Positions 1 through 64,000 of a DNA stretch of 64,000 bases are shown here, one piece after another; within the stretch, counting starts at the first letter, position 1; the number at the start of each line of letters is the position of its first letter. The notes beneath the pieces were generated by a model. The model had not been told where the DNA came from, searched no databases, and was given only the letters and a program-made list of their open reading frames with translations. The stretch is from Saccharopolyspora rhizosphaerae (GTDB taxonomy: Bacteria; Actinomycetota; Actinomycetes; Mycobacteriales; Pseudonocardiaceae). A program made the translations under genes and the position numbers. Location of the stretch: positions 248,001 through 312,000 of the forward strand of contig NZ_RSAA01000017.1 in the NCBI RefSeq assembly GCF_003931915.1, written 5' to 3'.

Positions 1-1
1 T

Positions 2-2218
2 CCGCGGCGCCGGACGCCGCTGTGGCAGCAGCGGCAGCGCTCGGCGCAGCTGCTGGAGGTGGCGTCGAAGTACGAGCAGTTCCCGATCGTGCTGGAGGCG
101 ATGCGGGAGTGCCTGCAGGACGTCTACGACGTCCCGGGGCTGACCGAGCTGATGCAGCAGGTCGCGTCCCGCACCGTGCGGGTGGTGGAGGTGGAGACGC
201 CGACGCCCTCGCCGTTCGCGCGCAGCCTGCTGTTCGGCTACATCGGGATGTTCCTCTACGAGACCGACGCTCCGCTGGCCGAACGCCGGTCGGCGGCGCT
301 GAGCCTGGACTCCACGCTGCTGGCCGAGCTGCTCGGCTCGGAAGCGCTGCGCGAGCTGCTGGACCCGGAGTCGTTGGCCGAGATCGAACAGCAGCTGCAA
401 CGGCTGGACCCCAACCGCCACGCGCGCGACGCCGAGGGCGCGGCCGACCTGCTGAACTTCCTCGGCGACCTCACCACGGAGGAGGCCGAGAAGCGCGGTG
501 TGCAGCCGGAGTGGCTGACCGAGCTGGCCGAGCAGCGCCGGGTGCTGCAGGTGCGCATCGCCGGTGAGCAGCGCTGGATCCCGATCGAGGACGCCGGCAA
601 GGTCCGCGACGCGTTGGGCGTCGCGCTGCCGGTGGGGGTGCCGGAGGCGTTCACCGAACCGGTCGCCGACCCGCTGGCGGACCTGCTGATCCGCTACGCG
701 CGCTGCCGCGGACCGTTCACCGCCGATGCCGCCGCGCACCGGTTCGGGTTGGGAGTGGCGGTGGTGCACGGCGTGCTGGACCGGCTCAGCGGTTCCGGCC
801 GGCTGGTGCGCGGCGAGCTGCGTCCGCTCGAGGCCGGGGGCGGTGGCGCGCTGGAGTACTGCGACGCCGAGGTCCTGCGGCGGTTGCGACGGGCCTCGCT
901 GGCTCGGCTGCGCGCCGAGGTCGAACCGGTGGAACCGGCAGCGCTGGGCCGCTTCCTGCCGGCGTGGCACGGCATCGGCGCACGGGTGCGCAGCGCGCCG
1001 ACCATCGACGACGTCTACTCGGTCGTGGAGCAGTTGGCCGGAGTGCCGGTCCCGGCCAGCGCGCTCGAGTCGCTGGTGCTGCCCGCGCGCTTGCCCGGCT
1101 ACTCCCCCGCGCTGCTGGACGAGCTGACGGCGACGGGTGAGGTGAGCTGGGTCGGGGCGGGGTCGCTGGCCGGCGGTGACGGGTGGATCGCCTTGGCCCC
1201 CACCGACGTCGCGGACCTGCTGCTGCCCGACGTCGACGAGGGACCACCGGATTCACCGCTGCACCGCGCCGCGCTGTCCGCTCTGGAAGGTGGCGCGTTG
1301 TTCTTCCGGCAGCTGGCCGACCGGGCCGGCGCGCTGCTGCTCGAACAGGACGAGTCCGCACCCGCCGATGACGCGCTCACGAGCGCGCTGTGGGACCTGG
1401 TGTGGGCCGGAGCGGTCACCAACGACACCCTGGCTCCGTTGCGGGCGCTGGTCTCCGGCAAGGGCGCAGCGCACAAGCCGCGCCGCAACGCCCCGCGGGG
1501 CCGCTACGCGCGGCTGCGGGCGGGACGCCCGTCGATGCCGCCGCGCGGCGGTCCGCCGACGGTGTCAGGACGCTGGTCGCTGGCACCGCAGCCCGCCGAG
1601 GCACCCACCCGCCGAGCGCACGCGCGTGCCGAGGCGTTCCTGGAACGGCACGGGGTGCTGACGAGGGGTGCCCTCGACGTGGAGCGGGTGACCGGCGGGT
1701 TCTCGGCGGTGTACAAGGTGCTCCGGGCGATGGAGGAGTCCGGGCGCTGCCGCCGTGGTTACGTGATCGAGGGCCTCGGCGCCGCGCAGTTCGCCGTCCC
1801 CGGCGCGATCGACCGGTTGCGCGCCCTGTCCGGTGACGACCACGCGGACGACGAGGCCGTGGTGCTGGCCGCGGCCGATCCCGCGCAGCCCTACGGCGGT
1901 GCGCTCGACTGGCCCGCGCCGCGAGGCGACACGCGGCACCGGCCGGGGCGCAAGGCAGGCGCTCTGGTGGTGCTGGTGGGAGGCGAGGCCGTCTTCTACG
2001 TCGAACGCGGCGGCAAGTCGCTGCTGTCGTTCACCGAGGACGAGTCGGCGCTGCGCACCGCGGCGGCGGGCTTGGCCCGCGTGGTGCGCGATGGCTGGCT
2101 CGACCAGCTCGCGGTGGAACGCGCCGACGGGGAGGGCGCCTGGGGCTCGCGGCTGGCCGAAGTCCTCACCGAAGCGGGGTTCCGAGCCACGCCGAAAGGA
2201 CTCCGGCTGCGGGCTTGA
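2..2218 (+). CDS. lhr: Lhr-type large ATP-dependent helicase, C-terminal part (5' end outside window)
   Basis: The reading frame is open from the first bases of the window, so this is the last 738 codons of a longer gene; Lhr proteins usually exceed 1,400 residues. The first visible residues (LWQQRQRSAQLLEVASKYEQ) and the following FPIVLEAMRECLQDVYDVPG stretch match the region after the helicase core in the Lhr family, superfamily-2 DNA helicases with a 3'-5' motor and a large C-terminal extension implicated in DNA repair. The helicase motifs themselves lie upstream and cannot be seen. The remainder is the long C-terminal region with winged-helix-like segments. An ATG at 59 lies in frame but is internal. 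The stop falls 6 bp from the end of the convergent acetyltransferase gene. Family call is confident; exact function is inferred. Confidence 0.88.
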   Translation, partial: PRRRTPLWQQRQRSAQLLEVASKYEQFPIVLEAMRECLQDVYDVPGLTELMQQVASRTVRVVEVETPTPSPFARSLLFGYIGMFLYETDAPLAERRSAALSLDSTLLAELLGSEALRELLDPESLAEIEQQLQRLDPNRHARDAEGAADLLNFLGDLTTEEAEKRGVQPEWLTELAEQRRVLQVRIAGEQRWIPIEDAGKVRDALGVALPVGVPEAFTEPVADPLADLLIRYARCRGPFTADAAAHRFGLGVAVVHGVLDRLSGSGRLVRGELRPLEAGGGGALEYCDAEVLRRLRRASLARLRAEVEPVEPAALGRFLPAWHGIGARVRSAPTIDDVYSVVEQLAGVPVPASALESLVLPARLPGYSPALLDELTATGEVSWVGAGSLAGGDGWIALAPTDVADLLLPDVDEGPPDSPLHRAALSALEGGALFFRQLADRAGALLLEQDESAPADDALTSALWDLVWAGAVTNDTLAPLRALVSGKGAAHKPRRNAPRGRYARLRAGRPSMPPRGGPPTVSGRWSLAPQPAEAPTRRAHARAEAFLERHGVLTRGALDVERVTGGFSAVYKVLRAMEESGRCRRGYVIEGLGAAQFAVPGAIDRLRALSGDDHADDEAVVLAAADPAQPYGGALDWPAPRGDTRHRPGRKAGALVVLVGGEAVFYVERGGKSLLSFTEDESALRTAAAGLARVVRDGWLDQLAVERADGEGAWGSRLAEVLTEAGFRATPKGLRLRA

Positions 2219-2224
2219 GCGCGC

Positions 2225-2743
2225 TCACAGCTCCATGAACGGAGCGGCGTAGGCGAACTCACCGCGCACCGCCGGGTCGTAGCCGCTCAGCGGCCGGACC
2301 TGGAAGTGCGAGGCCCACTCGGGCACCGGCGGGGTGATGCCGCGGTCCGCGGCGGGTTCGAAGCCGAAGCGCGGGTAGTACTCGCGATGACCGAGCAGAG
2401 CGACGAGCGGTTCGTCGAGGGCGTCGGCCGCACCGAGCACGGCGTGCATCAGGGCCGATCCGATGCCCGCCCGCTGGAGGTCCGGTGGCACGCCGACCGG
2501 TCCGAGCGCGAGCACCGGGACGTCGCCGACGTGCGCTCGAGTGCACACCACGTGCCCGACGACCTCACCAGACCGTTCGGCGACCAGCGACAGGGCGGGC
2601 AGCCACGCGTCACCGTCGCGCAGGGCGTCGACGAGCCCGACCTCGACCGGGCGGCTCTGCGGGTTCTCGGCGTCGGCGAACGCCGCCGCGTGCACCTGGC
2701 GGATCGGAGGGAGGTCGGCGGGGGTTTCACGGCGGATCAGCAC
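2225..2743 (-). CDS. GNAT family N-acetyltransferase (YhbS-like)
   Basis: A 172-residue protein beginning VLIRRETPADLPPIRQVHAAAF, a typical GNAT N-terminus, followed by a V-x-x-x-x-Q-R-x-G-I-G acetyl-CoA loop (GVPPDLQRAGIGSALMHAVL) and the YYPRFGFEPA motif found in YhbS-type acetyltransferases. It should transfer an acetyl group from acetyl-CoA to an unknown small molecule or protein amine in the cytoplasm. I chose the GTG at 2743 because homologous-looking sequence starts there; the frame stays open for 18 more codons upstream but that extension is arginine-rich filler. It converges on the lhr end and lies 57 bp downstream of the mycothiol-enzyme gene, so it may be cotranscribed with it. Substrate unknown. 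Confidence 0.8.
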   Translation of the reverse strand: MLIRRETPADLPPIRQVHAAAFADAENPQSRPVEVGLVDALRDGDAWLPALSLVAERSGEVVGHVVCTRAHVGDVPVLALGPVGVPPDLQRAGIGSALMHAVLGAADALDEPLVALLGHREYYPRFGFEPAADRGITPPVPEWASHFQVRPLSGYDPAVRGEFAYAAPFMEL

Positions 2744-2800
2744 CCGCCCACGATGTGCCCGCCGCCGCGGCCGGGCAACCGAATTTCCGCCGACCACTGC

Positions 2801-3571
2801 TCACCGGGTGGCGAGTTGCAGGAGCCCCCACAGCTGCGCGATGGCGTCCGGATCACCGCCGGTCTCGACGGCGCGGTTGGGCAGCCGACCCCACATCCAC
2901 AGGTAGACGGCGCTGGGGTCGCCACCGACGACCGCGTCCGGTGTCGTGCCGGCCACGTCCCCCGAGCTGGTCACCGCCGATCCGGCCGGGTCGGCGGTGA
3001 CCAGCCAGTTCCGCCCGGGAACGTGCACGCCCACCGAGCACGGCCGGGTCGCGGTGATCTGCAGCGAGTGCAGCCGGTAGCCGAAGTAGACCCGCAGGAC
3101 CTCGTCGATGCCGTCGGTGGCCACCACGGGGTCGATCGGCGTGTGCTCGATGCCTGCCGCCGTCTGCACGTCCGCGCGGTGCACGGTGGTCGCGTGCAGC
3201 ATCCGCCGCACCCAGAACCCCACGGTGTGCTGCTCGGGCCACCAGGTCGGGCACGGGTCCTCCGGTGGTCGGAAGGTGAACTCGGCGAGCAGGTCGGCCA
3301 TCCGCAGAGCGAACCGGTTGGTCAGTTCGCGGAGCTCGGGCTCGCCGGAGAGGTCACCACGGCGCCGCGCCTCCGCGGATCCGAGCCAGCACAGCACGTC
3401 TTCGCACAGGTCCCCGAGGTGCCGGACGGTTTGACCGACGGTGCGACCGGACGCGCTGAACACCGGCGCGTCGGCGTGCACGTCGTGCGTCGCGGCGGTC
3501 AGCAGCTGCGCCTCGATCCCGAGGTGGTCGAGCATGCGCGCGTGTTGCAGTTCCACGTCAGTTCCGTTCAC
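2801..3571 (-). CDS. Maleylpyruvate isomerase family mycothiol-dependent enzyme (DinB-like fold)
   Basis: A 256-residue protein with the N-terminal MDMPI four-helix fold: the conserved VRHLGDLCED histidine helix (about residue 50) and a second HRADVQ histidine/aspartate motif near 133, which together would bind a divalent metal, followed by a smaller C-terminal domain ending in LWMWGRLPNRAV, characteristic of TIGR03083-type actinobacterial proteins. Members use mycothiol as thiol cofactor for isomerisation or detoxification; the substrate here is unknown. It starts at a GTG inside the end of the HEPN gene (14 bp overlap), so the two are almost certainly translationally coupled and share the upstream LexA-box promoter. 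A later in-frame GTG (VELQHARML) is an alternative start. Confidence 0.85.
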   Translation of the reverse strand: MNGTDVELQHARMLDHLGIEAQLLTAATHDVHADAPVFSASGRTVGQTVRHLGDLCEDVLCWLGSAEARRRGDLSGEPELRELTNRFALRMADLLAEFTFRPPEDPCPTWWPEQHTVGFWVRRMLHATTVHRADVQTAAGIEHTPIDPVVATDGIDEVLRVYFGYRLHSLQITATRPCSVGVHVPGRNWLVTADPAGSAVTSSGDVAGTTPDAVVGGDPSAVYLWMWGRLPNRAVETGGDPDAIAQLWGLLQLATR

Positions 3572-4013
3572 GCGTCGCTCCCAGCAGGTTCCGGCCCACG
3601 ATGCCGAGGAACTCGCGGCTGTTCTCCAGCAGTTCGTCGGCGTGCACGTCGCTCGTGCTCGGAACCCCGGCCTCGGCCGCGGCGCGCCGGTTGGAGTGCG
3701 CGGCGAAGTAGGCCGCCCACTCGCGCAGTTCTGGTGCGGCCGCGGTCAGCAGCTGCCAGACGCTGGCCGGGCGCTTGTCCACGCGGTGCACCGCACGCGC
3801 CACGACGACCGCCGAGGCGGCCCGCAGCGCCGCCAGGTGAGCGGCGACGAACCGCTCGCCCGGTCGTCCCGCGATCTCGGCCTCGTGCAGGCAGGTGCGC
3901 GCGTGCAGCAGCAGCGACAGCGCACCGGCGGGGGTGTCGGCCTCCGGTGTGGGCCCCTCGTTCTCGGCGGAGTACCGCGGTGACGGGATCGACAGGTCGG
4001 TGGGACGCGACAT
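3558..4013 (-). CDS. SAV_6107-type HEPN domain protein
   Basis: A 151-residue, alanine-rich, mostly helical protein. The central part (LLLHARTCLHEAEIAGRPGE, then FVAAHLAALRAASAVVVARA) resembles the SAV_6107 family of actinobacterial HEPN proteins. HEPN domains occur in RNases, nucleotidyltransferase partners and toxin systems; this branch has no established function and I do not see a clear RxxxxH nuclease motif. The ATG at 4013 has a good ribosome site (GAAGGGAG) 8 nt upstream. Upstream lie a 12-bp-stem hairpin and two LexA-type boxes, so the gene is probably DNA-damage inducible. The downstream mycothiol-enzyme gene overlaps it by 14 bp. Confidence 0.8.
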   Translation of the reverse strand: MSRPTDLSIPSPRYSAENEGPTPEADTPAGALSLLLHARTCLHEAEIAGRPGERFVAAHLAALRAASAVVVARAVHRVDKRPASVWQLLTAAAPELREWAAYFAAHSNRRAAAEAGVPSTSDVHADELLENSREFLGIVGRNLLGATRERN

Positions 4014-4036
4014 CGGCTCTCTCCCTTCGGCTGTGG

Positions 4037-4077
4037 GGCCCGGTGGTGGGGTGCTTCCCCCACCACACCACCGGGCC
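4037..4077 (-). promoter_or_regulatory. Strong hairpin in the untranslated leader of the HEPN gene
   Basis: Positions 4037-4048 (GGCCCGGTGGTG) pair perfectly with 4066-4077, giving a 12-bp GC-rich stem with extra pairing inside the loop. On the minus strand it lies between the LexA boxes and the HEPN ribosome site. There is no T-run after it, so an intrinsic terminator is unlikely. It may affect mRNA stability or attenuate readthrough; that role is inference. Confidence 0.5.
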
Positions 4078-4082
4078 GGAGT

Positions 4083-4098
4083 TCGAACAGGAGTTCAT
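4083..4098. promoter_or_regulatory. LexA (SOS) box 1, imperfect
   Basis: TCGAACAGGAGTTCAT has the GAAC-N4-GTTC core of the Gram-positive/actinobacterial LexA operator (mycobacterial consensus TCGAAC-N4-GTTCGA), with the last two bases diverged. It abuts the perfect box at 4098-4113 and lies 70-85 bp upstream of the HEPN start codon. Confidence 0.7.
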
Positions 4099-4113
4099 CG
4101 AACTACCGTTCGA
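4098..4113. promoter_or_regulatory. LexA (SOS) box 2, perfect palindrome
   Basis: TCGAACTACCGTTCGA is an exact match to TCGAAC-N4-GTTCGA, the LexA operator of mycobacteria and relatives. It shares one base with box 1, so the centres lie 15 bp apart. It is in the divergent region between the HEPN gene (start 4013, minus) and the GNAT gene (start 4273, plus). Distance favours control of the HEPN/mycothiol-enzyme pair. Confidence 0.8.
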
Positions 4114-4260
4114 ACGAGTTCAGATTAGCGCCGGGTGGAGATCGACTCAAGCGATGCGCTGTAGCTCACCTGTTCGAGTCATGTGCTGCGGAGACGATCA
4201 CGTCACCGGATCGGACCGCCGTGTCCGGGCGCGGAGAAAGACCTCAGAGGCGAGAGGAGT

Positions 4261-4266
4261 TAGTGT
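4261..4266 (+). promoter_or_regulatory. Leaderless-type -10 box (TAGTGT) of the GNAT gene
   Basis: TAGTGT fits the actinobacterial TANNNT -10 element and ends 6 nt before the GTG at 4273, the spacing expected when transcription starts at the first base of the start codon. Confidence 0.55.
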
Positions 4267-4272
4267 TCGGCC

Positions 4273-4833
4273 GTGACCGCTGCGCCATCCCCCAGCTGCG
4301 ACCGAGTTGTCGAACTGACCACCGACCAGTTGCGGGCGAGACTTCCCGAAGCCCTGCGGATCTACGTCACCGCGATGGGCTACCCGCCCGTGACCGCCCA
4401 GCAGCGGGCCCCGATGTGGTCCGCCCACATGCTGCGCGCGGGTTGGCGCTGCATCGGCGCCTTCAACGACGACGACGAGCTCACCGGCATCGGTTACGGC
4501 TACTTGGGCGCCCCGGGCCAGTGGTGGCACGAGCAGGTCCGCCGCGGTCTGCAGGAGACCGGCGGCGACGCCGACGCCTGGCTGGAGGACTACTTCGAGC
4601 TCACCGAGCTCCACGTGCACCCCAGCGCGCAAGGCGCCGGGCTCGGCGAGGAGATCCTGCGCAGGCTGCTCGACGGAGCGCCCGGCAGCAAGGTCCTGCT
4701 GTCCACTCCGGAGGGTCCGACCCGCGCCTGGAAGCTCTACCAGCGCGTCGGTTTCCAGGACGTCCTGCGGAACTACAACTTCACCGGGGACCCCAGGCCC
4801 TTCGCGGTCCTCGGCCGCCCCCTCCCCCTCTGA
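4273..4833 (+). CDS. GNAT family N-acetyltransferase, positional counterpart of Rv2170
   Basis: A 186-residue acetyltransferase: an N-terminal DQLRARLPEALRIYVTAMGY segment, central strands (WRCIGAFNDDDELTGIGYGY), then the cofactor-binding ELHVHPSAQGAGLGEEILRRLL loop and a C-terminal RAWKLYQRVGFQD signature. It should use acetyl-CoA; the acceptor is unknown, though the M. tuberculosis gene at the same position (Rv2170) has been described as a lysine acetyltransferase. The GTG at 4273 is chosen because a TAGTGT -10 box lies 6 nt upstream; a GAGAGGAG stretch at about 4250 is too far away for an ordinary ribosome site. It diverges from the SOS-controlled HEPN gene, with the LexA boxes 160 bp upstream. 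Confidence 0.82.
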   Translation: MTAAPSPSCDRVVELTTDQLRARLPEALRIYVTAMGYPPVTAQQRAPMWSAHMLRAGWRCIGAFNDDDELTGIGYGYLGAPGQWWHEQVRRGLQETGGDADAWLEDYFELTELHVHPSAQGAGLGEEILRRLLDGAPGSKVLLSTPEGPTRAWKLYQRVGFQDVLRNYNFTGDPRPFAVLGRPLPL

Positions 4834-5151
4834 CAGCCACGGGAGCTCCAGGAGGAACCTGCTCGTGGTGGAGGACGTTCCCGGCGGGAACCTCCCCCAC
4901 CACGCCACACCTGGAGCGGTGCGGAGGTCCAGGAGCGGAATCCAGCACCGCCGGAGGACACAGCGGGCTCGCGACGGCAGCCGCTCCTCCAGGTGCGGGA
5001 CTCACCTAGCACCGCCGCAGGTCCTGAGCGGCTTCGTGGCGACCACGCCAAGACGCCCCCGTGGTCGACGTGCTCGAGGAGCGGCGCACGGAGACCACGA
5101 CCCGCTCAGGTTCTGCTCCCGCACCGCCCAGCAGAGCTAGCCAGAACACCC
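4834..5151. other. Intergenic region holding repeat copy R1
   Basis: No gene is credible here. The stretch after the GNAT stop has short palindromic GC-rich segments (for example GTTCCCGGCGGGAAC at about 4880), and the second half is the dispersed repeat described separately. Confidence 0.7.
4974..5136 (+). repeat. Dispersed intergenic repeat, copy R1
   Basis: The core reads GGGACTCA (4997-5004), then GCACCGCCGCAGG, CTGAGCGGCTTCGTGGCGA and, about 60 bp later, GGAGCGGCGCACGGAG followed by TTCTGCTCCCGCACCGCC. The same blocks, in the same order, recur inverted at 24.7-24.85 kb (R2) and more diverged at 17.15-17.3 kb (R3) and 31.0-31.2 kb (R4). CCTGAGCGG near the left and CCGCTCAGG near the right form an inverted pair, so a transcript could fold. 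It is intergenic, with no sign of a transposase. Confidence 0.75.
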
Positions 5152-6834
5152 TCAGAGGTGCGCGAGCTGCTGGCGGAGGGTGTCCAGGCCCATGGCGCCC
5201 ATCTTGAGGGCGTCGGTGTGGAAGGCCTTGACGTCGAAGTCCGCGCCGTGGCGCTGCTGGGCCTCGTCCCGCGCGGCGCGCCAGAGGCGTTCGCCGAGCT
5301 TGTAGGACGGGGCCTGGCCAGGCCAGCCCAGGTAGCGGTCGATCTCGTCGCGGACCTGCGCCGGATCGGTGATGGTCCGGCTGAGCATGAACTCCAGCCC
5401 GAGCTCCGGCGTCCACCTCTCCCCCTCGTGGAACCCGGTGCCGGCCGGGATCTCCAGCTCCAGGTGCATGCCGATGTCGACGACCACGCGCGCGGCGCGG
5501 AACAGCTGGTCGTTGAGCATGCCGAGCAGGTCGCCGTCGTCGGAGAGGTAGCCGAGCTCGCGCATCAGCCGTTCCGCGTAGAGCGCCCAGCCCTCACCGT
5601 GCCCGGAGACGAAGCAGACCAGCCGCTGGAACTTGTTGAGCCGCTCGGCTTCGTGCACCGAGGTCGCGATCTGCAGGTGGTGCCCCGGAACACCCTCGTG
5701 GTACACAGTGGACACTTCGCGCCAGGTCGGGAAGTCCTGCCGGTCAGCGGGGACCGACCACCACATCCGGCCCGGACGGGAGAAGTCGTCGGTGGGACCG
5801 GTGTAGTAAGCGCCGACTCCGCCGCCGGGCGGGGCGATCTTGCACTCCAGCTGCATCAGCCGATCGGGGATCTCGAAGTGCGTCCCGCGCAGGTCCGCCA
5901 GCGCCTGGTCGGACAGCCGCTGCATCCACCGCTCGAACTCCCGCTGGCCGTGCACCCGGTAGCGCTCGTCGGCGTCGAGCGCGGCAGCGGCCTCGGCCAG
6001 CGTCGCGCCCGGCTTGATCCGGTTCGCGACCTCCTTCATCTCCGCCTCGATGGCGGAGAACTCCTGCCAGCCCCACTCGTAGGCCTCGCGGAGGTCCAGC
6101 TTCGCGCCGGTGAAGAAGCGCGACCAGAGCCGGTAGCGCTCCTCGCCGACCGCGTCCTTCTCCGGGGCCTTGGGCAGCAGCTCGCCGCGCAGGAAGTCGG
6201 CCAGCCCGGCGTAAGCCTCGGCGGCCGACTCCGCGGCAGTCTCCAGCTCCCCGCGCAACGAGTCGTCGACGCTCTCGGCGCGCCCCACCATCTCGGCGAA
6301 GAACGACTCGCCACCGCTGCGCCCGGACCACGTGTCGCACTGCTCAGCGACCTTGCGGACCTGCCGCGCCGCCGCGACATCACCGTTGGCCGCCGCTTCG
6401 GTCAGCCCGGCGCGCAGCCCCAGCACCGCCTGCGGCATCGCCGAGAGCCGTCGGGCGATGGTCCGCCAGTCCTCGGCCGAACCGGTCGGCATGAGGTCGA
6501 AGACCTGGCGCAACTCCTGCGGCGGGCTGGCGATCACGTTGAGCGAGGACATGTCCGCGCCGATCTCGTGCAGTTCGAGGTCGAGCCCGACGCGCTCGGT
6601 GAACACCGCCTGGGCGACCCGCTCGGAGTCGTCGGTGGGTTCCGCCTCGCGCATCGCGGCCAGGCTCCTGGCGGCGAGGTCGGCGCGCGCCCGGTGCCCG
6701 TCCGGCGAGTAGTCGGTCAGTTCCTCGTCCCCACCGGGCAGGCCCAGGTAGGTGCTCGCAACAGGATCGAGCGCCGCCAGCTCGTCGACGAACCGGTCGC
6801 TGATCGCGTGTACGCCGTTGTGGTCAACTCCCAT
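5152..6834 (-). CDS. DUF885 family protein, putative metallopeptidase
   Basis: A 560-residue protein with the DUF885 hallmark YHEGVPGHHLQIATSVHEAE (about residue 370), an HExxxxHH arrangement that resembles a zinc site, plus the upstream DFPTWREVSTVYHEG and the later GHGEGWALYAERLMRELGYL block typical of the family. Members are predicted peptidases, but activity is shown for few. No signal peptide is seen at the N-terminus (MGVDHNGVHAISDRFVDELA), so it is probably cytoplasmic. The ATG at 6834 is supported by TAGCGT 7 nt upstream, a leaderless-type promoter. Divergent from the lppM-like gene (113 bp gap). Downstream lies repeat R1. Confidence 0.85.
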   Translation of the reverse strand: MGVDHNGVHAISDRFVDELAALDPVASTYLGLPGGDEELTDYSPDGHRARADLAARSLAAMREAEPTDDSERVAQAVFTERVGLDLELHEIGADMSSLNVIASPPQELRQVFDLMPTGSAEDWRTIARRLSAMPQAVLGLRAGLTEAAANGDVAAARQVRKVAEQCDTWSGRSGGESFFAEMVGRAESVDDSLRGELETAAESAAEAYAGLADFLRGELLPKAPEKDAVGEERYRLWSRFFTGAKLDLREAYEWGWQEFSAIEAEMKEVANRIKPGATLAEAAAALDADERYRVHGQREFERWMQRLSDQALADLRGTHFEIPDRLMQLECKIAPPGGGVGAYYTGPTDDFSRPGRMWWSVPADRQDFPTWREVSTVYHEGVPGHHLQIATSVHEAERLNKFQRLVCFVSGHGEGWALYAERLMRELGYLSDDGDLLGMLNDQLFRAARVVVDIGMHLELEIPAGTGFHEGERWTPELGLEFMLSRTITDPAQVRDEIDRYLGWPGQAPSYKLGERLWRAARDEAQQRHGADFDVKAFHTDALKMGAMGLDTLRQQLAHL

Positions 6835-6841
6835 GCCGCCA

Positions 6842-6847
6842 ACGCTA
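6842..6847 (-). promoter_or_regulatory. Leaderless-type -10 box (TAGCGT) of the DUF885 gene
   Basis: On the minus strand TAGCGT ends 7 nt before the ATG at 6834, and there is no ribosome site in the gap. Confidence 0.6.
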
Positions 6848-6934
6848 GCGCGCGCCGGGAAGCACCGACGCGGTCCGACGTGAAGCGGCCAACGCCGGGC
6901 GATCGCACGGACGGCGAACCTCCCGCTTCGGTGG

Positions 6935-6940
6935 CAACAT
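6935..6940 (+). promoter_or_regulatory. Leaderless-type -10 box (CAACAT) of the lppM-like gene
   Basis: CAACAT is a weaker -10 match, ending 7 nt before the GTG at 6948; there is no purine-rich ribosome site. The spacing equals that of the other leaderless candidates in the window. Confidence 0.45.
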
Positions 6941-6947
6941 CCTTCGG

Positions 6948-7610
6948 GTGGAGGGGAACGGATCGAGTCGAGCGCTGCGGCTGCTGCTGGTCATCGTGCT
7001 CTGCGCACTGCTCAGCGGTTGTCTGCACGTCAGGGCCGCGATGACCATTTCCGGTGAGGACACCGTGTCCGGCGAGGTGCTGGTGGCCACCGAAACCCCG
7101 GACGGCCAGGTGCCGTTCGAGCTGCGGCCGCCTCCCGAGTTCGCCGACCGCGTGCAGGTGCGGCCTTACGCGCAGGGCAAGCGGGTGGGCGCGAACCTGT
7201 CGTTCTCCGACCTCTCCTTGCAGGAGGTCGAGCGGCTCGCGTCCGCGATGAGCCCTGCGGACTCGCGCTTCTCGATGCGGTTGTACCGGACCGGCTCGCT
7301 GGTGGTCTTCGAGGGGTCGGCCGACCTGACACCGCTGGCGGACACCGACTCCGGCATCGAGCTGAAGATCAGCGCCCCCGGCGAGATCACCACCACCAAC
7401 GGTGAGGAGAGCGCCGGCACCGTCACCTGGGTGCTGCAGCCCGGCGAGGTCACGGAGCCGTCGGCGACCTTCCAGTTCTCCGACGGCTCGGGTCTGGAGT
7501 GGATCGGGTGGGCGCTGCTGGTGGGTGCGGGCGCGGCCGCCGCGGCGGTGTGGGTCGGCACCCTGGCTCTGCGCAACCACCTCCGGACCCGTCCGGGAGC
7601 GCGCCTCTGA
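6948..7610 (+). CDS. lppM: LppM-like membrane lipoprotein
   Basis: A 220-residue protein with a lipoprotein signal: arginines, then LRLLLVIVLCALLSGC, placing the lipid-modified cysteine at residue 25. The extracytoplasmic domain (about 26-180) is followed by one transmembrane helix (WIGWALLVGAGAAAAAVWVG) and a short basic tail. This architecture and the neighbouring prenyl synthase match M. tuberculosis LppM (Rv2171), a surface lipoprotein studied in phagocytosis. Its molecular function in non-pathogens is unknown; a role in cell-envelope lipid or glycan handling is inferred from position next to idsA2 and mptA. Start is the GTG at 6948, probably leaderless. Confidence 0.8.
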   Translation: MEGNGSSRALRLLLVIVLCALLSGCLHVRAAMTISGEDTVSGEVLVATETPDGQVPFELRPPPEFADRVQVRPYAQGKRVGANLSFSDLSLQEVERLASAMSPADSRFSMRLYRTGSLVVFEGSADLTPLADTDSGIELKISAPGEITTTNGEESAGTVTWVLQPGEVTEPSATFQFSDGSGLEWIGWALLVGAGAAAAAVWVGTLALRNHLRTRPGARL

Positions 7611-7766
7611 CCCCGGGCTCCAGGAAGGACCACGACGATCACAGCCCTCCCCCGAACCCCGATCCGAGGCGGTCACCCTCCGGAGTCTTCCCAGCTACGG
7701 GGAGCGATGCCGTGGCCCCGTCCGAAGTCACCGGAACGCATCGCGCAGGATGGAGGTGTGCCTCCC

Positions 7767-8885
7767 ATGTACTCGGCCACCATGCGGGCCCCCGGCGGCA
7801 ACGCCGACTTCGAAGCCGATCTCCCCGGCCACGTCCAGCGGACGCTGGCGGCCTACCTGCAGTCCCGGCGCGACGAGGCGGCCGACCTCGATCCCGCCGT
7901 CGGGGCCGCGGTGGCCCAGCTCAACGACTTCGTGCTCGGTGGCGGCAAGCGGATCCGCCCGACCTTCGCCTGGTGGGGCTGGCGCGCCAGCGGCGGCGCT
8001 GCCGACGGTCCCGAAGCGGCCGCGATGCTGCAGGCGGCCAGCGCCCTGGAGCTGATCCAGACCTGCGCGCTGGTGCACGACGACCTCATCGACGAGTCCG
8101 ACACCCGGCGCGGCAAGCCGACCATCCACCGGCGCTTCCAGCAGCAGCACCGCGACTCCGACTACACCGGTGACGACACCCAGTTCGGCATGGCCGCCGC
8201 CGTGCTGCTGGGCGACCTGGCGCTGGCCTGGGCCGACGACATGCTGCACAGCTCCGGCATCCCGGCCGAGGCGATGCTGCGCGCGCTGCGGCCGTGGCGC
8301 GCGATGCGCACCGAGGTGCTCTCCGGGCAGTACCTGGACGTGATGGGGCAGGTCGCCGTCGACGAGTCGCCTGAGGCCGCGCTGAAGATCTGCCAGCTCA
8401 AGGCCGCCTCCTACACCGTGCAGCGGCCGCTGGAGGTCGGGGCGGAGATCGCCGGAGCCGGCCCGGAGGCGCTGGCGGCGCTGCGCCGCTTCGGCTCCGA
8501 CATCGGGGTGGCCTTCCAGCTGCGCGACGACCTGCTCGGCGTGTTCGGCGACCCGGCGGTCACCGGCAAGCCCGCCGGTGACGACCTGCGCGAGGGCAAG
8601 CGCACCGTGCTGGTCGCCGAAGCCGTCGCCGTCGCCCGCGCGCAGCAGGACCAGGCGGGCCTGGACCTGCTGCACGAGGTGCTGGGCGACCCGCAGCTCA
8701 CCGAGGAGCGGGTCGAGGCGGCCCGCGAGGTGCTCACCGAGCTGGGCGCGGTCACCGCCGTGGAGAAGCGGATCACCGAGCTGACCGGATCGGCGATGCT
8801 CGCCCTGCACACCGCCGGGCTCGACGAACCCGCGGCGTCGCGGCTGGCCGAGCTGGCCATCGCGGTCACCGACCGCAGCTGCTGA
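7767..8885 (+). CDS. idsA2: Polyprenyl (geranylgeranyl-type) diphosphate synthase
   Basis: A trans-isoprenyl diphosphate synthase of 372 residues. The first aspartate-rich motif is in CALVHDDLIDESDTRRGKPT (DDxxD-type, DDLID) and the second in AFQLRDDLLGVFGD (DDLLG/D); GGGKRIRPTF binds the diphosphate. It condenses isopentenyl diphosphate with allylic primers to make C15-C20+ chains. Synteny indicates the idsA2 position (Rv2173). ATG 7767 has GGAGG 10 nt upstream; an in-frame ATG at 7707 would add 20 residues. Only 4 bp separate it from the CrtI-type desaturase, suggesting coupled expression of geranylgeranyl diphosphate supply and an isoprenoid-oxidising enzyme. Confidence 0.9.
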   Translation: MYSATMRAPGGNADFEADLPGHVQRTLAAYLQSRRDEAADLDPAVGAAVAQLNDFVLGGGKRIRPTFAWWGWRASGGAADGPEAAAMLQAASALELIQTCALVHDDLIDESDTRRGKPTIHRRFQQQHRDSDYTGDDTQFGMAAAVLLGDLALAWADDMLHSSGIPAEAMLRALRPWRAMRTEVLSGQYLDVMGQVAVDESPEAALKICQLKAASYTVQRPLEVGAEIAGAGPEALAALRRFGSDIGVAFQLRDDLLGVFGDPAVTGKPAGDDLREGKRTVLVAEAVAVARAQQDQAGLDLLHEVLGDPQLTEERVEAAREVLTELGAVTAVEKRITELTGSAMLALHTAGLDEPAASRLAELAIAVTDRSC

Positions 8886-8889
8886 GCCG

Positions 8890-10365
8890 ATGCGTTCGGT
8901 CACCGGTCACGCCCACCACGTGGTGATCGTCGGTGCAGGGCTCGCGGGGCTGTCCGCGGCGCTGCACCTGGCCGGTGCCGGACGCCGGGTCACCGTCCTG
9001 GAGCGCGCCGAGGTGCCCGGCGGGCGGGCCGGGCGGACCGAGCTCGACGGGTACCGGATCGACACCGGCCCCACCGTGCTGACCATGCCCGAGCTGCTCG
9101 ACGAAGCGCTGCACGCCGTCGGCACGTCGGTGCGCGAACGCCTCGACCTCCTCCCGCTGCACCCGGCCTACCAGGCGCGCTTCGCCGACGGCTCGGTGCT
9201 CGACGTGCACACCGACGCCGAGGCGATGGAGCAGGAGGTGCGGCGGCTGGCCGGTGCCCGCGAGGCCGAGGGGTACCGGCGGTTGCGGCGCTGGCTCACC
9301 CAGGTGCACGCGACCGAGATGCACCGCTTCATCGACGCCAACTTCGACTCCCCGCTCGACCTGGTCTCGCCCGAGCTCGCCAAGCTGGTGGCGCTGGGCG
9401 GTTTCGGCAGGCTCGGACCGGCGATCGGGCGGTTCCTGCGCGACGAGCGCTTGCAGCGGGTGTTCTCCTTCCAAGCGCTCTACGCGGGACTCGACCCGCG
9501 CCGCGCGCTGGCGCTGTACTCGGTGATCTCCTACATGGACACGGTCGGTGGCGTGTGGTTCCCACGCGGCGGCATGCACGCGGTCCCCACCGCGATGGCC
9601 CGAGCGGCGGCCGAAGCGGGCGTGGAGTTCCGCTACGGCACCGAGGTGACCGGCCTGGAACGCAGCGGCGACCGGATCAGCGCGGTGCTCACCGCCGAGG
9701 AGCGGCTCCCGGCCGACGCCGTGGTGCTGACCCCCGACCTGCCCGTGGTGCACCGGCTGCTGGGCACGCGCCCACGACGGCGCCTGCGCTGGTCCCCCTC
9801 GGCGGTGGTGCTGCACGCGGGCACCACGCGCAACTGGGGTCCCGCGCACCACACGATCTCCTTCGGCTCGGCGTGGCACGGCACCTTCACCGAGATCATC
9901 CGCGACGGCAAGCCCATGACGGACCCGTCGCTGCTGATCACCCGGCCGACCGCGAGCGACCCGTCGCTCGCCCCGGACGGCCGCGAGCTGCACTACGTGC
10001 TGGCGCCCTGCCCGAACCTGGAGACCGGGCCGCTCGACTGGGCCCGCGTCGGTCCGCGCTACCGCGACGAGCTGCTGGGCGTTCTCGAGGACCGGGGGTT
10101 CACCGGTTTCGGCTCCGCGATCGAGACGTCCGAGCTGGTCACACCGCTGGACTGGGCGGCGCAGGGGCACGCCGCGGGGACACCGTTCTCGGCCGCCCAC
10201 ACCTTCTCCCAGACGGGACCGTTCCGGCCGAAGAACCTGGTCCGCGGCGTGAGCAACGCCGTGCTCGCCGGCTCGGGCACCACGCCGGGCGTCGGCGTCC
10301 CGCCGGTGCTGATCTCCGGGAAGCTCGCCGCGCAGCGCGTCCTGGGCGGCACCCGCTCGGCGTGA
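8890..10365 (+). CDS. Phytoene desaturase (CrtI)-family FAD oxidoreductase
   Basis: A 491-residue flavoprotein: N-terminal FAD-binding VVIVGAGLAGLSAALHLAGAGRRVTVLE (GxGxxG), then EVPGGRAGR and DTGPTVLTMPELLDE as in CrtI desaturases, and the C-terminal FAD motif SGTTPGVGVPPVLISGKLAA. The family includes phytoene desaturases, ketolases and other carotenoid oxidases. No phytoene synthase (crtB) is near, so whether it acts on carotenoids or on another polyprenoid is open. It starts 4 bp after the prenyl synthase stop with no clear ribosome site, consistent with translational coupling. In the M. tuberculosis block this gene is absent, so it is a lineage insertion or a retained accessory gene. Confidence 0.85.
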   Translation: MRSVTGHAHHVVIVGAGLAGLSAALHLAGAGRRVTVLERAEVPGGRAGRTELDGYRIDTGPTVLTMPELLDEALHAVGTSVRERLDLLPLHPAYQARFADGSVLDVHTDAEAMEQEVRRLAGAREAEGYRRLRRWLTQVHATEMHRFIDANFDSPLDLVSPELAKLVALGGFGRLGPAIGRFLRDERLQRVFSFQALYAGLDPRRALALYSVISYMDTVGGVWFPRGGMHAVPTAMARAAAEAGVEFRYGTEVTGLERSGDRISAVLTAEERLPADAVVLTPDLPVVHRLLGTRPRRRLRWSPSAVVLHAGTTRNWGPAHHTISFGSAWHGTFTEIIRDGKPMTDPSLLITRPTASDPSLAPDGRELHYVLAPCPNLETGPLDWARVGPRYRDELLGVLEDRGFTGFGSAIETSELVTPLDWAAQGHAAGTPFSAAHTFSQTGPFRPKNLVRGVSNAVLAGSGTTPGVGVPPVLISGKLAAQRVLGGTRSA

Positions 10366-10471
10366 CCGGGCGGGCGCGCCCGGATGGCGCCGGAGGCGCG
10401 CTGTGGCGATGATGCTGGGCGGGGCTGATCACCGCTGCCCCGCAATGGCACCCAGTGATCGAGGAGATCCC

Positions 10472-10894
10472 ATGTCCAAGCCGCCGCTGCCGCCCGACGC
10501 CGTCGAGCTGCTGCGCCGCGCCAACCCGTCCGTGATCTCAACGCTGCGTTCCGACGGGTCACCGGTCTCGACGCCCACCTGGTACCTGTGGGAGGACGAC
10601 GGCCGGGTCCTGATCAACATGGACGCTGGCCGGGTTCGCCTGAAGCACGTCCGCCGCGACCCGCGGGTCTCGCTGAGCGTGCTCGCCTCCGACGACTGGT
10701 ACACCCACGTGACCCTCGTGGGGCGGGTGACCGAGTTCAAGGACGACGAAGGCCTCGTCGACATCGACCGGCTCGCCCACCACTACCTCGGCAGCAAGTA
10801 CCCGGACCGGGAACGCCCGCGGGTCAGCGCCTGGATCGAGGTCGACCGGTGGCACGGCTGGGGTGCGATGAAGGACAACGCCCAGCCAGGATGA
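10472..10894 (+). CDS. PPOX-class F420-dependent oxidoreductase, Rv1155-like
   Basis: A 140-residue flavin-split-barrel protein: LLRRANPSVISTLRSDGSPVSTPTW is the usual first strand pair of actinobacterial PPOX proteins, followed by GRVLINMDAGRVRLKHVRRDP and VTLVGRVTEFKDD. Members bind F420 or FMN and reduce unsaturated or quinone-like substrates; the substrate here is unknown. The ATG at 10472 has GAGGAG at 10461-10466. It lies 106 bp after the desaturase and ends at a strong bidirectional terminator. Confidence 0.82.
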   Translation: MSKPPLPPDAVELLRRANPSVISTLRSDGSPVSTPTWYLWEDDGRVLINMDAGRVRLKHVRRDPRVSLSVLASDDWYTHVTLVGRVTEFKDDEGLVDIDRLAHHYLGSKYPDRERPRVSAWIEVDRWHGWGAMKDNAQPG

Positions 10895-10901
10895 GCACGC
10901 T

Positions 10902-10941
10902 CGTCCCAGGTGGAGCGCGCGGTCGCGCTCCACCTGGGACG
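10902..10941. terminator. Bidirectional hairpin terminator
   Basis: An 18-bp perfect stem (10902-10919 with 10924-10941) around a CGGT tetraloop, placed between the convergent ends of the PPOX gene (10894) and the HTH gene (10947). There is no T-run, as is common in actinobacteria. Confidence 0.85.
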
Positions 10942-10946
10942 GTCGT

Positions 10947-11321
10947 TCAGAAGCCCATCGCTTGGGCGCGGCGCTTGACCTCTCGGCCGCGGTCGCCGCG
11001 CAGGGCGTCTATCGGAGCGCCCGGGAGCGTGTCGTCCGGGGTGAACAACCAGCGAAGGATCTCGTCCTCGTGGTAGCCGGCGTCCCGGAGCAGGGTGATC
11101 GTGCCGGGCAAGCCCTTCACGATCTCGTCGTTGACGAAGAACGCTGCCGGCACACCCAGTTCCTTGTTCCGGCGCAGAGCGAGCAGTTGACCATCACGGA
11201 TGAGTTGGTGCACCCGGGTGACGGACCGGCCGAGCTTCTCAGCCACGGCGGTCAGCGGAACGACCTCCACATCGGGAGCCAGCACGTCCGGGGCAGCAGG
11301 GATCGCAACCACGTCGAACAC
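10947..11321 (-). CDS. Rv2175c-family DNA-binding protein, probable PknL substrate
   Basis: A 124-residue protein with a winged-helix/HTH core (VVPLTAVAEKLGRSVTRVHQLIRDGQLLALRR) and a conserved tail LPGTITLLRDAGYHEDEILRWLFTPDDTLPGAPIDALRGDRGREVKRRAQAMGF, ending like Rv2175c of M. tuberculosis, a DNA-binding protein phosphorylated by PknL. Here it diverges from the pknL gene with a 141-bp gap, as in mycobacteria. The start is uncertain: GTG 11321 gives the length expected, but no ribosome site is visible; the frame happens to stay open far upstream across the antisense of pknL, which I regard as a GC artefact. Regulatory targets are unknown. Confidence 0.85.
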   Translation of the reverse strand: MFDVVAIPAAPDVLAPDVEVVPLTAVAEKLGRSVTRVHQLIRDGQLLALRRNKELGVPAAFFVNDEIVKGLPGTITLLRDAGYHEDEILRWLFTPDDTLPGAPIDALRGDRGREVKRRAQAMGF

Positions 11322-11462
11322 CTTGCCACATCGCACCCCGGTGTGCCGTGCACCGCACGGGTAAATTCGTTGATCAACACCACCGCCCGACCGAGCAGCG
11401 GTACCGTCGCGCATACCTGCCACAATCGGTGGTGGCAAGGAACCCGGGGAAATAGGCGAGCG

Positions 11463-13451
<1,989 letters not shown>

Positions 13452-13749
13452 GGCAGCACCCGGAACCGTTCCGCACGGCGGTGGCAGCTGAGTCCCACGC
13501 CGGGAACAGCGGCCCGCCGCACGTGCTCGGGGCCTGGCGATCCCCGGGTCGGGTGTCAGCTCTCCGGCGGAAGATCTCCACCTGACCGTGTGATCCTGAT
13601 CTCGCGTCCGAGTTGTAACGTTCATCCGGCATGTGGATCTACCTGCGCCGACCCGGGTCGAGAAGATCACCTGCGGTCGACCCTACGGCCCGTGATCTCG
13701 CCTGGTCAGGGCCGGAGGAGCCGGGGTTTGTGGAACTATTGGGAGCACA
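13452..13749. other. Intergenic region with a partial repeat copy (R5)
   Basis: No gene is credible between pknL and the mannosyltransferase gene. At about 13474-13500 the minus strand reads GTGGGACTCAGCTGCCACCG, which matches the left end of repeats R1/R2 for roughly 20 bp; the rest of the element is not recognisable. Confidence 0.5.
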
Positions 13750-15321
13750 ATGGCCCCGATTGCTCCCGTGGAGTCGGCACCTGAACGGTCCCAGCGGACC
13801 CCCACCCCGACAGCCGACGTGTTCACCCTCGGCGGACGTCACCCCGGACGTCCGCTGCCGCTGCGCACCATCGCGCTGGGCGCGATCGGTTCCCTCCTGC
13901 TGCTGACCGGCTCGATCGGTGCCGGCGGCACCTTGATCCACGACCCGGTCCTCGGCGGCGGACCGCTGTCGGTGCTGCGCTACGGCCACGGCCACGACGT
14001 CGCCGTCACCGTGCTCTACGTCGGGTTCGCGCTGCTGGTCTGGGCGTGGGTGCGGCTGGGCCGCGGCGTGATCGCCGAACTCGTCTCCGCGCGCGGTGTG
14101 CTGTGGGCGACGGCCGCGTGGCTGGCACCGATCCTCCTCGCGCCGCCGCTGTTCACCCGCGACGTCTACAGCTACCTCGGGCAAGGCCTGCTCGCGCTGA
14201 ACGGCCTCGACCCCTACGGCGTGGGCCCGGCGGTGCTGACCGGCCCCATCCCGGAGAACGTCCACCCCACCTGGCAGACCACGCCCGCGCCCTACGGGCC
14301 GCTGTTCATCGGCGTGGCCAAGGGCGTGATCCTGCTGGCCGGGCACGACGTGATCGCCAGCGTCATCGTGATGCGGTTGGTGCTGCTCGGCGGCCTGGTG
14401 CTGCTGATCTGCGCGCTACCCGGCCTCGTCGAGCACCTGGGTGGGCGGCTGCCGGTCGCGCTGTGGCTGGTCGCGGCGAGCCCGATGACCGTGGTGCACC
14501 TGGTCGGCGGCCCGCACAACGACATGCTCATGATCGGGCTGCTCGCGACCGGGACGCTGGCCGTCTTGCGGGGCCGCACCGTGCTGGGCCTCGCGCTGGT
14601 GTCCGCGGCGATGGCGGTGAAGGCGACCGCCGGTCTCGCGCTGCCGTTCCTGGTGTGGATGTGGGCGGCGCAGCTCGAGGGCCCGCTGCTGCGCCGGTTC
14701 GTGCACGCGCTGGTGCCCGCGCTCGGCGTCTTCGCGGTGGTCTTCGGCTCCTGCACCGCGCTGGCGAAGGTCGGCTTCGGCTGGCTGTCAGCGCTGTCGG
14801 CCCCGGGCATGATCGTGAACTACCTGTCGGCCCCCACGGCGGTGGGGCAAGCCGCGCACACCCTGCTGTCGCTGTTCGGCGAGCGCAACATCTGGCCGAT
14901 CGTGGGCACCACCCGCACGCTCGGGTCGATGCTGCTGGTCGCCCTGCTCGCCTGGCACTGGTGGCAGGCCCGTGACGGCGGCACCGAGGCCGTGCGGCGC
15001 GCGGCGATCGTGCTGTGCTGCGGCGCGCTGCTCTCCCCCGTGGTGCTGCCCTGGTACCTGACCTGGGGGCTCGCGCTCGGCTCGGCGTTCGCGTGGACTC
15101 CGCGCGCGCTGTCCTACGTGGTCGGAGCGTCGATCGCGCTGGTGCTGGCCTACTACCCCGACGGCGAGCAGGCCATGTACAACTGGCCGTTCGTCGCGGT
15201 GGGCATCGGCGCCGCCGTGCTGGGCGGGATCTCGCTGGTGCGGTTCGACCCGCTGGGGTTGAGCGGCCCGATCCGGGACTTCACACGCGATCTCCGCGAA
15301 GAACGGCTGATCAGCCGCTGA
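13750..15321 (+). CDS. mptA: Polyprenol-phosphate-mannose alpha-(1->6)-mannosyltransferase (MptA/MptB family)
   Basis: A 523-residue GT-C type integral membrane protein with 11-13 predicted helices. Family signatures include PPLFTRDVYSYLGQGLLALNGLDPYGVGP, whose RDVYSY carries the catalytic acid on the first large loop, TWQTTPAPYGPLF, and HLVGGPHNDMLMIGL. The enzymes use polyprenyl-phosphate mannose to extend the alpha-1,6-mannan backbone of lipomannan. Position between pknL and aroG corresponds to mptA (Rv2174), but MptB-type is possible. Good ribosome site (GGGAG) 4 nt before ATG 13750. Followed by a 20-bp-stem terminator. Confidence 0.87.
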   Translation: MAPIAPVESAPERSQRTPTPTADVFTLGGRHPGRPLPLRTIALGAIGSLLLLTGSIGAGGTLIHDPVLGGGPLSVLRYGHGHDVAVTVLYVGFALLVWAWVRLGRGVIAELVSARGVLWATAAWLAPILLAPPLFTRDVYSYLGQGLLALNGLDPYGVGPAVLTGPIPENVHPTWQTTPAPYGPLFIGVAKGVILLAGHDVIASVIVMRLVLLGGLVLLICALPGLVEHLGGRLPVALWLVAASPMTVVHLVGGPHNDMLMIGLLATGTLAVLRGRTVLGLALVSAAMAVKATAGLALPFLVWMWAAQLEGPLLRRFVHALVPALGVFAVVFGSCTALAKVGFGWLSALSAPGMIVNYLSAPTAVGQAAHTLLSLFGERNIWPIVGTTRTLGSMLLVALLAWHWWQARDGGTEAVRRAAIVLCCGALLSPVVLPWYLTWGLALGSAFAWTPRALSYVVGASIALVLAYYPDGEQAMYNWPFVAVGIGAAVLGGISLVRFDPLGLSGPIRDFTRDLREERLISR

Positions 15322-15322
15322 G

Positions 15323-15366
15323 CACGAGAACGGGCCCGGGAGCGCTCTCCCGGGCCCGTTCTCGTG
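15323..15366. terminator. Bidirectional terminator between mptA and aroG
   Basis: A perfect 20-bp stem (15323-15342 with 15347-15366) and CGCT tetraloop, between the convergent stops at 15321 and 15382. One of the strongest hairpins in the window. Confidence 0.9.
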
Positions 15367-15381
15367 TCGGACGAGAAGTCC

Positions 15382-17578
<2,197 letters not shown>

Positions 17579-17841
17579 TCACGACTCGGCTTCGCGGTCG
17601 GCCAGCACGGCCGTCGACCCCGCACGCTCGCGCGGCAACGCGGTGCGCACCGGCGCGTTGGCCAGGAAGGAGCGCAACCCCTCCTGCCGCTCGTGCCAGT
17701 CGGCGGGTGCCTCGCCGGCCGCGACCCACTGGTCGAGCTGCGCTCCATCGGTACCGAAGACCCGCGGCGAGTCGTGGGTCAGCTCGTGGATTGGCGCGGG
17801 TCGTCGTCCACGTCGCCACCACGAGTCCGCTGCCCCGGAGG
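17579..17841 (-). pseudogene. Unrecognised gene remnant
   Basis: One minus-strand frame has coding-like third-position GC and encodes RVFGTDGAQLDQWVAAGEAP followed by a basic stretch (WHERQEGLRSFLANAPVRTA), ending at a stop at 17579. It has no start or upstream domain and abuts the stop of the PPOX gene. It looks like the C-terminal end of a longer lost gene; the family is not recognised. It could also be chance coding bias. Confidence 0.3.
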
Positions 17842-18315
17842 TCAGTAGGTGCCACCGAGCTTCCTGTGGTCCCAGCTGAGGGTCCGGGTGGGGGTGAAGC
17901 GGAAGCCCACCCGCTTGGCGGCTCGGCCGCGCATGACTTCGCGGACACCGTCGTCCTTGGCCTCGGCTTCGGTGAGCTGGCCGTAGCGGACCGCGATCGC
18001 CAGGCCGAGGCGTTCGACTTCCTCCGGCTCGTCGAAGACCTCGACGCCGCACTCCAGGGAGACACCGCGGAGTTCGCCGTAATCCGTGCCGGTCTCCAGC
18101 AGCAGCGTGGCGCGCGGATCGCGACGCAGGTTCACCGTCTTCTGCGATCGCCCGTAGGACCAGACCTCGATGGTGGTGCCGTTCGGGACGAACCACATGG
18201 GCACCAGGTGCGGGCGGCCGTCGGACTTCACACTGGCCAGGACCACGACCCTGCGCTCGTCGATGAACTCGACGATCTCGTCCTCTGACATGGTGATCTG
18301 GCCGCGCCGCGACAT
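17842..18315 (-). CDS. PPOX-class F420-dependent protein
   Basis: A 157-residue split-barrel protein with the expected SEDEIVEFIDERRVVVLASVKSDGRPHLVPMWFV start, TIEVWSYGRSQKTVNLRRDPRATLLLE, and a C-terminal KRVGFRFTPTRTLSWDHRKLGG segment common in TIGR03618-type F420-binding proteins. It probably binds F420 or FMN; substrate unknown. ATG 18315 has GGAG 6-7 nt upstream. It stands in the gene-poor island between aroG and pfk, 137 bp downstream of the MFS transporter gene, possibly cotranscribed with it. Confidence 0.82.
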   Translation of the reverse strand: MSRRGQITMSEDEIVEFIDERRVVVLASVKSDGRPHLVPMWFVPNGTTIEVWSYGRSQKTVNLRRDPRATLLLETGTDYGELRGVSLECGVEVFDEPEEVERLGLAIAVRYGQLTEAEAKDDGVREVMRGRAAKRVGFRFTPTRTLSWDHRKLGGTY

Positions 18316-18451
18316 GGCAACTCCGGTGTTCCGCAAGACCGTTGGTGGGCCGATCTTGTTCCGCCGTCTCCGTCCCGTCAATCCCGGCCGGAGGTGTCCG
18401 CGATCATCCGGACCGGTTGGACCACGTGGACCTCGGCGAGCTCCGTCGTCG

Positions 18452-19900
18452 TCAGACGGTTTCGCGGACCGCGTCGGCTTCGCGGGCGTCGGCGTCGTAG
18501 CCGACCGGTTCCCAGCGCTTGGCGAGCAGCGCGACCAGACCCATGACCGGCGCGAGAGCGATCACCCAGAAGACGCCGCTGCCCAGTGCCGTGCTCAGGA
18601 CCGGGAAGAAGAACAGGGCCAGCGTCGAGCCGACGCGCAGCGTTCCCTGGTTGAAGCCGAGCCCCGTGCCGCGCATCGACGTCGGGTAGCTCAGCGACGC
18701 GAAGCTCATGAAGTGCGCGCCCGGTCCGGAGGCCTGGGCGAACATGAACGCGCCGAGGGCGGCGATGGCGAACAGCACGTAGGCCGTGCCGTCGGGCTTG
18801 CCGATCAGCGCGAGCACCACCAGCGAGGCCAGCTGAACGGCGAAACCGATGAAGGTCAGCTTCCACGCACCCGCGCGGTGGGCCAACCGGATCCCCAGCA
18901 CCCCACCGGTTACCGCGAAGACGAGGTTGAGCACCAGCGACGCGCTGATCGTGTTCAGCGCGCCCTGCGCCAGGATGCTCGCGATGATCACCGGCAGCCC
19001 GTAGGCGACGGCGTTGTAGCCGAAGGTCTGCGCCAGGCCGATCGTCAGGGCCTGGAAGGTGCGGGCGCGGTAGCGGCGCTCGAACAGCCGCTTGACCTCC
19101 GGGAGCCCCTTGCGCTGCGGTTTCGCCGGGACCTGCGCGTCCTCGGCGACGGTGGCGTTGACGCCGTAGGAACGGGTGAGGATCTCCGCCGCTCGCTGCA
19201 GGTCCCCGTTGTCGGCCGCCCAGGACGGGGACTCGTTCATGTACTTGTTGCGCACCAGCAGGATCACCAGCGCCGGCACCGCGCCGAAGCCGACCGTGAA
19301 CCGCCACAGCAGACCGTGGTGCGCCTCCGGCAGCAGGAAGTACAGCGCCATGATCACCGCGTAGCACCCGCTGGTGGCCACGTACCAGGCCGTCGACCAG
19401 GACGCGGTCCGCGATCCCTTGCTGCCCTTGCCGCGCAGCCGGGAGAACTCGGCGAGGAAGGCCATCGCGACCGGGATGTCCATGCCGACGCCGAAGCCCA
19501 TCAGGAACCGGAAGAAGATCAGCACTTCCGCGTTCGGGGCCAGCGCGCAGCCGAGCGCGGAGACCACGAAGAACAGCATGTCGGCCATGAACACGCGGTA
19601 GCGGCCGAGGCGGTCCACCAGCACCCCGCCGAACCAGGCACCGAGGATCGCGCCCACGCTGATCGAGGCGGTCACCGCGCCCGCACCGACCGAGGTCAGG
19701 CCGAACTGCTGCTTGATGTCGGTGATGCCGTAGGCCAGCGAGGTCAGGTCGTAGGCGTCGAGGAAAATCCCGCCCAGCGCCAGCAGCACGATCATCTTCG
19801 CGTGGCTGCCGCGCGCCGCACCCGAGTTGACCAGGTCGGTGACGTCCTGCGCCGAGCGGATGAGCACCGGTGGGCGCTCGGCGGCCGTGTGCGTGGACAC
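18452..19900 (-). CDS. MFS transporter (sugar/organic-acid porter type)
   Basis: A 482-residue major facilitator with 12 predicted membrane helices. The loop 2-3 signature is GGVLVDRLGRYRVFMADMLF, and the sugar-porter-like FFRFLMGFGVGMDIPVAMAFLAEF follows; a long central cytoplasmic loop (KPQRKGLPEVKRLFERRYRAR) separates the two halves. Substrate cannot be read; the N-terminal PPVLIRSAQDVTDLVNSG and the DIPVAM motif occur in metabolite:proton symporters. GTG 19900 is preferred, with GGAG 6 nt upstream; an open extension further upstream has no conserved residues. The M. tuberculosis block lacks this gene, so it is an insertion. Confidence 0.88.
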   Translation of the reverse strand: MSTHTAAERPPVLIRSAQDVTDLVNSGAARGSHAKMIVLLALGGIFLDAYDLTSLAYGITDIKQQFGLTSVGAGAVTASISVGAILGAWFGGVLVDRLGRYRVFMADMLFFVVSALGCALAPNAEVLIFFRFLMGFGVGMDIPVAMAFLAEFSRLRGKGSKGSRTASWSTAWYVATSGCYAVIMALYFLLPEAHHGLLWRFTVGFGAVPALVILLVRNKYMNESPSWAADNGDLQRAAEILTRSYGVNATVAEDAQVPAKPQRKGLPEVKRLFERRYRARTFQALTIGLAQTFGYNAVAYGLPVIIASILAQGALNTISASLVLNLVFAVTGGVLGIRLAHRAGAWKLTFIGFAVQLASLVVLALIGKPDGTAYVLFAIAALGAFMFAQASGPGAHFMSFASLSYPTSMRGTGLGFNQGTLRVGSTLALFFFPVLSTALGSGVFWVIALAPVMGLVALLAKRWEPVGYDADAREADAVRETV

Positions 19901-20049
19901 GCGGGCTCCTTCACGTTGGTGGGATGTTCCGGCCCGCGACGCTGCGCACCGTTCAAAACCGCGGAGGAAGAGCTTAACCGGACGAGAACCCTCGTCCACA
20001 TGCTGGAACAGCGCCTCTGCTGCGCCTGCGCTGCCACCGAGGCGGGACA

Positions 20050-20290
20050 TCGGACCGCACCACCGTCGGGCTGCGCGACCTGCGACAGCACACGGCTGGT
20101 CCCGTGCGCCGGGTCGATTCCGGCGCGGAGATCACCACCACGGTTGCCGGCCGCCCCCACGCGCCTCGTGCCGATCGGCGTCGACGCTGGCCGACCTTCG
20201 ACGAGACCGCTGACAGCTCCGGACCGCGACTGGTTGGCTGACCACGACCTCGTCGACCAGGAGCTCCGCGACCCGCGGAGCGAGAGGTGA
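20050..20290 (+). pseudogene. Decayed Phd/YefM-type antitoxin
   Basis: From 20059 one frame reads TTVGLRDLRQHTAGPVRRVD and continues to VAGRP, the N-terminus of prevent-host-death antitoxins. After GRP the frame must shift to give TRLVPIG, shift back for RRRWPTFDETAD, and shift again for PDRDWLADHDLVDQELRDP, which ends at 20290. The order is that of an intact VapB/Phd protein, but no single frame covers it and the normal Met start is missing. It is followed by a coupled PIN-toxin remnant. Confidence 0.65.
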
Positions 20291-20640
20291 AGGCGATCCT
20301 CGACGCGAGCCCCTGGCGAGTTGGCCATCAGCGCGCGACCGTGGTCGAGATCCACGTCGGCGTGCTGATCGCCGAGGACGAGAGGGCGAGAGTCGATCGC
20401 TCAGGCGCTTGTCGGCGCTCGCCGAGAGGTCACACTTCCCAAGGACGATGCCAGTTGCGGCGAGCTGCGGCGGCCAGATCGAGGAGGCAGCCACCGGCCC
20501 GCACGAGGGGAACTCCTGGTAGCCCCGACGGGGCGCACGCGCTCAGGACGCGCGCCTCTGCACCACGGATCTCGAGGGCTTCGCGTCCTGGAGGGAGCTC
20601 ACCGAGGTCACCGAGGCCTGGCGCGCCGCACTGGCTGCCG
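20287..20640 (+). pseudogene. Decayed VapC-type PIN-domain toxin
   Basis: A GTG overlapping the antitoxin stop (GTGA) starts VKAILDAS, the PIN-domain N-terminus. Frame changes then give ELAISA and TVVEIHVGVLIAEDERAR, and near the end (20550-20610) ARLCTTDLEGFASWRELTEV, the usual C-terminal PIN block. The central part is scrambled, so no nuclease can be made. The overlap with the antitoxin is typical of coupled type II modules. Confidence 0.65.
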
Positions 20641-20647
20641 CGAAGAA

Positions 20648-20675
20648 GCGGGGGCCTTCTCACGAAGGCCCCCGC
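20648..20675. terminator. Terminator of the phosphofructokinase gene
   Basis: An 11-bp stem (20648-20658 with 20665-20675) and 6-nt loop, located 12 bp after the pfk stop on the minus strand. Confidence 0.75.
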
Positions 20676-20687
20676 GTTCCGAAGGGA

Positions 20688-21713
20688 TCAGCCGAAGAGG
20701 ACCTCGGCCTCGGCCAAGCGTTCCTTGGGCACCGTCTTGAGCGCCGCCGTGGCCTCGCGCAGCGGGACGCGGACGATGTCGGTGCCGCGCAGCGCGACCA
20801 TCTTGCCGAAGTCACCGTCGGAGATGGAGTCGATGGCGTGCAGGCCGAAGCGGGTGGCGAGCACCCGGTCGTAGGCCGTCGGCGTGCCGCCGCGCTGGAC
20901 GTGGCCGAGCACGACCGCGCGGGACTCCTTGCCGGTGCGGTGCGCGATCTCGTCCGCCAGCCAGGTGCCGACACCGCCGAGCCGGACGTGCCCGAAGGCG
21001 TCCTTCTCGCCCGCGGCCAGCAACTCCTCGCCGCCCTCCGGGATCGCGCCCTCCGCGACGACGATGATCGGCGCGTACTGGCGCTCGAAGCGCTGCTCGA
21101 CCCAGTCCACGACGCGGTCGACGCTGAACTCCTGCTCGGGCACCAGGATCACGTTCGCACCGCCGGCCAGGCCCGAGTGCAGCGCGATCCAGCCCGCGTG
21201 CCGGCCCATCACCTCCACGACCAGCGCGCGGTGGTGCGACTCGGCCGTGGTGCGCAGCCGGTCGATCGCCTCGGTGGCGATGTGCACGGCGGTGTCGAAG
21301 CCGAACGTGTAGTCGGTGGCGTCGAGGTCGTTGTCGATCGTCTTCGGCACGCCCACCACCGGCACTCCCTCGGCGGTGAGCTTCTCGGCCACGCCGAGGG
21401 TGTCCTCGCCGCCGATCGCGACCAGCGCGTCGATCCGGTGCTCGGCGATCGTGCTCTTGAGCCGCTCCACGCCGCCGTCCACGGAGTAGGGGTTCGTGCG
21501 CGAGGAACCGAGGATCGTGCCGCCCCGGTTCAGGACGTCCTCCACCTTGTCCAGCGTCAGCGGGGTGGTCAGACCTTCGATCGGACCGAGCCAGCCGTTG
21601 CGGAAACCCACGATCTCGTGCCCGTAGACCGAGATCCCCTTGCGGGTCACGGCGCGGAGCACCGCGTTGAGCCCAGGGCAGTCGCCGCCACCGGTGAGAA
21701 CTCCGACACGCAT
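20688..21713 (-). CDS. pfp: 6-phosphofructokinase, predicted pyrophosphate-dependent
   Basis: A 341-residue group A phosphofructokinase: MRVGVLTGGGDCPGLNAVLR, ATP/PPi site GGEDTLGVAE (residues 101-110), VPKTIDNDLDATDYTFGFDTA with catalytic Asp127 and Lys124, EVMGRHAGWIAL, and HVQRGGTPTAYDRVLATRFG. Asp104 together with Lys124 is the pair found in PPi-dependent enzymes such as that of Amycolatopsis methanolica, whereas ATP-dependent actinobacterial enzymes carry Gly104. PPi use is therefore predicted but unproven. Start is ATG 21713; an in-frame ATG at 21725 adds MPAG. The gene is inserted relative to the M. tuberculosis order, between aroG and the exoribonuclease gene. Confidence 0.92.
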   Translation of the reverse strand: MRVGVLTGGGDCPGLNAVLRAVTRKGISVYGHEIVGFRNGWLGPIEGLTTPLTLDKVEDVLNRGGTILGSSRTNPYSVDGGVERLKSTIAEHRIDALVAIGGEDTLGVAEKLTAEGVPVVGVPKTIDNDLDATDYTFGFDTAVHIATEAIDRLRTTAESHHRALVVEVMGRHAGWIALHSGLAGGANVILVPEQEFSVDRVVDWVEQRFERQYAPIIVVAEGAIPEGGEELLAAGEKDAFGHVRLGGVGTWLADEIAHRTGKESRAVVLGHVQRGGTPTAYDRVLATRFGLHAIDSISDGDFGKMVALRGTDIVRVPLREATAALKTVPKERLAEAEVLFG

Positions 21714-21901
21714 TCCAGCGGGCATCGCTGTTGCCGCCTCCATCCAACCCTCGAGTGATCCACGTCTCTCCCAGGAACAGCGTGGCACGGGCTGGATCGG
21801 TGCAGCAAGGCTCTGGCGCGTATACCCACCGGTCGAGATCACCGGCCGCGGCGCGCACCGGTCATCACCTGCGCAGCAGCCGGGACCCCCGGCTACGTCA
21901 C

Positions 21902-22402
21902 CTACAGCGGGTAGCCGCGCTTCTTGCGGATCTCCTCGATGACCTTCCAGCGTTCGAGGTTGTGCTTGGCGTCGGCGAGGGCGTCGTGGGCGTTGTCCGG
22001 CGCCGCGGGCAGCTTCGGCTTGCCGACGTCCTCCCAGCGCTGCCGCAGGTCGCGGGTGAACTTGGGGATCCGGGAGGGAAGGGTCGGCATCGGGCCCCAC
22101 AGCTGGGCCAGCGCCACGTGGTCGTAGGCGGCGTACCAGGCCCACAGCTCGACGTTCTCGCCGCGCGAGGTGAGGAACTTGTAGAGGTCCTCGCGGATGC
22201 GCGCACGGGACTTCCAGACCTGCTCGGCCGGAGGCGGCAGCTGCGGGAGGACGTGCTGGCGCACCCAGGCACCCGCCCGGGCCGCGTCGAACTCGGTGGA
22301 CACCGCGTAGAACTCGCGACCCGTCTCGTCGACCACACCGATCGACACCAGATCGATGGTCCGCCCGTCCTCGATGAACTCGCAGTCGTAGAAGTACCGC
22401 AC
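21902..22402 (-). CDS. 3'-5' exoribonuclease (Rv2179c type, DEDDh)
   Basis: A 166-residue RNase T-like exonuclease. The acidic residues are visible: Asp6 and Glu8 in FYDCEFIEDGRTIDL, Asp94 in AWYAAYDHVALAQLWG, and His139/Asp144 in NAHDALADAKHNLERWK. These match the DEDDh set, and the size matches the small M. tuberculosis enzyme Rv2179c that trims RNA 3' overhangs. The GTG start at 22402 has TACGCT ending 6 nt upstream and no ribosome site, so the message is probably leaderless. Expected to act in cytoplasmic RNA turnover. Confidence 0.88.
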   Translation of the reverse strand: MRYFYDCEFIEDGRTIDLVSIGVVDETGREFYAVSTEFDAARAGAWVRQHVLPQLPPPAEQVWKSRARIREDLYKFLTSRGENVELWAWYAAYDHVALAQLWGPMPTLPSRIPKFTRDLRQRWEDVGKPKLPAAPDNAHDALADAKHNLERWKVIEEIRKKRGYPL

Positions 22403-22408
22403 CCGGGA

Positions 22409-22414
22409 AGCGTA
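22409..22414 (-). promoter_or_regulatory. Leaderless-type -10 box (TACGCT) of the exoribonuclease gene
   Basis: On the minus strand TACGCT ends 6 nt before the GTG at 22402. Confidence 0.55.
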
Positions 22415-22447
22415 TGCGGCGTTCTTCGTGGTCGTGGGCCCGGGCCG

Positions 22448-23188
22448 TCAGCCGGCCTTGGACTCCGGCAGTCGCGACGCCGAGCTGGTGCTCCACCCGC
22501 CCAGGTCGTTGCCCTCCGCAGCCAGCTGGTCCTTGACGGTGGCGGCGTAGACGTACTCCTGGCCGGAGAGCTCCATCAGCGCGTACATGATCTCGTCGGT
22601 GATCGAGCGCTCCACGAAGCGGTCACCGGCCATGCCCTCGTAGCGGGAGAAGTCCAGCGGCTCACCGACCTTGACGACGACCTTGTGCGGCCACCACATC
22701 TTGGAGCCGATCGGGTTGACCTTGTCGGTGCCGAACATGGCGATCGGGATGACCGGCTTGCCGGACTCCAACGCCATTCGCGCCACACCGGTCTTGCCCT
22801 TGTACAACCGGCCGTCCGGCGAACGGGTTCCCTCCGGGTAGACGCCCAGCAACTTGCCCTCGCTGAGCAACCGCACACCGGTGTCGAGGGCCGCCTGCGC
22901 GGCCGCACCGCTGGAGCGGTCGATGGGCACCTGCCCGACGCCGGAGAAGAAGGCCTTCTTGAACTTGCCGCGGAGCCCCTTACCGGTGAAGTACTCGCGC
23001 TTGGCCAGGAAGGTGACCCTGCGCGGCATCATCAGCGGCATGAAGAACGAGTCGGCGACCGCCATGTGGTTGCTGACCAGGATCGCGCCGCCCTCGCGCG
23101 GAACGTGTTCGACGCCGTCGACGCGCGGGCGGCAGAACATCTTCATGAGGGGACCGAGCAAAAGGTGTTTCATCACCCAGTACATCAC
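22448..23188 (-). CDS. PlsC-type 1-acylglycerol-3-phosphate acyltransferase
   Basis: A 246-residue membrane-associated acyltransferase with the catalytic NHMAVADS motif (Asn40-His41, Asp46), the substrate motif around GVYPEGTRSPDGRLYKGKTG and the late VIPIAMFGT block. It would move an acyl chain from acyl-CoA to lysophosphatidate in phospholipid synthesis. Position and size match Rv2182c. Two methionines at the start (23188) leave the exact start open. The gene ends 46 bp before the exoribonuclease start, so the two could share a transcript, although the latter also has its own promoter. Confidence 0.87.
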   Translation of the reverse strand: MMYWVMKHLLLGPLMKMFCRPRVDGVEHVPREGGAILVSNHMAVADSFFMPLMMPRRVTFLAKREYFTGKGLRGKFKKAFFSGVGQVPIDRSSGAAAQAALDTGVRLLSEGKLLGVYPEGTRSPDGRLYKGKTGVARMALESGKPVIPIAMFGTDKVNPIGSKMWWPHKVVVKVGEPLDFSRYEGMAGDRFVERSITDEIMYALMELSGQEYVYAATVKDQLAAEGNDLGGWSTSSASRLPESKAG

Positions 23189-23420
23189 GGCGCCGCCGCC
23201 TCCTCACGCGTGAAATGTTGTTTTTCAGCCTACGGAGCGCGCACTTTGCGCACAATGCGCACCGTCCGGAATCCGATCACGTCACACCTGGTCCGCGTTC
23301 GACCCCCCGCTGTTCCGCTCGACGCGAGTAGCGGCCAGACGGTCCCAATCGACGGGCTCGCGTGCGACGATTGGGACCGGCTCGCCGTGCCGTGGTGTTG
23401 AGCCTGAGGGAGGTTCGCGG

Positions 23421-24200
23421 GTGGGAGGAACAGGGTCCGTGCTCGTCGGCGCAGAGCCGTTCGCGCACGAGGGGTCCGAGGACATCGGCGTGCTGCTGTG
23501 CCACGGCTTCACCAGCACACCGCAGAGCATGCGGGGATGGGCCGAACACCTGGCCGAGGCCGGCCACACCGTGCGGTGCCCGTTGCTGCCCGGCCACGGC
23601 ACGCGGTGGCAAGACCTCAACCGCACGACCTGGCACGACTGGTACCGCACCGTCGAGGAAGCCCTCGACGAGCTGCGCGGCCGGTGCCGCTCGGTGTTCG
23701 TGTTCGGCCTGTCGATGGGCGGCACCCTGGCGCTGCGGTTGGCCGAGCAGCATCCCGACATCGCAGGGATCGTGCTGGTCAACCCCTCGGTCATGACGTT
23801 GCGCAAGGAGGCGAAGCTGCTCCCGGTGCTCAGCCGGGTGGTGCCGTCCCTGGCGGCGATCGCCGGTGACATCGCCAAGCCGGAGGTCGTGGAGCTGGCC
23901 TACTCGCGGCTGCCGCTGCGGGGCATGGCGAGCCTGCAGCAGCTCTGGCGCGTGGTGCGGGCCGACCTGGCCACCGTGCACCAGCCGCTGCTCCTGCTGC
24001 ACTCGGCGGTCGACCACATCGTCGAGCCGGAGAACTCCACGATCGTGCTCAACGAGGTGAGCAGCGAGGACGTCACCGAAGTGGTGCTCGACGACAGCTA
24101 CCACGTGGCGACCCTCGACCACGACGCGCCGCGGATCTTCAGCGACAGCGTCGAATTCGCGCACCGCGTCCACCGCGAGCGTGTCGGAGAAGCCGTATGA
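23421..24200 (+). CDS. Alpha/beta hydrolase, carboxylesterase/monoacylglycerol lipase type
   Basis: A 259-residue hydrolase close to Est30-type carboxylesterases: oxyanion region VLLCHGFTSTPQSMRGWAE, nucleophile elbow VFGLSMGGTLALRLAEQ (Ser in GLSMGG), Asp in LLLLHSAVDHIVEPEN and His in DDSYHVATLDHD complete the triad. It would cleave short-chain esters or monoacylglycerols in the cytoplasm; no signal peptide is seen. GTG 23421 has GAGGGAGG 7 nt upstream, which decides the start. It overlaps the following small membrane gene by 4 bp and diverges from plsC, so a lipid-linked role is plausible. Confidence 0.87.
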   Translation: MGGTGSVLVGAEPFAHEGSEDIGVLLCHGFTSTPQSMRGWAEHLAEAGHTVRCPLLPGHGTRWQDLNRTTWHDWYRTVEEALDELRGRCRSVFVFGLSMGGTLALRLAEQHPDIAGIVLVNPSVMTLRKEAKLLPVLSRVVPSLAAIAGDIAKPEVVELAYSRLPLRGMASLQQLWRVVRADLATVHQPLLLLHSAVDHIVEPENSTIVLNEVSSEDVTEVVLDDSYHVATLDHDAPRIFSDSVEFAHRVHRERVGEAV

Positions 24201-24679
24201 GCCGCGGACACAACTCGCCCGACGGGCCGGAGGACATCGACGCCGCCTTCGCGGAGATCGTCGCCGACCTGGAACGCGACACCAAGTTCGGCAGGTGGCC
24301 GGGCGAGGACGAGCCCGCGAAGACCTCGTCGGAGGACGACCAGGAGCCGCGCCCCGCGGAGTCCACCGCCCCGCAGCCGGCGGTCGAGCCGCCCGCCGAG
24401 CAGGGCCCCCGCGACTGGACACCGGCCGAGGAGGAGGAAGAGCACTTCGTCCCGCCCGAACCACCGCCGCTGCCGGTGCCGCGCCCGGCGACGTTCCTGG
24501 GCGTCGGCGTCATCGTGCTCGGCGTGCTGGTGCTGCTCGTCCCCGGCCTGGCAGGCATCGCGGCGACCGTGAAGCTCCCGCTGGGCCTGGTGCTGATCAG
24601 CGCCGGGATCGGCGTGCTGCTCTTCCGCCTGCGCCGCACGCCGCCGGAAGACCCGGACGACGACGGCGCCCAGGTCTGA
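24197..24679 (+). CDS. Conserved small membrane protein
   Basis: A 160-residue protein: an acidic, proline-rich cytoplasmic N-terminal half (many DE and PP pairs) and two hydrophobic segments near the C-terminus (FLGVGVIVLGVLVLLVPGLA and LPLGLVLISAGIGVLLFRL). Family is not recognised beyond an actinobacterial two-helix membrane protein. The ATG overlaps the hydrolase stop (ATGA), so the two are translationally coupled and may work together at the membrane. No catalytic motif is visible. Confidence 0.75.
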   Translation: MSRGHNSPDGPEDIDAAFAEIVADLERDTKFGRWPGEDEPAKTSSEDDQEPRPAESTAPQPAVEPPAEQGPRDWTPAEEEEEHFVPPEPPPLPVPRPATFLGVGVIVLGVLVLLVPGLAGIAATVKLPLGLVLISAGIGVLLFRLRRTPPEDPDDDGAQV

Positions 24680-24698
24680 GCCTCCTGCTGGAAGACCT

Positions 24699-24853
24699 GC
24701 TGTGCGTGGCGGTGCGGGTAGCAGAACCGGGGCGTGGCTCCGTGCGCCACTCCTGATGTACGCCAGGTGCACGGCGTCGCGGCGTACTCGCCACGAAGCC
24801 GCTCAGAACCTGCGGCGGTGCAAGCTGAGTCCCACCTGAAGCGGCGGCTGCCG
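24699..24853 (-). repeat. Dispersed intergenic repeat, copy R2
   Basis: The minus strand carries GGCAGCCGCCGCTTCAGGTG, GGGACTCAGCTTGCACCGCC, GCAGGTTCTGAGCGGCTTCG, TGGCGAGTACGCC, then GTGGCGCACGGAG and GGTTCTGCTACCCGCACCGCC, collinear with R1. In both copies one frame spells LAPPQVLSGFVATTPRR or LAPPQVLSGFVASTPRR, showing how close they are. It lies between two convergent genes with no transposase. Confidence 0.75.
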
Positions 24854-24874
24854 CCGCTTGACGAGCGACAGGAG

Positions 24875-25792
24875 TCAGCTGACCCGGGGGCCGGTGAGGA
24901 CGTGCTGGCGCGCTATGGCTGCTGCGCCGATCATCGCCGCGGGGTCGCCGTGGTGGGCGACGCGGACGCGTGCCAGCGGTCGGTGCCCGGCACCGGTGAC
25001 GGCGGCGGCGTAGTGGCCGCGGGCCTTGTCGAGGAACAGGTGCGCCGAGTCGGAGACGCCACCCGAGATGACCACGACCTCCGGGTCGTAGACGTCCGCG
25101 ACCAGCGCCAACCCCTCCCCCAGCCAGCGCGCCAGGTCGTCCACCGCGCGCAACGCGAGCTCGTCGCCGGCCTCGGCCGCACGGGCCACCTCGAAGCCGG
25201 TCGGGGGCGGCCCGGACCAGCCGAGTTCGGCCGCGGTCGCGGCCAGGGCGGTCCCGCTGCAGTAGCGCTCCCAGCAGCCGCGCTTGCCGCACGGGCACTC
25301 CCGCCCGTCCGGCACCAGCCGCAGGTGGCCGAGCTCCGGGGCCACGCCGAACGCACCGCGGAAGACGTCACCGTTGATCACCAGCGCACCGCCGATGCCG
25401 GTGCCGATGGCCACCAGGGCCGCCACCCGGGCACCGACGGCCGCGCCGAAGCGCTGCTCGGCCACGGCCGCCGCGTTCGCGTCGTGCTCGAGCACCACCG
25501 GTAACCCCAGGCGGTGGGAGAGCTCGTCGGCGACGGCGACGTGCCGCCACGGCAGGTGCGGGGCGAACCGCACCATCCGCAGGTCCTCGCTGACGAAGCC
25601 CGCCACCGCGAGACCGACGCCATCGACCGGGTAGCGGTCGGTGAGCGCCCGGACGGTGTCGGCGATCGCCGCGTTGAGCTCGGCGCCCGTCTTCGGGGTG
25701 GGCACCCGGTGCGTTTGCAGGATCTGGCCGTGCTCGTCCACCACGGCCGCGCGCGCACTGGTGCCGCCCACGTCCACGCCGATGGTCAGCAC
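24875..25792 (-). CDS. ROK-family sugar kinase (glucokinase-like)
   Basis: A 305-residue ROK kinase: N-terminal phosphate loop LTIGVDVGGTSARAAVVDEHG, catalytic VVLEHDANAAAVAEQRFG (Asp base), IGTGIGGALVINGDVFRG, and the zinc site ELGHLRLVPDGRECPCGKRGCWERY with three cysteines plus histidine. It should phosphorylate glucose or a related hexose with ATP or polyphosphate. GTG 25792 is chosen because the ROK fold starts there; GGAAAG lies about 10 nt upstream. It overlaps the preceding 116-residue gene by 7 bp and is the last gene of the SRPBCC-ArsA operon. Confidence 0.9.
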   Translation of the reverse strand: MLTIGVDVGGTSARAAVVDEHGQILQTHRVPTPKTGAELNAAIADTVRALTDRYPVDGVGLAVAGFVSEDLRMVRFAPHLPWRHVAVADELSHRLGLPVVLEHDANAAAVAEQRFGAAVGARVAALVAIGTGIGGALVINGDVFRGAFGVAPELGHLRLVPDGRECPCGKRGCWERYCSGTALAATAAELGWSGPPPTGFEVARAAEAGDELALRAVDDLARWLGEGLALVADVYDPEVVVISGGVSDSAHLFLDKARGHYAAAVTGAGHRPLARVRVAHHGDPAAMIGAAAIARQHVLTGPRVS

Positions 25793-26136
25793 ACCGCGTC
25801 GCTTTCCGCCAGCACGGGTCCCGCGACCCGCTGGACCTGGATGCGCTGCACCTTCGGCTCCTCCGGCTCGGGTTCCTCCGGCTGCTCGGCCGTGGCGTGC
25901 TCGGCGTGGTCGACCAGCGCTTGGCGCAGCACCTGGACGATGCCCAGGAGCTGGTCGCTGAGCTCGGGACGCTGCCCGCGCGCCAGCGCCACCGCCGCGC
26001 ACAGCGGGCACCAGCCGCAGCCGGTCTCGCCCTGCCGCGGTTCCCGCTCGCAGCCGCGCAGGTACTCCTCGGCCCTGCCGGCCAGCGCGTCCAGCAGCAG
26101 CCGCAACTCCTCGAGCAGTCGATCGTGCTCGCGCAT
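25786..26136 (-). CDS. Small conserved protein with CxxC cluster
   Basis: A 116-residue protein, helical, with a central CGWCPLCAAVALARGQRPEL segment (C-x2-C-x2-C type cluster with an additional Cys upstream) that could bind a metal or an iron-sulfur cluster, and an acidic proline-rich tail (EEPEPEEPKV). I do not recognise the family. It sits 6 bp after ArsA and overlaps the kinase start by 7 bp, so it is translated as part of that operon. Function unknown. Confidence 0.72.
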   Translation of the reverse strand: MREHDRLLEELRLLLDALAGRAEEYLRGCEREPRQGETGCGWCPLCAAVALARGQRPELSDQLLGIVQVLRQALVDHAEHATAEQPEEPEPEEPKVQRIQVQRVAGPVLAESDAVC

Positions 26137-26142
26137 CCAGCC

Positions 26143-27360
26143 TCACCGCATCCACAGATCGGGGTCGGGACGGAACCGCACCGTCAGCCCGTCTTCTCCG
26201 GCGACCGCCGAGGTCACCACGCACCGCTGCAGCACAGCGGGAAGGGCCACGAGCCGTCGTCGTCCATCGACGGTAATCGCCAGCTCTGGACCGATGCGGG
26301 CCAGGTCCAGCTCGGCGGCCGGGTGCAGCGGCAACCCGACGCGCAACGTGTACTCCGAGTCCAGCGAGGTGCCGCCGCCACCGACCCGCATCTCGGGTGC
26401 GGAGGCGTCGTTGGCGAGCGGGTCACCGTCGCCGTAGAGCTCGGCGCCCAAGTCCTGCAGCTGTTCGGTCCCCACGGGTTCGGAAGCCCGGTGCTCGACG
26501 GTGCGCAGCGGCAGGTCGGTGGCCGCGCGCAGCGTGTCGAGGACGGCTTCCTGCTCCTTGCGGCGGGTCCGCAACCAGCCCGCCGCGTCACCGCGGGCCG
26601 AACCCGGGTGCGGCACCAGGCGGTTGGCGACCAGCCCGTCGACCCGGATCCGCTGCAGCGCCAGCGCGGTCAGCGTCCGGCGGGTCTCGGCGGCGACGAC
26701 GGATTCCGGGGTGAGCACCAGCCGGACGCTGGTGTCCGGATCGGTGAGCATGTCCTTGAGCGCGGCCAGCTGCTCGGCGAGCCGGCTCAGCCCGTCGGCC
26801 ACGGCGTCCCAGCGCTCGACCTGGTCGCTGCCGGCGACCCCGGCGAGCAGTCCGCGCACGGCCCTGCGGTGGGCGGGGAAGAGCCGCTCCAGGTACCCGG
26901 CCAGGGATTCCGGCAGGGCCAGCAACCGCAGCGTCTCGGCCGTGGGGCCGCAGTCGACGATGACGGTGTCCCACATCCCGCTCGCGGCGAGCCGGTGCAC
27001 CTCGGTCAGCGCCAGCAGGTCCTCGACGCCGGGCAGGACGGTGAGCTCCTCGGCGTCGACCTCGCCGACACCCGCGCCGCGCAACAGGGTTCGCAGGTGC
27101 TCGCGGAGTTCGCACCACGCCCCGTCCACCAGTCCCCGGGTCTGCACCTCGGCGGCGTGCAGGGCGGCGCCGGTCTCGGCGACGCGCACCTCGCGGGGTT
27201 GCGCGCCCAGGTCGGTGCCGAGCGCGTCGGCCAGCGAGTGGGCCGGGTCGGTCGACACGGCCAGCACCTTGCCGCCGTCGCCCGCGACGCGGGCGGCGGT
27301 GGCCGCGGCCAGGGTCGTCTTGCCGACCCCGCCCTTCCCGGTGAACAGCACGATGCGCAA
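26143..27360 (-). CDS. ArsA/GET3-family ATPase (Rv2184c type)
   Basis: A 405-residue ATPase with the deviant Walker A motif FTGKGGVGKTTLAAATAARV at the N-terminus, switch region STDPAHSLADALG, and VDCGPTAETLRLLALPESL in the middle, as in the ArsA/Get3 group. Bacterial members of this sort are not necessarily arsenite pumps; no arsB or arsR is near. The start is TTG 27360, 7 bp after the SRPBCC gene. The tail domain (about 320-405) has beta-rich features seen in actinobacterial homologues. A role in protein or cofactor delivery is inferred only. Confidence 0.87.
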   Translation of the reverse strand: MRIVLFTGKGGVGKTTLAAATAARVAGDGGKVLAVSTDPAHSLADALGTDLGAQPREVRVAETGAALHAAEVQTRGLVDGAWCELREHLRTLLRGAGVGEVDAEELTVLPGVEDLLALTEVHRLAASGMWDTVIVDCGPTAETLRLLALPESLAGYLERLFPAHRRAVRGLLAGVAGSDQVERWDAVADGLSRLAEQLAALKDMLTDPDTSVRLVLTPESVVAAETRRTLTALALQRIRVDGLVANRLVPHPGSARGDAAGWLRTRRKEQEAVLDTLRAATDLPLRTVEHRASEPVGTEQLQDLGAELYGDGDPLANDASAPEMRVGGGGTSLDSEYTLRVGLPLHPAAELDLARIGPELAITVDGRRRLVALPAVLQRCVVTSAVAGEDGLTVRFRPDPDLWMR

Positions 27361-27367
27361 GTGCGCT

Positions 27368-27808
27368 CTATTCCGCTTCCACGCGGCGCTTGAGCTCCTT
27401 GAGCGCCGTGTCCATGATCATCTTCTCGGCCTTGCGGCGGAACATGCCGATCATGGGGATCGCCAGCGACACCGCGAGGCTGTAGGTCACCTCGGTCCGG
27501 CCTTCACCGAGCGGCTTGAGGGTGTAGCTGCCGTGCTGGGCCTTCTGCACCTGCCCCTCGGTCAGCTCCCAGCTCACCGAAAGGCCGTCCTCGGCCCAGG
27601 TGTAGACGTTGGTGTAGGTGTCCTTGACCACGCCTGCGTCCAGCACGAACCGGACCCGCTCGGCGTTGCCCGCGGAGTCCTGGGAGAGCACCTCGGTCTC
27701 CTTGACCGCTTCCGCCCACTCCGGGTACGCGGGGAAATCCGCGATGACCGCCATGATCCGCTCAGCGGGGGCTTCGATCTCGATGGACTGGGTGGACTGA
27801 TCGACCAT
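27368..27808 (-). CDS. SRPBCC-fold (polyketide cyclase-like) protein, Rv2185c type
   Basis: A 146-residue START/SRPBCC protein beginning MVDQSTQSIEIEAPAERIMA, with the FPAYPEWAEAVKETEVL motif and a long C-terminal helix (FRRKAEKMIMDTALKELKRR). The fold makes a hydrophobic pocket for lipids or polyketides; the ligand is unknown. Position matches TB16.3/Rv2185c. ATG 27808 has TAGCCT ending 6 nt before it, so it is probably leaderless. First gene of the minus-strand operon with ArsA, the CxxC protein and the ROK kinase. Confidence 0.87.
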   Translation of the reverse strand: MVDQSTQSIEIEAPAERIMAVIADFPAYPEWAEAVKETEVLSQDSAGNAERVRFVLDAGVVKDTYTNVYTWAEDGLSVSWELTEGQVQKAQHGSYTLKPLGEGRTEVTYSLAVSLAIPMIGMFRRKAEKMIMDTALKELKRRVEAE

Positions 27809-27814
27809 GCGCGC

Positions 27815-27820
27815 AGGCTA
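27815..27820 (-). promoter_or_regulatory. Leaderless-type -10 box (TAGCCT) of the SRPBCC operon
   Basis: On the minus strand TAGCCT ends 6 nt before the ATG at 27808. Confidence 0.6.
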
Positions 27821-27897
27821 CCGGGTGGAGGCCGGTGCGCGGTCAACGAGGAGCCCGGTTTCGGGGAAGTCCGCGAACATCACCTTCCCGTGCGGTA

Positions 27898-28686
27898 TCA
27901 CCAGCGCAGGACGTAGGGCTGCTCGGTCCGCTTGAAGTGCCCGACGTTGACGCACTCGGTGCGCCCGATGCGGACCCGCCGCGAGAGCGGCTGGTGCACG
28001 TGGCCGAACAGCGACCAGCGGGGCTGATCAGCGTTGATGCGCTCGAGGACGCTGGCCGCGCCGGCTTCCTCGTTGCGCGCCACCACGTCGTAGGTGAGCT
28101 CCGGGACGGCGGGCGGCTGGTGCGTGCAGAGCACGTCCACCTGCGGCAGCGCGGCGATCGCCGCGTCGTACTCCTCGGCGACGCGCAGGTAGGGCACCCA
28201 GGCCGAGTGCCGGCGCAGCGCGACCCCGTCCGGGAGCCGGACCCCGCCGACGAAGCCGAACGTCAGACCGTCGAGGTCGATCGTCTCGCCGTCGAGGTGG
28301 TGGATGCCCTCACCGGCGAACTCCGGCCACAGGTGCGGGGCGTCGACGTTGCCGGCGATCGCGTAGGTCGGCGCGGTCATCGCGCCGAACAGCTCCGAGT
28401 ACTGCTCGCGGACGGCGTCGTCGACCGTCGCGGCCGGATCGGACAGGCTCTCCCACAGCGAACGGATGTAGGCGCCGAACTCCGGCCCGCGGCGGCTCCT
28501 CCGCAGTTCGGCGAACTTCGCGACCTTCTCGGCGCCGAAGACGCGGCCGAGGATCCCGTTGCCGTGGTCGTGGTAGTCGACGAAGTCGATCAAGTCGCCC
28601 AGCACGACCAGCGCGTCCGCACCATCACCGGCGCGCTTGAGCGCTTCGACGTTGCCGTGGACGTCGGACACGACGTGAACGCGCAA
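27898..28686 (-). CDS. Calcineurin-type metallophosphoesterase
   Basis: A 262-residue phosphoesterase with the metal motifs VVSDVHGNVEAL (D-x-H), VVLGDLIDFVDYHDHG (GD) and later VLCTHQPPAVPE and LFGHVHQPLSRR (GHxH). It should hydrolyse phosphomono- or diesters using two metal ions; the substrate is not known. It begins with TTG (28686), preceded by AGAGAGG at normal spacing, an unusual start codon. It is 89 bp upstream of the SRPBCC operon and points away from fadD15. Confidence 0.86.
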   Translation of the reverse strand: MRVHVVSDVHGNVEALKRAGDGADALVVLGDLIDFVDYHDHGNGILGRVFGAEKVAKFAELRRSRRGPEFGAYIRSLWESLSDPAATVDDAVREQYSELFGAMTAPTYAIAGNVDAPHLWPEFAGEGIHHLDGETIDLDGLTFGFVGGVRLPDGVALRRHSAWVPYLRVAEEYDAAIAALPQVDVLCTHQPPAVPELTYDVVARNEEAGAASVLERINADQPRWSLFGHVHQPLSRRVRIGRTECVNVGHFKRTEQPYVLRW

Positions 28687-29031
28687 CTTCCAACCTCTCT
28701 CTGCTCATGCTCGTGCTGCTCAGCGGCGCGGTGAGCGAGGGCTGCGGGAGCGGAGCCACCGCCTCGACGCGGCCGCTCGCACCGCATACCCAGGTTCCTC
28801 CTCGACGACGACCACCCTCGAACCTAATCGGCCGGGGCACCGGATCGCACGGCCCGTTGCGCACCTGTTCCCGCCCACGATCAGCCCGCGGTGACCGGTC
28901 GGCGTTCCTCCGAATCGGTGAGGTCTAGGCTGTGACCGCTGGTGTGGCCTGAGATAACGGGGGCTACCGCCCAGTAACCATCAACGTTAGGTTGAGCCCA
29001 CTAGACAGGCTTGTTTTCCGGAGGTTTCGAC
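28687..29031. other. Divergent regulatory region between phosphoesterase and fadD15
   Basis: No gene is seen. Near fadD15 the segment 28967-28993 contains CAGTAACCATCAACGTTAGG, a partly palindromic stretch (AACC...GGTT) that could be an operator; not identified. Confidence 0.4.
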
Positions 29032-30840
29032 GTGCGAGAGTTCAGCGCACCCGCCACTACGACAGTGGCAGAGGACGAGAACCTCACCGACATGGTGTGG
29101 GCCAACGCGGAGCGGTTCGGGAGCACCGTGAGCTTCCGGCGCCGGGTGGACGGCACCTGGGTCGACGTCACGGCCGCCGATTTCGCCGCGCAGGTCCTGG
29201 CCGTGGCCAAGGGCCTGGTCGCAGCCGGGTTGGAGCCCGGCGACCGGGTGGGGCTGATGTCTCGCACCCGCTACGAGTGGACGCTGCTGGACTTCGCGAT
29301 CTGGACGGTCGGTTGTGTCACCGTCCCGATCTACGAGACCTCCTCGGCCGACCAGGCCGAGTGGATCCTCACCGACTCCGGGGCAACGGCGATCTTCGTG
29401 GAGACCGACGCCCACCGCGCCGAGGTCGACAAGGTGATCGACCGGCTCTCCGAGGTCCGCCACGTGTGGCAGATCGAGGGTCCGACCAGCGGCGGCGCAG
29501 CAGGCGCGGTCGACGAGCTCACCGCCCTGGGCGCCGAGGTGTCCGACCAGCAGGTGCACGAGCGCCGCAAGGCGGTCAACGCCGAGAACCCCGCGACGCT
29601 CATCTACACCTCCGGGACCACCGGCCGCCCCAAGGGCTGCGTGCTGACCCACCGCAACGTGCTCGCCGAGGTGCGGGCCGACATCGACGCGTTCCCGCAG
29701 CTGGCCCAGCCGGGCAACTCGCTGCTGATGTTCCTGCCGATGGCGCACGTGCTGGCGCGCGCGATCACGGTCATGTGCGTCTACGGCAAGGTCACCCTCG
29801 GCCACACGCCCGACGTCAAGGACCTGGTCAACGACCTCGGCTCGTTCCGCCCGACCTTCGTGCTGGCGGTCCCGCGCGTGTTCGAGAAGGTCTACAACAC
29901 CGCGAAGCAGAAGGCGCACGGCGACGGCAAGGGCAAGATCTTCGACGCCGCCGAGGAGACGGCCGTCCAGTACTCCAAGGCGATGGACGCCGGCGGCGCC
30001 GGGCTGGGCCTCAAGGTCAAGCACGCGGTGTTCAACAAGCTCGTCTACGGCAAGCTGCGCGCCGCCCTCGGTGGCCGCTGCATCGCGGCGGTCTCCGGCG
30101 GTGCCCCGCTGGGCGAGCGGCTGGCCCACTTCTTCCGCGGTGTCGGCGTGCCGGTGCTGGAGGGCTACGGCCTGACCGAGACCACCGCGGCCGCGGCGGT
30201 CAACGTCGAGGACGGCTTCAAGGTCGGCACCGTCGGCCGGCCGCTGGCGGGCACCACGGTCCGCATCGCCGAGGACGGCGAGGTGCTCATCAAGGGCGAC
30301 GTGGTGTTCAAGGAGTACTGGAACAACCCGACCGCCACCAAGGAGTCCATCGAGGACGGCTGGTTCCACACCGGTGACCTGGGCTCGCTCGACGACGAGG
30401 GCTACCTGCGGATCACCGGCCGCAAGAAGGAGATCATCGTCACGGCCGGCGGCAAGAACGTCGCCCCGGCCGTGCTCGAGGACGCGCTGCGCGCCCACCC
30501 GCTGATCAGCCAGTGCATGGTGGTCGGCGACCAGAAGCCCTTCATCGGCGTGCTCATCACGCTGGACCCGGAGTTCGTGCCGTCCTGGCTGTCCAACCAC
30601 GGCCGGCCCGCCGACACGCCGATGTCCGAGCTGGTCAAGGACCCGGACCTGCGGGCCGAGGTGCAGGGTGCCGTCGACGAGGCCAACAAGGCGGTCTCGC
30701 GCGCGGAGGCGATCAAGCAGTTCCGCATCCTCACCGAGGACTTCACCGAGGCCTCCGGCGAGCTCACGCCGAGCATGAAGCTCAAGCGCAACAAGGTCGC
30801 GGAGAACCACGCGGCCGACATCGAGGCGATCTACTCCTGA
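29032..30840 (+). CDS. fadD15: Long-chain fatty-acid-CoA ligase (FadD15 type)
   Basis: A 602-residue AMP-forming ligase: P-loop LIYTSGTTGRPKGCVLTHRN, VLEGYGLTETTAAAAVN, and the hinge region GWFHTGDLGSLDDEGYLRITGRKKEII with catalytic lysine in the C-terminal domain (ELTPSMKLKRNKV). It activates long-chain fatty acids as acyl-AMP then acyl-CoA. GTG 29032 has GGAGG 7 nt upstream and is preferred to a TTG 21 bp earlier. Corresponds to Rv2187. A strong terminator follows at 30846. Confidence 0.93.
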   Translation: MREFSAPATTTVAEDENLTDMVWANAERFGSTVSFRRRVDGTWVDVTAADFAAQVLAVAKGLVAAGLEPGDRVGLMSRTRYEWTLLDFAIWTVGCVTVPIYETSSADQAEWILTDSGATAIFVETDAHRAEVDKVIDRLSEVRHVWQIEGPTSGGAAGAVDELTALGAEVSDQQVHERRKAVNAENPATLIYTSGTTGRPKGCVLTHRNVLAEVRADIDAFPQLAQPGNSLLMFLPMAHVLARAITVMCVYGKVTLGHTPDVKDLVNDLGSFRPTFVLAVPRVFEKVYNTAKQKAHGDGKGKIFDAAEETAVQYSKAMDAGGAGLGLKVKHAVFNKLVYGKLRAALGGRCIAAVSGGAPLGERLAHFFRGVGVPVLEGYGLTETTAAAAVNVEDGFKVGTVGRPLAGTTVRIAEDGEVLIKGDVVFKEYWNNPTATKESIEDGWFHTGDLGSLDDEGYLRITGRKKEIIVTAGGKNVAPAVLEDALRAHPLISQCMVVGDQKPFIGVLITLDPEFVPSWLSNHGRPADTPMSELVKDPDLRAEVQGAVDEANKAVSRAEAIKQFRILTEDFTEASGELTPSMKLKRNKVAENHAADIEAIYS

Positions 30841-30845
30841 TCCCC

Positions 30846-30883
30846 GGTACCGCCCGGGCGACCCGACTCGCCCGGGCGGTGCC
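30846..30883 (+). terminator. Terminator of fadD15
   Basis: A 16-bp stem (30846-30861 with 30868-30883, one G-T pair) and 6-nt loop, starting 6 bp after the fadD15 stop. Confidence 0.85.
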
Positions 30884-31019
30884 GACAGCAGGCCGCAGGA
30901 GCAGCTCCAGCGAGCCCGGAGCACGGCGGTGCGACGACCCGAACCGGGGTCGGAGCACCGCCGTCGTCGTCTCCAGGACGCTCCCGAAGCGGCGGCGGAG
31001 CCAGCTCCCGGCACCACGC

Positions 31020-31210
31020 AGGGCCTGTCGAACCTCGCGAGAACTTCGCCCCCGAAGCCCCCTCGAACCTCGCGAGAACTTCGACCCCTGAAGATCCCCG
31101 TCGAACTTCGCGCGAAGCCGACGTGGGGACCCGGGTGGCAACGCCGCAGGTCGTGAGCGGGTTCGGGGAGAGCGCGCCGGGACGCGCGTTCGACACGGCT
31201 CGCGGAGCGG
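31020..31210 (+). repeat. Dispersed intergenic repeat, copy R4, with CTCGCGAG module
   Basis: Two near-identical units TCGAACCTCGCGAGAACTTCG (about 31027 and 31061), each followed by CCC and GAAG, then a diverged TCGAACTTCGCGCGAAG, then GACGTGGGGACC and GCCGCAGGTCGTGAGCGGG, GAGAGCGCGCC and GGAGCGGCGTGCTGAGG. The palindromic units precede the core exactly as in R3. The remaining part of the 30.9-31.3 kb gap has no gene. Confidence 0.65.
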
Positions 31211-31300
31211 CGTGCTGAGGTCCGCCGAGCTGCTGGGCTCTCGGTTTGCGGGAGTTCCTGGTACCGGCACCGCCTGTTTGGAACGGTCCTCCGCAGGCGG

Positions 31301-32605
31301 TCAGCCGAGCGTGTGCGGGAGTGCCTGGCCCCAGGCCTGCAGCAACTGCGGCGAGGTGAGGCCGGTCGCCTCGTGCAGGGCGGTTTCAGCCTGGTCCGGG
31401 GTGGTCGACGCGGCGATGCGGCGGTAGAGCTCGGTGAGGCGCTCTTCCCCGATCCGCTGCGCCAGGTAGTGCACCACCGACCAGGACTGCTGGTAGGCGA
31501 GGTCGAGACGGCGTCCGGCCTGGTGGAACTCGGTGTTGGTGGGCAGCCGCAGCGGCGGACCCACCTCGCGGACCGAGCGGGCCAGGTCCGGCGCGATGTC
31601 CCGGGGTTCGAGCCCGCTCTTGCGGTAGCCGACGTAGTCCGGGAAGCCCTCCAGCATCCACATCGGAGCGCCGTCCGCGGTGACGGCGCGGGCCGCGACG
31701 TGGGTGATCTCGTGCCGCAGCACCACGCCCAGCGCGACGTCCGAGAGCTGATCGGCGGAGCGCGGGCTCAGCACGACGCGGGCTCCCTCCACCCGCCGGG
31801 TCCGGGTGTCCACCAGGTCCGCGATCGCCACCCCGGCGATCCCGTTGACCGCGAACTCCGGCCCGACCAGCGCCCGCATCTCCTCCGGCGTGGCGGGCAC
31901 CAGCACCCCCACGCGCTTCGCCCAGCCGCTCCCCCACACCTCGGTCACGTCGGCGACCGCCGAGTCCAGCTGGGCCGCAGCCTGTTCCACCGCGGTGGTG
32001 TCGTGGCCGACGACGATCCCGCGGTCGGTGCGCCGCACCTCGCAGGGCCCGAAGTGCCACGGGCCGCGCCAGGCGTCGGGCACGACGCCGGTGTCCTCGG
32101 CGAGGTACCAGGACGCTCCACGTCGGACGAACTGGTACCCCAGCGGGCGCTGGGTCGGGACCGAGTCGGCACCCGCCATGGCGTACCGCAGCACCACGCG
32201 GGAGGCCAGCACCTCGTCGGCGGCGGGAACCGGTGCGTGCGGCAGCGGAGCTCCGTCGAGGCGGAGCGCGAACTGGGTCAGCGGCACGGTCCGGAGGTTG
32301 CGGAACAGCTGCAGCTGCCGCTGCTGGAACTCGAGGGGCGCCTGCGGGTCCACAGTGGCCGCGAACGCCGCCTCGTCGTCGTCGCGGACGGCTTCCGCCC
32401 GCCGCGCCAGCAGCTCGCCCACGGCCGCCTCAGGGGCTGGCAGCCGTGCCGCCAGTCCGGCGTGCTCGGCCGGTGCCGGCGCGGGCGGCGGTTCGACCGG
32501 AGCCGGAGAAGGCAGGCCCACCAGCCCGAACCCGCCCAGCACCGCAGCCGCCGCGGCGAGCACCCACCAACCGCGTGCTTTCCCGGTCGAAGACACGGCT
32601 CGCAT
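31301..32605 (-). CDS. Secreted zinc peptidase (peptidase MA-like, HExxH)
   Basis: A 434-residue exported protein: an N-terminal signal/anchor (MRAVSSTGKARGWWVLAAAA continuing through a glycine-rich stretch), a proline-rich linker, an NTF2-like domain and the gluzincin motif VVLRHEITHVAARAV (HEITH), with a downstream MWMLEGFPDYVGYRKSG block holding the third ligand Glu. Such domains are predicted extracytoplasmic zinc peptidases. ATG 32605 is chosen because the signal sequence starts there; 25 more upstream codons are open. Convergent with fadD15 and separated from NlpC/P60 by a terminator. Likely acts in the cell wall or secretome. Confidence 0.82.
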   Translation of the reverse strand: MRAVSSTGKARGWWVLAAAAAVLGGFGLVGLPSPAPVEPPPAPAPAEHAGLAARLPAPEAAVGELLARRAEAVRDDDEAAFAATVDPQAPLEFQQRQLQLFRNLRTVPLTQFALRLDGAPLPHAPVPAADEVLASRVVLRYAMAGADSVPTQRPLGYQFVRRGASWYLAEDTGVVPDAWRGPWHFGPCEVRRTDRGIVVGHDTTAVEQAAAQLDSAVADVTEVWGSGWAKRVGVLVPATPEEMRALVGPEFAVNGIAGVAIADLVDTRTRRVEGARVVLSPRSADQLSDVALGVVLRHEITHVAARAVTADGAPMWMLEGFPDYVGYRKSGLEPRDIAPDLARSVREVGPPLRLPTNTEFHQAGRRLDLAYQQSWSVVHYLAQRIGEERLTELYRRIAASTTPDQAETALHEATGLTSPQLLQAWGQALPHTLG

Positions 32606-32653
32606 CGTAAGTCCGATCACCGGTCCGGTCGACGCAGCCCGGGGCCGGACGCA

Positions 32654-32691
32654 CTCCGGGGCCGGCACTCGTGAGAGCACCGGCCCCGGAG
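32654..32691. terminator. Terminator of the NlpC/P60 gene
   Basis: A 12-bp stem (32654-32665 with 32680-32691), 14-nt loop, placed 12 bp after the NlpC/P60 stop on the minus strand. Confidence 0.75.
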
Positions 32692-32703
32692 CACGACGGC
32701 GGG

Positions 32704-33750
32704 TCAGCCCGCGATGCGGCGCATCGAGGTGACGTCACCGATCTTCTTGTAGTCGGTCACCTTAACCACGTCACCTGAGGTCGGGGCGTGCACGGCCTTG
32801 CCGTTGCCGATGTACATCGACACGTGGCTGACCGGGCTGTAGTAGAAGATCAGGTCGCCCGGCTTGAGCTGGCTGGCCGACACCGACTTGCCCTCGCTGA
32901 CCTGGGTCTTGGTGGAACCCCCGATGCTCACGCCGGCCTGCTTGTAGGCCCACTGCATGAGGCCGGAGCAGTCGAAGCTGCTCGGGCCCTTGGCACCCCA
33001 GACGTAGGGCGAGCCCTGCTTGCTCAGCGCGGCGTTGACGGCCTTGACCGCAGCACCCGCACCGGCGATCGAGCCGACGCCGGTGTCGCCGTCCGAGATC
33101 AGCGAGTCGCGGTCGGTGCCGCTGAGCTCGGCGTAGCGCTCCTCGACCTTCTCGATCTGGTCCTTCATGGCCTTGTTCTTGGCCTTCAGGTCCTGGGACA
33201 GCCGGGCGGCGTCCTGCTCGGCCTGGGCGGCGCGGTTGCGCGCGTCCTTGGCGGTCCGCTCGGCCTCCTCGGCCTGGTGCGTGGCCGCGGCCAGCGCCTT
33301 GACCGCGTCGTTGTTGTCCTTGGCCAGCGCGTCCAGCGCCGAGGCGCGGTCCAGGAAGTCATCGGGGTTCTCGCTGACCAGCAGCGCGGAGAGCTTGTTC
33401 AGCCTCGCGCCCTGGTAGGAGGCGTGGGTGAGCTGGTCGACCTGGCCGCGGAACTTCTCTTCCTCGCCGCGGGCCTGGTTGGCGACCTGCTCGGCCTGGA
33501 CGGCCTGCGCCTCGGAACGAGCCAGTTCGGCCTTCTTGGCCTCGTGGTCGTCCTCGGCCTTCTTCATCTCCTCGGTGAGCTTCTCAGCTTCGTGCTGGAG
33601 CTCGCGGACCTGCTTGGCCGCGTCCGAGGCGTTGTTCGGGAGAGGCGGGTCCGCGAGAGCCGCACCGCCGGAGGTCATGCCAACGACCGCAGCGACCGCG
33701 GTTGCGGCCAGGGCGCCTCGCAATGATCGCTTGATTCCGTGCGACGCCAC
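32704..33750 (-). CDS. NlpC/P60 peptidoglycan endopeptidase with coiled coil (RipA-like)
   Basis: A secreted protein of about 348 residues: signal peptide (GIKRSLRGALAATAVAAVVG to ALADPP), a long alpha-helical coiled coil (about 45-235, rich in QAEQ/AKDARN heptads) and a C-terminal NlpC/P60 domain with the catalytic triad Cys in SSFDCSGLMQWAYKQAG and histidines in VSHVSMYIG and KAVHAPTSG. It should cut the D-Glu-meso-DAP peptide bond in septal peptidoglycan; the coiled coil can act as an autoinhibitory or FtsX-interacting segment. Matches Rv2190c. Start uncertain: GTG 33750 has AAGGAG 11 nt upstream, GTG 33759 has it 2 nt upstream. Confidence 0.9.
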   Translation of the reverse strand: MASHGIKRSLRGALAATAVAAVVGMTSGGAALADPPLPNNASDAAKQVRELQHEAEKLTEEMKKAEDDHEAKKAELARSEAQAVQAEQVANQARGEEEKFRGQVDQLTHASYQGARLNKLSALLVSENPDDFLDRASALDALAKDNNDAVKALAAATHQAEEAERTAKDARNRAAQAEQDAARLSQDLKAKNKAMKDQIEKVEERYAELSGTDRDSLISDGDTGVGSIAGAGAAVKAVNAALSKQGSPYVWGAKGPSSFDCSGLMQWAYKQAGVSIGGSTKTQVSEGKSVSASQLKPGDLIFYYSPVSHVSMYIGNGKAVHAPTSGDVVKVTDYKKIGDVTSMRRIAG

Positions 33751-34132
33751 GTCGCGCACAGCTCCTTCTGCGTCCAACCGCCTGACCGCGCGCGGAAACC
33801 CGCTCGCACGCGGCCCGGTTCCCCGACAAAACCGAATCAGCGGCGCCTCGCGTGTCGCCCGGTCTGGGCAACTGATCGGCACGAGGCCTCGAGTAGGTTA
33901 CGAAAGGTGAGGCGGAACGTCTATAAGCGGGTCCCGTTTTCTACTGAGCGCGACTGAATTCCCCTAACGGAGGAGAGTCACTTGCTCACGGTGACCGATC
34001 GTGCGAGGCCATCACCTGGACAAGTGACGACAACACGCCCACCTTCGGGTTGCGGAGCGTGCGGGGTGATCCCGCATGACCTCCGCCACGTGTCGGGAAG
34101 TCGCCAGGCGGCACCGCTGGAGCGACGAGCGG
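33751..34132. other. Upstream region of the NlpC/P60 gene
   Basis: No conserved gene. The minus strand here is the NlpC/P60 leader. A plus-strand GGAGGAG at about 33969 stands 6 nt before a TTG (33982), but the short frame that follows runs into the antisense of the NYN gene and resembles nothing known. Confidence 0.4.
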
Positions 34133-35494
34133 TCAGACCCTGTTCAGCCGCGCGAGCAACATCGCCGAGGACACCGCGTAGGCGCCGCGCCGCTGCACCG
34201 AGCTCACCACCGCGCGATCGGACGTGGCCACCACGACCTGCCGGCCCTCCGGCTCAGCGGCCACGAGGTCGCGGATCACGTCGTCGGCCTGCACCCCGGA
34301 CTCGCTGAACAGCACCCGCACGCCCCGAGGCCGGGAGGTGGGCACCGCCAGCACGTCCGCGCCGTCGAAGACGAGCGTGACCTCGGCTCCGGTGCGCGCG
34401 GCCAGCGCGGCGAGCTGGTGGGCGAGCCGGTCCCGCTGGTCGGCCAGCGGCAGCTCCGGGTAGCCGGTCTTGGTGACGTTGTAGCCGTCGACGAGGAGGT
34501 GCACCGCGGGCAGCGCCAGCAGCCGGTCCAGCGCGGCGAGGTCCGCGACTTCGCCGGCGATCGCGGTCTGCTCGCGGACCCGGCGCACCACGTCGGCGGG
34601 CCGCGGCCCGGAACCCGTGGCACCCAGCTCGCGGCGCAACCCACCGACCGCGCCTTCCAAGGTCTCCAGCAGCAGCGCCAGGCGGACCTCGTCCCCCTGC
34701 CGCGCCTCGCGGGCGCTCTCCCGCGCCACCTGGACCTCGGCGGCGGCGCGCTCGGCCCGCTGCCGCTCCTCCTGCGCGCGGGCGCGTTCGCGGTCGCGCT
34801 CGGCGGCGACCTCGGTGATCGCCGACTCCCGCTCCTGCTGCATCCGCGCCAGCTCGTCCTGCGCGGCCTCGGCCGCGTCCTTGGCCTCGCGCAGCCGCAT
34901 CCCCTGCTCCCGCAGGCGCTTCCGCAACCGCTCGGCTTCCTCGTTGCCCGCGGCCTGGTCCGCCGCTGCCCGGGCCTCGGCCAACTCGGCCTTGAGGCGC
35001 TCGACCTCGGCGGACAGCCGCTCGGCCTTCGCCGTCGCCGAGTCGCGTTCGGCCCGCAGCTGCCCCTGCTCGGTGCGGAAACCGATCAGCTCGACGTAGT
35101 GCGGAGCGGTCGGAGACCCCTGCAGCACCGCGGCGGCCCCGACGACGACCGGGTCCGGGTCCTGCAAGGACAACGCCTCCGGGCGGTGCTTGCGGCACCA
35201 GTCCAGCACCGCCGTGCGGAACACCGAGGAGTCGCGCAGCGCTCCGAGCAGCGCGGGCTGGCCGAGCTTGGCGCGCTTGGCCGGTGCGAACCGCACCACC
35301 GGGCGCAGCGCCGCGGGAACGTCGCTCGTGCGCATCGCGTCCAGCGCCCCCGCGGCCAGGTCGGCCAGCCGGGCGCGCAGCGGAGGCGGTAGGTCCTCGG
35401 TGTCGACAGGCGCAGCACCGGGAGTCTGCTGCGCACCGTCCACAGCGGACTCGTCCGGGGTGGGGCCGTCCGTCCCCGAGTTCGGTGTCGCCAT
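34133..35494 (-). CDS. NYN/PIN-like RNase domain protein with long coiled coil
   Basis: A 453-residue protein. The N-terminal third contains helical segments (PPPLRARLADLAAGALDAMR), residues about 145-275 form an uninterrupted charged coiled coil (many ERLSAEVERLK-type heptads), and the C-terminal part is a NYN domain (LPAVHLLVDGYNVTKTGYPE, TLVFDGADV, VRVLFSESGVQADDVIRDLV, VVVATSDRAVVSSVQRRGA) with the four acidic residues of YacP-type RNases. Probably cleaves RNA; target unknown. ATG 35494 has TAGCCT ending 6 nt upstream and is likely leaderless. Divergent from the DEDD nuclease gene with a 76-bp gap. Confidence 0.87.
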   Translation of the reverse strand: MATPNSGTDGPTPDESAVDGAQQTPGAAPVDTEDLPPPLRARLADLAAGALDAMRTSDVPAALRPVVRFAPAKRAKLGQPALLGALRDSSVFRTAVLDWCRKHRPEALSLQDPDPVVVGAAAVLQGSPTAPHYVELIGFRTEQGQLRAERDSATAKAERLSAEVERLKAELAEARAAADQAAGNEEAERLRKRLREQGMRLREAKDAAEAAQDELARMQQERESAITEVAAERDRERARAQEERQRAERAAAEVQVARESAREARQGDEVRLALLLETLEGAVGGLRRELGATGSGPRPADVVRRVREQTAIAGEVADLAALDRLLALPAVHLLVDGYNVTKTGYPELPLADQRDRLAHQLAALAARTGAEVTLVFDGADVLAVPTSRPRGVRVLFSESGVQADDVIRDLVAAEPEGRQVVVATSDRAVVSSVQRRGAYAVSSAMLLARLNRV

Positions 35495-35500
35495 CCCCAC

Positions 35501-35506
35501 AGGCTA
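35501..35506 (-). promoter_or_regulatory. Leaderless-type -10 box (TAGCCT) of the NYN gene
   Basis: On the minus strand TAGCCT ends 6 nt before the ATG at 35494. Confidence 0.6.
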
Positions 35507-35557
35507 ATCGCCACCGCCCGGAACACACGCACGCGCCGCGTTGTCGGTAGCGGGACG

Positions 35558-35563
35558 TAACGT
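35558..35563 (+). promoter_or_regulatory. Leaderless-type -10 box (TAACGT) of the DEDD/UvrC-like gene
   Basis: TAACGT ends 7 nt before the second of two adjacent ATGs (35571). Confidence 0.55.
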
Positions 35564-35570
35564 GCGGATG

Positions 35571-37286
35571 ATGTCCGCGCACCGCCAGCTGAGCTTCGAC
35601 GAGATCGCCGTCAACGACGAAATCCCGTTGCACGAGGCCACGTTCGTCGTGGTCGACCTGGAGACCACCGGTGGCGACCGGGAGGGTGACGCCGTCACCG
35701 AGATCGGTGCGGTGAAGGTCCGCGGCGGCGAGGTCTTCGGAGAGTTCGCGACGTTGGTGAACCCGGAGCGCGGCATCCCGCCGTCGGTGGTGTCGATCAC
35801 CGGCATCACCGAGGCGATGGTGCACGACGCACCGCTCTGGGACAGCGTGCTGCCCGCGTTCCTGGAGTTCTGCCAGGGCGCGGTGGTGGTCGCGCACAAC
35901 GCGCCGTTCGACATCGGGTTCCTCCGCGCCGGCTGCGAACGGCTCGGGCTGAGGTGGCCGAAGCCGCAGGTCGTTGACACCGTCCGGCTCGCCCGCCGCG
36001 TCCTGACCCGCGACGAGACGCCCAACCACAAGCTCGGCACGCTCGCCCGCGTCCTGGGCGCGCGCACCCAACCCGTGCACCGGGCCCTGGACGACGCCCG
36101 CGCGACCGTCGACGTGCTGCACTCGCTGCTGGAGCGCCTGGGCCCGCTCGGCGTGCGCACCCTGGAAGACCTGCTCGGTCACCTGCCCGACGTCACCCCG
36201 CAGCAGAAGCGCAAGCGCAACCTCGCCGACGCGCTGCCCAACTCCCCCGGCGTCTACCTCTTCCGCGGCCCACGCGACGAGGTCCTCTACGTCGGCACCG
36301 CCTCCGACCTGAGACGGCGGGTGCGGCAGTACTTCACGGCGGGCGAGCGCCGGTCGCGGATCAAGGAGATGGTCGGCATCTCCGAGCGGGTGGACCACGT
36401 GGAGTGCGCGCACCCGCTGGAGGCCGAGGTGCGGGAGCTGCGGTTGCTCGCGGCGCACCAGCCGCGCTACAACCGCCGCTCCAAGTTCCCGCAGCGCGCG
36501 TGGTGGGTGGTGCTCACCGACGAGGCGTTCCCGAGGCTGTCGATCGTGCGCACGCCCCGCGAGGACGCGCTCGGGCCGTTCGGGTCCCGCCACGCGGCGA
36601 GCGCGGCCGTCGAGGCGCTGCAGTCGGCCACCTTCGTGCGGCGCTGCACCGAGCGGATCTCCCCGCGCAAGCCCCTCCGCCCGTGCGCGCTGCACGAGCT
36701 CGGCCGGTGCGGAGCGCCGTGCGCCGGGTTGCAGAGCGCCGAGGAGTACGCACCCGAGGTGATCGCGATCCGGGACGTGATCCGCGGCCGCAGCGGCGAC
36801 CTGCTGGAGCGGCTGCACCTCGAGCTCCAGCGGCTGTCCGACACCGAGCGCTTCGAGGACGCCGCGGCCCACCGCGACCAGCTCGCCGGCCTCGTCCGCT
36901 CCTTGGACCGGGGCCAGCGGCTGTCCGCGCTCGCCGCCGTCCCCGAACTCGTCGCGGCCCGGCCCGACGGGCGCCGCGGCTGGCACCTCTCCGTCATCCG
37001 CCACGGCCGCCTCGCGTCCGCCGGCGTCGCCCGACGCGGCGTTCCACCGATGCCGGTGGTGGACGTGCTGCAGGCCGCGGCGGAAACGGTCGTCGACGGC
37101 CCGGGCCCGCTGCGCGGCGCCACCGCCGACGAGGTCCGGGTCGTCTACCGCTGGCTCACCACCGGAGGCACCCGCCTCGTCCGCACCCACTCCCCCTGGG
37201 GCGAGCCCGCCGGCGCCGCCGGCTCCTGGCGAGCCTGGCTCGACAAGGCCACCAGAGGCCGAACCCCCTACGCCGCCCTCGACTGA
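35571..37286 (+). CDS. DEDD exonuclease - GIY-YIG (UvrC-like) fusion protein
   Basis: A 571-residue protein with a DnaQ-like 3'-5' exonuclease domain (FVVVDLETTGGDREGDAVTE; VVAHNAPFDIGFLRAGCERL; HRALDDARATVDVL), then a GIY-YIG nuclease domain (LPNSPGVYLFRGPRDEVLYVGTASDLRRRV) and a UvrC-related cysteine-bearing region (LRPCALHELGRCGAPCAG). This pairing is known in actinobacteria as Rv2191 and mimics DNA polymerase proofreading joined to a Cho/UvrC incision module. Likely acts in DNA repair. The two ATGs (35568, 35571) make the start ambiguous; the leaderless spacing favours 35571. Confidence 0.9.
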   Translation: MSAHRQLSFDEIAVNDEIPLHEATFVVVDLETTGGDREGDAVTEIGAVKVRGGEVFGEFATLVNPERGIPPSVVSITGITEAMVHDAPLWDSVLPAFLEFCQGAVVVAHNAPFDIGFLRAGCERLGLRWPKPQVVDTVRLARRVLTRDETPNHKLGTLARVLGARTQPVHRALDDARATVDVLHSLLERLGPLGVRTLEDLLGHLPDVTPQQKRKRNLADALPNSPGVYLFRGPRDEVLYVGTASDLRRRVRQYFTAGERRSRIKEMVGISERVDHVECAHPLEAEVRELRLLAAHQPRYNRRSKFPQRAWWVVLTDEAFPRLSIVRTPREDALGPFGSRHAASAAVEALQSATFVRRCTERISPRKPLRPCALHELGRCGAPCAGLQSAEEYAPEVIAIRDVIRGRSGDLLERLHLELQRLSDTERFEDAAAHRDQLAGLVRSLDRGQRLSALAAVPELVAARPDGRRGWHLSVIRHGRLASAGVARRGVPPMPVVDVLQAAAETVVDGPGPLRGATADEVRVVYRWLTTGGTRLVRTHSPWGEPAGAAGSWRAWLDKATRGRTPYAALD

Positions 37287-37532
37287 CGCACCCGCGCACC
37301 CGGATACCGCGGTGATCGGTGCCGGGAACCGCGGTGTACCGGCCCTCCCGTCCGTCGGCGGAGGTGCTCCGGCGCCGGGTCGGCGGCTGCGGACGCAGCG
37401 TCGACGCGAGTGCCCGGCCGCGACCGACCGGGGCTGTGCTCTCCCGACTCGTCCGCCCTAGGTGGTGGGTCATCTCCGGGAACCGCGGCGCGCCCGAGCC
37501 GACGATCGGACGATCCGAACTGGACGGGTCGG

Positions 37533-37958
37533 TCAGACGATCATGTCGAAGGCTGCGTTGATCTTGGTGGGGCGGAGGCGGACGACGACCTCGCCGGGGA
37601 CGCCGTTGCGGCGGCCGAACTCCTCGGCCTCGTCCGGGCCCACGTAGCGCGCTGCGATCCGCGTGGCCGTGTCGAGGAGGTCCTGCGGGTCTTCGGAGAT
37701 CTCCGCCGTGCCCTGCACCTGGACGAAGCCGAACGGGGGCTCGGGCAGGTCGACGCAGAGCGTCAGCCTCGGGTCGCGGAGGATCGACCTGCCCTTGGCG
37801 GAGGCCTTGCCGGTGTTGAACACCAGCACGTCGTCGTCGACGACGAACCACACCGGCGCCACGAGCGGACGCCCGTCGGAGGAGGTGTACCCGACCAGCC
37901 CGGTGCGGGTGCCTTGGGAGAGGAACTCGCGCACCTTCGGGTCCTGCAGCGTAGCCAT
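37533..37958 (-). CDS. PPOX-class F420-dependent protein
   Basis: A 141-residue split-barrel protein (KVREFLSQGTRTGLVGYTSS, DGRPLVAPVWFVVDDDVLVF, GKASAKGRSILRDPRLTLCVD, PTKINAAFDMIV). Third member of this family in the window. Probably binds F420 or FMN; substrate unknown. ATG 37958 has TAGCGT ending 7 nt before it. It lies downstream of the qcr operon terminator and is convergent with the DEDD gene. Confidence 0.82.
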   Translation of the reverse strand: MATLQDPKVREFLSQGTRTGLVGYTSSDGRPLVAPVWFVVDDDVLVFNTGKASAKGRSILRDPRLTLCVDLPEPPFGFVQVQGTAEISEDPQDLLDTATRIAARYVGPDEAEEFGRRNGVPGEVVVRLRPTKINAAFDMIV

Positions 37959-37965
37959 GCCCAGG

Positions 37966-37971
37966 ACGCTA
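37966..37971 (-). promoter_or_regulatory. Leaderless-type -10 box (TAGCGT) of the PPOX gene
   Basis: On the minus strand TAGCGT ends 7 nt before the ATG at 37958, the same box and spacing as the DUF885 gene. Confidence 0.65.
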
Positions 37972-38001
37972 CCGACCGTCGACAGCCCGCGCCGAGACGC
38001 A

Positions 38002-38038
38002 GAACGGCCCGGCACCCGCTCGGGGTACCGGGCCGTTC
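38002..38038. terminator. Terminator of the ctaE-qcrCAB operon
   Basis: An 11-bp stem (38002-38012 with 38028-38038) and 15-nt loop, 12 bp after the qcrB stop on the minus strand. Confidence 0.75.
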
Positions 38039-38050
38039 GCTCGGCAGTGC

Positions 38051-39706
38051 TTACTCCGTCGGCTGCGAAGGCTTGCCGGCGGTCAGCTGCTCCCGCTCCT
38101 CGGCTTCGCGGACCGCGTCGTCGTGACGGGCCTGCTCCAGCGCAGCGGTCTCGTCGACCGGGTCGGGCCGCAGCAGGCTGCCCTCGACCGGGTGGCCGGC
38201 GGCACCGAGCTGGTTCATCTTCTTCGGCACCGACGTGCCCTGGTAGGGCAGCGGCACAGGGTGACCGTGGTCGTCCACCGGGCCGAGCGGCTGGTGGACC
38301 TCGATGAACTCACCGTGCGGCAGACGCTTGATGATGCCGGTCTCGACGCCGTGCTCGAGGACCTCCCGGTCGCTGTGCTGGAGACCCAGGCACATCCGGT
38401 AGGTGAGCCAGTAGGCGATCGGCGGCAGCACCAGCAGGCCGATGCGGCCGCCCCAGGTCATCGCGTTCAGCGAGATGTTGAACGCGAACGCGAGGATGTC
38501 GTTGACACCCGAGATCATCAAGACCATGAAGAACGTCAGCGCCATGGCACCCAGCGACGTGCGTACCGGGTTGTCGCGCGGACGCTGCAGCAGGTTGTGG
38601 TGCGCGTCGTCGCCGCTGAGCTTGCGCTCGATGGCCGGGTACATGATCGCCGTGGTGAAGATCATGCCCATGAACAGCACGGTCGGGAAGAACACCGCCG
38701 GGATCGTGAACGGTCCCAGGTAGACCTCCCAGGCCGGCCACAGACGCGACGAACCGTCCGTCCAGATCATGTACCAGTCGGGCTGCGACGCGGCCGAGAT
38801 CTGCGAGGCGATGTACGGGCCCAGGTTCCAGATCGGGTTGATCTGGAAGACGCCGGCCATGATGGCGGTGACGCCGACGACCATCGCGAAGAACGCGCCG
38901 GCCTTGACCGCGAACACCGGCATGATCCGCACGCCGACCACGTTGCGTTCGGTGCGCTTCACGCCCGGGAACTGGGTGTGCTTCTGGTACCAGACCAGCG
39001 CCAGGTGCGCCGCGACCAGACCCAGGATCAGGCCGGGCAGCAGGAAGACGTGGAACAGGTAGAACCGCGGGATCAGGTCGGTGCCGGGGAACTCGGCGCC
39101 GAACAGGATCCAGTGCACCCAGGTGCCCAGCACCGGGATCGACATGGCGATGCCGGAGGCGATCCGGACACCGGTGCCCGACAGCAGGTCGTCCGGCAGC
39201 GAGTAGCCGGTGAAGCCCTCGAACATGCCCAGGATGAACAGCGTCACGCCGATCATCCAGTTCGTCTCACGCGGGCGCCGGAACGCACCGGTGAAGAAGA
39301 TGCGGAGCATGTGCGCCACCATCGACGCCATGAACAGCAGCGCCGCCCAGTGGTGCAGCTGGCGGGCGAACAGACCGCCGCGGACCTCGAAGGAGATGTC
39401 CAGCGTGCTCTCGAACGCCCGCGACATCTCCACGCCGCGCAGGTTGGTGTAGACGCCCTGGTACTCGACCTCCTGCATGGAGGGGTCGAAGAAGAACGCC
39501 AGGTAGGTGCCCGTGATCAGCAGCAGGATGAACGTGTAGAGCGCGATCTCGCCGAGCAGGAACGACCAGTGCGTCGGGAAGACCTTGTTCAGCTGCCGCC
39601 GCATGCCGGGAGCGAGCCGGTAGCGCGTGTCCAGCTCGTCGGCCGCGTGGGCGACTTTGCCGTACAGCTTGCTCTCTCCCTTCGTGGGCGTGGTGATCGA
39701 ACTCAT
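38051..39706 (-). CDS. qcrB: Cytochrome bc1 (bcc) complex cytochrome b subunit
   Basis: A 551-residue actinobacterial cytochrome b with eight or more membrane helices; conserved heme-b region [31 protein letters not shown] and the second pair further on ([21 protein letters not shown]), and the QP-site [26 protein letters not shown]. It oxidises menaquinol in the bcc-aa3 supercomplex. It overlaps qcrA by 4 bp (ATGA). The long C-terminal cytoplasmic tail is typical of actinobacteria. Confidence 0.96.
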
Positions 39707-40833
39707 GACTCACGCTCCCAGTACGCCGGTCCGACCGGCTCGATGAAGTCGCTTTTCGCCACGAAGTAGCCGTCCTCGTCCACCGTGATCGGCAGCTGGG
39801 GCAGAGCACGCGTGGCCGGGCCGAACACCGGCTTGGCGTAGGTGTTGACCACGTCGAACTGCGACTGGTGGCACGGGCAGAGCAGCCGGCCGGTCTGCTG
39901 CTCGAACAGCGAGGTCGGGCAGCCCAGGTGGGTGCAGATCTTCGAGTAGGCGTAGTAGTCGCCGTAGTTGAAGTCTTCCTGCCCCTTGCGCTTGATCGGC
40001 TTGCTGCCGGGGCGCAGCCGGATCAGCATGACCGGCGCGTCGCCCTTGCGCATCGAGGTGATCAGTTCTTCCTCGTCGTGCCGCCAGGCCTCGCGGAACG
40101 GGAAGACGGTCTCGAAGCCGCCGGCCTCGATGTCCTCGGGCCGCACCAGCGAGACGTCGTGCGGGTTGCCCGTGTCGCGGCGCAGGTAGACCTTCTCGCC
40201 CGGGTGCTCCGGCATCCAGCCGGTGTGCAGCAGCGACTCCTGGCCCTCCTCGGCCCAGGGGTTGCGCACCATGCCGCCGAGCGCGAACACGCCGGCGCCG
40301 AGGCCGAAGGCGCCCACGCCGAAGCCCGCGGTGCGGGTGATCATCTTGCGGCGGGCGATCCCGCTGCGGTTGCCCGCGTCGGCCAGGAGCGCGGCGGTCG
40401 TCTGCCGGTCGACCTCGCTGGAACCGTGGCCGTCGTGGCGCTGCTGGATCGCGACCTCGTGCGGGATGAACTTCTTCTGGTACTGCACGACGCCGATGCC
40501 CACGGCCAGGATGGACAGGCCGAGGAAGAAACCGATCAGCGGGTTGTACAGCGAGTAGATGAAGTGCGCGGTGGGGTCGGTCGGGGGCTGGTAGCCCCAC
40601 GGCCAGAAGATGAACACCGCGATGAACGCCAGCGCGGACAGGCCGGCCAGCGCGAACCAGGCGGCGACGTTCCGCTCCGCCCGGCGCTCGGCACGGGTCC
40701 CCTTGACCGGCCAGTTGTCCCGGTACTCGGCGAGTTCGACGTCGTCGAGGGCCAGCCCGAGCCGCATCTTCTCGTCGCGGCTCATCTCGGCCAACTCGGC
40801 CTCGGTGTATTCCTTCTTCTCTTGCTCACTCAT
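39703..40833 (-). CDS. qcrA: Rieske iron-sulfur subunit of the bcc complex
   Basis: A 376-residue Rieske protein with three N-terminal membrane helices (actinobacterial type) and the [2Fe-2S] ligands in [16 protein letters not shown] and [13 protein letters not shown] (Cys-His pairs). It carries electrons from menaquinol to cytochrome cc. The ATG at 40833 overlaps the qcrC stop (ATGA); an in-frame ATG six codons earlier is less likely. Part of ctaE-qcrC-qcrA-qcrB. Confidence 0.96.
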
Positions 40834-41636
40834 GCCCTGGCTCCGATCCACAGGGTGAGGCCGATCAGCGCGCCGAGTCCGACGACCCAGGCGACCACGG
40901 TCTCCGGCCCGGGGCCGTAGCCGCCGAGGGAGTTGCCGCCCGGGTTGTTGTTGCCGTTGGTCACGGACTTGACGTAGGCGATGATGTCTTTCTTCTCTTC
41001 AGGCGTCAGCTGCCGGTCCGAGAACTTGGGCATGTTCTGCGGGCCGGTGAGCATGGCGTGGTAGATGTCCTGCTCGGTCGCCTGGTCGAGGTTCGGCGCG
41101 AACTTGCCGGACGACATCGCGATGCCGCGGCCGGTGAAGTTGTGGCACGACGAGCAGTTCAGGCGGTAGAGCTCTCCACCGCGGGAGGGATCGCCGCCCT
41201 GCAGAGCCTTGCCGGCCTGCTTCGTCGCCTCCGGGCCACCGCCGTAGGTCTGGACGTACGCGCCCAGCGCGTCGATCTCCTCCGGGCTGAACTTCGGCGG
41301 CTTGCGCGTCGCCTGCGCTTCCTGGCGGACCATCGGCATGCGGCCGGTGGAGACCTGGAAGTGCACGGCGGCTTCGCCGACGCCCGTCAGGCTGGGGCCG
41401 CGGTCCTGCACGCCCTGCAGGTTGGACCCGTGGCAGCTGATGCAGGCGTTGTTGTAGAGCTGCTCGCCCTGCCTCACCAGCGCCGGGTCCGCTGCGGCGT
41501 GCGCGGTCTGCGGCTCGGGTGTCACGACGGTGTACAACGCACCGGCACCCACCAACGCAATGCCCAGCGCCAGTACACCGGAGATCCGCCGCTTGAGCTT
41601 CGAGCCCGCGCGGTTCCGTTTCTTAGTGGTGGTCAT
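40830..41636 (-). CDS. qcrC: Diheme cytochrome c subunit of the bcc complex
   Basis: A 268-residue protein: N-terminal anchor ([21 protein letters not shown]), two heme-c CxxCH motifs ([14 protein letters not shown] and [12 protein letters not shown]), and a C-terminal helix ([19 protein letters not shown]). It passes electrons directly to the aa3 oxidase without a soluble cytochrome c, as known for actinobacterial supercomplexes. 87 bp downstream of ctaE; overlaps qcrA by 4 bp. Confidence 0.96.
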
Positions 41637-41723
41637 GAGTGCGGCAACCCTTGCTGTCCGGTTCGGGGTGTTCGTTTCGGCCTCGTTCGTGCCAGGCGAC
41701 CGAGGTCCTCGCTGGAGGAGCGA

Positions 41724-42326
41724 TCACGGGACTAGGTAGATCACGGCGAAGAGGCCGATCCACACGATGTCCACGAAGTGCCAGTAGTACGACACGACGA
41801 TCGCTGCGATGGCTTGGGCTGGCGTGAACTTGCTGAGCTTCGTCCGGATGATCAGGAAGACGAACGCGACCAACCCGCCGATCACGTGCAGCCCGTGGAA
41901 GCCGGTCGTCATGTAGAAGACCGTTCCGTAGGCCGACGAGGCGATCGTGGTCGCGTGCTCGGTGATCAACTGGAAGTACTCACCGGCCTGCCCGAGCACG
42001 AAGATCGTGCCCATGATCAGCGTGATCACGTACCACCGGCGGAGACCGAAGACGTCACCCCGCTCCGCCGCGAACACGCCCCACTGGCAGGTGAACGACG
42101 ACGCCACCAGGATGATCGTGAACGGGAGGGCGTACGGGAGGTTCAGGTGAGTGGGCGGTGGTGGCCACTCGCCCTCGTTCTGCGCCTTCACCGTGAAGAA
42201 CATGGCGAAGAGCCCAGCGAAGAACATCAGCTCGCTGGCCAACCAAACGATGGTGCCGACGCTGACCATGTTGGGCCGGTTCAGCGAGTGCACGCGTTGA
42301 CTGATTGAGGGCGCTGCCGTTGTCAC
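41724..42326 (-). CDS. ctaE: Cytochrome c oxidase subunit III
   Basis: A 200-residue membrane protein with five predicted helices and the family-typical [28 protein letters not shown] start, [16 protein letters not shown], and [20 protein letters not shown] end. Accessory subunit of the aa3 terminal oxidase. I prefer GTG 42326 ([18 protein letters not shown]), 7 nt after CATAAT; an ATG three codons earlier overlaps that -10 box. First gene of the qcr operon. Confidence 0.95.
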
Positions 42327-42333
42327 GCGACGC

Positions 42334-42339
42334 ATTATG
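42334..42339 (-). promoter_or_regulatory. Leaderless-type -10 box (CATAAT) of ctaE
   Basis: On the minus strand CATAAT ends 7 nt before GTG 42326; it overlaps an alternative ATG codon. Confidence 0.55.
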
Positions 42340-42421
42340 TCTTGCAGCTTTTCCGCTCGCGCCCTCGGGTCCTCCCCTACGCCCGCGGGGTGATCGGATC
42401 GCGATCTGGAGGTGACCCACC

Positions 42422-42859
42422 GTGAGATCTTTCCGGTCGCTGCTCGCGACCCTGGGGCTCGGCCGCAGCAGCCCCCGCAAGCCCGTGATCAGCATCGACG
42501 ACCCCGACCTGCGCGTGGTGGTGTGGTCCTACGACGACACCGAGGCCGCGTCGGCGGCGCTGGCCAGGGCTACCGACTGGAACCCCGACGACCCCGCCGT
42601 GCTGCGCCACCACCTGGCACTTCCCGGTGACGTGGTCGACACCGCGGCGGCCGTGCTGGCCCAGGACGACTGGATCCTGCGGCCCGGAGGCCGCGCGGAT
42701 GAACTCAGCGTGTCGGGTTTGACCCCGTTGGTCGCGCTCCGTGTGCAGCAGCTGGACGCGTTGCATTGCTCACAGGAGACCTCCCGGATGGCCGGACTGG
42801 CCCAGCGGCACGGTGGCGAGACCTTCGGCTGGGACGCGCTGCAACGCGGACCGGGATGA
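42422..42859 (+). CDS. Small conserved hypothetical protein beside the oxidase genes
   Basis: A 145-residue soluble protein (basic N-terminus [20 protein letters not shown], then [20 protein letters not shown] and [20 protein letters not shown]). Family not recognised. The GTG at 42422 has an excellent ribosome site, GGAGGTGA, 6 nt upstream, which strongly supports translation and contrasts with the leaderless neighbours. It diverges from ctaE. It may be a regulator or assembly factor; nothing in the sequence proves that. Confidence 0.78.
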
Positions 42860-42978
42860 TCGGATCGTGTCGGGTGGCTACTGTCACACCCGCTCGGACG
42901 GCTAGCATTCGGATCAGTGAAGCCCCGTGCTGCGCAGACCGGGTGCGGGTGTCCCGCAAGCTCGCCGAGGAGCCAGTG

Positions 42979-43386
42979 ATGAGCACCGCAACAACGAACG
43001 TTCTCGTGTTCAGCCACCGCGCCGAGGTCAGGGAGGCGATCATCACCGCCGTGGGGCGGCGTCCCGCCCCCGACCTGGACCGGCTGCGCTACACCGAGGC
43101 GAGCACCGTCGCCGACGTCATCAGCGAGGTCGACGCGGGCAAGGTCGACCTGATGATCCTGGACGGCGAGGCCCAGCCGACCGGCGGCATGGGCGTCTCC
43201 CGGCAGCTCAAGAACGAGATCGCGCAGTGCCCCCCGGTGATCGTGGCGGTGCGCCGCAAGGACGACCGGTGGCTGGCGACGTGGTCCCAGGCCGACGCGG
43301 TCCTGGTCCACCCGCTCGACCCGCTGGCGTCCGCGGAGACGGTCGCCGAGGTCCTGCGCACGCAGGGCAAGGCCGTCCCGGCCTGA
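42979..43386 (+). CDS. Stand-alone receiver-like protein, probably a pseudo-receiver
   Basis: A 135-residue protein with receiver-domain organisation: strand 1 NVLVFSHRAEVREAI, phosphoacceptor region VDLMILDGEAQPTGG (Asp62), strand 4 PPVIVAVRRKDDRW, and strand 5 DAVLVHPLDPL. The acidic pair after strand 1 is replaced by SHR, and the conserved Lys-Pro of strand 5 is His-Pro, so it probably cannot be phosphorylated normally. No output domain is attached. ATG 42979 is taken because the fold begins there. It lies between the small ctaE-adjacent gene and trpD. Confidence 0.8.
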   Translation: MSTATTNVLVFSHRAEVREAIITAVGRRPAPDLDRLRYTEASTVADVISEVDAGKVDLMILDGEAQPTGGMGVSRQLKNEIAQCPPVIVAVRRKDDRWLATWSQADAVLVHPLDPLASAETVAEVLRTQGKAVPA

Positions 43387-43561
43387 CCCCGCGCCGCTCC
43401 TGGAGGAGCGGACCACCTCGCGCCGGAGCGGACCGGACTCCTCGACCCCGTCTTGACCGGTTCCGCTCGCGGCGTTGCGATCCGCGCCATACCCGGCGGA
43501 TCCGACCGCGGCCGGCGCGGCACGATAGGTTCTCCAGACAGCAGAACCGACGGAGTAGATC

Positions 43562-44605
43562 GTGGGAACCATGGCGGGAAGTTGGGCAGGGCTGCTGAGC
43601 AGCCTGGTCGCGGGAACGGACCTGTCCGCGGAGGACACCGCCTGGGCCATGGACCTGATCATGTCCGGCGAGGCGACCCCGGCCCAGGTGGCCGGGTTGG
43701 TGGTCGCCCTGCGCGCGAAGGGCGAGACGCCCGCCGAAGTGCGCGGCATGGCCGACGCGATGCTCGGGCACGCCCGCACGCTGGAGATCACCCAGCGCGC
43801 GGTGGACATCGTCGGCACCGGCGGTGACCGCAGCGGGAGCGTCAACATCTCCACGATGGCCTCGATCGTCCTGGCGGCGGCCGGGGTGACCGTGGTCAAG
43901 CACGGCAACCGCGCGGCCTCGTCGAAGTGTGGCACCGCCGACGTCCTCGAAGAGCTCGGCGTGGTGATCGACCTGCAGCCGGCGGGCGTGGCGCGCTGCG
44001 TGGAGGAGGTCGGCATCGGTTTCTGCTTCGCGCCGGTGTTCCACCCCGCGTTCAAGCACGCCGGCGCGCCGCGCCGCGAGATCGGCATCCCGACCGCGTT
44101 CAACGTGCTCGGCCCGCTCACCAACCCCGCCAAGCCCGCTGCGGGCCTGATCGGGTGCGCGGACCGCCGGATGGCTCCCGTGATCGCCGAGGTCTTCGCC
44201 GCCCGCGACAACTCCGCGCTGGTGGTGCGCGGCGACGACGGCATGGACGAGATCACCACCACGGCCGCCAGCACGGTCTGGGTGGTCCACGACGGCACGG
44301 TCCGCGAGGACGTGCTCGACCCCGAGGACCTCGGCATCCCCCGCAGCCGCCCGGAGGACCTCCAGGGCGGCGACGCCAAGGACAACGCGAAGGTCGTGCG
44401 AGACCTGCTGGCCGGCGCCCGGGGCCCGGTCCGCGACGCGGTCCTGCTCAACGCCGCCGGCGCCTGCGTCGCCTACGACGGCCCCGGAGCGGACCTGCGG
44501 AGCCAGGTGCAGGCGGGCGTGGAGCGGGTCGCCCAGGCCATCGACTCCGGCGCCGCTGCCGCCCTCCTGGACCGCTGGACCGCCCTCTGCGCCGAACTCC
44601 GCTGA
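43562..44605 (+). CDS. trpD: Anthranilate phosphoribosyltransferase
   Basis: A 347-residue TrpD: phosphoribosyl-pyrophosphate loop [62 protein letters not shown] and [11 protein letters not shown]. It joins anthranilate with PRPP in tryptophan synthesis. GTG 43562 has GGAG upstream; a second in-frame ATG follows three codons later. Stand-alone, not with other trp genes, as in M. tuberculosis (Rv2192c). Confidence 0.95.
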
Positions 44606-44651
44606 CCCGGCGGTCCTGACGCCCTCGTCAGGCGCACGCGGCGAGCGGAGC

Positions 44652-44936
44652 TCACTCCTCCTCGAGGCCGATGGCGAAGGCCGCTTCGGTGTCCCTGCGC
44701 GAGTACGAGCGGAAGGCGATGTGGGTGTCGGTGTCGACGACGCCGGACACCTTGTTGATCTTGCCGGGGACGATGTCAGCCAGGTCTTCGTGCTTGGCGA
44801 CGCGCAGCATCGCGATCAGGTCGACGTCCCCCGCGCAGGAGTAGACCTCGTCGACACCGTCGAGGTCGGCGATCTCCTGTGCCGCCTCGGCGAGGCGGTC
44901 GGCGGCGGTCTGGATCAGCACGATCGCGGTGATCAC
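44652..44936 (-). CDS. Stand-alone Lrp/AsnC ligand-binding (RAM) domain protein
   Basis: A 94-residue protein consisting only of the RAM domain (VITAIVLIQTAADRLAEAAQ, VDEVYSCAGDVDLIAMLRVA, GVVDTDTHIAFRSYSR). There is no HTH, so it cannot bind DNA itself but may bind amino acids and oligomerise with full-length Lrp proteins. GTG 44936 has AGGAGG 7 nt upstream. Convergent with trpD, 47 bp apart; a tryptophan-linked role is only a guess. Confidence 0.85.
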   Translation of the reverse strand: MITAIVLIQTAADRLAEAAQEIADLDGVDEVYSCAGDVDLIAMLRVAKHEDLADIVPGKINKVSGVVDTDTHIAFRSYSRRDTEAAFAIGLEEE

Positions 44937-44977
44937 GAGGGGTCCTCCTGCTGCGTGGTGGTTCGTCGATCGAGATC

Positions 44978-45187
44978 CTAATCGCGCAGCGCGGGCCGGG
45001 CGGCGCGGCCGGTGAACGTTCGCCGGTACGCGACGGGCGGGACTCCGCGGACGCGGAGGAACTGGTGGCGCAGCGAGGCCGCCGAGCCGTACCCGCACCC
45101 CGCGGCGACGTCCTCCGCCCTGAGGTCCGTGTCCTCCAGCAACCGCTGGGCCCGGTCCAGCCGGCGGGTGGTGACCCAGCGGTGCGG
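44978..45187 (-). pseudogene. Truncated AraC-family regulator remnant
   Basis: The minus frame encodes the C-terminal half of an AraC DNA-binding domain: VTTRRLDRAQRLLEDTDLRA then EDVAAGCGYGSAASLRHQFL and RGVPPVAYRRTF, ending at a stop at 44978. No start or N-terminal domain exists; at about 45187 it runs into the remnant of a transporter on the other strand, so a deletion joined two genes. Confidence 0.7.
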
Positions 45188-45189
45188 TG

Positions 45190-45426
45190 TCGTCCTTCAC
45201 GCCTGGCTGTGGCGGTGCTGCTGGGCGCGGTGCACCGCGTTCTCCTACGCGCTGATCTGCAGCAGCGTCGGCAAGCCCGGTCGGCACCGTGGCGGGGGTC
45301 TCGTTGCTGTACCCGGCCGTCGCGCTGGCGGTCGACGTGCTCGCCTTCGGTCAGCGGGTCACGCTCGCGGAGCTGGCGGGCATCGTCGCCATCCTCGGCG
45401 CCGTGCTCGGCCAGAAGGTGCGCTGA
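45190..45426 (+). pseudogene. EamA/DMT-family transporter remnant
   Basis: The plus strand ends with VGTVAGVSLLYPAVALAVDV followed by LAFGQRVTLAELAGIVAILG, the last two membrane helices of an EamA transporter, stopping at 45426. Before that a TAFSYALICSSVGKP segment lies in another frame, so there is at least one frameshift and most of the gene is missing. Confidence 0.65.
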
Positions 45427-45432
45427 ACGCGC

Positions 45433-45466
45433 GGAGGGCCCCTCGGTCGCAACCGAGGGGCCCTCC
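45433..45466. terminator. Terminator of the ctaC-ctaF operon
   Basis: A perfect 15-bp stem (45433-45447 with 45452-45466) with CGCA tetraloop, 11 bp after the ctaF stop on the minus strand; it would also serve the transporter remnant. Confidence 0.85.
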
Positions 45467-45477
45467 GGGGTTCTGCG

Positions 45478-45876
45478 TCAGTGGCTGCTCGGACCGGTGT
45501 GGTACTCGAACACCAGCCCGGCGACCATGATCAGCAGGAAGCCGACCGCGAGCACGATCATCCAGACGTGGAAGAACGCCAGGGCGACGCCCGCGAAGGC
45601 CGCACCGGCGGCCAGGCCGACCGGCCAGTAGCTGCCCGGGCTGAAGAAGCCGAGCTCGCCGGCACCGTCGCTGATCTCCGCGTCCGGGTTGTCCTCGGGA
45701 CGGTCCTCGATCCGGCGAGCCACGAAGGACAGGTAGCTGCCGATGATCAGGGACAGGCCGCCGACCAGGATCAGCGCCACGGTGCCCACCGGCTCCTTGG
45801 CCCAGAGCCCGTACACGACCGCGGACAGGAAGAAGAAAACGGTGATGATGTTGAAGATCTTCGCTTCGACCTTCAT
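45478..45876 (-). CDS. ctaF: Cytochrome c oxidase subunit IV (actinobacterial)
   Basis: A 132-residue protein with four predicted helices (IFNIITVFFFLSAVVYGLWA; TVALILVGGLSLIIGSYLSF; ending MIVLAVGFLLIMVAGLVFEY), the small actinobacteria-specific subunit of aa3 oxidase. It follows ctaC by 42 bp, matching Rv2199c/Rv2200c order. Confidence 0.93.
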   Translation of the reverse strand: MKVEAKIFNIITVFFFLSAVVYGLWAKEPVGTVALILVGGLSLIIGSYLSFVARRIEDRPEDNPDAEISDGAGELGFFSPGSYWPVGLAAGAAFAGVALAFFHVWMIVLAVGFLLIMVAGLVFEYHTGPSSH

Positions 45877-45918
45877 GGAGTCCTCGCTCTCACGCCGTAC
45901 GCCCTGTCGAGGGCACCC

Positions 45919-46833
45919 CTAGCTGTTCGTCCCGATGCCGGAAGGCGCACCACCGGTGCGATCGGTGTTGAACGGAACACCGGTCACGGCGTGCGGCGTG
46001 CACAGCTCACCGCAGTTCATCGCGCCGAGCGCCTCTGCGGCCGTGTAGGTCTGACCCGTCTGCGGGTTCACCTGGGTTCGCAGCTGCATGTACCGGTCGA
46101 ACTTGTCCGGCGACAGCGCGCGGACCTCGAAGTTCATCATCGCGTGGTAGGTGCCGCACAGCTCGGCGCACCGACCCACGAACGAACCTTCACGCTCGAT
46201 GGTGTTCTGGAAGACGTTGTCCTGGTTGTTCTTCTCCGGGTACGGGAAGGTGTCCCGCTTGAAGTGCCACTCCGGGACGAAGAAGGAGTGGATCACGTCG
46301 GTGGAGCGGATGTGGTACTCGACGCGCTCGCCGACCGGCACGACCAGCAGCGGGATCTCGCTGCTGCTGCCGACGGTGCGCACCGGCTGCCCGTCCGGCG
46401 TCTTGTGACCCGGGTAGTTGAACTCCCAGTTCCACTGGAACGAGACCACGTTCACGGTCTGGTCCGGCTTGGCCGGCTTGGCCATGACCGTGTTCTGGGT
46501 GACCGCCGTGAAGTAGAAGAGCACGACCACCAGCACGAACGGGATCGCCGTGTAGATGAGCTCCAGCGGCAGGTTGTACTGGAACTGCCGCGGCAGCTCC
46601 TCGTCGTTCTTCTTCTTGCGGTGGAAAGCGACCGACCAGAAGATCAGCCCCCACACCAACACACCGACCGCGAGTGCTGCGATGACCGACCAGGTCCACA
46701 GGTTCCGCATCGCCTCGGCCTGCGGGGTGACACCCTCTGGCCATCCGAACCGCAGGACCTCGTCGGTCGTGCAGCCAGTGGCCGCGACACCAACCAGGCC
46801 GATCAGACCAGCGACCTTGACCAGCCGTGGCAC
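45919..46833 (-). CDS. ctaC: Cytochrome c oxidase subunit II (CuA)
   Basis: A 304-residue lipoprotein-type subunit: signal ending VAATGC, two helices (WSVIAALAVGVLVWGLIFWS and IYTAIPFVLVVVLFYF), then the CuA domain with VEYHIRSTDVIHSFFVPEW and the copper site GRCAELCGTYHAMMNF (Cys-x3-Cys, His, Met). It accepts electrons from cytochrome cc. GTG 46833 with GGAGGGG upstream is preferred to an ATG eight codons earlier. Divergent from asnB. Confidence 0.95.
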   Translation of the reverse strand: MPRLVKVAGLIGLVGVAATGCTTDEVLRFGWPEGVTPQAEAMRNLWTWSVIAALAVGVLVWGLIFWSVAFHRKKKNDEELPRQFQYNLPLELIYTAIPFVLVVVLFYFTAVTQNTVMAKPAKPDQTVNVVSFQWNWEFNYPGHKTPDGQPVRTVGSSSEIPLLVVPVGERVEYHIRSTDVIHSFFVPEWHFKRDTFPYPEKNNQDNVFQNTIEREGSFVGRCAELCGTYHAMMNFEVRALSPDKFDRYMQLRTQVNPQTGQTYTAAEALGAMNCGELCTPHAVTGVPFNTDRTGGAPSGIGTNS

Positions 46834-47265
46834 TCGGGTCCCCTCCTTCAGGCCCACTGCGCGACGCCTCCTCGTGCAAAACTCACCGAAGCGGCTCGTG
46901 TCGATCCCCGCTCACCCGCAGGCGACCGCGGATCCGCCGCCGGAATCCTGGGCAGAGCCTAGCCCAGGTGTAGCCGCGATACTGCTCCGGGGGCGTTGAT
47001 CGCTCCCCCCGGGCCTCGTCCCGGCGCGGCCGAGCGGCTCCCTCGTTCCGGTGACCACCTGAACAGCCCGCACGGCAGCGGCCCGCGCGAGCACGTCCCG
47101 AGCCTCCCGCGGGCGTGGCTGGCGGGAGTCCGGCGGAGCCGACGGGTGCCCACCGGCGCTGCCGAGCGCAACGACCACGGCCGCACGCGCGTGCAGCGCG
47201 CGTGCCAGGGTTCTGCATACTGGAGCGAGCCTTTTCCCCCCGACTCGGAGAGGTGCACGAGACGC
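46834..47265. other. Divergent promoter region between ctaC and asnB
   Basis: No gene is supported. On the plus strand CATACT at 47216-47221 could be the asnB -10 box, about 45 bp from the start; on the minus strand TAGGCT at about 46955-46960 could serve ctaC. Confidence 0.4.
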
Positions 47266-49194
47266 GTGTGCGGCCTGCTTGGACTCATCTGTCCCACCGA
47301 AGAACTTGCCGGTTACAGCGTGAACGCCGTGGCCAACGCGCTGCCGTGTCAACGCCACCGGGGCCCGGACGAGAGCGACACGTGGCAGGGCGGTGAGGTC
47401 GTCCTCGGCTTCAACCGGCTCTCCATCATCGACCTCGAGCACTCCCACCAGCCGCTGACCTGGGGTCCGCCGGAGAACCCGCAGCGCTACACGATCACCT
47501 TCAACGGTGAGATCTACAACTACCTGGAGCTGCGCGCGGAGCTCATCGAGCAGTACGGCGCGCGCTTCGCCACCGACGGCGACACCGAGGTGATCGTCGC
47601 CGCCTACCACTACATGGGGCCGCACTCGGTCGGCCGGCTGCGCGGCATGTTCGCCTTCATGATCTGGGACGACGAGCGCAAGGTCGTCTACGGCGCCCGC
47701 GACCCGTTCGGCATCAAGCCGCTGTTCTACGCCTCCGGCCCCGGCGGCACGGCCTTCGCCAGCGAGAAGAAGAGCCTGCTCAGCCTGGCCAACACGCTGA
47801 AGATCAGCGAGGAGATCGACCACAAGGCGATGCAGCACTACTTCGTGCTGCAGTACGTGCCGGAGCCCGAGTCGCTGCACCGGCAGATCCGCCGGATCGA
47901 GTCGGGCACCTCGTTCACCATCTCCCCCGGCGGGCAGCTGGTCACCGAGCGGTACTTCCAGCCGAACTTCCGGCCCCGCCCGGCCAACACCGAGGCCGAC
48001 GTCAAGCGGCTGCAGGACGAGATCGTCGATGTGATGCGCGACTCGGTCGCCAAGCACATGCGCGCGGACGTCACGGTCGGCTCGTTCCTGTCCGGCGGCA
48101 TCGACTCCACCGCGATCGCGGCGCTGGCCAAGGAGCACAACCCGAACCTGATCACCTTCACGACCGGCTTCGAGCGCCAGGGCTACTCGGAGGTGGACGT
48201 GGCGGCCGAGTCGGCCGCGGCGATCGGGGTCAAGCACGTCGTCCGCACCGTCTCCGCCGAGGAGATGATGGAGGCGCTGCCGCTGATCACCTGGTACCTC
48301 GACGACCCGGTGGCCGACCCTGCGCTGGTCCCGCTGTGGTTCATCGCCCGCGAGGCCCGCCAGCACGTCAAGGTCGTGCTCTCCGGCGAAGGCGCCGACG
48401 AGCTCTTCGGCGGCTACACGATCTACCGCGAGCCGCTGTCGCTGGCGCCGTTCGAGAAGGTGCCGGGCGCGTTGCGCAAGGCGATGGGCAAGGTCTCCAG
48501 CCGCATCCCGGAGGGCGTGCGGGGCAAGGACCTGCTGCGCCGCGGCTCGCTGGAGCTGGAGGAGCGCTACTACGGCAACGCGCGCATCTTCCGCGACGAC
48601 CAGCTGCGCGGCATCATGCGCGCCTTCGACCCGGGTGTGTCGCACAAGGACATCACCGGCGCCCCCTACAGCCTGTCGAAGGACTGGGACCCGGTGACGC
48701 GGATGCAGCACGTGGACCTGTTCACGTGGCTGCGCGGCGACATCCTGGTCAAGGCCGACAAGATGACCATGGCCAACTCGCTGGAACTGCGGGTGCCGTT
48801 CTTGGACCCGGAGGTCTTCCGGGTGGCCAGCACGGTGCCGCTCGAGCAGAAGATCACCCCGGAGACCACCAAGTACGCGCTGCGCCAGGCGCTGTACCAG
48901 GTCGTCCCGGCGCACGTGCTCAACCGCCGCAAGCTCGGCTTCCCGGTGCCGATCCGGCACTGGCTCAAGGACGAGATGCACGACTGGGCGCGCAACATCA
49001 TCCAGCAGTCGCAGACCGACCACCTGCTGGACCGCCGCGCGATCCTGCAGCTGCTGGAGGAGCACCGCTCCGGCGTCCTCGACCACAGCCGGCGCCTGTG
49101 GGCGCTGCTGGTCTTCATGCTCTGGCACGCCATCTTCATCGAAGGCCGCCTCGCGCCCGAGGTCCCGGAGCCGCACTACCCCGTGCGCCTCTGA
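47266..49194 (+). CDS. asnB: Glutamine-hydrolysing asparagine synthetase
   Basis: A 642-residue AsnB. The GTG start is followed directly by Cys2 (MCGLLGLICP), the N-terminal nucleophile of the glutaminase domain, which fixes the start at 47266 although the frame is open further up. Glutaminase residues (CQRHRGPDES, FNGEIYNYLELR) and the synthetase PP-loop (VGSFLSGGIDSTAIAALAKE) and SGEGADELFGGYT are present. It makes asparagine from aspartate, or amidates a cell-wall residue as some actinobacterial AsnB do. Matches Rv2201. Confidence 0.94.
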   Translation: MCGLLGLICPTEELAGYSVNAVANALPCQRHRGPDESDTWQGGEVVLGFNRLSIIDLEHSHQPLTWGPPENPQRYTITFNGEIYNYLELRAELIEQYGARFATDGDTEVIVAAYHYMGPHSVGRLRGMFAFMIWDDERKVVYGARDPFGIKPLFYASGPGGTAFASEKKSLLSLANTLKISEEIDHKAMQHYFVLQYVPEPESLHRQIRRIESGTSFTISPGGQLVTERYFQPNFRPRPANTEADVKRLQDEIVDVMRDSVAKHMRADVTVGSFLSGGIDSTAIAALAKEHNPNLITFTTGFERQGYSEVDVAAESAAAIGVKHVVRTVSAEEMMEALPLITWYLDDPVADPALVPLWFIAREARQHVKVVLSGEGADELFGGYTIYREPLSLAPFEKVPGALRKAMGKVSSRIPEGVRGKDLLRRGSLELEERYYGNARIFRDDQLRGIMRAFDPGVSHKDITGAPYSLSKDWDPVTRMQHVDLFTWLRGDILVKADKMTMANSLELRVPFLDPEVFRVASTVPLEQKITPETTKYALRQALYQVVPAHVLNRRKLGFPVPIRHWLKDEMHDWARNIIQQSQTDHLLDRRAILQLLEEHRSGVLDHSRRLWALLVFMLWHAIFIEGRLAPEVPEPHYPVRL

Positions 49195-49206
49195 GGCTCG
49201 AACGCA

Positions 49207-49249
49207 CGCGGAAGGCCTGCTCCCCACCTCGAGGAGCAGGCCTTCCGCG
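49207..49249. terminator. Terminator of asnB
   Basis: A 17-bp perfect stem (49207-49223 with 49233-49249), 9-nt loop, between the convergent asnB and M23 genes. Confidence 0.85.
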
Positions 49250-49303
49250 CTTCCGCCCCAGGGGTCGCGGCGCCCCGCCCCAGCGGGTGCGGACGCGGTC
49301 CCG

Positions 49304-49816
49304 TCAGCAGTTGTTCTTGCTGGTGAAGGACGTGTGGTCGAAGTAGGGGACGGCCTTGCCGTTGAGCACGACCTCGCGGTCGGCGCCGTCGAGGATCTGC
49401 TCGTAGTGCAGGTGGGGGCCCGTCACCCCGCCGCTGGAACCCGCCTCGCCGATCTTCTTGCCGAGCGAGACCTCGTCGCCGACCGAGACGGACTGCTTCG
49501 AGAGGTGGGCGTAGCGGGTGCGCCAGCCGTTGCCGTGGTCGATCTCGATCCACCGGCCGTAGCTGGTGTCACCCTCGTTCTCCGACCTGGTCACGGTGCC
49601 GCCTGACGAGGCGAGGACGGCCATGCCGGTGATGCCGTCGCGCTGGAAGTCGACCGCGTTGGCCGGGCTGTGCCCGCTGAAGGTGGCGGCCGTGACCTTC
49701 ACGCCGCACTTGAAGGGCACCTGGAAGTTCGGCGCGGCCGAGGCCGGCGCCTGGAATCCGACCACGGCGAGCGCAGCCAGTGCCACTGCTGCCGTGGTCG
49801 TCCCTAATCGCTTCAT
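49304..49816 (-). CDS. Secreted M23-family (LytM-type) peptidase
   Basis: A 170-residue exported protein: signal peptide MKRLGTTTAAVALAALAVVG ending ASAAP, then a LytM fold with HSPANAVDF (His49, Asp56) and VTGPHLHYEQI (HxH), the zinc ligands. It would cut peptidoglycan cross-bridges or bind peptides. Small, with no other domain, so it needs no activation segment visible here. ATG 49816 has GGAGGTGG 7 nt upstream. Insertion between asnB and the glucosidase. Confidence 0.87.
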   Translation of the reverse strand: MKRLGTTTAAVALAALAVVGFQAPASAAPNFQVPFKCGVKVTAATFSGHSPANAVDFQRDGITGMAVLASSGGTVTRSENEGDTSYGRWIEIDHGNGWRTRYAHLSKQSVSVGDEVSLGKKIGEAGSSGGVTGPHLHYEQILDGADREVVLNGKAVPYFDHTSFTSKNNC

Positions 49817-49893
49817 GCGAACCACCTCCGAGTTGTTGTTGGTGATTCACATGTGATCACGTCCAGTTGGGCGGAAATAGACCCACACGAAGG

Positions 49894-51450
49894 TCAACTT
49901 TTGCCAGTTTTCAACCACACCGCGGTGTTCGGCGGCAGCGTGCCCCGCCACTCCTCCGCGCTGTCGCTGCGGATCAGCAGGTCGCCGGGCAGGTCGAGGC
50001 TCACCGGGGTGTCGCCGAAGTTGGTGGCGCAGGTGAAGCCCGGCTCGCGGGCGAAGGCCAGCACGCCCTCCGGGGCGTCCAGCCAGGTCAGGTCGCCGTC
50101 GCCCAGCGCGGGCAGCGCGCGGCGTCGGGCCAGCGCCTCGCGGTAGAGCCGCAGCACCGAGCCGGGGTCCCCGCGCTGGGCCTCCACCGTGGACGCCGAC
50201 CACTCCGCGGGAGCGGGCAGCCAGCTCCCGCCCGGTCCGAAGCCGAACGGCGGCTGCTCACCGGACCACGGCATCGGCACCCGGGAACCGTCGCGTCCGA
50301 GGTCGGCACCGCCGGAGCGGCTCCAGATCGGGTCTTGGCGGAGCTCGTCGGGCAGCTCCAGCACCTCGCGCAGCCCCAGCTCCTCGCCCTGGTAGACGTA
50401 CACCGAGCCGGGCAGCGCGAAGCTGAACAGCGCCGCCGCGCGGGCCCGCGCCAGGCCGAGCTCCCCGCCGCCGTAGCGGGTGACCGGGCGGCGGACGTCG
50501 TGGTTGCCCAGCACCCACGTCGTGGTCGCACCGACCTGGCCGGTGGTGGCCAGCGAGTCGGTGACGACCTCGCGGAACTCGGCCGCCGACCAGGGAGCTT
50601 CCAGCAGCGCGAAGTTGAACGCCTGGTGCAGCTCTTCGGGTCGGACGTAGCGGGCCAGCCGCTCCTGCGTCGACGCCCACGCCTCGGCGACACCGATCCG
50701 CCCGCCGGAGTAGGAGTCGAGCAGCACCCGCCAGTCGCGGTAGATCTCGTGCACCTCGTCCTGGTCGAAGTACGGCAGTTCACCATGGCCCAGCAAGGAG
50801 ATCTGCTCGGTCAGGCCGGTGTCGGGCAGGTCGGGGTGCTTGATCATGCCGTGCGCGACGTCGATGCGGAAGCCGTCGACCCCGCGGTCCAGCCAGAACT
50901 TCAGGACCTTGCGGAAGTCCGCGCGCACCTGCGGGTTCCGCCAGTTCAGGTCGGGCTGCTCGGGCGCGAACAGGTGCAGGTACCACTGCCCGTCGGGCAG
51001 CCGGGTCCACGCCGGACCGCCGAAGACGGATTCCCAGTCGTTCGGCGGCTCGTCGCCGCGTCCGTCGCGCACCAGGTAGCGGCCGCGCTCGGCCGATCCC
51101 GGCCCGGCGGCGACCGCCTCGGCGAACCACGGGTGCCGGTCGGAGGTGTGGTTGGGCACCACGTCGACCAGCACCTTCAGTCCGGCGTCGTGAGCTTCGG
51201 CCAGCAGCGCGTCGAAGTCCTCCAGGTCGCCGAAGAGCGGGTCCACACCGCAGGGGTCGGCGACGTCGTAACCGCCGTCGGCCATCGGCGAGGGGTAGAA
51301 GGGGGTCAACCAGATCGCGTCCACGCCGAGGTCGACGAGGTGCGGCAGCCGCTCGCGCGCACCGGCGAGGTCACCGACCCCGTCGCCGTCCGAGTCGGCG
51401 AAGCTGCGCACGTAGATCTGGTACACCACGGCCTCACGCCACCAAGACAT
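49894..51450 (-). CDS. aglA: GH13 alpha-glucosidase (oligo-1,6-/alpha-1,4-glucosidase)
   Basis: A 518-residue cytoplasmic GH13 enzyme: WREAVVYQIYVRSFADSDGDGVGDL start, VDVVPNHTSD, nucleophile in GVDGFRIDVAHGM, acid/base in RIGVAEAW, and WVLGNHDVRRP. No signal peptide, so it acts on imported maltodextrins. ATG 51450 has GGGGAG close upstream. It lies 47 bp after the LacI-type regulator on the same strand, so the two form an operon and the regulator probably controls it through the shared operator. Confidence 0.9.
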   Translation of the reverse strand: MSWWREAVVYQIYVRSFADSDGDGVGDLAGARERLPHLVDLGVDAIWLTPFYPSPMADGGYDVADPCGVDPLFGDLEDFDALLAEAHDAGLKVLVDVVPNHTSDRHPWFAEAVAAGPGSAERGRYLVRDGRGDEPPNDWESVFGGPAWTRLPDGQWYLHLFAPEQPDLNWRNPQVRADFRKVLKFWLDRGVDGFRIDVAHGMIKHPDLPDTGLTEQISLLGHGELPYFDQDEVHEIYRDWRVLLDSYSGGRIGVAEAWASTQERLARYVRPEELHQAFNFALLEAPWSAAEFREVVTDSLATTGQVGATTTWVLGNHDVRRPVTRYGGGELGLARARAAALFSFALPGSVYVYQGEELGLREVLELPDELRQDPIWSRSGGADLGRDGSRVPMPWSGEQPPFGFGPGGSWLPAPAEWSASTVEAQRGDPGSVLRLYREALARRRALPALGDGDLTWLDAPEGVLAFAREPGFTCATNFGDTPVSLDLPGDLLIRSDSAEEWRGTLPPNTAVWLKTGKS

Positions 51451-51497
51451 GCTGCTCCCCTCAGGAATGGGCGGTCCGCACCGCCCGGCCACGGGAC

Positions 51498-52565
51498 TCA
51501 CCGCTCCCGGGTGGACTCCCGGACGACGAGGTTCGGGCGGAACATGCGGCTGAAGCTGGTCGACCCGTGCTCGGCACCGTCCGGGTCGAGCTGCCGGAGC
51601 AGCTCGTCGACCGCCGCGGCGGCCATGTCGCGGATGGGCTGGGCCAACGTCGTCAGCGACGGCTGGCAGTAGGCCGCCATCGGGATGTCGTCGAACCCGA
51701 CCACGGAAACGTCCTCCGGGGTGCTCAGCCCGCGGCGCTTGGCCTCGCCCATCGCACCCAGCGCCATCACGTCCGACGAGCACAGCACCGCCGTGGGCTG
51801 CGGACCGTCGAGCAGCCGAGCCATCGCCTCGGCCCCTCCCGCGGCGGAGAACGAGCCGTGCGCCACGAGGTCCGCTCCCGGTTCGACGTCCGCTTCCTCC
51901 AGGGCGGCGGCCCAGCCGGCGCGCTTGAGCCGGGACGGCAGCGCCCGCGAAGGGCCGCTGACGAAGCCGATCCGCCGGTGCCCCAGCTCCAGCAGGTGCC
52001 GGGCGGCGATGTGCCCGGCCAGGTGCTCGTCAACGGTGATGTCGGGGACGTCGAGGCTGGGAGCACCGCCGTTGACGAAGACCATCCGTACGCCGTCGCG
52101 GCTGAGCTTCTCGTAGTAGCCGCGGCTCCGGCGCTCGTCGTTGTCCGGGTTGGCGATCTCCGGCGAGACGAAGATCATCCCTTCGACACCGCGCGCCTGC
52201 AGCATCTGGACGTACTCGCGCTCGCTCATCGCCGCCCGCGTGTTGCACAGCAGCGAGGCGTAACCCGCTTGCGAGGCACGGCTTTCCAGCGCCTCGGCGA
52301 AGGCCGGGAACACCGGGTTCGACAGCTCGGGCACCAGCAGGCCGATCACGCCGGTGCGCCGGAGCGCACCGACGCCCCGGGCGGTGTGCGGGAGCTGGTT
52401 GACCACGTCGAGCACTCGTTGCCGGGTCTCCTCAGCGATGCCGGACTTGCGGTTGAGCACGCGGCTCACCGTGGACACGCTCACCCCGGCCGCTTCCGCG
52501 ATCTCGGCCAGACCCGCCAACGCTGGACTCCCTCCACTGCCCGTGCTTCCGGAACGATCCTGCAC
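51498..52565 (-). CDS. LacI-type regulator of alpha-glucoside utilisation (MalR/AglR-like)
   Basis: A 355-residue LacI repressor: HTH and hinge GLAEIAEAAGVSVSTVSRVL...KSGIAEETRQRV, then a periplasmic-binding-protein-like effector domain (VIGLLVPELSNPVFPAFAEA; VVGFDDIPMAAYCQPSLTTL). It probably binds maltose or a related sugar and releases GCAAA-N2-TTTGC operators. GTG 52565 is chosen; no ribosome site is seen and an operator lies 7 nt upstream, pointing to autoregulation. First gene of the operon with aglA and divergent from the transport operon. Confidence 0.88.
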   Translation of the reverse strand: MQDRSGSTGSGGSPALAGLAEIAEAAGVSVSTVSRVLNRKSGIAEETRQRVLDVVNQLPHTARGVGALRRTGVIGLLVPELSNPVFPAFAEALESRASQAGYASLLCNTRAAMSEREYVQMLQARGVEGMIFVSPEIANPDNDERRSRGYYEKLSRDGVRMVFVNGGAPSLDVPDITVDEHLAGHIAARHLLELGHRRIGFVSGPSRALPSRLKRAGWAAALEEADVEPGADLVAHGSFSAAGGAEAMARLLDGPQPTAVLCSSDVMALGAMGEAKRRGLSTPEDVSVVGFDDIPMAAYCQPSLTTLAQPIRDMAAAAVDELLRQLDPDGAEHGSTSFSRMFRPNLVVRESTRER

Positions 52566-52571
52566 GTCGCA

Positions 52572-52583
52572 GCAAATCTTTGC
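52572..52583. promoter_or_regulatory. LacI-type operator O1 (GCAAATCTTTGC)
   Basis: GCAAA-TC-TTTGC palindrome directly upstream of the regulator start (7-18 nt), in the divergent region with the binding-protein gene. The same pattern recurs at 52682 and 60690. Confidence 0.75.
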
Positions 52584-52681
52584 AACGGACCTCTGTTCCC
52601 GTTCATCGCGGTGTTGTCCACTTCTGGTCACACTACTTGACGTAGATCACATCCAGAGGTGCAATTCGACGCCAAAGATTC

Positions 52682-52693
52682 GCAAGGATTTGC
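52682..52693. promoter_or_regulatory. LacI-type operator O2 (GCAAGGATTTGC)
   Basis: GCAAG-GA-TTTGC, one base off the perfect palindrome, 16 nt upstream of the binding-protein ATG and just before its ribosome site. The centres of O1 and O2 are 110 bp apart. Confidence 0.7.
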
Positions 52694-52709
52694 ACACTGG
52701 AGGTCCGGC

Positions 52710-53945
52710 ATGAGACCCAAGGCCACGGTCACCGCTGCCCTCGGCGTGGTCAGCGCGCTCACCCTCGCCGCGTGCGGCGGATCGACCGGTGACGCGAACC
52801 AGGTCGTGTACTGGGACACCAGCGGATCCGCGGAGAGCGCGGTGTTCAGCGAGATCGCGCAGGAGTGCGGACGCACCGGTGGGTACCAGGTGCGGGTGGA
52901 GTCGGTGTCCTTCGACCAGGCCTTGAACAACTACAAGACCGCAGCTCAGGGCGGGCAGGGCCCGGACGTGCTGCGCGCCGACGTCGGCTGGGTCTCGCAA
53001 CTCGCGCAGGCCGGGCTCATCCAGGACCTCTCCGACACCCCGCTCGGCACCGACACCGCCGACTTCCTGCCGAACGCGGTGCAGTCGACCAAGTTCGAGG
53101 GCAGGACCTACGCGGTCCCGCAGGTCACCGACGCGCTGGCGCTGTTCTACAACAAGCGCGAGCTCGAGACTGCCGGTGTGGCACCGCCGCAGACCTGGGA
53201 CGAGCTCAAGGCGATCGCGCCGAAGCTCGGCGGGGAGAACGCGCTGTTCCTCAACAACGACGAGTACTACGCGTTGCCGTTCATCTACACCCACGGCGGG
53301 GACCTGGTGAACACCAGCGCGCGGTTGATCACCGTCAACTCGCCCGAGACCGTGCGCGGCGTGCAGGTGGCCAAGGACCTGCTCGACGCCGGGGCCGCTC
53401 GCACCTCGCTGGACCAGCCCAACTCCTACACGAGCATGAAGACCGCCTTCACCACCGGCGAGACCGCGATGGTCATCGACGGGCCCTGGGCGGTCTCGGA
53501 GTACACCGCCTCACCCGAGTTCGCCGACCCCGCCAACCTCGGCATCGCACCCGTGCCCGGCTCGGCCACCCCTTCCCCCGTCGGCGGGCACGACTACGTG
53601 ATCCGGCAGGGCAGCGACGCCACGGAAGCCTCGACGAAGTTCGTGGCATGCATGAGCAGCAGCGCGAACCAGGCCGAGGTCGCCGCGGAGCTGGGCCTTC
53701 TGCCCTCCCGCAAGTCCGCCTACGACGACCCGGCCGTGGCGGCCAACCCGATCGTCACCGCGTTCCGTCCGCTGGCCGCGACCACCCACGCCCGCGCCTG
53801 GATCCCGCAGAACAGCGAGCTGCTGGAGCCGCTGCAGACCGCCTACGGCGACGTGCTCTCCGGCCGCAAGCCGGCCCAGGTCGCGCTCGACGAGCTGGCG
53901 CAGACCTACCAGTCCACGATCCTCACCGACTACGCGAAGCGCTGA
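52710..53945 (+). CDS. malE: Sugar ABC transporter substrate-binding lipoprotein (maltodextrin type)
   Basis: A 411-residue binding protein with a lipobox (VSALTLAACGG, Cys near residue 21) and a family 1 solute-binding fold (NQVVYWDTSGSAESAVFSEI; GPDVLRADVGWVSQLAQAGL; AMVIDGPWAVSEY; GHDYVIRQGSDATEASTKFV). It captures an alpha-glucoside outside the membrane. ATG 52710 has GGAGG 6 nt upstream. Starts the malE-malF-malG operon; operator O2 lies just upstream. No ATPase gene is present, so a shared MsiK-type ATPase is expected elsewhere. Confidence 0.92.
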   Translation: MRPKATVTAALGVVSALTLAACGGSTGDANQVVYWDTSGSAESAVFSEIAQECGRTGGYQVRVESVSFDQALNNYKTAAQGGQGPDVLRADVGWVSQLAQAGLIQDLSDTPLGTDTADFLPNAVQSTKFEGRTYAVPQVTDALALFYNKRELETAGVAPPQTWDELKAIAPKLGGENALFLNNDEYYALPFIYTHGGDLVNTSARLITVNSPETVRGVQVAKDLLDAGAARTSLDQPNSYTSMKTAFTTGETAMVIDGPWAVSEYTASPEFADPANLGIAPVPGSATPSPVGGHDYVIRQGSDATEASTKFVACMSSSANQAEVAAELGLLPSRKSAYDDPAVAANPIVTAFRPLAATTHARAWIPQNSELLEPLQTAYGDVLSGRKPAQVALDELAQTYQSTILTDYAKR

Positions 53946-53947
53946 TC

Positions 53948-54865
53948 ATGCGGAACTCCCTCGCCCGGTACTGGTTCGCCTACGCGATGGTGCTGCCGGT
54001 GCTGGTGGTCCTCGCCGTGCTGGTCGTGCTGCCGCTGCTGCAGGGCGTGCACTTCGGGTTCACCGACATCAACGACACCAACATCGCCAACCCGGTCCTG
54101 GACCGGGAGGCGCGGTACTCCTTCACCGGCTGGGACAACTACCTCAACGTGCTGTCCGGCTCGGCGGCGTACGGCTCGTTCTGGGCGACGCTGGGGCGCA
54201 CCGTGATCTGGACCTTCGCGTGCGTGGCCTGCCACTACGGCATCGGGCTGGGCCTGGCGGTGCTGCTCAACCGCAGGATGCGCGGGCGCGGGCTGTACCG
54301 GGTGCTGCTGATCCTGCCGTGGGCGGTGCCGGTGTTCATCAGCGCCTTCGCCTGGCGGTACCTGCTCAACGCCGACTACGGCCTGGTGAACTGGGTGCTC
54401 GAGGCGGTGGGACTGCCCGGCCAGGTGTGGCTCGGGCAGTCCGACCTCGCGCTGGTGTCGGTGATCGTGGTCAACGTGTGGCTGGGCGTGCCGTTCATGA
54501 TGGTCGCCCTGCTCGGCGGACTGCAGGCCATCCCGTCGGACCTCTACGAGGCCGCGGAGGTGGACGGCGCCACGCCCTGGCAGCGGTTCGTCCACGTCAC
54601 GCTGCCCGGCCTGCGGCCGGTGTCGAGCAGCGTGGTGCTGCTCGGCGTGATCTGGACCTTCAACATGTTCCCGGTCATCTACCTGATCACCGGGAACAAC
54701 CCCCACACCCGGATCCTCGTGACCTACGCCTTCGAGCGGTTCTTCTCCGGCGCCACCCGGGACTACGCGATCGCCTCCACCTACGGCGTGCTGATCCTGT
54801 CGGTGCTGCTGGTCTTCGCCGCGATCTACCGCCGCGCGATGGCGCGGCAGGGAGAGGTGCTGTGA
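53948..54865 (+). CDS. malF: ABC transporter permease, MalF type
   Basis: A 305-residue permease with six predicted helices and the EAA loop IPSDLYEAAEVDGATPWQRFVHVTLPGLR, which contacts the ATPase. It pairs with MalG as the membrane channel of the alpha-glucoside transporter. ATG 53948 lies 2 bp after the malE stop. Its stop shares one base with the malG start (TGATG). Confidence 0.93.
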   Translation: MRNSLARYWFAYAMVLPVLVVLAVLVVLPLLQGVHFGFTDINDTNIANPVLDREARYSFTGWDNYLNVLSGSAAYGSFWATLGRTVIWTFACVACHYGIGLGLAVLLNRRMRGRGLYRVLLILPWAVPVFISAFAWRYLLNADYGLVNWVLEAVGLPGQVWLGQSDLALVSVIVVNVWLGVPFMMVALLGGLQAIPSDLYEAAEVDGATPWQRFVHVTLPGLRPVSSSVVLLGVIWTFNMFPVIYLITGNNPHTRILVTYAFERFFSGATRDYAIASTYGVLILSVLLVFAAIYRRAMARQGEVL

Positions 54866-55761
54866 TGAGCATCGACGCAGCGTCCCTGCGCGCGTCCTCG
54901 GCCGCCGCCCGCCCGCGCGGCCGGGGACGACGGTCCACCCTGGCCAGCACCGCGCTGCACGCCGCGCTGGTCGTGGCCTCGCTGATCGCGGTGTTCCCGG
55001 TGTTCTGGGTCGTGGTCGTGTCGTTCAAGCCGGACGCGAAGGCGGTCGAGGCGACGCCGTCGCTGTTCAACGACTCGAGCCTGGACAACTACGTCGACGT
55101 GCTCACCGGGGCGAAGGGGTCCTTCCTGGCGTGGTTCGGCAACTCCGTGCTCATCGCGGCCCTGACCACGGTGCTCGGGGTGCTGTCGGCGGCGACCACC
55201 GCCTACGCGCTGAGCCGGTTCCGCTTCCCCGGCAGGCACTGGCTGCTGCTGTCGTTCCTGGTCGTGCAGATGTTCCCGTTCGCCGTGCTCATCGTGCCGC
55301 TCTACAACATCCTGCTCACGCTGGGCCTGCAGGGCAGCGCGCCGGGGTTGGTGCTGGTCTACTGCAGCACCGCGATCCCGTTCTGCACGTTCATGCTCAA
55401 GGGCTACTTCGACGGGATCCCGGCCGACATCGACGAGGCGGGGCGGGTCGACGGGCTCTCCCCGTTCGGCGTGTTCTGGCGGCTGGTGCTGCCGCTTGCC
55501 AGGCCCGGACTCGCGGTGACCGGGTTCTACTCGTTCATCGTGGCCTGGAGCGAGGTCGCGTTCGCCTCGGCGTTCCTGTCGGCCGCCGACGAGTCGAAGA
55601 CGCTCGCGGTCGGCCTGCAGGTGTTCGTCCAGCAGAACCGGGCCGAGTGGGGGCACCTCGCAGCAGCGTCGGTGCTGGTGGCAGTCCCCGCCGTCGTCGT
55701 GTTCTACGCCGTGCAGCGCTTCCTGGTCTCGGGGCTGGCCGCGGGCAGCGTGAAGGGCTGA
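54865..55761 (+). CDS. malG: ABC transporter permease, MalG type
   Basis: A 298-residue permease with six helices; an EAA loop IPADIDEAGRVDGLSPFGVFWRLVLPLARPGL is present. Second membrane subunit of the sugar importer. The ATG overlaps the malF stop by one base, so the operon is tightly coupled. Followed by a 67-bp gap to mmuM, which has its own promoter. Confidence 0.93.
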   Translation: MSIDAASLRASSAAARPRGRGRRSTLASTALHAALVVASLIAVFPVFWVVVVSFKPDAKAVEATPSLFNDSSLDNYVDVLTGAKGSFLAWFGNSVLIAALTTVLGVLSAATTAYALSRFRFPGRHWLLLSFLVVQMFPFAVLIVPLYNILLTLGLQGSAPGLVLVYCSTAIPFCTFMLKGYFDGIPADIDEAGRVDGLSPFGVFWRLVLPLARPGLAVTGFYSFIVAWSEVAFASAFLSAADESKTLAVGLQVFVQQNRAEWGHLAAASVLVAVPAVVVFYAVQRFLVSGLAAGSVKG

Positions 55762-55815
55762 CGACCCGATCTTGCCGCACCGGCTTTCGAAGGGGTCGAG
55801 GCACGGGAACACCAC

Positions 55816-55821
55816 TACGCT
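55816..55821 (+). promoter_or_regulatory. Leaderless-type -10 box (TACGCT) of the homocysteine methyltransferase gene
   Basis: TACGCT ends 7 nt before the ATG at 55829; no ribosome site lies in the gap. Confidence 0.6.
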
Positions 55822-55828
55822 GGACGGC

Positions 55829-56722
55829 ATGCAGGAACTCAGGCTCGACCGACCGTTGGTGCTCGACGGGGGGTTGGCCACGGAGCTGGAAGCGATGGGC
55901 CACGAGCTCGCCGACGCCCTGTGGTCGGCGCGCTTGCTGGCCGACGCCCCGGAGGAGATCGTCGCGGCCCACGCCGCCTTCTACCGGGCGGGCGCCGACA
56001 TCGCCACCACCGCCAGCTACCAGGCGTCCTTCGAGGGCTTCGCCGAGCGCGGTCTGGACCGGGCCGGTGCGGCGCGGTTGATGCACCGCAGCGTCGAGCT
56101 GGCTCGGCTGGCCGGCGAGGTCGAGCCGGGCGAGCACCGGTGGGTCGCCGCCTCCGTCGGCCCGTACGGCGCGACCCTCGCCGACGGCTCGGAGTACCGC
56201 GGTGACTACGGGCTGACCCTGCAGCAGCTGCGCGAGTTCCACGTGCCCCGGTTGGAAACGCTCGCCGAGGCGGGGCCGGACATCCTCGCGCTGGAGACCA
56301 TCCCCGACCTCGTGGAGGCGGAGGTGCTGGTCGAGGCGCTCTCCGGCCTGGGCATTCCCGCCTGGCTGTCGTTCACGGTCGAGGGCGACCGCACCCGGGC
56401 CGGGCAGCCGCTCTCCGAAGCGTTCGCCCTGGCCGAGTCGGAGGCGATCACTGCGGTCGGGATCAACTGCTCGGACCCCGACGACGTCCTGCCCGCGCTC
56501 GAAACCGCCCGCGCGGCAACGGAGAAGCCGCTGGTCGCCTACCCGAACAGCGGCGAGGGCTGGGATTCCGAGCACCACGCGTGGACCGGCGACCCCCGCC
56601 TGTCCCCCCGCCAAGCCCGTCGCTGGCGCGAGGCCGGTGCCCTGCTCGTGGGCGGTTGCTGCCGCGTGCGCCCGGAGGACATCACCGCCGTGGCGGAAGC
56701 CCTGCTCGACCCGGAGTCCTGA
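55829..56722 (+). CDS. mmuM: Homocysteine S-methyltransferase (MmuM type)
   Basis: A 297-residue BHMT-like barrel: VLDGGLATELEAMGHELADA start, zinc cysteines in AVGINCSDPDDV and LLVGGCCRVRPED. It methylates homocysteine from S-methylmethionine or SAM to make methionine. ATG 55829 with TACGCT 7 nt upstream implies a leaderless message. It is located between malG and a methyltransferase gene; a link to sugar transport is not evident. Confidence 0.9.
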   Translation: MQELRLDRPLVLDGGLATELEAMGHELADALWSARLLADAPEEIVAAHAAFYRAGADIATTASYQASFEGFAERGLDRAGAARLMHRSVELARLAGEVEPGEHRWVAASVGPYGATLADGSEYRGDYGLTLQQLREFHVPRLETLAEAGPDILALETIPDLVEAEVLVEALSGLGIPAWLSFTVEGDRTRAGQPLSEAFALAESEAITAVGINCSDPDDVLPALETARAATEKPLVAYPNSGEGWDSEHHAWTGDPRLSPRQARRWREAGALLVGGCCRVRPEDITAVAEALLDPES

Positions 56723-56765
56723 GCCGGCGGCCGGAGAACGGTGGCGTCGGGCGAGGTCGTCCGGC

Positions 56766-57563
56766 ATGGTCGAGGGCACTCCTGCGAGACCTGGGGGTGT
56801 GCCGGTGGACGGCCGAGCCGTGGACGAGGAACCGGAGTTCGACGCCGAGGGGTTGTTCGACGAGGACTACCTGCACTTCTACGACAGCGCGCTGACCGAG
56901 GAGCGCGATCGGGAAGACGCGGAGCTGGTGTGGCGGTTGCTCGGGCTCGCACCGGGCAGCGAGGTCCTGGACGTGGCGTGCGGGCACGGCCGGATCGCCA
57001 ACCGCCTGGCCGAGCGGGGGTGCGTGGTCACCGGCCTGGACAGCTCCACCCCGTTCCTGCAGCACGCCCGCGCGGACGCCGCCGAGCGCGACGTGCACGT
57101 CGACTACGTCGAGGGCGACATGCGGGAGCTGCCCTGGCCGAACCGCTTCGACGGCGTGCTGAACTGGTTCACGGCGTTCGGCTACTTCTCCGACGCGGGC
57201 AACCGCCGGGTGCTGACCGAGGTGCGCCAAGCGCTGCGGCCGGGCGGCCGGTTCGCGCTGGAGCTGATCAACCTGGTCGAGCTGCTCCCCCGCTTCCGGG
57301 AGCACGCGGTGCACGAGGTCGGCGACGACCTGCTGATCGACCACCACCGCCTGGACCCGCTGACCATGCGCTCCCACGCCGAACGCCTCATCGTCCGGGC
57401 GGGCCGGGTGCGCCGCATCCCCTACGCGATCCGGCTCTTCACCGCCCCGGAGCTCCGGGACTGGCTGCACGACGCGGGTTTCACCGACGTCACCTTCCAC
57501 GGCGAGGACGGCGAACCCCTCACCCGCCAGCACCGCCGCATGATCGCCGTAGCCACCCGCTGA
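56766..57563 (+). CDS. Class I SAM-dependent methyltransferase
   Basis: A 265-residue methyltransferase with motif I VLDVACGHGRIANRLAERG, the acidic loop CVVTGLDSSTPFLQHARADA, VEGDMRELPWPNRFDGVLNWFTAFGYF, and a C-terminal PELRDWLHDAGFTDVTFHGE. Target unknown. Start uncertain: ATG 56766 is used, but GTG codons at about 56799-56820 (before DEEPEFDAEGLFDEDYLHFY) are possible, as the first 20 residues look unconserved. Spaced 43 bp after mmuM. Confidence 0.83.
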   Translation: MVEGTPARPGGVPVDGRAVDEEPEFDAEGLFDEDYLHFYDSALTEERDREDAELVWRLLGLAPGSEVLDVACGHGRIANRLAERGCVVTGLDSSTPFLQHARADAAERDVHVDYVEGDMRELPWPNRFDGVLNWFTAFGYFSDAGNRRVLTEVRQALRPGGRFALELINLVELLPRFREHAVHEVGDDLLIDHHRLDPLTMRSHAERLIVRAGRVRRIPYAIRLFTAPELRDWLHDAGFTDVTFHGEDGEPLTRQHRRMIAVATR

Positions 57564-57833
57564 CCCCGCTCCCACCCGAAGACACCTCGCGCGACATCAC
57601 CGCCACCCCCCACTCGCAGCCAACCCGCCTCACACCCCGGCATGTCTCCACGCCGTGGGTGCCGACACTTCGCCCGACATGTCGTTCGCCCACGCAATGA
57701 CATCGCGCGCGGGATGTCCGTCGGCCCGACACGCGGAGCATCGCGCTGGGTTTCGGAGCGGCGCATGGCGTCCGCGGAGCCGGCGAGGTCCTGCTACCTG
57801 CCACCGGCGCTCAGAGCCTTTCCGCGCAGCTCC
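57564..57833. other. Intergenic region with short palindromes
   Basis: Contains GACATC/GATGTC and CATGTC units, including the perfect palindrome CGACATGTCG at about 57676, and ACATCGCGCGCGGGATGT near 57700. No gene is seen; an operator cluster is possible. Confidence 0.4.
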
Positions 57834-59006
57834 CTAGTGGAGGACTGAGGTGGGGACGGAGTAGCCGCGGACCCGCTGGGGGTGGTCGCCCACCGGGATC
57901 CGGGCGGTCTCCTCCGTGCCGTTGAAGTCGATCACCGAGATGTCGTCGCTGTCGCTGTTGGACAGGAAGCAGCGCTGGCCGTCCGGGCTGGTGGCGGCCC
58001 AGTAGGGCTTCTTGCCGACCGGCACGATGGCGTCGGTGGTCAGCGACGGGACCGACACGATGGCCGCGTAGTCCGAGATCGTGCCCGCGTCGCACAGCTT
58101 GGTGCCGTCGGCGTTGGCGCTGAGGCCGTGGTGCGCGGAGTCCAGCGGGTAGTCCTCGCGCTTCATCTTCTGCGCGTCCTCGGACAGCGGCAGGTGCACG
58201 GTGCGGGTGACGCGCTTCTCGTCGAGGCTGTACTCGACGAAGCCGTTGTGGAACGACAGCTGCGCGTACATCGTCCGACCGTCCGGGGTCACGATGAACG
58301 GCCGGATGCCGACGCCGAAGTCGATGGTGTCGCGGACCTGCTTGGTGGCGGTGTCCACGATGGTCAGCTGCCGCTTGCCCTTGAGCGCGTCCAGCGCCGG
58401 GTCGTCGGGCATGACGACGCGCCCGATGGTGGCGTTGTACAGCGTGCTCCCGTCGGCGGAGTACCGGTTCTCGTGCGGGAAGTCACCGGTCGGGAAGCTG
58501 CCGGTGACGCTGCCGTCGGCGGGGTTGAGCAGCTGCACGACGTTGGCGGTGGTGGCCGAGACCGCCAGTTCGGCGCCGTCGGGCGAGAGCGCCATGTGGT
58601 CGGAGCGGTAGCCCTCGACCGGAGTGCGCCAGATCTGCTCGCCGGTGGCGATCTCGTAGGCGGCGACGTCCCCGAGACTGGGCCGCGAGACGTACATGGT
58701 CGTGCCGTCCGGCGAGACCGCGATGTCGTCGACGAGCTGGTCGTGGCCTTCGCCGGCGGTCTCGCGGATGACCAGCATCGCCGCGTGCTGGTCGGGGGTA
58801 ATCTCGCGCTTCCGCTGCTCGAGGTCGGGAACCACGTCGATGCGCTGGTGCTTGTCGAAGTCGACGGCGTCGACCAGGTCGACGGTGCCCTCCCAGTTGT
58901 TGCCGACGAACATCACGTCGCGGCGCTCGTCGGCCACCGCCGAGGCCGGGAGCGCCGTGAGCGCGACGAGCGCTGCCGCGCCGAGAGCCCAGGTCCTGCG
59001 TCGCAT
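57834..59006 (-). CDS. Secreted YncE-like beta-propeller protein
   Basis: A 390-residue exported protein: signal peptide MRRRTWALGAAALVALTALP ending ASAVAD, then repeated beta-propeller blades with the recurring DGTTMYVSRPSLGDVAAYE, SPDGAELAVSATTANVVQLL, TPDGRTMYAQL and SPDGQRCFLSNSDSDDISVI units (YVTN/YncE type). Function in these families is often unknown; some bind surfaces or cofactors. ATG 59006 has GGAGAAGGG about 8 nt upstream. 122 bp downstream of the amylase gene, same strand. Confidence 0.87.
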   Translation of the reverse strand: MRRRTWALGAAALVALTALPASAVADERRDVMFVGNNWEGTVDLVDAVDFDKHQRIDVVPDLEQRKREITPDQHAAMLVIRETAGEGHDQLVDDIAVSPDGTTMYVSRPSLGDVAAYEIATGEQIWRTPVEGYRSDHMALSPDGAELAVSATTANVVQLLNPADGSVTGSFPTGDFPHENRYSADGSTLYNATIGRVVMPDDPALDALKGKRQLTIVDTATKQVRDTIDFGVGIRPFIVTPDGRTMYAQLSFHNGFVEYSLDEKRVTRTVHLPLSEDAQKMKREDYPLDSAHHGLSANADGTKLCDAGTISDYAAIVSVPSLTTDAIVPVGKKPYWAATSPDGQRCFLSNSDSDDISVIDFNGTEETARIPVGDHPQRVRGYSVPTSVLH

Positions 59007-59128
59007 CCGAATCGCCCTTCTCCGCACATGTGGGATCAACCGCTCAACGAACGTGAGATCAACCCGGATGTGCCCGGCGCGCAGGAGTTCGGCGAATGCG
59101 TCCGAACAGACCACGCGCCGGGCAGCGA

Positions 59129-60577
59129 TCAGCCGAGCGCAGCTCCGGCGTGCAGCGCGAGACCCGAGTTCGGGGCCACGGTTGCGGTGAACGTGCCGTC
59201 GTCAGCGACCTCGACGGTCTGTCCGGTGCACGAGCCGTTCACGACCTCGCCGGACATGACGTCGCAGTAGCTGCCCGCGGGCAACGACGTCTGGAAAGTC
59301 CGCGAGAGCTCGCCGCCTTCGCGGTTGATCACCGCGAAACCCTTGTCCTGCCGGCCGAACGCGATCTGCCCGCCGCCGTTGTCCCACCAGTCGGTGAGCC
59401 CGGTGCCGGCGACCGCGCCGTGGAACCCGGCCATGCCCGCGATGATCGGGTGCCGTTGCTCGCACACCCACGCCGGGTCGTCGCAGGAGGCGGGTTTCGT
59501 CGTGCCGTCGGCCTCGGCCGGCGGGCCCGCTTCGGTGTCGTCGAAGGCGAAGCTCGAGATCAGCTGCGGCGTGCCGTAGGGGTGGGCCAGTTCGAAGGCC
59601 ACGGCCAGGTCGTAGGCCGTGCCGTCCTTGTAGGTCAGCGTCGGTGAGCTTCGCTGGGTGTCGTGGTTGTCGACGAACACCACGGCCTGGCCACCCGGCA
59701 GCGTCATCGAGTCCCCGAGGTTCGCCAGCTGCGCGAGCGAGCCGTTCTTGAACGCGTCGCTGACCTTGCCCTGGTAGGCGAACTCGGTGACGTCACCGTT
59801 GCCGGTGTACTCCCCCGCGGTCGTGGTGGAGTCGGCGATGACCTCCTGGAACACGTACGGCTTCTGCCCGGTCCCGGGCACCTCGTCGAGCCCGCCGAAG
59901 ATCGCGCCGACGTCCTCCGGCGGCATGTGCTTGACGCCGTCGACCCGGAACCCGGACACGCCCAGGCTGATCAGGTCGTTGAGGTAGTTGATCTCGGACT
60001 GGCGGACCCAGTCGCTCTCGGTCTTGAGGTCGGCGAGCCCGACGAGCTCGCAGTTCCGGACCTCCCACTTGTCCTCGTAGTGGGCGATGTCGCGGCGGCA
60101 GTCGTGGAAGTCCGCGTCCGAGTAGGTGCCGGGGTAGTCGTACTTGGTGAACTCCGAGCCGGCGCTGCCCGGGTGGTCGCCGTCCGAGCCGGCCATGTGG
60201 TTGACCACGGCGTCGACGTAGACCTGCACGCCGGCGTCGTTGCAGGTCTTGACCATGTTCGCGAACTGCTCGCGGTTCCCGCGGCGGGTTTCGAGCTGGT
60301 AGCTGATCGGCTGGTAGTCCTGGTACCAGGGGTGACCGGCCTCGGGCAGCACGATGTGCTCCTGCGGCGGCGAGACCTGGACGGCGCCGAACCCCTTCGG
60401 CCCGAGGAAGTCGGTGCACTCGCTGGCGATCGAGTCCCACGGCCACTGGAACATCTGGATGATCGGGCCGGCCACCGGTGCGGTGGCCGGTGCCGGAGCG
60501 CGTTCCTGGCCCCACGCGGCGGGCACCGCGGCAGCGCCGACCACGACCGCGGCCAGCGCCATTGCCGGTAATCGCAT
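59129..60577 (-). CDS. amy: Secreted GH13 alpha-amylase
   Basis: A 482-residue exported amylase: signal peptide (MRLPAMALAAVVVGAAAVPA to AWGQERAP), then the barrel with QMFQWPWDSIASECTDFLGP, VYVDAVVNHMAG, nucleophile in GVSGFRVDGVKHM, acid Glu in YVFQEVIADSTT and VVFVDNHDTQR, followed by a C-terminal beta domain. It hydrolyses starch outside the cell to maltodextrins for the ABC importer. ATG 60577 has AAGGAGGAAGG upstream. An operator of the LacI type lies 113 bp upstream of the start. Confidence 0.94.
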   Translation of the reverse strand: MRLPAMALAAVVVGAAAVPAAWGQERAPAPATAPVAGPIIQMFQWPWDSIASECTDFLGPKGFGAVQVSPPQEHIVLPEAGHPWYQDYQPISYQLETRRGNREQFANMVKTCNDAGVQVYVDAVVNHMAGSDGDHPGSAGSEFTKYDYPGTYSDADFHDCRRDIAHYEDKWEVRNCELVGLADLKTESDWVRQSEINYLNDLISLGVSGFRVDGVKHMPPEDVGAIFGGLDEVPGTGQKPYVFQEVIADSTTTAGEYTGNGDVTEFAYQGKVSDAFKNGSLAQLANLGDSMTLPGGQAVVFVDNHDTQRSSPTLTYKDGTAYDLAVAFELAHPYGTPQLISSFAFDDTEAGPPAEADGTTKPASCDDPAWVCEQRHPIIAGMAGFHGAVAGTGLTDWWDNGGGQIAFGRQDKGFAVINREGGELSRTFQTSLPAGSYCDVMSGEVVNGSCTGQTVEVADDGTFTATVAPNSGLALHAGAALG

Positions 60578-60689
60578 GACCTTCCTCCTTCGCACAACCT
60601 GCGACGAGCGAACGCCTACGATCACATTTTCTTGCGAAGGTAAAGTCAATACGCCAACGGACCCAGGGATTTACCAGCAATAACACCTC

Positions 60690-60701
60690 GCAAAACTTTG
60701 C
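60690..60701. promoter_or_regulatory. LacI-type operator O3 (GCAAAACTTTGC)
   Basis: GCAAA-AC-TTTGC, a perfect match to the O1 palindrome apart from the spacer, upstream of the alpha-amylase gene. This ties the amylase to the LacI regulator 8 kb away. Confidence 0.75.
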
Positions 60702-60748
60702 ACCGCAGTGGGAACGACCGGGCGCGATCAGCCGACCGAGCCCGGCTC

Positions 60749-62043
<1,295 letters not shown>

Positions 62044-62068
62044 GTCGTCACCCCGCCTGAACAGCGAC

Positions 62069-62101
62069 GAGGCCGGCACCCGAGCGGGTGCCGGCCTCTT
62101 T
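62069..62101 (+). terminator. Terminator of the S4 gene, with T-run
   Basis: A 13-bp stem (62069-62081 with 62086-62098) with GAGC tetraloop followed by TTT on the plus strand; a classical intrinsic terminator, also between convergent genes. Confidence 0.88.
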
Positions 62102-62121
62102 CCGAAACGGTGTGCTCGTGA

Positions 62122-62484
62122 TCAGTGGAACGAGTCACCGCAGGCGCACGAACCGCCTGCGTTGGGGTTGTCGATCGTGAAGCCCTGCTTCTCGATGGAG
62201 TCGACGAAGTCGATGACCGCGCCCTCCAGGTACGGAGCGCTCATCCGGTCGACGACCACGCCGAGGCCCTCGAAGTCCCGCCTCGCGTCACCGTCGAGGG
62301 TGCGCTCGTCGAAGAAGAGCTGGTAGCGCAGGCCCGCGCAGCCACCCGGCTGGACGGCGATGCGCAGGTGCATGTCGTCACGACCCTCCTGTTCCAGCAG
62401 GGCCTTGGCCTTCTGGGCAGCAGAGTCGGTCAGCGTGACACCGTGGGCAGGCGCCTCGGTCTCAGTCGTGTTCGGGGCGGTCAT
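62122..62484 (-). CDS. HesB/IscA-type iron-sulfur cluster assembly protein (ErpA-like)
   Basis: A 120-residue A-type carrier with the three conserved cysteines: AVQPGGCAGLRYQLFF, and GGSCACGDSFH at the C-terminus (C-x-C). It accepts and delivers [Fe-S] clusters; in this position (Rv2204c) it probably supports respiratory and other cluster proteins. ATG 62484 has GGGAG 6 nt upstream; an upstream extension in the same frame is discarded. Divergent from the DUF3043 gene. Confidence 0.92.
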   Translation of the reverse strand: MTAPNTTETEAPAHGVTLTDSAAQKAKALLEQEGRDDMHLRIAVQPGGCAGLRYQLFFDERTLDGDARRDFEGLGVVVDRMSAPYLEGAVIDFVDSIEKQGFTIDNPNAGGSCACGDSFH

Positions 62485-62683
62485 GGACACTCCCTCGTGG
62501 TCTCGCTCTCCGATTCCGGCGTGACTGTCAACCACGGCCGGATCCGGGGTGTTCCCGCGGGCGAACCCGGGGACGGTTCGGTCTCCTCTCCCCATGGTGG
62601 CACAACACCGCGCGGATCAGGTGTGACGTCGCAGTCCCAGGACGAACCGGGCGGTCTCCTGCAAGCCCGCCGAGCACGTCGAA

Positions 62684-62689
62684 TAACCT
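62684..62689 (+). promoter_or_regulatory. Leaderless-type -10 box (TAACCT) of the DUF3043 gene
   Basis: TAACCT ends 6 nt before the GTG at 62696; the spacer GGAGGT happens to resemble a ribosome site, but it is too close to the codon. Confidence 0.6.
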
Positions 62690-62695
62690 GGAGGT

Positions 62696-63334
62696 GTGAG
62701 GTTCCTTCGCCGCAGCAGCGCAGAGCAGACCGCGAGCACGGACGCCGAGGACGGCGTCGAGCAGACCGCGGAGGAGCGCGCGCAACATCACACCCCCAAG
62801 AAGGGCAAGCCCACGCCCAAGCGGCGTGAGGCCGAGGGCAGGCGCCGCGGTCCGGTGCCGCCTCCGCCGATGACGCAGCGCGAGGCCGTCAAGCGGGCCC
62901 GGGGCAACAAGGAGGAGCGCCGCAAGGCCACCCAGGAGCGCCGCGAGCGCATGATGCAGGGTGACGACCGCTACCTGATGCCCCGCGACAAGGGCCCGGT
63001 GCGCGCCCACGTCCGCGACCTGGTGGACACCCGCAGGCACCTGATGGGCCTGTTCATGCCGCTGGTGCTGATCGTCTTCGCCACCACGCTGGCGCAGAAC
63101 CTGCTCATCCAGCAGTACGCGACGCTGTTCTGCCTGGCCCTGCTGATCATGATGGTCGTCGAGGGAACGCTGCTGGGCCGCTACGTCAACAAGCGGGTCC
63201 GCGCCAAGTTCCCGGACCACCAGGACCGCCCGTTCTCGCTGGGCTGGTACGCCTTCACCCGCGCCATGCAGATCCGCAAGCTGCGGGTACCGCGCCCCCG
63301 CTACACCCCCAAGGACATCGCCAAGATCGGCTGA
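62696..63334 (+). CDS. DUF3043 family membrane protein
   Basis: A 212-residue protein: a basic, charged N-terminal half (many KRRE and RERM runs), then two membrane helices (HLMGLFMPLVLIVFATTLAQ and FCLALLIMMVVEGTLLGRYV), and the signature DRPFSLGWYAFTRAMQIRKLRVPRPR. This is the DUF3043 family, in the place of Rv2206. Function unknown. GTG 62696 with TAACCT 6 nt upstream. Confidence 0.87.
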   Translation: MRFLRRSSAEQTASTDAEDGVEQTAEERAQHHTPKKGKPTPKRREAEGRRRGPVPPPPMTQREAVKRARGNKEERRKATQERRERMMQGDDRYLMPRDKGPVRAHVRDLVDTRRHLMGLFMPLVLIVFATTLAQNLLIQQYATLFCLALLIMMVVEGTLLGRYVNKRVRAKFPDHQDRPFSLGWYAFTRAMQIRKLRVPRPRYTPKDIAKIG

Positions 63335-63351
63335 TCCGGCTGCTCCTGGAC

Positions 63352-63380
63352 GCGCCCCGCCCACGTCGTGAGCGGGGCGC
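63352..63380 (+). terminator. Terminator of the DUF3043 gene
   Basis: A 9-bp stem (63352-63360 with 63372-63380), 11-nt loop, 18 bp after the stop. Confidence 0.65.
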
Positions 63381-63473
63381 TCGTCGTCGCGGCCACCCGC
63401 TCGCACTGCGTTGCCGGGTCCACCGCTCCTAGGCTCGGTCGGTCAAGCACCACGGCAACCGAGGAGGGGCACC

Positions 63474-64000
63474 ATGGCCCAGTCGATCCGGACGATGATC
63501 AGCCCCGAGCGCTACGTCCAGGGCAAAGGCGCGATCCACCAGCTCGGCCACCACCTCAGCCAGATCGGCTCGAAGCCGGTGCTGGTCGCCGACGACGTGG
63601 TGTGGGGCTTCGTCGGCGACGACGTCGAGGCCTCGCTGACCGAGGCGGAGCTACCCGTGGACCGCCGTGCCTTCGGCGGGGTCCCGAGCGCCAAGGAGGT
63701 GGACCGGCTCGTCGGCGAGGTCACCTCGGCAGGAGCCGACGTGCTCGTCGCGATCGGCGGCGGCAGCACCATCGACGCCGTGAAGGCGGCCGGGCACCTC
63801 GCCGGGGTCCGGTGGGCCAACGCGCCCACGGTCGCCTCGACCGACGCTCCGTGCAGCGCCCTGTCGGTGATCTACACCGAGGAGGGCGAGTTCGAGGCGT
63901 ACCGGTTCTTCCCGCGCAACCCCGACCTGGTCCTGGTCGACTCGCAGGTGGTCGCCAACGCGCCCGCCGAGTTCCTGGTCGCGGGTGTCGGCGACGCGCT
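63474..64000 (+). CDS. gldA: Glycerol dehydrogenase, N-terminal part (3' end outside window)
   Basis: The first 175 codons of an iron/zinc-containing alcohol dehydrogenase: SIRTMISPERYVQGKGAIHQ, the NAD loop VLVAIGGGSTIDAVKAAGHL, and TVASTDAPCSALSVIYTEEG, followed by the first metal ligand in LVAGVGDA at the window end. The sequence matches GldA, which oxidises glycerol to dihydroxyacetone. ATG 63474 has GAGGAGGGG 4 nt upstream. The remainder lies beyond base 64000. Confidence 0.9.
   Translation, partial: MAQSIRTMISPERYVQGKGAIHQLGHHLSQIGSKPVLVADDVVWGFVGDDVEASLTEAELPVDRRAFGGVPSAKEVDRLVGEVTSAGADVLVAIGGGSTIDAVKAAGHLAGVRWANAPTVASTDAPCSALSVIYTEEGEFEAYRFFPRNPDLVLVDSQVVANAPAEFLVAGVGDA

Follow-up and report, generated by a model that had tools for sequence, protein, structure and literature searches.

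A CTAG-flanked, probably MITE-like repeat with a covarying interior hairpin beside stop codons in Pseudonocardiaceae

The IS5 family has a habit of targeting CTAG or YTAR sequences, and IS5-family MITEs are a known class. MITEs usually have passive, decaying interiors. The intergenic repeat described here resembles the IS5-family MITEs in being short, without a transposase and flanked by CTAG, and in having terminal inverted repeats, with ends like those of some IS5-type (DUF4096) elements of the genus. It differs from them in that the model of its core misses those insertion sequences (ISs), and in that its interior is a covarying fold across genera. Correia elements and ERIC/RU (RU: PMC2759123) are likewise mobile, palindromic and intergenic, with lengths of about 100-170 bp; they belong to other phyla, and their sequences were compared with the repeat through Rfam scans. 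REP/BIME sequences (PMC2817692) share with it more than 100 copies per genome and the form of extragenic palindromes. QMITE1 and QMITE2 of Coxiella burnetii are also among its nearest counterparts, and differ in being from one species; the excerpted description (PMC5896051) reports no family-wide covariation.

Copies in the window, the genome and the family

The window is the whole stretch of 64,000 nucleotides that was analysed, and its coordinates are contig positions minus 248000. An nhmmer profile built from 30 genome copies recovered all copies of the dispersed repeat that the initial annotation had placed near 24.8, 17.2, 31.1 and 13.5 kb, in both orientations. Copy R1 occupies 4962..5151 on the plus strand (nhmmer 4962-5139, model 6-183, E 6e-42), with a left hairpin module at about 4970-4984 and the core hairpin at 5000-5134 (cmsearch, 102.7 bits). 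Its right end extends up to the TGA stop codon (5152..5154) of a 560-aa minus-strand gene; in the direction of that gene, the right end reads TGA directly followed by GGGTGTTC. The left terminal repeat of R1 is no longer recognisable. A separate hairpin at 4864..4904 (blastn self-inverted match, 88%) lies in the interval between the stop of the plus-strand gene and R1, and is probably a native terminator distinct from R1; by eye, a hairpin is present in this gap in many relatives too.

Copy R2 occupies 24680..24862 on the minus strand (nhmmer 24698-24862, E 3e-40; cmsearch 24702-24830, 112.2 bits) and is flanked by two convergent genes, its right end adjoining the stop codon at 24677-24679. 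R1 and R2 form an inverted pair (89% over 61 nt, 78% over 170 nt), and the common peptide that they had been said to spell in a random frame was confirmed by eye on both sequences. A degenerate minus-strand copy at 17135..17251 (nhmmer E 3e-11; cmsearch 17137-17249, 45.2 bits, E 2.6e-7) shares with R2 and R1 the strong support of the covariance model. That model gives weak scores to the remaining three copies, which are thus regarded as decayed or partial: a degenerate plus-strand copy at 31126..31274 with convergent genes on either side (nhmmer E 7e-12; 18.7 bits, E 0.06), a minus-strand fragment of the left half at 13434..13520 (nhmmer model 15-101, E 8.7e-5; 13.9 bits, E 0.56), and a plus-strand fragment of the right third at 57751..57817 (nhmmer model 116-181, E 4.7e-6; 17.3 bits, E 0.12). 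The last is a sixth window copy, absent from the earlier list.

The genome of origin (G000) comprises 5.82 Mb in 34 contigs, and its genus, Saccharopolyspora, includes antibiotic producers. Exact matches to a 34-base core were found in four named Saccharopolyspora records. A blastn search of G000 gave at least 58 matches among those listed, with 40 of 290 first-look candidates scored. Copies were then counted in a sample of 1,171,996 bases, consisting of contigs C7 (which holds the window) and C32 in full and positions 1-260000 of C10, with elements kept at E 1e-5 or better and genes called by a simple codon-score script rather than a standard gene finder. The sample holds 62 elements, 53 bearing the core and nine with the left module only. 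C32 and C10 had been picked partly for their many copies in the initial blastn listing; this choice barely altered the density, because C7 alone has 16 core-bearing copies in 345,543 bases, beside 23 in C32 and 14 in C10. Extrapolation gives about 260 core copies for G000, in keeping with the very many copies per genome predicted by the initial annotation and far beyond a handful. The view that copies lie only in gaps was borne out as well, since none of the 53 core-bearing midpoints falls inside a gene called by the script. Their contexts are convergent in 27 cases, tandem in 24, divergent in one, and a contig edge in one.

The left module, a hairpin and GGTG...CACC stem of about 65 nt, is also seen repeated in tandem beside full copies (C10:22680-23057, C32:77081-77235 and C32:68041-68165 of G000). 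A second palindromic motif, roughly TCGAACTTCGCGMGAAGTTCGA, was noticed by eye beside several G000 copies (C7:155736, C7:279126, C10:41697 and C10:94816).

With the covariance model, the element was detected in 79 of the 297 family genomes searched (Pseudonocardiaceae, taken from the NCBI lineage of the genus) and in 15 of 46 tool-labelled genera. Among 18 chosen genomes, with 150 candidates scored in each, matches at E 1e-6 or better numbered 100 in G034, 88 in G115, 58 in G082, 41 in G033 and 35 in G090, and four genomes had one match each. A draw of 396 genomes across the phylum, searched with stricter filters and eight candidates scored per genome, gave matches at E 1e-4 in the own genome alone. 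No Rfam 15 family reached its gathering threshold in the window. When 20 loci with other copies were scanned at E up to 2, three matches came up (mir-512, HOXB13-AS1_2 and sR28), all below gathering. Phage and plasmid searches gave no useful match to the repeat. A literature search, which left most subscription journals outside, found no description recognisable as this repeat. For S. erythraea, one study (PMC3610266) reports 190 putative intergenic ncRNAs.

Element ends, CTAG sites and stop codons

A further 100 loci were fetched. In well-preserved relatives, the whole element measures 190-212 bp between two CTAG sites and has inverted ends (five complete copies, all with CTAG intact on both sides), a size that agrees with the original description of copies without a transposase. 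The ends of well-preserved copies are inverted repeats of the form CTAG-N4-TGTTnnn; locus L219, for instance, has CTAG-GAGCTGTTGAGGAATGCGG as its left and CTAG-AAGCTGTTGAGGAATTGC as its right end, and L285, an example from the genus, has the left end CTAG-GGTCTGTTTCATAAGCGG. The right-end pattern TAR-N3-5-TGYY was present in 26 of 119 cases (0 and 0 in two control windows) and the left-end pattern in 20 of 93 (1 and 0 in control windows). Both ends were recognisable in 11 loci; most copies are too old to display both.

Occupied sites differ between species at the loci compared, as is expected of a mobile element. R1 itself is present only in G000 among 22 genus members, which were compared over 600 nt behind the stop. 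On the opposite side of the R1 gap, beside the stop of the other gene, a separate copy is found in G009 (whole) and G015 (cut), and the profile matched no copy at the R1 site in the remaining 19 genomes. R2 likewise occurs only in G000 among 21 genomes with the locus, and G003 has a different element there in the opposite orientation. Two pairs of filled and empty sites fit insertion into CTAG, as judged by comparing the sequences: G007 has GGGT-CTAG-CCGTTCG where G016 has GGGT-CTAG-[element]-CCAG-CCGTTCG, and G015 has CCG-CTAG-GCCG where G009 has CCG-CTAA-[element]-CCAG-GCCG. In each pair, at least one CTAG copy is altered by one base, and in both the CTAG served as stop codon for the gene upstream. 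The second site is also occupied in G000, by a copy that points the other way and is probably an independent insertion. Thus a short element with terminal inverted repeats, a target site duplication and a high copy number, as in MITEs, were all found. Against the CTAG-insertion reading counts one site in G001 with a 9-bp duplication at a non-CTAG position. In a blind scan for duplications, 4 of the 54 in a first set reached 9 or more, whereas 100 rounds of shuffled pairs averaged 0.73 such cases and never had more than 3; one of these four is far from its stop. A second set gave 2 of 67 at a score of 7 or more against a mean of 1.3, which is near chance.

Profile matches were obtained in 95 of the 100 fetched loci, and in 67 of these the right end lies near the stop of a confidently called gene. 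The distance of the stop from the model end is exactly 13 nt in 22 of the 67 and 12-14 nt in 34. These 34 stops comprise 21 TAG, 10 TGA and 3 TAA, while the background share of TAG in called genes is 117 of 1045 (11.2%) in G000 and 81 of 700 (11.6%) in relatives. TGA at the modal position may be a later change of TAG through TAA. In the 1.17-Mb G000 sample, the CTAG counts are 23 in coding sequence, 44 at stop codons and 168 in intergenic sequence. Copies abut stops in part because CTAG is rare in genes except as part of TAG stop codons, and this scarcity would be a simple, DNA-level reason why a transposon seems to read stop codons. Target choice alone is insufficient for the association, since more CTAG sites lie between genes than at stops (168 vs 44).

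Of 153 elements in five sets, 133 have at least one end with a gene stop in the interval from 60 nt outside to 12 nt inside it. A stop adjoins the right end only in 80, the left end only in 23, both ends in 30 and neither in 20. A fixed polarity towards the stop was considered and rejected, as this count shows a bias only. The right-end preference goes beyond what CTAG target choice explains. Intergenic CTAG sites without an element are convergent in 36 cases, tandem in 96 and divergent in 62; elements are few in divergent gaps despite these 62 sites, and insertions there have therefore been lost or were never made.

The interior fold

The core is a hairpin of about 100 nt flanked by two direct repeats, usually GCACCGCC. 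The internal inverted pair noted in the initial annotation is real and forms only part of this longer, imperfect hairpin. Two structure-blind MAFFT alignments were used to assess its pairing. For the first, 35 diverse copies were kept of 45 picked from 139 (ten were dropped for long inserts or poor fit), and two-sided changes are seen at 21 of 33 pairs. The second contains 45 copies from 15 genera, namely 29 of 30 loci fetched from 14 other genera and 16 Saccharopolyspora copies; 93.4% of its cells pair, a measure on which the structure is favoured over slid versions because it was drawn on members, and 25 of 33 pairs vary at both positions. Two-sided changes fill 296 cells of this alignment, where shuffles have 92; its covariation score of 0.538 compares with 0.173 for shuffled alignments and at most 0.101 for slid structures. 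None of 500 shuffles reached any of the five measures in either alignment. RNAalifold on 30 close copies proposed a different structure, in which one of 33 pairs has a two-sided change; this result was uninformative because close copies vary too little, and the diverse copies settled the fold. At shared sites (G009/G016 and G015/G016/G000), the stems differ in sequence between species yet still pair, by eye.

On the evidence of these alignments, it is the pairing of the core hairpin, not its letters, that is preserved by compensatory change, which is unusual for a MITE-like element. Compensating changes above both shuffled and slid controls are what a structured element, as first suggested, predicts, and such pairing-preserving change opposes a shared decayed coding gene as the source of the similarity. 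That the folded interior persists throughout a bacterial family, in an element still jumping beside stops, would point to selection on the structure of a parasite.

In the R1 plus orientation, G.U cells outnumber A.C cells by 98 to 18; counted by pairs, the excess is 16 vs 4 (sign test, p 0.012), with 12 vs 2 in other genera (p 0.013) and 11 vs 4 in Saccharopolyspora alone (p 0.12). These mismatches suggest that the core hairpin likely acts single-stranded, as RNA or single-stranded DNA, and that the acting strand is probably antisense to the gene whose stop adjoins the right end. The claim about the strand depends on mismatch types alone, because the computed folding energy is equal on both strands and does not separate them.

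An extra small hairpin at the base of the main stem was seen by eye in L252:761-911, L044, L297 and L285. The two GCACCGCC direct repeats are, again by eye, altered alike in L337 and L348, and just one of them is altered in L349, L350 and L352. At one site, G015 is without the entire hairpin, exactly between two GGCGGTGCGGG direct repeats that are present in G009.

Mobilisers and competing explanations

Three of the 52 scanned loci that carry IS5-type transposase domains (PF13340, PF13586) show a matching end pair. These elements were found in G005 and G006 only, are about 935 bp long, and end in CTAG-GGTCTGTTTCAG and CTAG-GGCCTGTTTCAGAAG or close variants. Their sequences share with the repeat both the type of end and the CTAG site. 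The likeness is confined to the ends, since the core model does not match the three (L359, L360, L375). Neither PF13340 nor PF13586 was matched in the own genome, G002, G009, G016 or G090, all of which carry the element, so the mobiliser there is missing or of another type. A search of local sequence for terminal repeats that might bound an autonomous copy returned one MITE copy only. The domain PF01797 (Y1) was matched in 8 of 23 genomes, including one match in the own genome, from a draw that left out G015 and G016; RVT_1 was matched in 7 of 22.

We consider it likely that the repeat is a MITE-like transposable element, non-autonomous and about 190-210 bp long, that inserts at CTAG and has a folded interior. 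An IS5-type transposase may move it in trans, as suggested by some IS5-type elements of the genus that share its ends and its CTAG site. Insertion would go into CTAG, which in high-GC coding DNA is mainly found as TAG stops; insertions into promoters would be lost and, together with the rarity of CTAG, most copies would remain just past stops. The fold could work single-stranded, probably as RNA within transcripts running across the ends of convergent genes, and might serve as an insulator or resemble a terminator and so allow insertions to be tolerated. The fuller reading, that CTAG insertion at stops installs a conserved, transposon-borne structured RNA at gene 3' ends across Pseudonocardiaceae, is tentative. 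If true, a common module for RNA control or insulation would come and go by transposition at many genes per genome.

Two other readings of the interior have to be weighed against this one. The repeat could be a functional 3'-end RNA module (a terminator, insulator or RNA stabiliser), domesticated, spread by transposition and selected after insertion. Pairing kept across 15 genera speaks for such a module, as do stems at shared sites that pair despite different sequences (by eye) and the gene contexts, with 27 of the 52 copies that have a gene on each side in convergent and one in a divergent setting against 36 convergent, 96 tandem and 62 divergent intergenic CTAG sites without an element. However, occupancy is not common to the species at the two window sites, native hairpins persist beside inserted copies (by eye), and orientation towards the stop is biased, not fixed; we regard domestication as possible and rather doubtful. 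At the other extreme, an ordinary decaying MITE would have a hairpin that acts only as a DNA-level cruciform, with no role as a single strand. MITEs are often palindromic, and the equal folding energy of the two strands agrees with this, whereas the excess of G.U over A.C (98 vs 18 cells, 16 vs 4 pairs) and compensatory change in an interior outside the terminal repeat do not, and a cruciform alone seems somewhat unlikely.

Different modes of spread fare worse. Movement of REP/BIME-type repeats by a REP-associated Y1 tyrosine transposase (RAYT) would suit a high-copy, extragenic, palindromic sequence at gene 3' ends that serves as an insertion site for other ISs. Yet the element is far longer than REP units are generally taken to be and differs in its ends, and PF01797 was unmatched in copy-rich G001, G007 and G009, so that strict REP membership is unsupported and this origin very improbable. 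Of the original REP/MITE-like or structured label, the MITE anatomy and the fold kept by compensatory change survive. Even less credit is due to a SINE-like retroelement whose reverse transcription is primed at the stop codon. It would fit the sharp right end at stops, the structured interior, and four cases with apparent duplications of 8-12 bp, one set of these exceeding its shuffled control. Inverted ends and CTAG on both sides contradict it, and RVT_1 was unmatched in G000, G001, G007, G009 and G015, with one match in element-rich G016. Among the four duplications, one is the end of another IS (G001 near 126.6 kb), and those in G016 and L236 contain CTAG plus extra matching taken for chance; for the fourth, ATCAGCTGA in G001, no explanation was reached. 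A stop-codon-specific target with 9-12 bp duplications and target-primed reverse transcription was abandoned; the searches for reverse transcriptases and for Y1 gave little.

Under the preferred, MITE-like reading, the many natural insertions and the matched empty sites in sister species would provide a test system for effects of 3'-end hairpins on expression.

The repeat is itself a site of insertion. In four of 30 loci from the PF13340 search (L363, L379, L364 and L380) it is interrupted by an IS, both halves being matched in three and one half in L380; in L363, the halves lie at 1222-1331 and 2287-2321. IS5-type insertion sequences were seen inside repeat copies of G003 and G033, in a conserved arm between CTGAG and GTTCCGC. 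Some ISs target REP sequences in a comparable way. Another IS, with TCCCAGTTTTAG ends, was observed in L373, L388 and the syntenic region of G001 near 126.6 kb, and a short palindromic sequence with TCCCAGTTTTAG ends lies beside one copy of the repeat.
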